Below are positions 1 through 32,759 of a DNA stretch of 32,759 nucleotides, one piece after another. The translations under genes were made by a program, and so were the position numbers. Every line of letters starts with the position of its first letter. Position 1 is the stretch's first letter. The notes beneath the pieces are model-generated. The model ran no database searches. It was not told where the DNA came from and was given only the letters and a program-made list of their open reading frames with translations. Where the stretch lies: positions 1 to 32,759 of the forward strand of contig DFEB01000049.1 in the NCBI GenBank assembly GCA_002368605.1, written 5' to 3'. The DNA comes from Treponema sp. UBA3813 (GTDB taxonomy: Bacteria; Spirochaetota; Spirochaetia; Treponematales; Treponemataceae).

Positions 1-1388
1 TTTCTGGTGACGCGCAGAGAATAGAACAGCTGGGATGGATGATTACGCTTAAAATCATTGATGATAAGGAAGCTGAAATGGAGCTTATCAGCGATAATTA
101 TGTTTCTGTGATTCCGAGCGAGCTGCAGTGGAGGAACTGGGCGGCAGACAGTGAAGGTATGACTGGGGATGCGCTTAAGGATTTTGTTGATAATAAGCTT
201 TTTCCCGGTTTGCAGAATCTGGATGTTTCTACCGGCAACAAGCGGGCTGTTTTGATTCGTGATATTTTTGCGGGCACAAACAACTACATGAAAAACGGAA
301 CTATAATCCGCCAGGTTGTAAACAAGCTTAATGAAATTGATTTTAATGCCAGCGAAGACCGTCACATGTTCGGCGATATTTACGAAGGTCTTTTGCGTGA
401 TTTGCAGAGTGCCGGAAACTACGGTGAGTTTTACACTCCGCGCGCTGTTACAGAAATTATGACAGAGATTATTAATCCGCGTCTTGGCGAAAAAGTGCTT
501 GACCCTGCTTGTGGTACCGGCGGCTTTTTGACGAGTGCAATTGAAAATATCAGAAAGCAGGATGTTCATTCTGTTGAAGATTTGAAGGTGCTTGAAGAAA
601 CAATTCGTGGTCAGGAACTTAAACCGCTTCCTTTTATGCTTTGTGTTACAAACCTTATTCTGCATGATATTGAAGTTCCGAATGTTATGAACATGGACAG
701 CCTGAACCGCGAGTATACAAGCATCGGCGCAAAAGAACGTGTTGATGTTATCCTTGCTAATCCACCTTTTGGTGCCAGCGTTTCTGATGGTGTGGAAACA
801 AATTATCCTGCTGCATTCAGAACTACAGAAAGCGCAGATTTGTTTTTGCTCTTGATGATTCGATATTTGCGTGATGGCCTGCCTGACGGCAAGGCAGGTG
901 GCCGTGCTGCAATTGTTTTGCCTGATGGCTCGTTGACCGGCGACGGTGTAAAACAGAGAATCCGCGAAGAGTTCTTGACTCAGTGTAACGTGCACACAAT
1001 TGTGCGTTTGCCTAATTCTGTTTTCCAGCCTTATGCTAGTGTTGCTACAAATCTCTTGTTTTTTACAAAGGGCGAGCCTACTAAAGAAATCTGGTACTGG
1101 GAACACAAGCTGCCGGAAGGTCAGAAATCTTATTCAAAAACAAAGCCGATTCAGAAGAGCGAGTTTGCTTCTCTTAAAGAATGGTGGGACAAGCGAGTCG
1201 AAAACGAACAGGCATGGAAAGTTCCTGTAGAAAAGATTGCCGAAAGCGGATGGAATCTTGATATTAAAAATCCATTTGTGAAGGAAGAGGAAGTTACTCA
1301 TACAACTGCAGAACTGCTGGATATGCTTAGCGTGTCGTTTAAGAAAAGCGAAGAGTTGATTGAGGAATTGAAGAAAGAATTGAAATAA
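1..1388 (+). CDS. hsdM: Type I restriction-modification DNA methyltransferase (M subunit), 5' end cut by window
   Basis: N6-adenine methylase subunit of a type I restriction-modification complex, which normally works with HsdS (specificity) and HsdR (cleavage). The frame is open from the first bases: codons from position 3 read SGDAQRIEQLGW directly before the first visible ATG (39). This is typical internal HsdM_N sequence, so the true start lies upstream. Numbering from that ATG, SAM-binding motif I DPACGTGGFL is at residues 155-164 and catalytic motif IV NPPF at 241-244. The conserved QSAGNYGEFYTPR stretch precedes motif I, and the C-terminus is a Glu/Lys-rich coiled coil. Residues 281-287 (LPDGKAG) look like an extra in-frame insertion encoded by a perfect hairpin at 878-898. 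No hsdS or hsdR follows; an unrelated ABC operon begins 56 bp later, so partners, if any, are upstream. Confidence 0.93.
   Translation, partial: SGDAQRIEQLGWMITLKIIDDKEAEMELISDNYVSVIPSELQWRNWAADSEGMTGDALKDFVDNKLFPGLQNLDVSTGNKRAVLIRDIFAGTNNYMKNGTIIRQVVNKLNEIDFNASEDRHMFGDIYEGLLRDLQSAGNYGEFYTPRAVTEIMTEIINPRLGEKVLDPACGTGGFLTSAIENIRKQDVHSVEDLKVLEETIRGQELKPLPFMLCVTNLILHDIEVPNVMNMDSLNREYTSIGAKERVDVILANPPFGASVSDGVETNYPAAFRTTESADLFLLLMIRYLRDGLPDGKAGGRAAIVLPDGSLTGDGVKQRIREEFLTQCNVHTIVRLPNSVFQPYASVATNLLFFTKGEPTKEIWYWEHKLPEGQKSYSKTKPIQKSEFASLKEWWDKRVENEQAWKVPVEKIAESGWNLDIKNPFVKEEEVTHTTAELLDMLSVSFKKSEELIEELKKELK
878..898. repeat. Hairpin element inside hsdM
   Basis: A perfect 7-bp stem (CCTGCCT / AGGCAGG) encloses a 7-nt loop. 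It coincides with codons for LPDGKAG, between RDG and GRAAIVLPDG, where HsdM relatives as I remember them run directly from KDG to GRAA. It is best read as a 21-bp in-frame palindromic insertion. Alignment to homologues is the deciding test. Confidence 0.55.
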
Positions 1389-1443
1389 AGCCTTAATGCT
1401 CATTTTTTCAATATTCGATTTCCAACTTAAAGGAACTACCATT

Positions 1444-2286
1444 ATGATCCAACTAACAAACTTCACCAAATCCTACTCCTCAAAATCGTCCTTCGCAGTA
1501 TCGGACATAAACATGACCTGCGAGAAGGGTTGCATCACAGGCATTCTTGGCCTTAACGGAGCGGGCAAAACCACAATCCTAAAAGCCATCACCGCCCGCC
1601 ACTTTGCCACAAGCGGGAGCGTTCTTGTCGAAGGAATAGAAGCCAGCGAAAACGCCGAGCAGGTTCGGAATCTCACAGGTTTTGTAGAAGAAGAGCCAAA
1701 ACTCCCCGGCGAATACACAGTAGAAGAGTATCTGAACATGGTCGCAAGCCTTCATGGTCAGAAAATGCCCTGCATGGATGCAGGGACAAGAGCAAAGAGA
1801 GAATTTTCTGAAAGAAAATTCTCGTACGAATCAAAAAATCCACGGACGGATTTTTTGTTCGAATCATCTGCGTCCATCTGCGTTAATCCGCGTCTAATTG
1901 AATCTCTTTCCCTTAAAGAAATCTTCCACAAAAAGATAAAAACTCTCTCCAAAGGGCAGCGTCAGCGTGTCAATTTCGCACAAGCACTCATCTATAACCC
2001 AAAGGTTTTGGTTTTGGACGAGCCAGCCTCTGGCCTTGACCCGGCCCAAATCATTAACATGCGCTCTCTCGTAAAGTCGCTCAAAGCCGACCACACGATT
2101 TTGCTTTCTACTCATCTCATGCAGGAAGTCGATTCGCTTTGCGACAAGGTTTACATCCTTCATCAGGGAAAAATCGCCGCAAGCGGAAGGCCAGAAGAAA
2201 TCGCTTCCCAATTCAAGTGTAAAAACCTTGAGGAAGCCTTCTTTAAAATCACCAGCGCGAGTGATATAGTAGGGGAGCAAAAATGA
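1444..2286 (+). CDS. ABC transporter ATP-binding protein (GldA/CcmA-like) with internal insertion
   Basis: ATPase of an ABC-2 type exporter, presumed partner of the membrane protein encoded next. I start it at ATG 1444 (MIQLTNF), not the upstream in-frame ATG at 1396. AAAGGA at 1429-1434 sits 9 nt before 1444, and homology starts there. Motifs from that start: Walker A GLNGAGKT (36-43), signature LSKGQ (168-172), Walker B VLVLDEP (188-194), D-loop SGLD (196-199), H-loop STH (222-224). Between the helical subdomain start (ASLHGQK) and LIESLSLKE lie about 43 residues (108-150) where related ATPases have roughly 10-15. This stretch is encoded by consecutive hairpins and 10-bp repeats and is probably an inserted repeat element. 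The catalytic motifs are intact, so the protein may still work. Its stop overlaps the next gene's ATG by 4 nt. Confidence 0.9.
   Translation: MIQLTNFTKSYSSKSSFAVSDINMTCEKGCITGILGLNGAGKTTILKAITARHFATSGSVLVEGIEASENAEQVRNLTGFVEEEPKLPGEYTVEEYLNMVASLHGQKMPCMDAGTRAKREFSERKFSYESKNPRTDFLFESSASICVNPRLIESLSLKEIFHKKIKTLSKGQRQRVNFAQALIYNPKVLVLDEPASGLDPAQIINMRSLVKSLKADHTILLSTHLMQEVDSLCDKVYILHQGKIAASGRPEEIASQFKCKNLEEAFFKITSASDIVGEQK
1765..1894. repeat. Composite palindromic repeat inserted in frame in the ABC ATPase gene
   Basis: Three successive hairpins: CCCTGCAT/ATGCAGGG with a 2-nt loop (1768-1785), GAGAATTTTCT/AGAAAATTCTC with a 3-nt loop (1799-1823), and AAAAAATCC/GGATTTTTT with a 6-nt loop (1833-1856). 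Three 10-bp tandem units follow (ATCTGCGTCC, ATCTGCGTTA, ATCCGCGTCT; 1865-1894). The segment keeps the reading frame and has no stop. I recall ATCTGCGTCCATCTGCG-type phrases as dispersed repeats in other bacteria but cannot check that here. Confidence 0.7.
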
Positions 2287-4460
2287 AAAAATTTCTTCCC
2301 CTTTACAAATCCGCGCTTTTTTCATACCTGATTGACCCGCTTTTTTATGTCTCGTCCTTACTCACGATTCTTTTCTGTGCATTCAGGTTCTTTTTCGGCT
2401 CAAAATTTTTCGTGGCAGGGTTAGGCTCCACAGACTTGCGCCCATTTTTCAATTCTGTTCCCATCATTTCAATCCTCACGATTCCTCTTCTCACATTCAG
2501 GCTTCGCAGTCTTCTTCTCGACGATTCTCTCCCGGTCAAGTCTTTCCAAAGATTTTTCGCGCTCGCCACGGCCTCTTTCACGGCTTTTTTCCTTCCGATT
2601 CTTCTTCTGATTTCGATTCCGCTTTCTGTTTTGCGTTTTGGCTCTGTGGAGCCTGGTCAGTGCCTTGCGGGATTTCTGGGGCTTTTCCTCTACGGATTTT
2701 CTGCCGCCTCGCTTTCGGCATTTTTCTTTGCGATTTTTTATTCTTCACCGGCACTTCCGCTGATTTTTTCGGCTGTCGTTCTTGCTCTCGTCAATTTTCT
2801 TCATCTTCTGCCTCTTTATGTGAAGACAGGCTCGCTTCTCGCATTTTTCTGCAAGGCTTTTTCTTTCGCCTGGCATTTCGATTCCTTCTCAAAGGGAATT
2901 CTGGATTCCCGAAATTTCTTCTATTATATAGCCGCTTCGTTCGTGCTTCTTTTGCTTTCGGCACATTTTGAATACAAACGGCTCGGTAAAAAATCTTCCC
3001 GACTCACGATTCTGCTTTTCACGATGATTCTCCTTTTCCTTTCGGCTTCTTCACAAAATCTTTATTTCAGATTCGATTTGACAAGGGAAAAGCAGTTCAC
3101 GGTCTCGCGCACGAGCAAAAATCTTCTTTCCGCTCTTGAAAGTGACCTTCGTATCACATATTTTCGTTCCGCTGAGCTTAAAAATCTTTACCCGCAGACT
3201 GAAGATGTAGCCGAATTTTTACAGGATTATGCTTCGAGCCAGAAAAATATCACGCTCACACTCGAAAAGGCTGATGAAGAAAAACTCAAGGCCTTGGGTA
3301 TTCAGGGCCAGCAAATAAGGCACGACAACGGCACAAAAACAGAATTCGTCACGGTCTATTCGGCTGTCCTTCTGCAGTATCTCGAAAAGTCCTCGATTAT
3401 TCCCTTTGTCCTCTCAACCCAGACTCTTGAATATGATTTGAGCCAGCGAGTTCAGCAATTTATCACCCAAAAAGAAAGAAAACTTTACCTTTTATGCGGT
3501 AACGGACGCACGATTGAAGAATCTTACATGTATGTTCCGGCCTGGCTTGAAAACCGGGGCTTTACGGTCGAAGTCCTTAATGACTTTACGGCCACCGAAG
3601 TTCTCAGAAATTTAACCGCTGACGACCAAATCGCCATTTTCGGCACAAAAGATTTTTCTCAGGAAGAAGCGATTCTTATAGAAAACGCGATTGAAAAGGG
3701 CTGCAAGGCATTTTTTGCGGCAAGCCCGTATCACACTACGATTGAAGACGAATGGAAAATCTCAAAGCCCCAGAACGACCTGCTTATTTCCTATCTCAAC
3801 GGAAAGGGTTTTGCATTTGAGAATGCGCTGGTCGAAGACATCTCCTGCTATCCGCTCACAATGCAAAGCGGCGAGGGGAACACAGCCGAATATACAACGC
3901 AGAATTATCCTCTTTGGGTGGCCCTGCAGAATCAAAAAGAAGCGAAGCAGGGCGCGACAATCTTTTGGGCAAGTCCCCTTGCTCTTTACAATGATGCCGA
4001 GCCGCTTTTGTTCACGACCAATCTTGCCTGGCTTCAAAAGCCCGCTCCAAACGCAAATGAAGATTTATTTCTCACAAATCCCTTCACGCTCCCCAAAACA
4101 GCAGCCCAAAGTGATTCTCAGACCGGGCAATTCGTAGTAGCCGCCAAAAAAGGAAATATCTCGCTCGTCTCAGACCAGTTTTTCGTCTCAAGCCTCATGA
4201 CAGGCTTCATTTCAGGCGAAAGTACGGGCGACTTCAGAAACTACGACTATCTTACAAAGGAACTTTTGAATCTCCGTGGAGAAGAGGAGCTTTCCGATCT
4301 CATGCAAAAATCCGCCCCAATCACGGCATTGTATAAAATCACGGACGCCTCCCAGTTCAATTCCGCAAGAAAAGTCACAATCGCGCTGAATTTTGGCATT
4401 CTCCCGCTTCTGATTCTGGCTTTTTTTGTTTTCATTCAGCTAAAGAGGAGGGGAAAATAA
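2283..4460 (+). CDS. ABC-2 permease fused to GldG-like auxiliary domain
   Basis: Membrane component of the ABC system. The N-terminal ~235 residues hold about six hydrophobic segments (roughly 18-40, 58-76, 93-116, 128-150, 155-178, 212-230), as in an ABC-2/GldF-type permease. A further membrane segment (~238-256) leads into a large extracytoplasmic region beginning FDLTREKQFTVS. Its pattern is that of the GldG/ABC_transp_aux family, with the DLTREKQFT-like opening and the later ERKLYLLCGNG strand typical of it. A final membrane helix lies near the C-terminus, followed by KRRGK. GldF and GldG are separate proteins in gliding bacteroidetes; here they are one 725-residue chain. The start overlaps the ATPase gene by 4 nt, with GGGAG upstream. 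DUF4340, the usual companion of this family, is encoded at 8639. The substrate is unknown and I do not infer gliding. Confidence 0.82.
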   Translation: MKKFLPLYKSALFSYLIDPLFYVSSLLTILFCAFRFFFGSKFFVAGLGSTDLRPFFNSVPIISILTIPLLTFRLRSLLLDDSLPVKSFQRFFALATASFTAFFLPILLLISIPLSVLRFGSVEPGQCLAGFLGLFLYGFSAASLSAFFFAIFYSSPALPLIFSAVVLALVNFLHLLPLYVKTGSLLAFFCKAFSFAWHFDSFSKGILDSRNFFYYIAASFVLLLLSAHFEYKRLGKKSSRLTILLFTMILLFLSASSQNLYFRFDLTREKQFTVSRTSKNLLSALESDLRITYFRSAELKNLYPQTEDVAEFLQDYASSQKNITLTLEKADEEKLKALGIQGQQIRHDNGTKTEFVTVYSAVLLQYLEKSSIIPFVLSTQTLEYDLSQRVQQFITQKERKLYLLCGNGRTIEESYMYVPAWLENRGFTVEVLNDFTATEVLRNLTADDQIAIFGTKDFSQEEAILIENAIEKGCKAFFAASPYHTTIEDEWKISKPQNDLLISYLNGKGFAFENALVEDISCYPLTMQSGEGNTAEYTTQNYPLWVALQNQKEAKQGATIFWASPLALYNDAEPLLFTTNLAWLQKPAPNANEDLFLTNPFTLPKTAAQSDSQTGQFVVAAKKGNISLVSDQFFVSSLMTGFISGESTGDFRNYDYLTKELLNLRGEEELSDLMQKSAPITALYKITDASQFNSARKVTIALNFGILPLLILAFFVFIQLKRRGK

Positions 4461-4507
4461 TGACAGTCGGAATTTACGGCAGAATGTATATGGGAGCAGA
4501 AAAATGA
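4460..4507 (+). CDS. Micro-ORF, 15 residues, coupled on both sides
   Basis: The peptide MTVGIYGRMYMGAEK has a strong Shine-Dalgarno (AGAGGAGGGG, about 4444-4453) 6 nt upstream. Its ATG shares the last base of the preceding gene's TAA (TAATG), and its TGA overlaps the next gene's ATG (ATGA, 4504-4507). It carries the GGGAG ribosome binding site of the next gene inside it. The arrangement fits a translational coupler or leader peptide. It is too short for homology-based support, so chance remains possible. Confidence 0.45.
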   Translation: MTVGIYGRMYMGAEK

Positions 4508-5448
4508 AAAAAACGATTGCAGCAATCACATTGCTCGCATCTTTGTGTGCGAATATCTTTGCGGACGGAAAGCCTTCCTGGTATACGGAAGAAGTGCTGG
4601 TGAGCGAAATGGAAATCAGGCGCAAGAATTCCGAAGGCGTATATGCTGACTTTATCGACAGGACATTTTCTGCCTGCGCGCATGTTCGTGTTACAGATGA
4701 AATCCAGTCACTTGAAGAAGCACGCGCAAAAGCTGAAAAAGCCGCTTCGGAAAAACTCGATTCATATTTTAAGGACCACAAAGAAAATGATGCACTCAAA
4801 GGAAAGCATGAACTGTACAGCTGGAGCTATGATTATTCCCTTGAAAACGGCGGAGCCTATGTTCAGGTTCAGGTTGTAGTCAAAAAAGAAAAGCCAAAGG
4901 TAACTTCAGCAGCTTTATCGACGGATTCGAAAAAAAATCTTTCAGAGAATTCTAATATAGGCTCCCGCATAATCAGCTATGATTCAGAACGCATGACCCT
5001 CGTTGACAAAATTAATTTTGCGTCAGAAGAAGCCTTGGAATCCCACAAAGTCTCCCTTACCACAAAAGAAGATGAAAACGGAAACAAAATAAGCAAATAT
5101 TCAAAGACAAAGCAGGCATTTTATTATCCGGACGGAGTTTTAATTCATGATACTACTTACAATCTTACAGACACCCTTTTTCAGTTCAATCTTAAGAATA
5201 CCGTAAAAGGCCGCAAAACCCTGATTGTAATCAGAATTGATACCCTATACGACAACGATGAAATAGTGCTTTCATACAAAGGACAGGACTATAAATCAAA
5301 AATCGATAAAGACACGAAAAACCGCTGGCGTAATATCGTTTTTGAGATTGAAGAAGGCACCATTAGCGAATACAACCCGCAGTTTTTTATCAGGGAGTCA
5401 AAATCCAAGCAGGTAATCGGAAGTATTTTTGTTTACCAGTTATTGTAA
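4504..5448 (+). CDS. Exported protein of unknown function, LPP20-like N-terminal region
   Basis: Not recognised as a named protein. A clear signal peptide (MKKTIAAITLLASLCANIFA, cleavage before DGKPSW) predicts export. The mature start PSWYTEEVL, followed by a helix EARAKAEKAASEKLDSYF and then a strand YVQVQVVVKKE, resembles the layout of LPP20-type domains and the C-terminal part of the next gene's product. The remaining ~200 residues are polar, beta-rich and without obvious catalytic motifs. It lies between the permease and a lipoprotein with short spacing and a GGGAG ribosome binding site, so it is probably co-transcribed with the ABC system. The LPP20 likeness is tentative. Confidence 0.8.
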   Translation: MKKTIAAITLLASLCANIFADGKPSWYTEEVLVSEMEIRRKNSEGVYADFIDRTFSACAHVRVTDEIQSLEEARAKAEKAASEKLDSYFKDHKENDALKGKHELYSWSYDYSLENGGAYVQVQVVVKKEKPKVTSAALSTDSKKNLSENSNIGSRIISYDSERMTLVDKINFASEEALESHKVSLTTKEDENGNKISKYSKTKQAFYYPDGVLIHDTTYNLTDTLFQFNLKNTVKGRKTLIVIRIDTLYDNDEIVLSYKGQDYKSKIDKDTKNRWRNIVFEIEEGTISEYNPQFFIRESKSKQVIGSIFVYQLL

Positions 5449-5464
5449 TTTTTAAAGAGGAAAA

Positions 5465-6715
5465 ATGAAAAGAGACTTCTACATTAAAGCACTGTTTCTA
5501 GCCTTCGCTTTAGCCTTGTTTTCCTGCGCCTCAGTTCCGAAAACAGTTTTTCCGCCCGATGGAATCTATTCCTACGATTTTGAGCGCTATGTCGATTGCG
5601 TTGAGGTCACGGCAATGTACAAGGCCTACGGGCTGGACGCTTACCAGAACATCCTAAAAAAATCTTATGGAAACGCTGTTCTCATGCAGGCAGGGACTTT
5701 CGTCGAGCCTGAGACAAGGATTCTGATTTCAATCTCACCGACCGGGGAAGTCACAAGCCCCCAAAATCCCTCAATCACGGGAATTTACAAAAAGAACGGC
5801 GATTTTTTCTTTCAGGGATATTATGAGGAAAACTCTCAGATTTCAAAAATCACCATCAACGGAAGGCTTCTTCTTACAAAAGAGAGCGACCGGGCATCAG
5901 AAGATTTTGACGGCGACTTTATCCTGACCGATAACGGAAGCGAACGAAAGCAGAAAGTCAGAATCGAAAAGGGTCTTTATCTCTGGGAATACGAGGAAAA
6001 AGAGGAGGGCGATTTTGAAACATGGCCCGTTATTGTCTCTTCTGACGGAAGATTTCATTCCGGCTTTGACATGACCGTTCGCTCCGGCGTTAAGAATATG
6101 AGCGACATGCTCGTCTCAAGCACATGCGAATCTTACGGAAAAGTAAAAGCTGACGGAAGCATTCAGGTTCAGACAATCACGAAAAATTACGGAAGCGGGC
6201 AGAACGGGGAAGAAGAAAGGACTGACTTTTCAGGAGTCCGCGGAAGCGAGAATTTAAGCCAGATTTCAAAAGAAAAATCCACTGACTCAAAAATCAAAAG
6301 GACACTCACAAAAACAAGCGGAAAAATGCAGGTTCCCAAAAAAGAGAATCCGCCTGAATGGTACGCGGACTTCATCCCCAACGACAGCGATTTCCTTTAC
6401 GGCTCGGCAAGAAAATCTCATGCCGACAAGGAAACCGCCCTCAGAATCGCCGAGCTTACCGCAGTATCACAGATAAAATCCAGCCTTGTCCAGAAAATTC
6501 TATCCAAGTCCGAGGCAGAAAAATCAATGATACAGGAAGGGGATGGCAAAACAAAAGCCGAATCAAGATTCTTCCGGACTGCAGAAACTTTTTCTTTGAT
6601 GAAGATTCCCTATGAAGTGGCTGAAAGTTTTTACGACGAAAAGACAGGCACGGCTTATGTTGTGGTAAGGCTGGGCCGAAGCCTAGCAGAAAATATTTTG
6701 GAGGGGGAAAAATGA
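5465..6715 (+). CDS. Lipoprotein with C-terminal LPP20-like domain
   Basis: The signal sequence has a spirochaete-type lipobox, LFSC, with the lipidated cysteine at residue 21, so the product is probably membrane-anchored. Residues ~25-290 have no recognised domain; they include acidic and Ser/Lys-rich stretches. The last ~120 residues (PEWYADFIPNDSDFLYGSAR, then an Ala-rich helix, then YVVVRLGRS) follow the pattern of the LPP20 lipoprotein family. The gene sits 16 bp after its neighbour with an AAAGAGGA ribosome binding site. Its TGA overlaps the ATG of a 33-codon ORF. Shared PxWY motifs suggest it and the 4504 product are distant relatives acting in the same envelope process, which is an inference. 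Confidence 0.82.
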   Translation: MKRDFYIKALFLAFALALFSCASVPKTVFPPDGIYSYDFERYVDCVEVTAMYKAYGLDAYQNILKKSYGNAVLMQAGTFVEPETRILISISPTGEVTSPQNPSITGIYKKNGDFFFQGYYEENSQISKITINGRLLLTKESDRASEDFDGDFILTDNGSERKQKVRIEKGLYLWEYEEKEEGDFETWPVIVSSDGRFHSGFDMTVRSGVKNMSDMLVSSTCESYGKVKADGSIQVQTITKNYGSGQNGEEERTDFSGVRGSENLSQISKEKSTDSKIKRTLTKTSGKMQVPKKENPPEWYADFIPNDSDFLYGSARKSHADKETALRIAELTAVSQIKSSLVQKILSKSEAEKSMIQEGDGKTKAESRFFRTAETFSLMKIPYEVAESFYDEKTGTAYVVVRLGRSLAENILEGEK

Positions 6716-6813
6716 AAGTTATTTCTAAGAAAAGCATCGTATTATTTTTGGGTTGCATGATTTGTTCGGCAGCAAATTTGTCAAAACAGAGTAAGAGGAG
6801 AAAAAGTCAATGA
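6712..6813 (+). CDS. Small exported or lipoprotein-like peptide, 33 residues
   Basis: The ORF starts MKVISKKSIVLFLGCMICSA and ends in a basic Lys/Arg/Ser tail. It has the charged N-terminus and hydrophobic core of a signal peptide and a possible lipobox (LFLGC, Cys15). GGAGGGGG about 4 nt upstream is one of the strongest ribosome binding sites in the window. Its ATG overlaps the TGA of the preceding gene, and its TGA overlaps the ATG of the following gene (both ATGA), the signature of coupled translation. The next gene's GAGGAG site lies inside it. It may be a real small membrane peptide, a coupling leader, or the decayed start of a lost lipoprotein gene. Confidence 0.5.
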   Translation: MKVISKKSIVLFLGCMICSAANLSKQSKRRKSQ

Positions 6814-8615
6814 AAAAGATTGTTTTTGCGGCAGTGTTTTTACTGAGTGCCTTTTATGCATTCTCGGACGACGGCGGGAGTTTTTATCCAGAGGACTGGA
6901 CTTACGGAAACATCTACGTAAAAGAACCGAACGAAAAGATTGCGCTTGAAAAAGAGCTGATGATTGTGGAACAGTCTTCAAAATGGGCTTGGGAGGACGA
7001 AGCGGCAAAAACACTCAAAAAACTCCACGGAAACGAAGTCGAGGCGATTTTCGGCTTCAAGAACACAACGGCTCAAACTGTGGTTGTTCCTTGTGCTTTT
7101 CCCGTCGTCGTTTCAACGCAGGTTGCTGTTAAAAAGGACGGCTTTTTGTCTAATTGTATTGAAGTGGGAAACGGCTTTAATTCCAAGCTGGACATTCTCC
7201 AGGTCGCACTCGGCAGAAAACTCAAACTTGACGAAGAGCGTGGTTGGGACAAAAATATCTGGGGAACGACCGACGCAACAAAAGAGGAATTGCTTTCTTT
7301 GGACAAAAAACTAAGGACAATCCCAATCAATGACTATCTTTCCGAGCTGAAAAACTACAAGGCAAGCGAAACGCTCAGTCCCTGCCAGATTGTACAGGAC
7401 GGCAAGAAAGTCGCCGTGCAGACAGTGGGAATCGAAACATCAATCGAAAAGCACGACGAATACACAGAAGCCCTGGAAGAAAGTTCGTATAGGCACGATC
7501 AGGCTGAAGTTTACACGATAAAAGTCGTCCTGCACTTTTTCCACGAGCTGAACTTCAAGCCAGCCGCCTCTTCAACATTGAGCGTAAAATATGCGATAGA
7601 CGCAGCTAAAGGCGGACGGAGCAACCGACACAGCTTTGTTTACGATATTTCCACGGGCGGAACCTGGAAAGGCGATATAAAATCCTTCGTTGTCCTTACA
7701 GACAGCTCAATGGACATCAAAAACTCAAAGACAAAGTTCGAGATTACAGACCTCGGCGAGATGTGCAACTGGAAAAGAACATATTTATATTGTGCCGAAA
7801 ACTACAAGCCACAGAAAGACGAATATTTTGTATTTGATTTAAACTCTTATGGTTATGATGATGATGTGTGGCTCTCAAACAGAAAAAGTATGCAGGATTT
7901 TGTTTCGGGCGTTCGCGCTTCCTCAGAGCTTTCCGGCTCGTATAAAATTGCGGGCAAAAAAGGCAATGAATGGGCGACACAGAATTCCGGAGAGTGCAAC
8001 GAAGACAGTAACCTTGAAAACTCAACTTACGAAGCAAAGACTTCTTTTGACGGCAATCTTCTGAACGGCTGGGTTGAGGGAGTCAAAGGCGACGGAATTG
8101 GCGAATGGATTGAGTTCACGCTTTCAAAAAACGTTCTCGGACCTTTTGCGACGAACGGGCTTCGGCGTTTTGGCGGCAGCCTTAAGCGAGAGACAGAAAA
8201 TGGCTTAGACTGGTACTATTACGATGAAAAATCAGACGAGCCTTACAATGTTTACAAAAACGCAGGCGGAATCAAAAGCACATGGGAGTCCAACAACCGC
8301 GTGAAGTCCATGCTTCTTTCGTCTGAGGGCAAAAACATCGCAGAACTACAATTTGAGGACAAATGTCTTGAGGTTTTGACAACTCCTGCTGACTGGATTT
8401 GGCAGAGCGCGGTGAAAAATCCGCAGCTTTTGAAAGCAGGCACATACCGAATGACAATCAACAGCGTCTACAAAGGCAAAAAGTGGGACGACACAGTTCT
8501 GGGCGAAGTGTGGTTCGTTCCGATTGGGGACAAGGCGGGAAAAGCCATCTTGAACGACGACTTTTTCAAGAAGCCGATTCTTCAAAAAACAAGTCAGTTT
8601 TTGTTTTCAAAATAG
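6810..8615 (+). CDS. Exported protein with probable NADase-type glycan-binding domain
   Basis: A 601-residue protein with a signal peptide (MKKIVFAAVFLLSAFYAFS, cleavage before DDGG). The N-terminal ~330 residues form a mostly beta region resembling secreted DUF4424-like proteins, with no enzymatic motif that I recognise. Residues ~370-465 (from ASSELSGSYKIAGKKG to VEGVKGDGIGEWIEFTLS) carry the pattern S-S.., an Asn-rich set-up, DG..., WVEG..GDGIGEWI. I recognise this as the discoidin-like NADase-type glycan-binding domain. A C-terminal beta segment (residues ~530-585) follows. Co-translation with its neighbours and the ABC/GldG-like genes points to an envelope role, perhaps binding a surface polysaccharide; that is inferred. 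The enzymatic NADase part seen in some relatives is absent. Confidence 0.8.
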   Translation: MKKIVFAAVFLLSAFYAFSDDGGSFYPEDWTYGNIYVKEPNEKIALEKELMIVEQSSKWAWEDEAAKTLKKLHGNEVEAIFGFKNTTAQTVVVPCAFPVVVSTQVAVKKDGFLSNCIEVGNGFNSKLDILQVALGRKLKLDEERGWDKNIWGTTDATKEELLSLDKKLRTIPINDYLSELKNYKASETLSPCQIVQDGKKVAVQTVGIETSIEKHDEYTEALEESSYRHDQAEVYTIKVVLHFFHELNFKPAASSTLSVKYAIDAAKGGRSNRHSFVYDISTGGTWKGDIKSFVVLTDSSMDIKNSKTKFEITDLGEMCNWKRTYLYCAENYKPQKDEYFVFDLNSYGYDDDVWLSNRKSMQDFVSGVRASSELSGSYKIAGKKGNEWATQNSGECNEDSNLENSTYEAKTSFDGNLLNGWVEGVKGDGIGEWIEFTLSKNVLGPFATNGLRRFGGSLKRETENGLDWYYYDEKSDEPYNVYKNAGGIKSTWESNNRVKSMLLSSEGKNIAELQFEDKCLEVLTTPADWIWQSAVKNPQLLKAGTYRMTINSVYKGKKWDDTVLGEVWFVPIGDKAGKAILNDDFFKKPILQKTSQFLFSK

Positions 8616-8638
8616 AATTACAGGAAGGTGAGTAAAAA

Positions 8639-9601
8639 ATGACCAGACAAAACAAATTTCTTTTAAAAATTCTTCTCGCATCTATTTTGATTTTCGCCTT
8701 TTCCCTGATTTTCTCAAAAAAAGAGAGGAACGCGGCGAAATCTGTTGAATCTGCAATACTGAACCCAAGCCACAAAAGCGAAGTAAGCCTGATTGAGATA
8801 GGGACGGGCGAAAGCGGCACTATCACGCTAAAAAAACAGGGGGATTTCTGGCTCCTCTCAAAAGAAAGCGAAAAGGGACAGACAATATGCACCATAGCGG
8901 ACTCAAAAATCATCAACTCACTGATTGAAAATGCCGCAAAAATTCGGAAGCTCTACGCTATCTCAGAGAAATTTTCTGATTATGAAAGGCTGGGGCTCAC
9001 GGAAAACTTAAGCACAAGCATAAGTTTTCTTAAAAACAATAGCAGCTTGTATACAAAAGTACACTTTGGCTATTCAGATTCCCTCACAAACAGGATTTTT
9101 CTTCGCTCAGAAAGCTCAAAAGCCGCCTACGAGTGCGAAAATGACTTTCAGCAATACCTGACGACTCAAACAAACTACTGGTCAGAAGGAGAAATTTTTC
9201 CTGAAATCGAAAATCCTGTAAAAATCACGCTTAAAATAAATGAAGGTTCGGAAGTTTCTCCTGAAAAAACACTGAGCCTCGAAGAAAAATCCCCGAATTT
9301 CACCCAAAAGACAGGCACGCTTCTTTCATTACGACATGGAAATATTTCCGAGCCAAAAGACAATTCTCATGAAGAAGCGGGCAAATCTGGAAAAAGCAGG
9401 GCAATTCTCACAATTCAAGACGGAAACGGCAGAATCGCCAGGCTGACTTTCTACGCATTGCAAGACGGCTCCTATTTTTACACAAAAAACGTCACGCCAA
9501 GCGAAATCGACAGTCAGGAAACAAGATTCGCCCTTTATTCAGAAAACGCGACGTACGAGATTTCAGAATGGACTTATAAGCGGATAATCTCGCTTTTTTA
9601 A
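8639..9601 (+). CDS. DUF4340 domain protein
   Basis: A 320-residue protein with one N-terminal membrane anchor (residues ~9-26) and a long extracytoplasmic part. The repeated short segments (GTITLKKQGDFWLLS, then a helix-rich section ending YERLGLTEN, then FGYSDSLTNRIFLR) are typical of DUF4340 proteins, which regularly accompany GldG-type ABC systems. That association supports the whole 1444-9601 block being one functional unit. A ribosome binding site AAGGTGAG precedes the ATG. The last four bases overlap the convergent CPBP protease gene, and no intrinsic terminator separates them. The molecular role of DUF4340 is unknown. Confidence 0.85.
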   Translation: MTRQNKFLLKILLASILIFAFSLIFSKKERNAAKSVESAILNPSHKSEVSLIEIGTGESGTITLKKQGDFWLLSKESEKGQTICTIADSKIINSLIENAAKIRKLYAISEKFSDYERLGLTENLSTSISFLKNNSSLYTKVHFGYSDSLTNRIFLRSESSKAAYECENDFQQYLTTQTNYWSEGEIFPEIENPVKITLKINEGSEVSPEKTLSLEEKSPNFTQKTGTLLSLRHGNISEPKDNSHEEAGKSGKSRAILTIQDGNGRIARLTFYALQDGSYFYTKNVTPSEIDSQETRFALYSENATYEISEWTYKRIISLF

Positions 9602-10296
9602 GCAATCGCCGCCAGCACTGCAAAAGACAAAAAATTATACAGCCCATGAACCGCGAACGAAATCCAAATCATCTTTGTTTTTACCATACAGACTCGGAGG
9701 ATGATTCCGCAAACAAGGGCATTCAAAAATCCAAAAAAGCCCAGGTATAAATGGGGAAGTGCAAAAAGAATAAGGGAAGCTGTCTCAGCAATAAGCGAAA
9801 GCCTTAGGTTTATTTTTTCATTCTGAGGATTTTTCCGCACCTTGAATAAAAGCTCCTTCAAGGCTCTAGGAAGATAAAAACGATAAATCACTTCCTCAAA
9901 GAAAGCCGCAAAAATCACGCCGAAGACAAAATCAACTTTTCCGAGAAATCCTGCTGGAAAGACGACAGAATGAAGCCCCGCCTTGCTTCCCGCAAAAAAA
10001 GCAATCAGCTCAAAAATCACCGAAGAAAGGCAAAGGGCGCCAAAAGTGACAAGGGCATTGCTGGAATAAAGAAAAAAAGGCTGCCTCTCAGACAAAATTT
10101 CCTCTTCAAAAATCTTCCCCTTAAGCGCAGAAATATATATCAAAAATGCTATAGCTCCCAAAAGAAAAGTGGAAAAAGGGTAGAAAGCCACAAATTTATC
10201 ATTCCGCTCCACAAAAAACTGAAAAACAATCGGCGGAATCACCAGAAAGAGAAGAACATAAAGAAAAACAAGCCAAGCAAAAAAACTTTTTTTCAT
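9598..10296 (-). CDS. CPBP family intramembrane metalloprotease
   Basis: A multi-pass membrane protein of the CAAX protease/bacteriocin-processing (CPBP, Abi) family. Motif 1 is FFEEVIYRFYLPRAL (EExxxR, residues ~114-128), motif 2 is LPHLYLGFFG, and the third motif is the HGLYNFLSF segment near the C-terminus. All proposed metal-binding Glu/His residues are present. At least six hydrophobic stretches are visible. It is convergent with and overlaps the DUF4340 gene by 4 nt. No clear Shine-Dalgarno precedes the ATG at 10296, but MKKSFFAWLVF is a normal start and no better one is visible. Its substrate is unknown; processing of a neighbouring small exported peptide is a speculative option. Confidence 0.88.
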   Translation of the reverse strand: MKKSFFAWLVFLYVLLFLVIPPIVFQFFVERNDKFVAFYPFSTFLLGAIAFLIYISALKGKIFEEEILSERQPFFLYSSNALVTFGALCLSSVIFELIAFFAGSKAGLHSVVFPAGFLGKVDFVFGVIFAAFFEEVIYRFYLPRALKELLFKVRKNPQNEKINLRLSLIAETASLILFALPHLYLGFFGFLNALVCGIILRVCMVKTKMIWISFAVHGLYNFLSFAVLAAIA

Positions 10297-10358
10297 CAGA
10301 AAATAGCCAAAAGCAGACTCTCTGCAAAGAAAGAGTAATCAAAATATGTCCGAAATGC

Positions 10359-10473
10359 AAAAAAAATGGGCGGAGTCGGGGTTCTGACAAAAAATCGCTT
10401 TGAAGAGCGAAGCGTCCCGAAGGGCTTCAACCGCGATTTGTTTGGCAGGTTCCCGACGGGAGCCCATTTTTTT
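10359..10473. repeat. Large imperfect inverted repeat, terminator-like, between leuD and the CPBP gene
   Basis: The ends are A8TGGGC (10359-10371) and GCCCAT7 (10462-10473). The arms continue inward with mismatches: GTCGGGGTTC and AAAAAATCGC on the left pair with GCGATTTGTTTGG and GTTCCCGAC on the right. The centre has TTGAAG/CTTCAA and a small CCC-GAA-GGG hairpin. Either RNA strand would end in a long stem followed by a U run, so it could terminate leuD (on -) and also read-through on +. It could equally be a dispersed repeat or a small structured RNA. Confidence 0.7.
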
Positions 10474-10474
10474 G

Positions 10475-10497
10475 TAAGCTGATTGCAGCTTATTTTT
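10475..10497 (+). terminator. Small hairpin with T run next to leuD stop
   Basis: A perfect 7-bp stem TAAGCTG/CAGCTTA with loop ATTG (10475-10492) is followed by TTTTT on the + strand. No + strand gene lies directly upstream, so its termination role is uncertain; with the adjacent inverted repeat it makes this gap highly structured. Confidence 0.4.
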
Positions 10498-10499
10498 GA

Positions 10500-11033
10500 T
10501 TAATATTTCGAATCCGCGAAACCAATCCAGCCTTCGTTCTCGACGAGAGCCTTTTCAAATCCCTCAAGCTTGAATGGATAGCTCTTTGAAAGGCTGCCAG
10601 CAATGAGCTTTACCTTCCAGGTTCCGTCTTCTTTCTGTTCGATTTTGCACTCGCAGTCCTTGTTGCCGAAAGTGCGGAACATGTCATCAATGTCTTTTTT
10701 TGGCATGTTGAGAGCCAAAAGACCGCAGTTGTACATGTTCTGATAGAAAATTCGTGCAAAGTTCGGGGCGATGACGGTGTAGATTCCGTTCACTTCCAAA
10801 GCCCAGGGAGCATGCTCACGGCTTGAACCGCAACCAAAATTCTCGCGGGTGATAATTACCTTTTTGTTAGGAACATCGCGTTTTGCATCGAATCCTTCAA
10901 GTTTAAGATCTTCAAGAAGGTAAGGCTTGAGTGCCTGTTTTGAGACTTCCGTAAGATATTTTGCAGGGATGATTTCGTCAGTATTGATATCTGAGCGATC
11001 CAAGAAGAGTACATCTCCACCAAAAGCTTTCAT
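10500..11033 (-). CDS. leuD: 3-isopropylmalate dehydratase-type hydro-lyase, small subunit
   Basis: Small (swivel) subunit of the aconitase-superfamily hydro-lyase that, with LeuC, isomerises 2- to 3-isopropylmalate. The family signature DINTDEIIPAKYL is near residues 15-27, followed by RENFGCGSSREHAPWAL (GSSREHA loop, ~63-79), PNFARIFYQNMYNCGLL and the C-terminal GF. The full length of 177 residues suits the clostridial/archaeal LeuD type. The substrate loop after YL (TEVSKQALKPYLLED) departs from the YLRT-type loop of typical enzymes, so a related substrate such as a methylmalate or homoaconitate is possible. It lies 39 bp downstream of leuC with an AAGGAGA ribosome binding site, as the last gene of the operon. 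Confidence 0.85.
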   Translation of the reverse strand: MKAFGGDVLFLDRSDINTDEIIPAKYLTEVSKQALKPYLLEDLKLEGFDAKRDVPNKKVIITRENFGCGSSREHAPWALEVNGIYTVIAPNFARIFYQNMYNCGLLALNMPKKDIDDMFRTFGNKDCECKIEQKEDGTWKVKLIAGSLSKSYPFKLEGFEKALVENEGWIGFADSKY

Positions 11034-11072
11034 AGTTTTCTCCTTTTAAGCTTCTATAATAAAACGGCTTAA

Positions 11073-12359
11073 TTAGCCTTTGTAAAGTTCAGAATTTGCG
11101 ATAGTTCCGGTAATTGCCGTTGCCGCAGCGGAAGCAGGGCTCATCAAGTGAACCATGCCGCCCTTACCCATTCGACCGTTGAAGTTGCGGTTTGTGGTTG
11201 AGGCACAGACTTCGCCCTCAGCGAGAACGCCGTTTGACATACCCAAGCAAGCGCCGCAAGTCGGGTTAGTTACGCAGAAACCTGCATCAAGGAAAATATC
11301 GATGATTCCCTCGTCCACAGCCATCTTGTAGATTTTCGGAGTTGCAGGAGAAACGATTCCGCGGACTCCGTCTGCAAGATGGTGGCCTTTGAGAACTTTT
11401 GCCGCAATTCTAAGGTCAGAGATTCGTCCGTTTGTGCATGAGCCGATGTAAACCTGATCGACTTTTGTGCCTTTCATGTCAGAAATCTTTTTAATCTGAT
11501 CCGGCTTGTAGTTGATAGTGCAGACAGGAGCCAAGTTTGACAAATCTTCAGTAATGACTTTTACATACTCAGCGTCGTCATCGTCACGCCATTTTGCGTA
11601 ATCAGCGATAGCATCTTCCTTTGATTTGTATTCGTCTTTGATGAATTCCCAAAGGTAATCAACGGTTTTTGCGTCAGGGAAACAGATTCCGCTGGTACCG
11701 CCGGCTTCGATTGCCATGTTACAGAGAGTCATTCGCTCTTCCATATCCATGTTGTCAACGACCGGGCCTGTGAACTCGATAACGCAGTTTGTGGCTCCGT
11801 TTACGCCGATTTTACCGATAAGGTGAAGGATTACATCCTTTGCGTAAACGCCTTCTTTAAGTTTGCCGTTCAATACGAATTTGATTGATTTTGGCTCACG
11901 GAAAGAGCAAACGCCCTTAAGGATTCCAACCTCAAGGTCAGTCGTGCCGACACCAGCGGCGAAAGCACCGAAGGCTCCGTGAGTACAAGTGTGGCTGTCA
12001 CCCATGATTACAGTATAGCCCGGTCGGACAAAGCCTTTTTCGGGGAAAATGGCATGGCAGACACCGTTTGCACCGATATCGAAGAAGTCTTTGATATTGT
12101 TGCGGTGAGCCCAGTCACGCAAAATCTTTGACTGTGTTGCAGTTTTGCTGTCTTTTGAAGGAGTTACATGGTCGATGACAGCCTTAATCTTTGTGGCATC
12201 GAAAACACGGTCTTTGCCCCGCTCAACCAAATCATTGATTGCGACAGGCGTTGTGATTTCATGACAGAAAACGCGGTCAAGTTTGAGAACATAAGTTCCC
12301 GGAAAGGGAGTGTCAACAAGATGTGACTCAAAAATCTTTTGGGCGATTGTTTTTCCCAT
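11073..12359 (-). CDS. leuC: 3-isopropylmalate dehydratase-type hydro-lyase, large subunit
   Basis: Catalytic subunit carrying the [4Fe-4S] cluster. The cluster ligands are Cys308 (YIGSCTNG), Cys368 and Cys371 (NPTCGACLG). The MGDSHTCTHGAFGAFAAGVGTTDLE block (residues ~119-143) is the classic aconitase-family signature. Its 428 residues match the shorter LeuC/homoaconitase group rather than the ~466-residue enterobacterial LeuC. The segment LAPVCTINYKPDQIKKIS deviates from the usual L.P.VA.P..P form. Neither leuA nor leuB is near, and the operon partner is a D-2-hydroxyacid dehydrogenase, so the exact substrate should be treated as open. The ribosome binding site is AAAGAGG. Confidence 0.87.
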   Translation of the reverse strand: MGKTIAQKIFESHLVDTPFPGTYVLKLDRVFCHEITTPVAINDLVERGKDRVFDATKIKAVIDHVTPSKDSKTATQSKILRDWAHRNNIKDFFDIGANGVCHAIFPEKGFVRPGYTVIMGDSHTCTHGAFGAFAAGVGTTDLEVGILKGVCSFREPKSIKFVLNGKLKEGVYAKDVILHLIGKIGVNGATNCVIEFTGPVVDNMDMEERMTLCNMAIEAGGTSGICFPDAKTVDYLWEFIKDEYKSKEDAIADYAKWRDDDDAEYVKVITEDLSNLAPVCTINYKPDQIKKISDMKGTKVDQVYIGSCTNGRISDLRIAAKVLKGHHLADGVRGIVSPATPKIYKMAVDEGIIDIFLDAGFCVTNPTCGACLGMSNGVLAEGEVCASTTNRNFNGRMGKGGMVHLMSPASAAATAITGTIANSELYKG

Positions 12360-12404
12360 TTTTTATACCTCTTTATAAATGTCATGCCGAAAAAATCAGC
12401 ATCT

Positions 12405-13397
12405 TTAATTTACTACATTAACTGGCTTTCCTGCCATGAATGCTTTGATATTCCCGATTGCGATGTCAAGCAAGCGAAGCCGGGTTTCTTTTGGTGCCCA
12501 AGCCAAATGGGGCGTAATAAGGCAATTCGGGGCTTTATAGAGCGGACAATTTTTGCTCATTGGCTCTTCCAAAAGAACATCCGCCGCATAAGCCGCGATT
12601 TTTTTAGAATCAAGAGCCGCCCTTACATCTTTTTCGCTAATCATTCCGCCACGAGCCGTGTTTATGAGAATTGCGGAAGGTTTCATAAGAGAAAGAGTGT
12701 TTTCATTAACCAGCTCTGTTGTTTCAGGAGTGAGGGGCGCATGAAGGGATAGGAAATCTGATTTTTTGAACAAATCCTCAAGAGAAACAGAAGAAATTTC
12801 AGAAAGTTTTGAAGATGGAAGGGAAAGGCAATCCAAGCCCTTTTTAAAAGATTCCTCAGAATGAGCGTGTACGATAACCTTCATGCCGAAAGAAAGTGCG
12901 ATTTCTGCCACCTTCTGACCAATATGGCCGAAACCAAAAATGCCTAAGGTTTTGCCGGAAAGTTCCGTGAGGGGGGAGAGCCAGTAACAAAAATCAGGAT
13001 TTGAAATCCACTTGCCCTCGTGAACAGAAGCTGAATGAGAAGCCACAAGATTTGTGAAATGAAGGATAAAAGCAAAGACATGCTGGGCAACCGCATTGGT
13101 ACTGTAAGAAGGAATATTAGTAACCGTGATTCCGCGCTCGCGGCAAGCCTTTGTGTCAACAACATTGTAGCCTGTGGCAAGAACGCCAACATAGCGAAGA
13201 CGAGGACATTTCTCGATAATTTCGCTTGTGATTCGGACTTTGTTTAAAAGAATGATTTCGCTGTCGCCGATTCGCTCGGCAACGAGTTCTTGAGGAGAAC
13301 GATCGTATACTGTAAATTCACTTGCAAGAGCCTTTACTCCATCCCAAGAAAGATCCCCAGGATTGAGACCATGCCCGTCAAGAACTGTTATTTTCAT
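12405..13397 (-). CDS. D-2-hydroxyacid dehydrogenase (NAD-dependent)
   Basis: Oxidoreductase interconverting a D-2-hydroxyacid and a 2-oxoacid, most like glycerate/hydroxypyruvate-type enzymes. The Rossmann motif is GIFGFGHIGQKVAE (~residues 151-164). The catalytic Arg is in NTARGG, Glu in LEEPM, and His in TPHLAW; all three are present. Its 330 residues are full length. It starts 10 bp after the small HMA-like gene and ends 46 bp before leuC, so it is likely co-expressed with the hydro-lyase. This suggests a shared 2-oxoacid/2-hydroxyacid pathway, though the substrate cannot be named from sequence. Confidence 0.88.
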   Translation of the reverse strand: MKITVLDGHGLNPGDLSWDGVKALASEFTVYDRSPQELVAERIGDSEIILLNKVRITSEIIEKCPRLRYVGVLATGYNVVDTKACRERGITVTNIPSYSTNAVAQHVFAFILHFTNLVASHSASVHEGKWISNPDFCYWLSPLTELSGKTLGIFGFGHIGQKVAEIALSFGMKVIVHAHSEESFKKGLDCLSLPSSKLSEISSVSLEDLFKKSDFLSLHAPLTPETTELVNENTLSLMKPSAILINTARGGMISEKDVRAALDSKKIAAYAADVLLEEPMSKNCPLYKAPNCLITPHLAWAPKETRLRLLDIAIGNIKAFMAGKPVNVVN

Positions 13398-13407
13398 ATA
13401 AATGCCG

Positions 13408-13617
13408 TTAGCCTAAAACCGCAATTCCAGTAGATGAGATAGCGGCATTGATGGCATCCTCGATACCACCCACACCTTCGTCAAAATCTACAAGAACTTG
13501 TGATTTATCAGGATTTGCATTGCAGCTTGTGACTCCTGCTACAGCTTTAACCGCAGCATCAACTTTTGCGGCTACATCAGGGTCGAACATGCCGTCAACA
13601 TAAATTTTTTTCTGCAT
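13408..13617 (-). CDS. HMA-fold (CopZ-like) small protein lacking metal-binding cysteines
   Basis: Its 69 residues follow the ferredoxin-like HMA pattern: IYVDGM strand, helix VAAKVDAAVKAVAG, VTSCNANPDKSQVLVDFDEG, helix IEDAINAAIS, then a final strand. In CopZ proteins GM is followed by TCxxC. Here it is FDPD, so the copper-binding pair is missing and only one Cys (in TSC) remains. It probably does not bind metal in the normal way. It is the first gene of the operon with the dehydrogenase and leuCD, behind a good promoter and a GGAG site 9 nt upstream. It may be a partner or regulator of the iron-sulfur enzyme, which is speculation. Confidence 0.8.
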   Translation of the reverse strand: MQKKIYVDGMFDPDVAAKVDAAVKAVAGVTSCNANPDKSQVLVDFDEGVGGIEDAINAAISSTGIAVLG

Positions 13618-13648
13618 TTATGATTACTCCAAATTGCGTGATTTCCTA

Positions 13649-13677
13649 ATTATAAACGGTATATCGGAAAAATTCAA
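13649..13677 (-). promoter_or_regulatory. Sigma70-type promoter of the HMA-like/dehydrogenase/leuCD operon
   Basis: On the - strand, TTGAAT (13672-13677), a 17-nt spacer, then a perfect TATAAT (13649-13654), giving a ~25-nt 5' UTR to the ATG at 13617. Confidence 0.75.
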
Positions 13678-13690
13678 CAAAAATAGTCTT

Positions 13691-13713
13691 AAGTCGTTTT
13701 TAAAAAACCACTT
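13691..13713 (-). terminator. A/T-rich inverted repeat at the end of rlmN
   Basis: AAGTCGTTTTT and AAAAACCACTT form an inverted repeat with one mismatch and almost no loop, touching the rlmN stop codon. It is a weak terminator candidate on the - strand, since the stem is nearly all A/T beyond a few pairs. Confidence 0.3.
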
Positions 13714-14765
13714 TATTCGGCGAGTTTTTTCCCGTTCCCCTGAGTCTCTGCAAGAGTTTTCCCCAGCTGACCGCAGGCTCCACCGATTTCCCGTCCTCGC
13801 CGAGTCCTGAGCGTCACATTGATTCCAGCCTTTTCAAGATGATAGACGAAATTCTTACATTCCTTTGCGCTGGGCTCGCTGAATTCCAAGCCCTCAACCG
13901 GATTCCATGGAATAAGATTCACATGAACATCAAGACCGCGGGCAAAATTTATCATGTTAGTCGCGCTTTCAATGCTGGTGTTAGTGTCATGGAGCAAAGC
14001 CGCTTCCAGTGTGACCCGCTTACCTGTTTTTTGGGCAAAATAGTCTATTGCCTTTCGCAATTCGGGCAGGGGATTAGTACGGCAGATTGGCATGAGTTTC
14101 TCGCGGAGCTCGTTATCAGCCGTGGTAAGGGAAACAGCCAGTCGAATCTGAGGACCGTTATCCGCCAGATCGTAAATTCCTTTGATTACGCCTGAAGTTG
14201 AGAGGGTGATTCTTCGTCCGGAAAGGGCACGGCCCTCTTTATTCGTGAGGATTGCGATTGCTTTCCGCACATTAGGAAGATTCATCATCGGCTCACCCAT
14301 GCCCATAAAAACAATATTATCAAGATTTCCGGCATGTTTTTCCAGAGCCAAAAATTGCTCCACGATTTCGCCTGCTGTAAGATTTCTCGCAAGTCCTAAA
14401 TGCCCTGTCTGGCAGAAAGCACAGTTCATGGCGCAGCCTACCTGACAAGAGACGCAGGCAGTCTTCCGCTCCTCACGGTCAGTTAGAAGAACTGTCTCAA
14501 CGGCAAGACCGTCAGAAAGAGTAACCTGCAATTTGATTGTGCCGTCCGGATCTTTGAGAACCTTAGAAACGGAAGTAGAGCGGAGAGTTGCCTTCTGTGA
14601 AAGCTGGTCGCGAAGTTCTTTGGAAAGGTTGGTCATCTCGTCAAAAGATTCTGCTCCCTTTCCAATCCACTGAAAAATCTGCTTGCCCCTAAAAGACTGT
14701 TTTAGGGAAAGAGCCTGACATATTTCCTCTGGCAGAAGCCCTGCTAAAGCTGTTTTATCGTCCAT
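13713..14765 (-). CDS. rlmN: 23S rRNA A2503 / tRNA A37 C2-methyltransferase RlmN
   Basis: A radical SAM enzyme that adds a methyl group to C2 of A2503 of 23S rRNA and of A37 in some tRNAs. The [4Fe-4S]-binding CxxxCxxC motif is CAMNCAFC (Cys111, 115, 118), preceded by the family's ACVSCQVG. The methyl-carrier cysteine is in GGACGQL near the C-terminus. The GMGEPMMN motif (SAM site) and the LIPWNPV segment are present. Its 350 residues are normal length. No Shine-Dalgarno is visible before the ATG. TATCAT lies 9 nt upstream as a possible weak -10, so the transcript may have a very short leader, or the gene may be read through from the TPR gene 31 bp upstream. Confidence 0.95.
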   Translation of the reverse strand: MDDKTALAGLLPEEICQALSLKQSFRGKQIFQWIGKGAESFDEMTNLSKELRDQLSQKATLRSTSVSKVLKDPDGTIKLQVTLSDGLAVETVLLTDREERKTACVSCQVGCAMNCAFCQTGHLGLARNLTAGEIVEQFLALEKHAGNLDNIVFMGMGEPMMNLPNVRKAIAILTNKEGRALSGRRITLSTSGVIKGIYDLADNGPQIRLAVSLTTADNELREKLMPICRTNPLPELRKAIDYFAQKTGKRVTLEAALLHDTNTSIESATNMINFARGLDVHVNLIPWNPVEGLEFSEPSAKECKNFVYHLEKAGINVTLRTRRGREIGGACGQLGKTLAETQGNGKKLAE

Positions 14766-14796
14766 AATTTATATATGATACAATAAAACAAAAAAA

Positions 14797-15948
14797 TTAT
14801 ACAGACTCTCTTTCAAGGCGGTTGAGCATGTCGGCGACTGCAGGTGAGCGAACGCCATAGCGAGAAACATTCTTCAAAGTTTCGATAGCCTTTGGTTTCT
14901 GCCCCAATTTAACATAGCAATCAGACAAATCGATATAGAAGCGGAAATTCTTCGGGTCCCCTTTAATCAAGCCCTGCAAGCGTTCTGCAGCCTCTTCGTA
15001 GCGACCTTCACCCTTACAGATTAAAGCCAAGCCCAAAGCCGCGTAGACATCAAATTCGATATCCATTGCCTTATTATAATATTCTGCGGCTGTTTTGTAA
15101 TCGCCCGTATTTCGGTAGGCATCGCCCGCACGAGTGAGGATTACTTTGTTTTCAGGATCCAGCTCAAGGATTTTATTCCAGTATTCGATTGAGCGGAACT
15201 GCTGGTTCATACCACGGTAACAGTCAGCCAGCCCAAAGAGAGCATAGAAATTGTTGGGTTCCTTTTGCAATGCCCTCTCAAAATAAGTAACACCTTTTTC
15301 AAAAGTTTTGAGTTTTCGGTGACAGTTTCCGATTGAAGTAAGGACCCGGATATCAACGAAATCAACATTCTTTTCCAGCATTTTCGTCCAATAGTAAAGC
15401 GCATCACGATATTCTTTAAAATCGTAGTGAAGATGACCAAGGCCGATGAGGGCATAAGAATTATCCTCTTCCATGTCAAGGACAGAAAGATAAAGCTCTT
15501 TTGACTTTTTAAAATCACGGATTTTTCGGTATGCGTCGGCAACACGGGTAAGAACCGTAATATTACGATCATCATGAACAAGGTACTGCTCCCAAATTGC
15601 AATTGCCTTGTGATACTGATTCATAGCCTTGTAACAATCTGCCAAACCGAAGAGGGCATAATTGTTTCCAGGATGATAATCAAGACATTTTGAATAATAT
15701 TCGACAGCCTCGTGGAAATGCCCCTGCTTACGCTCTGCGTCCCCCAAACCCACAAGGGCATAATTATTGTTCTCGTCAATTTTCAGAATTTTATAAAAAG
15801 CATCTTTAGCCTCATCAATTCGATTATCTTTGATAAGCTGATAACCCTGCTTTGACAAGTCAGAGATTTCTGCGGAAACACCACCCTCTGGAACGAAATC
15901 GACCTCGGCCTGTGGAATATCAAAGTCTTTGAACAATTCATCGCTCAT
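14797..15948 (-). CDS. Tetratricopeptide-repeat protein, cytoplasmic
   Basis: A 383-residue protein made almost wholly of TPR units. Repeated NNYALVGLGDAERKQGHFHEAVEYY and NFYALFGLADCYRGMN-type helices recur about every 34 residues, about nine or ten times between residues ~28 and 370. There is no signal peptide or membrane segment, so it is probably a cytoplasmic scaffold. The ribosome binding site is GTGAGGA. It lies 32 bp downstream of a small protein that itself has a TPR-like helix pair, and upstream of rlmN. A conserved TPR gene of this kind exists in treponemes as I recall, but its partner is unknown. Confidence 0.9.
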   Translation of the reverse strand: MSDELFKDFDIPQAEVDFVPEGGVSAEISDLSKQGYQLIKDNRIDEAKDAFYKILKIDENNNYALVGLGDAERKQGHFHEAVEYYSKCLDYHPGNNYALFGLADCYKAMNQYHKAIAIWEQYLVHDDRNITVLTRVADAYRKIRDFKKSKELYLSVLDMEEDNSYALIGLGHLHYDFKEYRDALYYWTKMLEKNVDFVDIRVLTSIGNCHRKLKTFEKGVTYFERALQKEPNNFYALFGLADCYRGMNQQFRSIEYWNKILELDPENKVILTRAGDAYRNTGDYKTAAEYYNKAMDIEFDVYAALGLALICKGEGRYEEAAERLQGLIKGDPKNFRFYIDLSDCYVKLGQKPKAIETLKNVSRYGVRSPAVADMLNRLERESV

Positions 15949-15979
15949 GTTTTCCTCACTTTTTTAAATATTTTTATTT

Positions 15980-16318
15980 TTATTTAAGCAATATCGAAAT
16001 GATACTAGCTATTTTTTCGTAAACTGCCTCTGATTTCGCCCGATTATTAGCTAAAAGATAATATTTGAGCGCAATGAGAGAACGGTTTTGTTTCATGTAA
16101 AGATCGCCAATCCGGGCAAGCCCGTCAGAATAGCCAGTGGTAACAAAAATCCTGCAAGCGGCATCGTACTTACCTTCATTAAAAAGCACATTGCCTTTGC
16201 GATTGAGAACAGCTTTTTGCTCGGAAGACAAACCCTGCATTGGTTTATCAGTAACTTTGATAAATCCCTCAGGGATGCTGTGAGCAGCCAGAGTGTTTTT
16301 TACTTTTGCTTCATCCAA
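15980..16318 (-). CDS. Small conserved-looking protein of unknown function, TTG start
   Basis: A 112-residue protein with no recognised family. The start codon is TTG (16316-16318), read as MDEAKVKNTL, with CAGGT about 7 nt upstream; a nearby ATG (16312-16314) is in another frame. The C-terminal half (NVLFNEGKYDAACRIFVTTGYSDGLARIGDLYMKQNRSLIALKYYLLANN) looks like two TPR-type helix pairs, in keeping with the TPR gene directly downstream. There is no signal peptide. It is probably the first gene of a transcript including the TPR gene. The next alternative start would remove much of the protein, so TTG is preferred. Confidence 0.75.
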   Translation of the reverse strand: MDEAKVKNTLAAHSIPEGFIKVTDKPMQGLSSEQKAVLNRKGNVLFNEGKYDAACRIFVTTGYSDGLARIGDLYMKQNRSLIALKYYLLANNRAKSEAVYEKIASIISILLK

Positions 16319-16342
16319 CTTTTTTACCTGATGACAATTTTA

Positions 16343-16379
16343 CATATACTTATGTTATCATAATTTAGTCAAAAGTCAA
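16343..16379 (-). promoter_or_regulatory. Two overlapping candidate promoters upstream of the TTG-start gene
   Basis: On the - strand, TTGACT (16374-16379) with 16 nt to TAACAT (16352-16357), and TTGACT (16367-16372) with 18 nt to TATATG (16343-16348). The two are offset by 7 nt; the second has the better-placed -10. Confidence 0.5.
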
Positions 16380-16390
16380 TATAATTTAAG

Positions 16391-16933
16391 TTAATTTTTG
16401 GAATAAAAATGGACGATTGATCTGCCATAAACACGCTTATCTTTGAGCATTAGCGAGCCAATCTGATCAGGAAGCATATCCTCTTCAGGAAAGTGAATCA
16501 TGACCAAGCCGCCGTTATTTACCAGCGAGCGTTTTTCGATTGTCTTGAGCAAATCAAGGCGATACTTATACGGAAAAGGTGGATCCAAAAAAATATAATC
16601 AAAAGTGTCTTTACATCTTTTAAGGAAGAGTTCAACGGCCATAAAATGACAAGCGATTTTCACGCCAAGTTCTTTTTCAGTGATAGAGACATTTTCAAGC
16701 ACCTGCTTTATTTTAATTTTGTCTTTTTCGCAAAGCTGAACTTCTTTTGAGCCCCTGGAAACAGCTTCAATCGCAATCGTACCGCTGCCAGAAAACAAAT
16801 CTAGCCAGGATTTACCGTCCAAATCACCGAGGATTGCAAAAACAGACTCCCTCATTCTGTCCATAGCCGGTCTGATTATTCCGTCCGGGCATTTTATTAT
16901 ACGACCTTTTAATGTTCCGCCAGTAATACGCAT
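16391..16933 (-). CDS. rsmD: 16S rRNA (guanine966-N2)-methyltransferase
   Basis: A SAM-dependent enzyme that methylates G966 in helix 31 of 16S rRNA. It begins with the family hallmark MRITGGTLKGR and the RPAMDRMRESVFAIL segment. The SAM loop DLFSGSGTIAIEA is at residues 45-57 and the catalytic FLDPPFPY at ~116-122. Its 180 residues are full length. The ribosome binding site is AAGGAA, and it sits 24 bp after the ankyrin gene. In many bacteria rsmD neighbours coaD; here coaD is about 12 kb away. Confidence 0.94.
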   Translation of the reverse strand: MRITGGTLKGRIIKCPDGIIRPAMDRMRESVFAILGDLDGKSWLDLFSGSGTIAIEAVSRGSKEVQLCEKDKIKIKQVLENVSITEKELGVKIACHFMAVELFLKRCKDTFDYIFLDPPFPYKYRLDLLKTIEKRSLVNNGGLVMIHFPEEDMLPDQIGSLMLKDKRVYGRSIVHFYSKN

Positions 16934-16957
16934 ATTTTTTTCCTTGTTTAAATAAGA

Positions 16958-18433
16958 TTATGAATTCGGATTCAAAGACCAAAAAATGACATTATGGGGA
17001 AGCTTCTTGTTTTCTTTTGCGTAATCAAACGCAGTCTTTCCAGTCGAATCTTCAATTTGTTTTTTTGATGCCCCATTTTTTAGCAGCCATTCAATTATTT
17101 GAGTATTTTTGTTCGTCTGGCAAGCAATCATGAGCGGCGTTTTTCCATTATATGGAATATTAAGAGAAACACCTCTGTCAATAAAAGCCTGTAGGACATA
17201 GGGTTTGTTCAGATTAGAAATTCCATAAGCCAACGCACCACGAGCCTGCTCTGAATCAGCAGGGTAGGTATCAAGCAAAAGCGAAAGAACCTCAGGATTA
17301 TCAGAAAAACCAGCGGCAAGCACAAGGGCTGTAAGACCATAAATATTCTTAAGCGAACAGTCAGAGCCTTTACACAAAAGAAGTTTCGTAACATCAGCAT
17401 TCTTCTGAAACCTAGCCGCATACATTAAAGCAGTCCAGCCATCATTATCTTTCGCATTGATATCAGCACCAGAATAGATAAGATTCTCAATCAGCGGAAT
17501 ATCACCTTTCTTGGCTGCAAACATCAATTTTGTCCTGCCAACAGAGTCCTTTTCGTTCGCACCTTCGATAATTTTCCGCTCAGCTTCTTCAGCCTCAATA
17601 AGGCTTTCTGGAATCTTCATGTCAGAAAGCTCATTATTACTTGCATAGTCATACAAATAAATGCTCTCAGGGATAACCGATGGAGAAGCCAGAGCTGTCA
17701 AATCAAGCAGTGAATTCACATCAGAAGAAGTGTCAACTTCCTCAATTACATTTGCCTGCTCCTGAAGTTCTACAGTCTCTTCTCCGATGGAAACAGAGTT
17801 TTCTTCCGGGATAAGGCTTTCTTCTGTGACAGGGCTTTCTTCAGGGATAGGCTCTTCATCTGGGACAGGGCTTTCTTCAGGGATAGGCTCTTCATCTGGG
17901 ACAGGTATTTCTTCTTTTAAATCAGTTTCCGACTCACTTTCTTTTTGAGGTTCATGCGCATACAAAGAAAGCAAATCGAGAATTTCTTTAGATTTTGTCG
18001 CATTAAATCGCGCATAATCAAAACTTGTTAATCCGTTATTATCCTGATGAAGAATCCGTTTTTCTTTTTTTGAATTACTTTCGGCCTCATAAGAAAGAAC
18101 ATTGCTTATAACATCGATGTCATCTTCATATTGGCAGGCATACATAAATGCAGTAACTCCATTTTTCGTCACTGAATCAGGGGAAAGATCGGCTTGTCTG
18201 AGAATCAAATCAATAATTGCATTGTCTCTATTATTTTTTAACGCTGCCATGAGCAAATTTTCTTTTTCCGATGAACGAGTATGTTTTTTGAAAGAGTAAT
18301 CAGTCTCAATTGCACGCCGAATTTCACTCTCAGATCCACTTTCAACAAGTTTAAATACATTGTCAGTCCATGGAAAAGCTGATAAGGCTGCAAGAGAAAA
18401 GAAAAATATAATTCGTGAACCGAATTTTTTCAT
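16958..18433 (-). CDS. Exported ankyrin-repeat protein with Pro/Glu-rich repeat linker
   Basis: A 491-residue protein with a signal peptide (MKKFGSRIIFFFSLAALSAF). Two or three N-terminal ankyrin units (NGVTAFMYACQYEDD, NGLTSFDYARFNA) and at least five C-terminal ones (GRTKLMFAAKKGD, DGWTALMYAARFQKN, YGLTALVLAAGFSDN, NGKTPLMIACQTNKN, TGKTAFDYAKENK) flank an acidic linker at ~residues 165-215. The linker is built from PVPDEEPIPEES repeats. It is probably a periplasmic protein-interaction module. It follows the beta-propeller gene by 25 bp. TATACT lies 8 nt before the ATG and the only Shine-Dalgarno-like AGGA abuts the ATG, so it may also have its own near-leaderless promoter. Confidence 0.88.
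   Translation of the reverse strand: MKKFGSRIIFFFSLAALSAFPWTDNVFKLVESGSESEIRRAIETDYSFKKHTRSSEKENLLMAALKNNRDNAIIDLILRQADLSPDSVTKNGVTAFMYACQYEDDIDVISNVLSYEAESNSKKEKRILHQDNNGLTSFDYARFNATKSKEILDLLSLYAHEPQKESESETDLKEEIPVPDEEPIPEESPVPDEEPIPEESPVTEESLIPEENSVSIGEETVELQEQANVIEEVDTSSDVNSLLDLTALASPSVIPESIYLYDYASNNELSDMKIPESLIEAEEAERKIIEGANEKDSVGRTKLMFAAKKGDIPLIENLIYSGADINAKDNDGWTALMYAARFQKNADVTKLLLCKGSDCSLKNIYGLTALVLAAGFSDNPEVLSLLLDTYPADSEQARGALAYGISNLNKPYVLQAFIDRGVSLNIPYNGKTPLMIACQTNKNTQIIEWLLKNGASKKQIEDSTGKTAFDYAKENKKLPHNVIFWSLNPNS
17829..17900. repeat. 36-bp tandem repeat in the ankyrin gene
   Basis: Two identical 36-bp units (17829-17864 and 17865-17900) with degenerate partial copies on both sides encode the 12-residue unit PVPDEEPIPEES. 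Copy number can be expected to vary by slippage without breaking the frame. Confidence 0.9.
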
Positions 18434-18458
18434 TCCTAAAAAGTATAATTCACTTTAT

Positions 18459-20405
18459 TTAGAATTTAAACCAACTTCCGTCAGTTGTAAGATACCAGTC
18501 TGCAAGCACGGTGTTGAGACTCGGATTATACCAGCTGATGGAACCGTCACGATTCAAAACAACCATTTTGCTCTGGGTCTTCACTGTTTTTATCGGCATA
18601 GAAGCTGAGCGCCTGTACAATAAATCTCGGCGTGTCGAAAGGTTATATGATCGAACCTGACTTTTTCCTATGTTTGTAAACAAAACATTTCCATACAGCG
18701 AAGCAAAAGCTTCACTGTCTTCATCAGTGATTGAACTCAGATAACGATACGCTTTAGTCTGAGGTTTGTAAGCAAAAATCGAAGTAGTGAGTTTCTTTGT
18801 CTGGGCATTCGTATAAATTGTGATTCCATAGAATTCAGAACTATTCTGATTCGGATCGAAACTAAGCGAGTAGGCGACATTACCTTTCATAGAAAGAGGG
18901 ACGGTTTCCTGTGTGTTTACATTAACATAGATTAGAGGCACATTAGGAGAAGAACCGCTTGATTTTGCAATATATAAATCAGTTTCATTGAAAAGAATCG
19001 CGTCCTGAATGCTAGTTCCTTGATAAAGTTGTTTTTTCTTAAACGATTGAATATCAATCATATTTACAGAAGAATTTGACTCAACATCAATCAAAGAGTT
19101 GCCGTACAATTTAAGAACTTGGACAGTACCCACCGGTGCAAAAAGCTGCGTAGTTCTTCCACTTGAAAGTTCCATCATAACAACGGCTTTCTTGGAATCT
19201 TTCGACCACAAAATAATATTCTCACCATAGGAAATGATGTTCGTATATCCAGAATTTGAAGCTTTTCTGTCAACATTTGCATTATCGTATGAAGAACGGA
19301 AAATGGAGTTAGGCGTAAGGAAGTAGAAATCCTCACCAACAGCAGCGACATCGTAGATTTTATCATACATTTTGTCAGTAAGAGCCTGCAAGACATCAAC
19401 ACGCTCGGCCTTAACATAATCAAATTTATAGACATTACCAAAATTCGTTCCGGCATATATTTCTTCATCAGCAAGGTTTGCGCATACGACAGACTCACCA
19501 GTTTTTAGTCCTGAAAAAGTACGCTGGATTTCTGGAGCGATTACAGCCTTATTTCTGTCATTTGCGACCTTAAAGAGCTTAAACTGCCTGTTTTCATTCA
19601 CAATGTAATATAAATCTTTAGAAGAGTTTGAACCGATGAGAACTGGATTTGCAGACCGATTTATTGGGAATCGTCCGATTGTGTTTCCAATTGCCAGAAC
19701 AACAAGTAATTCATTTTCACGGATGCCGGCTCCAAAACGACTGTTGTTGAACATACAGAATTGAGACAAATCATACTCTGTATTGAAAGATTCTTTTTTC
19801 TCGCCGTTTTTCAGATTGTAGTATGAAAGGATTCCTTTTGGAGAATACATTACGACAGAATTTTCCGTATCAGATGTTTGGACATAATTTACTACACCCG
19901 TATTCCCCTTGATTTTGTTACGGATGACAGATCCATTGCTTGAATTAAGGAAAAAAGCTCCGCTTACGCTCGCCGTACCGCAGATAATGTAAGTTCCTTT
20001 TGCTGAATAGGCAAGACTTGTGAGAGAGTCCGTAAAACGAAAGGCGAATTTTCTCGTAAAATTCTTCCAGTTCCAGACAGAAACGCGATTTAATGAAGCT
20101 CCGTCACTTTCGTAAACGGCGATTTCGTTTCCGTTGGGGCTTCGGGCAATCATCTTAATAGGCAGGTCAGAAATCTGATAGTGTTCGCCAATGCCGTCTT
20201 CAGTCCACTTAATTAAGAATCCGTCGTTTCCAGCAGAAAAAACCGAGCCGTCAGAATTTTCAAGATATGCGACATTTGAAACCGCGCCAGAATGAGATTG
20301 GGTAGAAATATGGGACTGAGCATAAATTAGAAATGAGGAATTAGCAATTAGGAATAAATGTATTAAAATGTGAGAAAGATTTTTAAAAATCACTTTATTT
20401 TGCAT
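18459..20405 (-). CDS. Exported beta-propeller (WD40-like) protein
   Basis: A 648-residue protein with a signal peptide (hydrophobic ILIHLFLIANSSFLIYAQ, cleavage after AQ). WD40-type blades are visible in the first half (SGAVSNVAYLENSDGSVFSAGNDGFLIKWTED, SLTSLAYSAKGTYIICGTAS, and more diffuse ones beyond), suggesting one or two propellers and a periplasmic or surface binding role. The ATG has CGGAG 7 nt upstream and overlaps the end of rseP by 11 bp, so it belongs to the rseP transcript. Part of the signal peptide is encoded by a short A+T-rich tandem repeat (20325-20352). No enzyme motifs were found. A homologue next to rseP is my recollection from treponemes. Confidence 0.85.
   Translation of the reverse strand: MQNKVIFKNLSHILIHLFLIANSSFLIYAQSHISTQSHSGAVSNVAYLENSDGSVFSAGNDGFLIKWTEDGIGEHYQISDLPIKMIARSPNGNEIAVYESDGASLNRVSVWNWKNFTRKFAFRFTDSLTSLAYSAKGTYIICGTASVSGAFFLNSSNGSVIRNKIKGNTGVVNYVQTSDTENSVVMYSPKGILSYYNLKNGEKKESFNTEYDLSQFCMFNNSRFGAGIRENELLVVLAIGNTIGRFPINRSANPVLIGSNSSKDLYYIVNENRQFKLFKVANDRNKAVIAPEIQRTFSGLKTGESVVCANLADEEIYAGTNFGNVYKFDYVKAERVDVLQALTDKMYDKIYDVAAVGEDFYFLTPNSIFRSSYDNANVDRKASNSGYTNIISYGENIILWSKDSKKAVVMMELSSGRTTQLFAPVGTVQVLKLYGNSLIDVESNSSVNMIDIQSFKKKQLYQGTSIQDAILFNETDLYIAKSSGSSPNVPLIYVNVNTQETVPLSMKGNVAYSLSFDPNQNSSEFYGITIYTNAQTKKLTTSIFAYKPQTKAYRYLSSITDEDSEAFASLYGNVLFTNIGKSQVRSYNLSTRRDLLYRRSASMPIKTVKTQSKMVVLNRDGSISWYNPSLNTVLADWYLTTDGSWFKF
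20325..20352. repeat. 14-bp degenerate tandem repeat inside a signal-peptide coding region
   Basis: AATTAGAAATGAGG and AATTAGCAATTAGG follow each other directly, with a fainter AATAAATG continuation. The same word family (ATTAGCAATT) occurs at 31366-31393. Confidence 0.6.
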
Positions 20406-21519
20406 TTATAAGCTCCGAAAAATAGTGAAAATCACCGCTCAGGGCCAGCATAAAAAGACCGGCGATAATGGCAATTCCTACATATTGTACAACATTTCGC
20501 GCTTTTGGGGAAACCTTGAGACCGAAAATCGCCTCGATAAGAGATGTAAGCACAAGGAATCCGTCAAGAATCGGAATCGGAAGCAGGTTCATGATAAAGA
20601 GCGACACACTTATTAAAGCCATGAAATTCAAAACAGATACAATCCCGCTCTTAAATCCTGCAGAAAAGCCTGATTTTGCAACATTTCCGAGCATTGAAGT
20701 TATTCCGGCCGGTCCGCGAACTGATTCAGAAGCCTTTACTTCCCCCTTAAAAAGCATTGCAATTCCCTTAAAAGAAAGCTTTATTACCTTAAAAGTCTCA
20801 AAAAAACCACGAGCAAGAGCCGGAAAAAACGAATATTTTTTTGCTTCTTTTCTGACTAATGTATCTTCATCCGAAACACTCATAATACCGATTTTTCCAG
20901 CACCTGATTTTTCATCCCTATCAGTATGAACTGTAAACTCCAGTTCTCTTCCATTTCTGTCAACAATTACCTGAATATCTTCGTCCGCATGAGCAGAAAC
21001 TTCTTCAACCAAATCGTCAAAAATATTAATTTCGCATTGATTTATCCGGATTATTTTATCTCCGCTCAATATTCCTGCATCTTTTGCAGGAGAATGAAGT
21101 TCCGGATACTCTTCAGTTGCGAGTCTTACAGTATTTCCGAGGTAAATTTCCGTATATCCTGTAATCGCAATCACAAAAAAAGCAAAGACAGAAAAGAGAA
21201 AATTGGAAAGAGGACCCGCAAAGCCGATAAAAGCCCTGGAAATCGCCTTTACGCCGTAAAATGAATCTTTTTCCACCGCCGTATTTCCATTGTAGAATTC
21301 CTCAAAATCCTGCTCGCCCTTCATGGCACAGTAACCGCCGAAGGGGAGAAGGGAAATACGCCAGTCAGTACCATGCCATTCTTTATGAAGGAGAACCGGC
21401 CCCATACCGATTGAAAAAGCCTCAACTTTTACCCCGGAAAGACGGGAAGCCGCAAAATGCCCCAGCTCATGAATAAAAACGAGAAAACCAAGAAAAATAA
21501 TTCCAATTATAATTGACAT
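20395..21519 (-). CDS. rseP: RIP zinc metalloprotease RseP (site-2 protease)
   Basis: An intramembrane zinc protease that cleaves membrane-anchored regulators or signal-peptide remnants. The active site HELGH is at residues 17-21 in the first membrane segment, and the second metal motif NLLPIPILDG is near residue 313. FGGYCAMKGE after the first helix is typical. A single PDZ domain is seen around residues 130-220 (IYLGNTVRLATEEYPELHSPAKDAGILSGDKI), unlike the two in the ~450-residue E. coli protein. Four membrane helices are likely. It overlaps dxr upstream by 13 bp and the propeller gene downstream by 11 bp, so translation is coupled. Confidence 0.95.
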   Translation of the reverse strand: MSIIIGIIFLGFLVFIHELGHFAASRLSGVKVEAFSIGMGPVLLHKEWHGTDWRISLLPFGGYCAMKGEQDFEEFYNGNTAVEKDSFYGVKAISRAFIGFAGPLSNFLFSVFAFFVIAITGYTEIYLGNTVRLATEEYPELHSPAKDAGILSGDKIIRINQCEINIFDDLVEEVSAHADEDIQVIVDRNGRELEFTVHTDRDEKSGAGKIGIMSVSDEDTLVRKEAKKYSFFPALARGFFETFKVIKLSFKGIAMLFKGEVKASESVRGPAGITSMLGNVAKSGFSAGFKSGIVSVLNFMALISVSLFIMNLLPIPILDGFLVLTSLIEAIFGLKVSPKARNVVQYVGIAIIAGLFMLALSGDFHYFSELINAK

Positions 21520-22604
21520 TTTTTCCGAGCCAGCCTGTCTGCCTCAAAGACATCGCTTAAATCCCGCGGGATTTTACTCCAGTCCGAGCCGTGGAGAACA
21601 TTTGCCACCATTTCGCCGATTTGCAAGAAGCCGATTTTGCCGTCGATAAAGGCCTGAACCGCAATTTCATTTGCCGCATTGAAAACAATGGGATAAGAGC
21701 CGCCTTTTTCAGCAGACTCAAAGGCAAGGGCCAGCATGGGAAAATCATCCATACGGGGCTTTTCAAAAGTGAGGGTGCGTTTTCCGTCGGCGGTGTCGGT
21801 TAAGTCAAATGGCTTCATAAAATCACTTTTTACTTGAGGCCAGTCAAAAGCCTGTAAAATAGGATGCTTCATGTCTGGCTCAGAAAACTGTCCGTACACG
21901 ATTCCGTCCTTTGTGCGCACCAGGGAGTGAATCACGCTTTGTGGATGAACTACGACCTGAACCTGGCTGGCTTTTACATCAAAAAGACGGACAGCCTCAA
22001 TCACTTCAAGCCCCTTGTTGCCGAGAGTGGCCGAATCAATCGTAATTTTTACGCCCATATCCCATGTAGGATGCTTGAGGGCGTCAGCGACTGTGACCGA
22101 AGCGAGTTTTTCCCTGGGGAAAGTACGGAAGGGGCCGCCGCTCGCCGTAATTATGATTTTATCAATATTTTCTTTTTTGCACTGGTGGATAAGGGTAAAA
22201 ATTGCCGAATGCTCAGAGTCCACGGGAAGAATCCGGGAGCCGCTTTTTTTTGCCGCCTCAAACATCAGGGGGCCTGCCATAACCACAGTCTCTTTGTTGG
22301 CCAGGGCTAAATCAAGTCCTGCCTCAAGAACCGTCATGCTGGGAAGAAGACCCGCGCTCCCTGCGATTCCGTTTACAACGATGTCAGGCTTAGTCTCGTC
22401 AAGAAGCCGCTTGATTCCGTCGATTCCATCGGTTTTCGTAAGTGAAGAAGGGCAGGAGAATTCTTTAGAAAGAGCTTCAAGCTCAGCCTTTTTTGAATTT
22501 GCCGTTAAACCGCAACAGACAAAACGATCGCGTTGATTACGCAGAATATCAAGGGTACTGCTACCGATTGAACCGGTAGCGCCGAGAACAAGAATTTTTT
22601 TCAT
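21507..22604 (-). CDS. dxr: 1-deoxy-D-xylulose 5-phosphate reductoisomerase
   Basis: Second enzyme of the MEP isoprenoid pathway, NADPH-dependent, forming 2-C-methyl-D-erythritol 4-phosphate. The NADPH loop is GATGSIGSSTLDI (residues 7-19). The metal/substrate residues are in PVDSEHSA, the substrate loop is ASGGPFRTF, and the HPTWDMG and KITIDSATLGNKGLEVIEA blocks are intact. Its 365 residues are slightly short at the C-terminus against ~380-400. It lies between cdsA and rseP, as in many bacteria. Its isoprenoid product feeds UppS upstream in the same operon. Confidence 0.97.
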   Translation of the reverse strand: MKKILVLGATGSIGSSTLDILRNQRDRFVCCGLTANSKKAELEALSKEFSCPSSLTKTDGIDGIKRLLDETKPDIVVNGIAGSAGLLPSMTVLEAGLDLALANKETVVMAGPLMFEAAKKSGSRILPVDSEHSAIFTLIHQCKKENIDKIIITASGGPFRTFPREKLASVTVADALKHPTWDMGVKITIDSATLGNKGLEVIEAVRLFDVKASQVQVVVHPQSVIHSLVRTKDGIVYGQFSEPDMKHPILQAFDWPQVKSDFMKPFDLTDTADGKRTLTFEKPRMDDFPMLALAFESAEKGGSYPIVFNAANEIAVQAFIDGKIGFLQIGEMVANVLHGSDWSKIPRDLSDVFEADRLARKKCQL

Positions 22605-22607
22605 AAC

Positions 22608-23441
22608 CTAGAACAAGAAATTGATTCCAAAATAGTAAACAGGAGCGACAAAAACAATACTGTCAATAGAATCAAGAACTCCACCGCGACCAGGAATTAT
22701 AGTACCAGAATCTTTCACTTCGGCAGAACGCTTTATAACCGATTCTACTAAGTCTCCGGCAATCGCAACAAAAGCAACAAAAAATCCAAAAAGAAGAATT
22801 TTTACGACAGAACCATAAAAAATCTCAGGAAAAAGCAAATGAGCGACAAAGGCTGTAAGCATTGTACCAGCAAATCCACCAAGGAAACCTGCGATAGATT
22901 TATTTGGACTAGCTTTTATGAAGCCTTTATTGTTTTTTCCAAAAAGAATTCCAAAAAACCATGCCACTGAGTCACACATGCAAACCATAAGGAAGAAAAA
23001 TGCGATAAATTCCCTTGAATGCTCGTGAATAGTCATGCGAGACACAAAACTAGGCAAGAATCCTGCATAAAAAATAACAAACACAGAAGTAACGAGATGA
23101 GAAAGAGAATTTTCGAATGAATTTGCACTTAAAACTTCATAAGCCATACACAATAGAAGTACAAATAAAAAAGCATAGTTTATAATGGAAACCTTAAATT
23201 CTAACAAAGCAGCCAAGGCAGCGATAAAAGGAATGATAACAGACGCAATCAAAACTACAGGACGAGCCTGAAGAGAAAATTTATGAGCAAGCATGGCATA
23301 CAACTCACTGGTCGCAAGCAAAGATGCCGCAAAAACCAGGACATGAAGCGCAATATGATGAAACTGATTAAACCACACAAGGCAGATAACTAAAGGCAAG
23401 CCAATAAAAAAAACAAGCAATCTCTGCACAACTTTATTCAT
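22608..23441 (-). CDS. cdsA: Phosphatidate cytidylyltransferase
   Basis: An integral membrane enzyme making CDP-diacylglycerol from phosphatidate and CTP for phospholipid synthesis. There are about seven or eight hydrophobic segments. The C-terminal signature is SVIKRSAEVKDSGTIIPGRGG followed by VLDSIDS. It keeps S..KR...KD.G..IPG.GG.LD..DS but has Arg for the common His (PGHGG) and Ser for the common Arg (LDRID). Both occur in some relatives as far as I recall, so I do not infer loss of activity. Its 277 residues are standard. It is 4 bp from dxr and 12 bp from uppS. Confidence 0.95.
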   Translation of the reverse strand: MNKVVQRLLVFFIGLPLVICLVWFNQFHHIALHVLVFAASLLATSELYAMLAHKFSLQARPVVLIASVIIPFIAALAALLEFKVSIINYAFLFVLLLCMAYEVLSANSFENSLSHLVTSVFVIFYAGFLPSFVSRMTIHEHSREFIAFFFLMVCMCDSVAWFFGILFGKNNKGFIKASPNKSIAGFLGGFAGTMLTAFVAHLLFPEIFYGSVVKILLFGFFVAFVAIAGDLVESVIKRSAEVKDSGTIIPGRGGVLDSIDSIVFVAPVYYFGINFLF

Positions 23442-23453
23442 AAATCCCCACCA

Positions 23454-24173
23454 TTACGAATTCGGAACAGCTCCGAACCGTCTGTTTCTCTGCTGGAATT
23501 TTTCAATATCAGCAAAAAACTCATTCTCATTATAATCCGGCCAGAGCGTATCTGTAAAGACAAACTCTGCGTAAGCACACTGCCAAAGCAAGAAATTACT
23601 AAGACGCTCTTCACCGCCAGTGCGAATCATAAGATCCACAGGGGGAAGTGAAGGAATATCAAGTGATTTTGAAACCAACTCTTCGCTTATATTTTCGGCA
23701 GTTACGCCACTTTGGACAATTTTTTTGATTCCACGGACGATTTCGTCACGACTTCCATAATTTATGGCAAGAACGCATGTGGTTCCAGTAAAATGCTCTG
23801 TATCTTTTTTTGCGTTAAGAATTTCTGTCTGAACATCGGCAGGTAAACCGCTCAAATCACCAATATGCTCGACTTTGATTCCGTTTTTTTTGTAAAATTC
23901 AAATTCGGCGCGCAAGTGACCTTTAATAAGAGACATTAAATAACCAACTTCTTCCTGAGCGCGCTTCCAATTTTCGGTTGAGAAAGTGTAAAGAGTAACA
24001 TATTTAATTCCGAGTTTTGCCGCCGCCGCCACAATTTTTTTTGCACTGGTCAAGCCTTCTTTGTGACCAGCTGTTCGCGGCAATCCCCGTTTTTTTGCCC
24101 AGCGGCCGTTACCATCCATGATGATTGCAACATGCTCTGGCAGGCCGCGGGCAATTATTTCTTCGGAAGTCAT
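23454..24173 (-). CDS. uppS: Isoprenyl (undecaprenyl) diphosphate synthase
   Basis: A cis-prenyltransferase making the undecaprenyl diphosphate carrier for peptidoglycan. The catalytic Asp20 is in IIMDGNGRWAKKRGLPRTAGH, the classic family start. NYGSRDEI and the C-terminal RTGGEERLSNFLLWQ and ELWPDY-like (TLWPDYNENEF) motifs are present. Its 239 residues are full length. Its ATG follows the frr stop codon without a gap (TAAATG), implying translational coupling. Confidence 0.97.
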   Translation of the reverse strand: MTSEEIIARGLPEHVAIIMDGNGRWAKKRGLPRTAGHKEGLTSAKKIVAAAAKLGIKYVTLYTFSTENWKRAQEEVGYLMSLIKGHLRAEFEFYKKNGIKVEHIGDLSGLPADVQTEILNAKKDTEHFTGTTCVLAINYGSRDEIVRGIKKIVQSGVTAENISEELVSKSLDIPSLPPVDLMIRTGGEERLSNFLLWQCAYAEFVFTDTLWPDYNENEFFADIEKFQQRNRRFGAVPNS

Positions 24174-24716
24174 TTAGGCCATGATTTCCTTTTCTTTGGC
24201 GTCACAGACAGCCTGAATGTCTGCGATATATTTATCAGTGAGTTTCTGAAGGTCGTCAGTCTCTTTTTTAAGCTGATCTTCGGTAATCTCACCGGCTTTC
24301 TGCTGCTTTTTAAGATCGTCGTTTCCATCACGGCGAATATTTCGGATTGTTGTTTTGTAATTTTCACCTACCGATTTAGCCTGTTTTGCCAATTCCTTGC
24401 GTCGGTCTGCGGTGAGGGCAGGGATAGCGATTCGAATCACTTTTCCGTCGTTTGAAGGATTCAAGCCCAAATCAGCGACAAGGATTGCCTTTTCGATTTC
24501 TGTAATGAGAGATTTGTCAAACGGAGAGATAACGACAGTGCGTGCCTCTGGAATAGAAATCTGAGCGACCTGATTGAGAGGAGACTTGTTTCCGTAATAA
24601 TCAACACGAACTTTGTCAAAAAGCGAAGCTGATGCGCGACCAGTTCGAATCGTGTTCATCTCATTCTTGAGACCCTCAATCGTTTTGTCCATCTTAGACT
24701 TTGCGTCAAATGCCAT
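24174..24716 (-). CDS. frr: Ribosome recycling factor
   Basis: With EF-G, it splits post-termination ribosomes. The 180 residues show the family sequence NEMNTIRTGRASASLFDKVRVDYYG, then PLNQVAQISIPEARTVVISPFDKS, then DLGLNPSNDGKVIRIAIPALTADRRKELAK, with a helix-rich domain at both ends. The ribosome binding site CGGAGGAA is 6 nt upstream. It follows tsf by 102 bp containing a terminator-like hairpin, so its expression relative to tsf may be reduced by attenuation. Confidence 0.97.
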   Translation of the reverse strand: MAFDAKSKMDKTIEGLKNEMNTIRTGRASASLFDKVRVDYYGNKSPLNQVAQISIPEARTVVISPFDKSLITEIEKAILVADLGLNPSNDGKVIRIAIPALTADRRKELAKQAKSVGENYKTTIRNIRRDGNDDLKKQQKAGEITEDQLKKETDDLQKLTDKYIADIQAVCDAKEKEIMA

Positions 24717-24748
24717 ACTAATTCCTCCGTTTCAAGGGCAAATGCCAT

Positions 24749-24804
24749 ATCGGACTCTTTCCGATAAAAAAATACAAAAGCGGTCAGAAGCGAATCCGAC
24801 CGCC
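24749..24804 (-). terminator. Terminator-like hairpin after tsf, with second hairpin before frr
   Basis: Read on -, a GCGGTC/GACCGC stem (24780-24803) is followed by a T-rich run (24766-24778). Directly after that comes a perfect ATCGGA/TCCGAT hairpin with a 5-nt loop (24749-24765). As no promoter is evident before frr, partial termination is the simplest reading. Confidence 0.65.
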
Positions 24805-24818
24805 ATTTTCAAGGAAAA

Positions 24819-25652
24819 TTATTTTCCGAGAATGTAAAGAGCGACCTTTTTGAATGAAAGTTTAGCTCCAACTGCTTTAGAAACTTCTTCGAGTTTTTTA
24901 GCAACAGAAACTTTGTCGTCTTTTACGAACATCTGGTCAACAAAGCAGATTTCAGCAAGGTGTTTGTTGATTTTGCCCTGAAGGATACCAGCCTTAACAT
25001 TCTCCGGCTTAGAAGCCATTTTCTCGTCCTGAGCCATCTGAGCCTTGAAGATTTCTTTCTGCTCATCGATGTAGCTCTGTGGAACTTCTTCTTTTGTAGT
25101 GTAAGAAGGTGTGAATGCAGCCAAGTGCAAACAGCAGTCTTTTGCGAAGACTTTTACATCGTCAGAATCTGAGCCTTCAACGACGACAACTGCGCCAGTC
25201 TTGAAGTCTGAGTGAACGTATGTAGAAGCTACGCTTCCAGCCGGAACATCGATAACTTCGAGGCGGCGGAGAGACATATTCTCACGGATTTTTGTAGCAA
25301 GCTCAAGAACCAAGTCCTCAAGCTCTTTTTCGACTTTTGTGTATCCTTTTTCGAATACGATGTCGAGAATTTTTTCGCCCAAAGCGATAAAGTCTGCGTT
25401 TTTTGCAACGAAGTCTGTTTCGCAGGTAACTTCAGCGACAGCAATTTTATTTCCGTTCTGTCGGACGAAAATGCGGCCTTCAGAAGTAGCTCGTTCAGCG
25501 CGTTTTGCTACGGCAGCCAATCCCTTTTCTTTGAGGATTTTCTCTGCCTCAGCAGCGTCTCCGTTTGCTTCTGTGAGTGCTTTTTTACACTCCATCATGC
25601 CTGCGCCTGTTTTTTCGCGCAATGCTTTTACATCAGCAGCAGTAATTGCCAT
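24819..25652 (-). CDS. tsf: Translation elongation factor Ts
   Basis: Nucleotide exchange factor for EF-Tu. I place the start at 25652 (MAITAADVKALREKTGAGMMECKKAL), because GGAG lies 7 nt before this ATG and the family begins there. The longer in-frame version adds nine unconserved residues. The N-terminal UBA-like domain with the TGAGMMDCK-type motif and the following ETDFVAKN segment are conserved. Its 277 residues are normal. It is downstream of rpsB with a short gap holding a GC-rich hairpin. Confidence 0.97.
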   Translation of the reverse strand: MAITAADVKALREKTGAGMMECKKALTEANGDAAEAEKILKEKGLAAVAKRAERATSEGRIFVRQNGNKIAVAEVTCETDFVAKNADFIALGEKILDIVFEKGYTKVEKELEDLVLELATKIRENMSLRRLEVIDVPAGSVASTYVHSDFKTGAVVVVEGSDSDDVKVFAKDCCLHLAAFTPSYTTKEEVPQSYIDEQKEIFKAQMAQDEKMASKPENVKAGILQGKINKHLAEICFVDQMFVKDDKVSVAKKLEEVSKAVGAKLSFKKVALYILGK

Positions 25653-25670
25653 TTTTAACTCCAGTATGTA

Positions 25671-25690
25671 ATCCCGCACAAGGCGGGAAT
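25671..25690. promoter_or_regulatory. Intercistronic hairpin between rpsB and tsf
   Basis: A perfect TCCCGC/GCGGGA stem with a 5-nt loop lies between the rpsB stop and the tsf ribosome binding site, with no T run after it. It could be an mRNA processing or stability site. Confidence 0.45.
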
Positions 25691-25694
25691 CAAT

Positions 25695-26558
25695 TTATTT
25701 GATTTTTGACTCGTCGATTTCGTCGTCGTCGTCATCCTCAACTTCATCCTTCTTTGTATCTTCTTCAGTTGGAGTGTAGTTTGAGTAGTCAACGATTTCT
25801 TCATCGTCTTTCTTTGTAGAAGCATCAGTCTGAACATCATCCTCGTCACCGAGAGTCTCGATGATTTTGAGACCTTCTTCATTGTTTGCTTCAACAACTG
25901 CGTTAGCGATGATTGAAGTAAAGAGGCTGATAGCACGAATAGCGTCATCATTACCAGGAATCGGGTAGGTGATGCCCTCTGGGTTACAGTTTGTATCAAC
26001 AACAGCAACAACAGGAATACCCATGCGGCGAGCTTCTGCAACTGCAATCTGCTCTTTGTGTGTATCAATAATGAAGATAATTCCAGGAAGTTCTTTCATA
26101 TCTTTGATACCGCCGAGGTTTTTCTCAAGCTTTGCCTTTTCTTTCTGAAGATTTGAGACTTCTTTCTTCGTGAGGTTGTCGAATGTTCCGTCAACTTCCA
26201 TTTTTTCGATTTTCTTAAGTCTCTGAAGTGATTTTTTGATTGTTGCGAAGTTTGTAAGCATACCGCCAAGCCAGCGATTGTTTACATAGTACATGCCACA
26301 GCGCTCTGCTTCTTTAGCGATAGCCTGCTGAGCCTGTTTTTTAGTTCCTACGAAAAGAACTGATTTTCCAGAAGAAACAACCTTACGAACAGCCTCGTAG
26401 CTGTCCTTGATAGAAGCGATTGTCTTCTGCAAGTCAATGATATGGATACCGTTGCGCTCTGCGAAGATATATTTCTTCATGCGCGGATCCCATCTTTTTA
26501 CCTGGTGACCGAAATGTACGCCAGATTCAAGCAAACTCTTCATGGTTACAACTGCCAT
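25695..26558 (-). CDS. rpsB: 30S ribosomal protein S2
   Basis: Starts [32 protein letters not shown], the standard S2 opening, with the later [16 protein letters not shown] and [10 protein letters not shown] blocks conserved. Its 287 residues exceed the usual ~240 because of a C-terminal tail of about 45 residues very rich in Asp, Glu and Lys (from [17 protein letters not shown] onward). The ribosome binding site is GGAGAAA. An inverted repeat in its leader may be an autoregulatory site. It is the first gene of the tsf-frr-uppS-cdsA-dxr-rseP line. Confidence 0.97.
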
Positions 26559-26575
26559 TGAGTTTCTCCTTCACC

Positions 26576-26612
26576 GGAATTCATTGATTTTGGCTTTTTG
26601 CCTGTGAATTCC
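26576..26612 (-). promoter_or_regulatory. Inverted repeat in the rpsB leader
   Basis: GGAATTCA (26576-26583) and TGAATTCC (26605-26612) form an 8-bp stem around an inner GGC-5nt-GCC hairpin, ending 18 bp before the rpsB ATG. It is a candidate S2-binding or attenuation structure. The remaining ~110 bp up to maf hold a GCTCGC/GCGGGC-type hairpin and a weak TTATGA-N18-TAAAAT promoter candidate, but no gene. Confidence 0.5.
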
Positions 26613-26724
26613 ACCGTCTCTTGTTCTCGTGCCCGCTAAGCGAGCCGGATGATTACGAATTTTACTTCCAGCCACCAGCCTTTCATAAAACCCGACAGAA
26701 TTATGTAAATATCAATTTTGAATA

Positions 26725-27315
26725 CTATTCAAGAATCGAATAACCCTGTTCTTTTAACATATCATAAAGTTCAAAAATAGGCAAGCCGACAACATTTGAA
26801 TTGGTACCTTCGATTTTTTTAATAAAGCACGACGCCAAACCTTGGATTCTGTAACCACCAGCAGTTCCGTGCCAATCCCCAGTCTCAACATACCATTCAA
26901 TTTCTTCCTGAGTCATTGGTGCAAAAGTAACATTCGTGATTGATGTACGGCTTGATGCATACATGAGTTCGCCGTTAAAAAGGGCAAGCCCCGTAATAAC
27001 CTGATGAGTCTTCCCCTGAAGTTCTTGCATAAAGCGCACGGCTTCTTCGTTATCAACCGGCTTACCGTATAATTTTCCGTCAAGAAGAACCATTGTGTCA
27101 GCACCCAAAATCCACGGAATCTCATGACCGGCAGGGTAGGTACGCGCCACCGCATCAACCTTTCGACTCGCGAGATATTCAGGAACTTGTTCCAAAGGAA
27201 TATCAGACGGATACTTTTCATCAAAATTTGAAACTTTTACCTGATAAGGAATATTCAAGAGTTTTAAAATCTCTTGCCGACGCGGAGAGGAAGATGCGAG
27301 AATAATCGGTTTCAT
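26725..27315 (-). CDS. maf: Maf-like nucleoside triphosphate pyrophosphatase
   Basis: A house-cleaning enzyme hydrolysing non-canonical or methylated nucleotides (dTTP/UTP type in the YhdE group) to monophosphates. The N-terminal signature SSSPRRQEIL (residues ~8-17), GADTMV and GTAGGYRIQG motifs are clear. Its 196 residues are full length. The start has a strong AAGGAGGAG site. It appears transcribed alone, between a terminator upstream (27408-27442) and the rpsB leader downstream. Confidence 0.93.
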   Translation of the reverse strand: MKPIILASSSPRRQEILKLLNIPYQVKVSNFDEKYPSDIPLEQVPEYLASRKVDAVARTYPAGHEIPWILGADTMVLLDGKLYGKPVDNEEAVRFMQELQGKTHQVITGLALFNGELMYASSRTSITNVTFAPMTQEEIEWYVETGDWHGTAGGYRIQGLASCFIKKIEGTNSNVVGLPIFELYDMLKEQGYSILE

Positions 27316-27346
27316 AACTCCTCCTTGAACTAAAAAAAATCAACGC

Positions 27347-27377
27347 ATATCTTAATATAAAATTAAGATATCTTCAA
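27347..27377 (-). promoter_or_regulatory. Candidate maf promoter overlapped by a perfect palindrome
   Basis: On -, TTGAAG (27372-27377), 17 nt, TAAGAT (27349-27354). ATATCTTAAT and ATTAAGATAT (27347-27371) form a perfect 10-bp inverted repeat with a 5-nt spacer covering the spacer and -10. It could be an operator for a dimeric repressor. Confidence 0.45.
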
Positions 27378-27407
27378 TATTCTTTTTGATAAAAAACACA
27401 CACCGAC

Positions 27408-27442
27408 AAAAAAAAAGCGGAGCCTTATAAAAAAACTCCGCT
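27408..27442 (-). terminator. Intrinsic terminator of the HEAT-repeat gene
   Basis: On -, a perfect AGCGGAG/CTCCGCT stem (27416-27422 with 27436-27442) is followed by a run of T (27408-27415), 28 bp after the stop codon. Confidence 0.88.
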
Positions 27443-27469
27443 CTCACAAAACAAAAGTATCAAATAAAG

Positions 27470-28174
27470 TTACTTTGATTCTTTTTTATTTGAACCACTG
27501 TTTCCAGTCTGAAGAGTCTTAAGAAGCGCAAGAGCTCTATCCCGGACAGGTTTTACATAATGATAGTTTGTAGCAATCTGACCCACAGACTGAATCATTG
27601 CGCTTTTATCCTGCACTTTATCAGCGATTTTTTCGTACGCAACAAGAACCTCAAATGCAAGAGAACTTGTTGGGTTCAAAACCGCGTTCTTTTTATTTGC
27701 CCATGCGATTGTATTTACAACATCATCATTGTCATTCATACCAATCTCGCCAAGCGAGCGAACCGCCGCCGTGATTACCATAGGCTCATTGTCTGCAAGA
27801 GCAATATTCTTGAGAGTTGTCTTAGCCTCTGGAGTCGGAACTTTTGCAAGAAGATCACAAGCTTTTGCACGGATATCCGGATAATTGTTCACAAGACGAC
27901 CACCCTGTCGTGACTGAGTATTAATACCCTCGCCAGCGAGATGATCCAAAGCCACCATCATATCTGGAGAAACCCTACCGTCTTCTACAGCCGATTCAAG
28001 ATACTGAAGGGCGACAAGCTTATTGTCACGCTCATCAGAATTAGCAAGCTCTGTAATAACGACATCCTCAACTGTGCTCAAATACTCGTCTTCCGCAGAG
28101 CGCTCTTGTGCCACAAGTGAAAACGCCAAAAGAACTGCACAAGCCGTGCAAGCAATTTTTTTCAAAGATTTCAT
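27470..28174 (-). CDS. Exported HEAT-repeat protein
   Basis: A 234-residue protein with a signal peptide (KKIACTACAVLLAFSLVAQ). The mature part is a run of two-helix HEAT/armadillo-like units, for example DERDNKLVALQYLESAVEDG, YPDIRAKACDLLAKVPTPEAKTTLKNIAL and EPMVITAAVRSLGEIGMND, suggesting a periplasmic scaffold. No catalytic motif is present. It has its own promoter, a TAGGAGG ribosome binding site and an intrinsic terminator, so it is a single-gene transcript. Similar HEAT proteins are common in spirochaetes; the partner is unknown. Confidence 0.88.
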   Translation of the reverse strand: MKSLKKIACTACAVLLAFSLVAQERSAEDEYLSTVEDVVITELANSDERDNKLVALQYLESAVEDGRVSPDMMVALDHLAGEGINTQSRQGGRLVNNYPDIRAKACDLLAKVPTPEAKTTLKNIALADNEPMVITAAVRSLGEIGMNDNDDVVNTIAWANKKNAVLNPTSSLAFEVLVAYEKIADKVQDKSAMIQSVGQIATNYHYVKPVRDRALALLKTLQTGNSGSNKKESK

Positions 28175-28223
28175 GTAAAAAATCCTCCTAGAAGAATAGA
28201 GTGAAACAAGACACTCTTTTCAC

Positions 28224-28252
28224 ATTATATAATATAAACTTTAAAATTGCAA
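28224..28252 (-). promoter_or_regulatory. Promoter of the HEAT-repeat gene
   Basis: On -, TTGCAA (28247-28252), 17 nt, perfect TATAAT (28224-28229). The ~40-nt leader holds an AGAGTG/CACTCT hairpin before the TAGGAGG site. Confidence 0.8.
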
Positions 28253-28276
28253 CTTAGTTCATGCAAAACACATTCA

Positions 28277-28900
28277 TTAATCATCAATAGGGGGGAGATG
28301 AACCATCCATCGTCCGTTAATCTTATTGAAATAATAATAAACGATATCTTGCTCGCCCTGAACCTGAATTGCTTTTATATAAGTATCGGAAATATAACGA
28401 ATCTCTGAAACCTCTCTTCCCCGACGAGCCGGAACAAACACATTCTTGAAATAATCCTGAAGCGAGGAAAGTTTTATCCCCTTTACAGGAAGGCGTTTTT
28501 CGGCCTTCTGGAGATTCTTCCGAAGTTTCCAATAGTCAACCGACTCCTGATCAACATAACCGACCCAGGCATTATAACTCTTAGTGCTTCCAGGATCTTT
28601 CATGATAACATCAAGCTCAGAGATAATTCGAAGAATCGTTTCCTTGTCTTCGGCAAATGTATCACGAGAAACCGAAATACCACCAACCGAACGAGAATAC
28701 TCATCATCTTCCGCCTGAACCGTCGGCTCAGCGACCACCCCCTCAGGCTGCTCAACAACAGGCTCGTCTACCAATGTTTTTTCCGCTTCCACAACAGGAG
28801 TCGTAGCTACGGCTGAACTTCCGCAAGAAACAAAAAAAACACCAGAAACAAAACAAGCTGTGGCACAAAATGCAAAAGTAGTAATTTTAGAGATTTTCAT
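28277..28900 (-). CDS. Lipoprotein of unknown function
   Basis: I start it at ATG 28900 (MKISKITTFAFC), because the longer in-frame version would place the start inside the promoter and spoil the signal peptide. The lipobox FVSC (Cys26) is followed by GSS. An acidic Val/Pro/Glu-rich linker (residues ~30-65) leads to a globular C-terminal domain of ~140 residues (GISVSRDTFAEDKETILRIISELD to WMVHLPPIDD), which looks like a compact alpha/beta domain of no family I can name. The -10 box ends 6 nt before the ATG and no Shine-Dalgarno is present, suggesting a leaderless transcript. It is divergent from coaD. Confidence 0.85.
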   Translation of the reverse strand: MKISKITTFAFCATACFVSGVFFVSCGSSAVATTPVVEAEKTLVDEPVVEQPEGVVAEPTVQAEDDEYSRSVGGISVSRDTFAEDKETILRIISELDVIMKDPGSTKSYNAWVGYVDQESVDYWKLRKNLQKAEKRLPVKGIKLSSLQDYFKNVFVPARRGREVSEIRYISDTYIKAIQVQGEQDIVYYYFNKINGRWMVHLPPIDD

Positions 28901-28906
28901 GTGATA

Positions 28907-28935
28907 ATAATACATCACTTGTGACAATCCGTCAA
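28907..28935 (-). promoter_or_regulatory. Promoter of the 28900 lipoprotein gene (leaderless)
   Basis: On -, TTGACG (28930-28935), 17 nt, TATTAT (28907-28912), then 6 nt to the ATG at 28900. The expected start of transcription is at or next to the A of the ATG. Confidence 0.75.
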
Positions 28936-28947
28936 ACATGTTAGAGT
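28919..28947 (+). promoter_or_regulatory. Candidate coaD promoter overlapping the divergent lipoprotein promoter
   Basis: TTGTGA (28919-28924), 17 nt, TAGAGT (28942-28947), 9 nt to the coaD ATG. It overlaps the divergent -35 region, so the two promoters should compete for RNA polymerase. Confidence 0.45.
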
Positions 28948-28956
28948 GAATTTATT

Positions 28957-29445
28957 ATGACTTCCGCAGTATTTCCGGGAACTTTTGACCCACCAACAAA
29001 CGGACATCTCAATGTCATAGAACGGGGCAGCCGCCTTTTTGACAAGCTTGATGTTGTCGTTGCATACAATCCCAACAAAGCCTACCTTTTTTCCCCAGAA
29101 GAAAGGCTTGAAATGCTCAAAAAACTCACATCACACTTAAAAAATGTCACCGTCCACCTTTGGGACAGGCTTATCGTTGAATACGCAGAAAAAAACAACG
29201 CAAACATTCTATTGAGAGGAATACGAAACACAAACGATTTCGCATACGAATTCGACCTTTCCCTCATGAACCACAATCTTGACTCAAAGATTGAAACGCT
29301 ATTCCTCCCGACAGAGGCAAAATATGTCATCGTGCGATCAAGTTCAATCAAAGAGCTGGCACAGTTTGGGGGAGACATCTCCGGTATGGTTCCAAAAATT
29401 GTCGAAACGGCCATCCGAGACAAATACAGGGTAAAACAAAATTAA
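28957..29445 (+). CDS. coaD: Phosphopantetheine adenylyltransferase
   Basis: Fourth step of coenzyme A synthesis: transfers AMP from ATP to 4'-phosphopantetheine. The nucleotidyltransferase motif (T/H)xGH is in FPGTFDPPTNGHLNVIERG. RGIRNTNDFAYEFDLSLMN and the C-terminal VRSSSIKELAQFGGDISGMVP (ISSS-type ATP loop) complete the family pattern. Its 162 residues are full length. No good Shine-Dalgarno precedes the ATG; GAGTG is weak. The CoA product supplies the prosthetic arm for AcpP, encoded two genes downstream. Confidence 0.96.
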   Translation: MTSAVFPGTFDPPTNGHLNVIERGSRLFDKLDVVVAYNPNKAYLFSPEERLEMLKKLTSHLKNVTVHLWDRLIVEYAEKNNANILLRGIRNTNDFAYEFDLSLMNHNLDSKIETLFLPTEAKYVIVRSSSIKELAQFGGDISGMVPKIVETAIRDKYRVKQN

Positions 29446-29467
29446 AAATGACATTTTTTAATTTTTT
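29438..29467 (+). terminator. A/T-only hairpin with T run at the end of coaD
   Basis: AAAATTAAAAA (29438-29448) and TTTTTAATTTT (29455-29465) pair around a 6-nt loop, followed by T. AATGACA/TGTCATT is a competing fold in the same place. The stem has no G:C pair, so it is only a weak terminator candidate. Confidence 0.35.
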
Positions 29468-29511
29468 GTCATTCAAACTATTGACAATTACAACTTTGTT
29501 TGCAATAATAA

Positions 29512-29541
29512 TTGACATTCGGGTGAAAACTGTTGTAGTAT
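29512..29541 (+). promoter_or_regulatory. Promoter of rpmF-acpP
   Basis: TTGACA (29512-29517), 18 nt, TAGTAT (29536-29541). A second TTGACA (29481-29486) with 17 nt to AATAAT (29504-29509) lies just upstream and may be an alternative promoter. Confidence 0.65.
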
Positions 29542-29582
29542 GAACCCCGTTATTCATAAAATCATTTAGTGAGGTTTATAAT

Positions 29583-29771
29583 ATGGCAGTACCTAGAGCG
29601 AAAACATCAAAAGCTCGCACTCGCAGACGACGAAGCGTGAATATGCGTCTTGAGGCTCCACAGCTCGCAAAATGCGGAAATTGTGGCAACCTCGTTTTGT
29701 CACATCGCGTTTGTCCGAAATGTGGTTTCTACCGCGGTCGCCAGGTAATCACACCTGAAGTAAACGGTTAA
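29583..29771 (+). CDS. rpmF: 50S ribosomal protein L32
   Basis: The 62 residues begin MAVPRAKTSKARTRRRRS, the standard L32 opening. It is the zinc-ribbon form: CGNC (Cys31, Cys34) and CPKC (Cys44, Cys47) all present. The ribosome binding site GTGAGG is about 9 nt upstream. The partnership with acpP downstream is common, as rpmF is widely linked to fatty acid synthesis genes. Confidence 0.97.
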   Translation: MAVPRAKTSKARTRRRRSVNMRLEAPQLAKCGNCGNLVLSHRVCPKCGFYRGRQVITPEVNG

Positions 29772-29781
29772 CAAAACAAAA

Positions 29782-29804
29782 ACATTGCGCTTTTAGCGCA
29801 ATGT
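29782..29804. promoter_or_regulatory. Perfect hairpin between rpmF and acpP
   Basis: ACATTGCGC/GCGCAATGT, a 9-bp stem with loop TTTTA, is flanked by A runs on both sides. On the + strand it is not a terminator. On the - strand it would have T runs and could stop antisense transcription. It may also protect or process the mRNA between a ribosomal and a lipid-synthesis gene. Confidence 0.7.
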
Positions 29805-29823
29805 AAAAAGTAAGGAGAAAATC

Positions 29824-30060
29824 ATGGACGAATTGTTCGTAAAAATCCAGAAACTCATCGCTGAAAAACTCGAAATCGATGAAAGCAAAGTCACAATGGA
29901 AGCTTCTTTCCGTGGCGACCTCGGTGCAGACAGCCTCGACACATACGAGCTCGTCTACGCTATCGAAGAGGAATTGGGAGTTTCAATTCCTGACGAGAAA
30001 GCAAATGAATTCGAAACCGTCAAAGACGCTTACGACTTCATCAAATCAGCTCAGGCATAA
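29824..30060 (+). CDS. acpP: Acyl carrier protein
   Basis: Carries growing acyl chains in fatty acid synthesis on a 4'-phosphopantetheine arm attached to Ser37 in GADSLDTYELV (the usual form is DSLDTVELV, so Tyr replaces Val). The 78 acidic residues are standard. The ribosome binding site is AAGGAGAA. It is followed by a strong terminator, so the rpmF-acpP transcript ends here. Confidence 0.97.
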   Translation: MDELFVKIQKLIAEKLEIDESKVTMEASFRGDLGADSLDTYELVYAIEEELGVSIPDEKANEFETVKDAYDFIKSAQA

Positions 30061-30080
30061 GTTTCAAGTCTAGAGTTGCA

Positions 30081-30112
30081 AAACACAGGTTTAACAGCCT
30101 GTGTTTTTTTTT
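30081..30112 (+). terminator. Intrinsic terminator after acpP
   Basis: AAACACAGG/CCTGTGTTT stem (30081-30089 with 30098-30106), 8-nt loop, then a T run to 30112. Confidence 0.92.
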
Positions 30113-30123
30113 ATTTTAAATTG

Positions 30124-30132
30124 TGCTAGAAT
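30124..30132 (+). promoter_or_regulatory. Extended -10 promoter of rnc (leaderless)
   Basis: TGC-TAGAAT (30124-30132), an extended -10, ends 6 nt before the rnc ATG. The -35 position falls in the preceding T run. No Shine-Dalgarno lies between. Confidence 0.65.
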
Positions 30133-30138
30133 CGATAC

Positions 30139-30870
30139 ATGCTTTTATCAAATAAGAATCTTCCAGCCGGACGAGTAAAAGAGCTAACGGCATTTTCAAA
30201 AAATATTTCGATTAAGTTTTCAAACCTGAACCTCCTTGAGCTTGCTTTCACCCATCGCTCCTGCAGTCAGGAAGGAAAATCCCAAAAACACGAGAACAAC
30301 GAGCGCCTTGAATTCTTGGGAGACAGCGTCCTCGGAATGGCAACCGCCGCCTACCTCTATGAACACCTTGAAAACAATCCCGAAGGGGACCTTGCAAAAA
30401 TCAAAAGCACCGTCGTGAGCGAGCAGGCTCTTGCCCCCATAGCCCTTAAAATTGGCATTGATAAAATGCTCATTCTTGGGAAAGGCGAGGAAATGAGCGG
30501 GGGAAGGCGGAAAAGGGCAATCCTTGCGGACGCCGTGGAGGCTGTAATCGGAGCCTATTACCTCGATTCAGGCTACAAGGCGGCGGAAAAACTGGTCCTT
30601 GAATTCATGATTCCTGAAATTGAAAAAGTCCTCGCAAACAAGGGAACAAAAGACTACAAAACAATGCTGCAGGAAGCCCATCAAAAAAAATATAAAACCT
30701 GCCCCAGTTATGAACTGGTAAAGGAGACGGGCCCAGACCACGAGAGAACTTTCTGGGTCAGCGTGCACCTTAAAAACGCAATTTATGGGCCAGAAAGCGG
30801 GAAAAGCAAAAAAGAAGCCGAACAGAATGTGGCAAAAAAAGCTTGGCTTGAATTAATGCATAATTCATAA
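30139..30870 (+). CDS. rnc: Ribonuclease III
   Basis: Double-strand RNA endonuclease for rRNA and mRNA processing. The catalytic signature NNERLEFLGDSVLG (residues ~54-67) with upstream THRS is intact. The second acidic site is in LADAVEAVIGAYYLDSG. The C-terminal double-stranded RNA-binding domain (~163-240) has DYKTMLQE and the final KKEAEQNVAKKAW helix. ATG 30139 is the only possible ATG, GTG or TTG start before the conserved region. It has no Shine-Dalgarno, and a TAGAAT box ends 6 nt before it, so the mRNA is probably leaderless. The terminator upstream separates it from acpP. Confidence 0.95.
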   Translation: MLLSNKNLPAGRVKELTAFSKNISIKFSNLNLLELAFTHRSCSQEGKSQKHENNERLEFLGDSVLGMATAAYLYEHLENNPEGDLAKIKSTVVSEQALAPIALKIGIDKMLILGKGEEMSGGRRKRAILADAVEAVIGAYYLDSGYKAAEKLVLEFMIPEIEKVLANKGTKDYKTMLQEAHQKKYKTCPSYELVKETGPDHERTFWVSVHLKNAIYGPESGKSKKEAEQNVAKKAWLELMHNS

Positions 30871-30899
30871 TGTTCGATTCGGAATTCGGCTTTTCTATA

Positions 30900-30929
30900 T
30901 TGACCATGATAATAAGTTTTTGATATAAT
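30900..30929 (+). promoter_or_regulatory. Promoter of rpmE
   Basis: TTGACC (30900-30905), 18 nt, perfect TATAAT (30924-30929). Transcription would start near 30936, giving an unusually long leader of about 125 nt. Confidence 0.75.
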
Positions 30930-30935
30930 CCGATA

Positions 30936-31062
30936 ATCATCTTGTGGTATTAACTTGCTTCCTAACAGTGATGGAATGATAGAAGGTGCCGTTTTTTTCC
31001 GGCTTCAAGCTAGTGGTGACTGGGGTTGCTTTAATACCGGGCAAGAATAAGGAGTTATTTTT
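30936..31062 (+). ncRNA. Structured 5' leader of rpmE, candidate L31 autoregulatory element
   Basis: GGTATTAA (30946-30953) pairs perfectly with TTAATACC (31031-31038). Between them is a GCCG/CGGC hairpin (~30988-31003) extended by GAA/TTC. CTTGC (30954-30958) can also pair with GCAAG (31041-31045) near the ribosome binding site, competing with the long stem. That gives two alternative folds, as expected for a translational switch. AAGGAG precedes the ATG. Confidence 0.55.
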
Positions 31063-31272
31063 ATGAAAAAGGGAATTCACCCAGAGTACAAACTTACAAA
31101 AATTACTTGCCAGTGTGGCAATGTAATCGAAACCCGCTCAACAGTCGAGAACATCCATGTTGAAATTTGTTCTGCCTGCCACCCATTCTACACAGGTAAG
31201 CAGAAGCTCGTTGACACCGCAGGACGAATCGAACGATTCAACAAACGCTTCGGTATCAAATCAGACAAATAA
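31063..31272 (+). CDS. rpmE: 50S ribosomal protein L31, zinc-binding type
   Basis: The 69 residues start [10 protein letters not shown]. The Cys+ form has CxC (Cys16, Cys18) and CxxC (Cys36, Cys39), so it binds zinc. The ribosome binding site is AAGGAG. It is expressed alone between its own promoter with a long leader and a strong terminator. Confidence 0.97.
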
Positions 31273-31291
31273 GCTGATATCCGTTTTTCGG

Positions 31292-31322
31292 AAAAAAACT
31301 CCCCAAAGAAGGGAGTTTTTTT
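31292..31322. terminator. Bidirectional terminator between rpmE and the RlmK-like gene
   Basis: A7CTCCC (31292-31303) and GGGAGT7 (31311-31322) with a 7-nt loop. The T run on + serves rpmE; the A run gives a T run on - for the convergent gene. Confidence 0.93.
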
Positions 31323-31365
31323 ATTTTAAAGACAATCAGAACCTTTATCATTACCAATCATGAAT

Positions 31366-31393
31366 TATAAATTGCTAATCACTAATCGCTAAT
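31366..31393. repeat. A+T-rich short tandem repeat at the end of the RlmK-like gene
   Basis: On -, ATTAGCG, ATTAGTG, ATTAGCAATT follow one another. They encode the last residues (LAISD) and stop of the methyltransferase. The same word family is at 20325-20352. Confidence 0.5.
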
Positions 31394-32508
31394 TTCCAAA
31401 GACGGCGGCCTTTCGTATCCTTAAAATCTTCGGGAAGGGACTCTTTACTCATGTCAAATACGGCAATCGCACTTCCAGAATCAGTCGTTTTAGGAAGAAG
31501 ATTTTCGTCAAATTTGAGGCGGTGAGAGTTGGTTGAGAAGTATAGGACTCCGCCTTTGTTCAGAAGATTTAGGCATTTTTTGACAAGCTCAGGCCAGTCA
31601 CGATTGATGTCAAGGGTATTACGAGTAGCCTTTGAATTCGAGAAGGTTGGCGGGTCGAGGATAATCATATCGTAACGGTTGCTTCCCTCGGCATTGGGAA
31701 CCTCTGCCAGTTTCTGGTTCAAAAAGCCGGTGACATCCCCGCGGGTAAAGAAAAATTTGGGGCTGTCGGGGTCAAAGTCATTAAGGGCAAAGTTAAAGCG
31801 CGCCCACTCAAGGTAAGTGTTGCTCAAGTCCACGCTCTCGACTCTTCGCGCCTTTCCCTCGGCGGCATAGACCGAAAAACTTCCCGTATAGCAGAAAAGA
31901 TTGAGGACTGACTTCCCTGAACAAGTCTCCCGGACGATTGAGCGGAGGGGGCGGTGGTCAAAGAAAAGCCCGGTGTCAAGGTAGTCGCTCAGGTTCACTT
32001 TGAAAAGCTGGCCGCACTCCTGCACGAAGCCGGCTACCGTTCGTTCGGAAGCCATTTTTTCATACTGGTTTTCGCCTTTCTGATGCTTGCGAACCTTCTG
32101 AATGACATGATTTTCGGGGATACCAATCGTTAGGGAAACGGCTTTTTTCATTTCATCAAGCCAGATTTGCTCATCGCTGTCTGATTTTTCATACGGTCTC
32201 TCATACAAGTAAAGATGAACAAACATCCGTTCGTTTTTTTCTTTTGCGGCGGAAAGGTCATTTGCGGAAATCCGGGCGTCTTCGGCTTTTAAAAAGAGAG
32301 CCGCGTCGATTTTTGAGTCCATGCCCTCAGGGAGGAATTCGTAAATGTCCACGGTCAGGGGAACTTCGGGGATGTCGCGGTCATAAAGGCGGTAGCAGGT
32401 GACTCGCTCGCGGCGGGCCCATTTTCGTAAGAGTTTGTATTTTTTTGCAAGGCGATTGGAGAAAATCTTCGCCTGATAAGCGTTCTGTTCGGCTGAGTTC
32501 TGATTCAT
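31375..32508 (-). CDS. RlmK-like class I SAM-dependent rRNA methyltransferase
   Basis: It corresponds to the C-terminal (RlmK) half of the fused RlmKL enzyme, which makes m7G2069 in 23S rRNA; the RlmL half is absent. It opens NRLAKKYKLLRKWARRERVTCYRLYD and continues QKVRKHQKGENQYEKM and LSDYLDTGLFFDHRPLRSIV. The SAM-binding region VLNLFCYTGSFSVYAAEG and catalytic DMIILDPPTFSNSK follow, all matching RlmK. I start it at ATG 32508 rather than 32553. TGC-TATACT ends 6 nt before that ATG, no Shine-Dalgarno is present, and homology begins shortly after, so the transcript is probably leaderless. The last codons lie in a short A+T-rich repeat. Confidence 0.9.
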   Translation of the reverse strand: MNQNSAEQNAYQAKIFSNRLAKKYKLLRKWARRERVTCYRLYDRDIPEVPLTVDIYEFLPEGMDSKIDAALFLKAEDARISANDLSAAKEKNERMFVHLYLYERPYEKSDSDEQIWLDEMKKAVSLTIGIPENHVIQKVRKHQKGENQYEKMASERTVAGFVQECGQLFKVNLSDYLDTGLFFDHRPLRSIVRETCSGKSVLNLFCYTGSFSVYAAEGKARRVESVDLSNTYLEWARFNFALNDFDPDSPKFFFTRGDVTGFLNQKLAEVPNAEGSNRYDMIILDPPTFSNSKATRNTLDINRDWPELVKKCLNLLNKGGVLYFSTNSHRLKFDENLLPKTTDSGSAIAVFDMSKESLPEDFKDTKGRRLWKLAISD

Positions 32509-32514
32509 GCAGAC

Positions 32515-32523
32515 AGTATAGCA
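32515..32523 (-). promoter_or_regulatory. Extended -10 promoter of the RlmK-like gene (leaderless)
   Basis: On -, TGC-TATACT occupies 32523-32515 and ends 6 nt before the ATG. No good -35 hexamer is seen at 16-18 nt. Confidence 0.6.
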
Positions 32524-32547
32524 GATTTGCGCAAGGGATTGTAGCCC

Positions 32548-32690
32548 CGCCAAAGGCGTTCGTCGGTCGGCAAGCCGACCTTACCGAGTTTTCTACGAAA
32601 ACTCGCGAAGCAACCGTAGGTTGCGGCGAATGGAGCGCGGTTAGCGCGGAAGGGCGAAAAGCCAAATGAGCACGAAAACGAGAGTGCTCA
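32548..32690. repeat. String of short-loop hairpins in a gene-free region
   Basis: Successive perfect stems: CGCC/GGCG (32548-32558), GGTCGGC/GCCGACC with a 2-nt loop (32565-32580), CGAGTTTTC/GAAAACTCG with a 3-nt loop (32585-32605), GCAACC/GGTTGC with a 3-nt loop (32610-32624), GCGC/GCGC (32635-32647), TGAGCAC/GTGCTCA with a 10-nt loop (32667-32690). The + frame stays open over 32445-32669 but has no gene-like features. I see no gene from 32524 to the window end. Confidence 0.75.
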
Positions 32691-32759
32691 CGACCGCCGC
32701 TTGCCGTCGGTTGCGCCCGAAATTATTTATATGGTGTAAATTCCAAGAAACAAATAGGA

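Follow-up and report, generated by a model that had tools for sequence, protein, structure and literature searches.

A palindrome-rich stretch inside an ABC transporter ATPase gene of Treponema sp. UBA3813 raises the question of whether dispersed repeat DNA can become part of a coding gene while the gene stays intact, and of how it came to lie there. The locus is contained in the window, by which is meant the whole 32,759-nucleotide stretch analyzed here (assembly GCA_002368605.1, contig DFEB01000049.1, positions 1 to 32,759, forward strand). A preliminary description had proposed a palindromic element inserted in frame and tolerated as a surface loop, and had likened it to the Rickettsia palindromic elements (RPEs).

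Two repeats joined within one ATPase gene

The features of the locus are the following.

1444..2286, plus strand: ABC transporter ATPase gene with the insert, 280 residues; open frame; Pfam ABC_tran, E 1e-27; best NCBIfam model GldA-type, under its cut-off; dN/dS outside the insert 0.11-0.30 against five orthologues, a figure that also spans time before the insertion
2283..4460, plus strand: membrane/auxiliary gene of the same transporter, downstream; Pfam ABC_transp_aux, E 8.6e-18
1758..1863, plus strand: element A, 106 nt standing where the relative L231 has 55 nt of element B; covariance-model match 1757-1866, E 2.0e-22
1768..1785, plus strand: hairpin H1 of element A, 8/8 bp; pairs kept in 95.1% of alignment cells
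1799..1823, plus strand: hairpin H2 of element A, 11/11 bp; pairs kept in 99.4% of cells
1827..1861, plus strand: hairpin H3 of element A, core 1832-1857 with 10/10 bp, lengthened by CGAA/TTCG; pairs kept in 98.7% of cells
1864..1898, plus strand: right arm of element B, made up of three 10-bp units; own set of dispersed matches; full palindrome in L231 and G023

The three near-perfect hairpins initially described are present, and folding of positions 1764-1865 beats 200 of 200 dinucleotide shuffles (z of -6.4 as RNA and -7.7 as DNA). The three 10-bp repeats were also found, at 1865-1874, 1875-1884, and 1885-1894 as read off the sequence, the repeat finder giving the first two. The stretch is nevertheless not the single element first proposed: positions 1758-1898 are two unrelated dispersed repeats, A and B, joined within the ATPase gene. 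BLAST of positions 1755-1905 against the genome of origin returned two sets of matches, one over query positions 1 to ~113 and the other, which is larger, over ~108-150, and B is, in the window, one arm of another palindrome. At the gathering score, Rfam gave no match in the window; two matches in 1600-2000 were at chance level. A further dispersed repeat occupies 32605-32663, and its match on contig C4 (L013) directly adjoins a copy of element A.

The ATPase retains what we take to be Walker A, the signature LSKGQ, Walker B, and the H-loop histidine, in agreement with the earlier statement that the catalytic motifs remain; the Q-loop place is occupied by E, as in the insert-free orthologues of an alignment read by eye. 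The protein is indeed longer than its relatives, with an excess of ~37-43 residues rather than the 30 or so first estimated, the insert-free orthologues of G020, G022, and G038 having 243, 240, and 237 residues. Among solved relatives, ABCA3 (7w01) is the nearest, and it has 10 residues opposite 43 of the ATPase (query 108-150). Sequence alignment to solved relatives places the segment in a loop, as had been suggested; the predicted structure, made from a three-sequence alignment, was unusable (mean pLDDT 37.7) and lent nothing to the suggestion of a tolerated surface position. Dispersed repeat DNA in the open frame of this transporter gene would thus code for part of a protein, leaving the gene unbroken. 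The genome of origin (G000) is a draft in 83 contigs, one of which holds a partial second copy of the N-terminal part of the ATPase (C39:2566-2778), 70% identical and with one stop.

The long segment is not common to all homologues. The ATPase loop is free of insert in G020, G022, G038, and G086 and also, judged from the alignment, in G018, G039, and G059, and the linkers of G036 and G047 are of middle length. The loop of G023 holds B as a whole palindrome and lacks A. A different in-frame palindrome, in which an outer stem encloses two inner hairpins, is carried by G051 and also by G090, where a 27-nt in-frame hairpin is added; stretches resembling this 27-nt hairpin also occur within some A copies or at their edges.

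The nearest allele, L231 from Treponema sp. RGIG8904 (water deer omasum), likewise has the whole of B (fold z -4.3) without A. It is identical to the window at 305 of 314 nt from the start codon to the site and at 366 of 420 nt after it; outside the gene, the two agree at 947 of 1000 nt just downstream and at 195 of 374 nt upstream. Because identity falls from 97% to 87% inside the gene, the comparison suggests a recombinant ATPase gene. Because in this near relative B is a complete palindrome and A is missing here, A most likely replaced the left arm of B with the frame kept, rather than having been cleanly inserted. The B palindrome would have entered the loop before the ABC signature in this lineage, and A would later have taken the place of its left arm and loop, 106 nt for 55 nt; the difference of 51 nt is a net 17 codons. 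In Treponema sp. RGIG4505 (L233), the ATPase frame runs stop-free into the likely downstream membrane gene, to the contig end.

An exact-pattern scan of genome contigs, from which the window's own genome was perhaps excluded, located B at 10 loci, of which 7 belong to Treponema, 2 to a single Betaproteobacteria metagenome-assembled genome (MAG), and 1 to a Chloroflexi MAG; one of the Betaproteobacteria copies is, by eye, a whole palindrome of the same 10-bp units. The B-coded peptide SSASICVNPRLI is common to G023 and RGIG8904. A text search of the open-licence literature found no mention of the B sequence.

Copies of element A within genes and at gene ends

Element A, a dispersed repeat that is structured and non-coding, spans ~108 nt and forms three hairpins. 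A covariance model built from ten copies of the window's own genome has 33 matches there at E<=1, of which 15, the window copy included, reach E<1e-12; copies elsewhere in the genome, on which the preliminary description had staked its proposal, therefore exist. In the genus sample, 40 of 98 genomes match A at E<=0.01 and 9, the genome of origin included, have a best E<1e-19; 60 stretches around strong matches of relatives, part of the matches in this search, were taken. Seven of 296 Spirochaetota genomes match at E<=1e-5, all of the window's own genus, one of the 138 sampled, and the other 137 gave no match under strict filters by which weak matches may be lost.

For the analysis of pairing, 73 sources were searched, yielding 78 matches at E<=1e-6, 76 of them distinct. 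In this alignment, which is fitted to the structure from ten of its own copies and hence biased towards that structure, 98.2% of cells are paired and 308 show double changes, against 70.5 in shuffles; shifting the partner by one to three columns abolishes the signal. Hairpin pairing is maintained by compensatory changes. Some copies harbor a palindrome in a palindrome, a further hairpin with GAGC/GCTC-type arms inside a hairpin loop of A (the H3 loop in L147, L149, and L142; the H1 side in L133, L163, L164, and L042). Five 123-nt variants of the genome of origin (L038-L041 and L043), outside the 72 copies considered below, have a different, longer H2, and weak matches on C11 and C12 (E ~1e-6) precede porin-like genes and may represent another family.

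Six of the 72 copies examined (10 of the genome of origin, 62 of relatives) lie in frame, in four gene families: the ATPase, LptB, ABC-F, and PolA, three of the four being ABC ATPases. Eight copies had been flagged as within an open reading frame. Those of the window, L036, L064, and L131 were kept; L029, L155, L166, and L138 were dropped as lying, by eye, in an open frame that is antisense to the real gene or is not that gene, and L031 and a second L064 copy, outside the rule, were added. LptB, ABC-F, and PolA were each assigned above the NCBIfam cut-off. The LptB of G000 carries one whole and, by eye, one shortened copy in an N-terminal extension and that of G023 two whole tandem copies; no A was seen in LptB of the other seven genomes, the N-termini of which differ in length and sequence. 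In the ABC-F ATPase, compared across eight genomes (L250-L257), A occupies the linker before the C-terminal coiled coil in G000, and the seven other genomes in which the gene was found have other stretches there, several of them palindromic by eye. Those of G090, G022, G084, G051, G086, and G038 match other loci at E<=1e-3, and the frame of G023 ends at a palindromic repeat in its linker. In PolA (DNA polymerase I) of G084, a reverse-orientation copy in or beside the 3'-5' exonuclease domain sits between VARLADTMIA and VAKIADTMIA; all 11 of the other genomes have one DTM stretch, insert-free.

These copies share no peptide frame: the window copy is read in one frame, those of LptB and ABC-F in another, and that of PolA antisense. 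Because so few copies are in frame, translation of the element may be incidental. Left out of the count is L048 (G000, contig C29), an 828-codon frame that by eye joins ATPase-like (FecE) and CobQ-like parts at a shortened, weak A match (E 3.9e-4).

Most copies are found where genes end. Measured on stop-to-stop frames of at least 200 codons, some of which may not be genes, 49 of the 72 copies fall in the interval from -15 to 60 nt around a frame end, compared with 3.5 at random positions in the same loci, and 30 within 4 nt of a stop, compared with 0.9; several copies are one insertion seen in two species, so that not all are independent. The gene-end junctions are divided between the H1 side (26) and the H3 side (29), 6 copies having both. 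Direct repeats above the 99th percentile of mismatched pairs flank 16 of the 72 copies (0.7 expected), one of which (L064) owes its repeat to a tandem copy. Inverted repeats above that percentile flank none of the 72, and around the window copy direct repeats do not rise above background.

At 12 of 58 gene-end junctions (frames of at least 150 codons; p<=0.02 each, ~1 expected), the last codons of the gene recur beyond A, always on the H1 side and never on the H3 side; some of the 12 are orthologous sites, and the counts are not independent. The repeat pairs differ at 18 of 101, 4 of 108, and 45 of 104 sites at codon positions 1, 2, and 3, respectively, with 38 codons changed synonymously and 14 non-synonymously. 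Such third-position divergence should not be expected of a target duplication drifting outside the gene. In pgi, identity between G084 and G051 is 91-97% over full 150-nt windows and drops to 67% over the final 30 nt; the relic that follows A in G084 matches the end of G051 at 21 of 27 positions, compared with 17 of 27 for G084's own end, and the relic of G022 matches the end of G086 at 24 of 27 and its own at 19 of 27. Compared with most other species, G084's own end is nearer than the relic, and the ends vary among element-free genomes too, so that an origin of the pgi relics in the gene end of another species is suggestive only. The exact 18-nt repeat of G090 lies at the end of an aminotransferase gene (best NCBIfam model below its cut-off), where G051, G084, and G090 carry A and six other genomes lack it. 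In G077 (L188), without A, a different palindrome follows the pgi stop, and by eye the last codons recur beyond it.

Origin and spread of the inserted segments

The data point, very probably, to A being a dispersed structured non-coding repeat of one gut Treponema genus, situated mostly at gene ends, with a few copies in frame and read as protein. Such in-frame copies would come to lie where added residues are tolerated, in loops, linkers, or termini, and would then be translated; the ATPase would still work as its loop is exposed, and the element would be selfish or neutral, surviving where it is harmless. The least sure step is the route of spread, which may be an enzyme acting in trans with target duplication of ~18-30 nt or recombination of element-bearing gene ends between species. 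A Y1 transposase was rejected as the general mobiliser, PF01797 being present in 2 of 9 element-rich genomes and 2 of 7 others, all drafts. A more far-reaching model, possible but doubtful, holds that several unrelated palindrome families recolonise the same loops and linkers in frame, orthologues in sister species thereby bearing different repeat-derived segments, and that A spreads enzyme-free as an allele, arriving with a synonymously diverged gene end and leaving the recipient's own end as a relic beyond it.

The hairpins could instead be kept for a host function at the RNA or DNA level, such as ending transcription or protecting mRNA 3' ends, with in-gene copies as rare by-products. The concentration of copies at gene ends, many within 4 nt of the stop, fits such a role, yet copies would be expected at the same positions if harmful insertions were removed by selection; compensatory pairing is likewise as in functional RNA, but a mobile structured element would also keep its pairing. 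The patchy distribution, strong in 9 of 98 genus genomes and with sister genomes lacking A at the same gene end, counts against this alternative, which we consider unlikely. That the extra segment of the ATPase has been co-opted and is maintained through selection at the protein level is very improbable: four close genomes do keep a long in-frame segment at the loop, and the B-coded peptide is common to G023 and RGIG8904, but the segments of sister genomes show no sequence relationship, which argues for tolerance rather than shared function. Scarcely credible is an assembly chimera or a decaying gene, to which the draft state of the genome, the ATPase-like piece with a stop on C39, and the break in the ABC-F frame of G023 at a palindromic repeat of its own could be taken to point; in several assemblies, the frame is open and the insert at this loop differs from one to another, and dN/dS is well below 1.

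Under the preferred reading, of a mostly gene-end repeat with occasional translated copies, the clade of gut spirochaetes shows the steps in living relatives, the loop of one ATPase being found empty, with B by itself, and with A laid over B. These are natural allele pairs for asking whether palindrome-made protein segments are neutral, and the codon pattern of the gene-end repeats is relevant to the spread of short palindromes that have no evident enzyme.

Comparison with known palindromic elements

Coding palindromes are on record as RPEs and in Wolbachia and M. jannaschii, in the portions of the sources used here (PMC2229807, PMC10969869, PMC2996958). The accessible account of a second group, the repetitive extragenic palindromes (REPs), reports intragenic copies and, in Spirochaetes, CGTC REPs without a dedicated transposase; the sections used name neither Treponema, Leptospira, nor Borrelia (PMC3733652). 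According to the same sections, GTAG/CGTC REPs are, like A, palindromic, mostly downstream of coding regions, and sometimes in genes, including DNA replication genes, but they are single hairpins of 20-40 bp with a GTAG or CGTC end, in contrast to the three hairpins and ~108 nt of A. The A consensus has, by eye, neither tag at its ends, and one fixed-length CGTC pattern, a narrow test, had no match in the window. GTAG REPs are driven by a Y1 transposase (RAYT), and the occurrence of PF01797 in 2 of the 9 element-rich draft genomes does not fit that pattern.

Miniature inverted-repeat transposable elements (MITEs; Correia/NEMIS, ERIC, RUP) are, in the parts of PMC2229807 used, likewise small, non-autonomous, and structured, with some translated in frame. 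As regards target site duplication, a MITE trait, the 16 A copies with flanking direct repeats include one exact over 18 nt; unlike those of MITEs as described there, the flanking repeats of A are longer and mostly imperfect, and by eye the alignment shows neither terminal inverted repeats nor TA ends. Two traits of the present system look unusual: the same loops have been colonised repeatedly by differing palindromes, and the paired gene-end repeats differ chiefly at third positions of codons; among titles and abstract openings of the open-licence literature, no similar Treponema case and no such gene-end repeats were recognised.

The nearest likeness is to RPEs. As far as the published excerpts describe them, both are of ~100-150 bp, hairpin-forming, and dispersed, encode no protein of their own, and occur between genes as well as in frame in unrelated conserved genes. 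Among the RPE traits tested, A is a dispersed palindromic repeat of ~105-150 bp and is inserted in frame in several unrelated protein genes, and comparison of the in-frame copies showed no conserved element-coded peptide. By the same excerpts, A further differs in its host phylum, its three separate hairpins, its use of at least three reading frames, its position mostly at gene ends, and the flanking repeats there. The spirochaete counterpart of RPEs proposed in the preliminary description is thus fair as an analogy, in-frame copies being present in other genes though in the minority: element A appears to work like an RPE, and membership of that family is not claimed.
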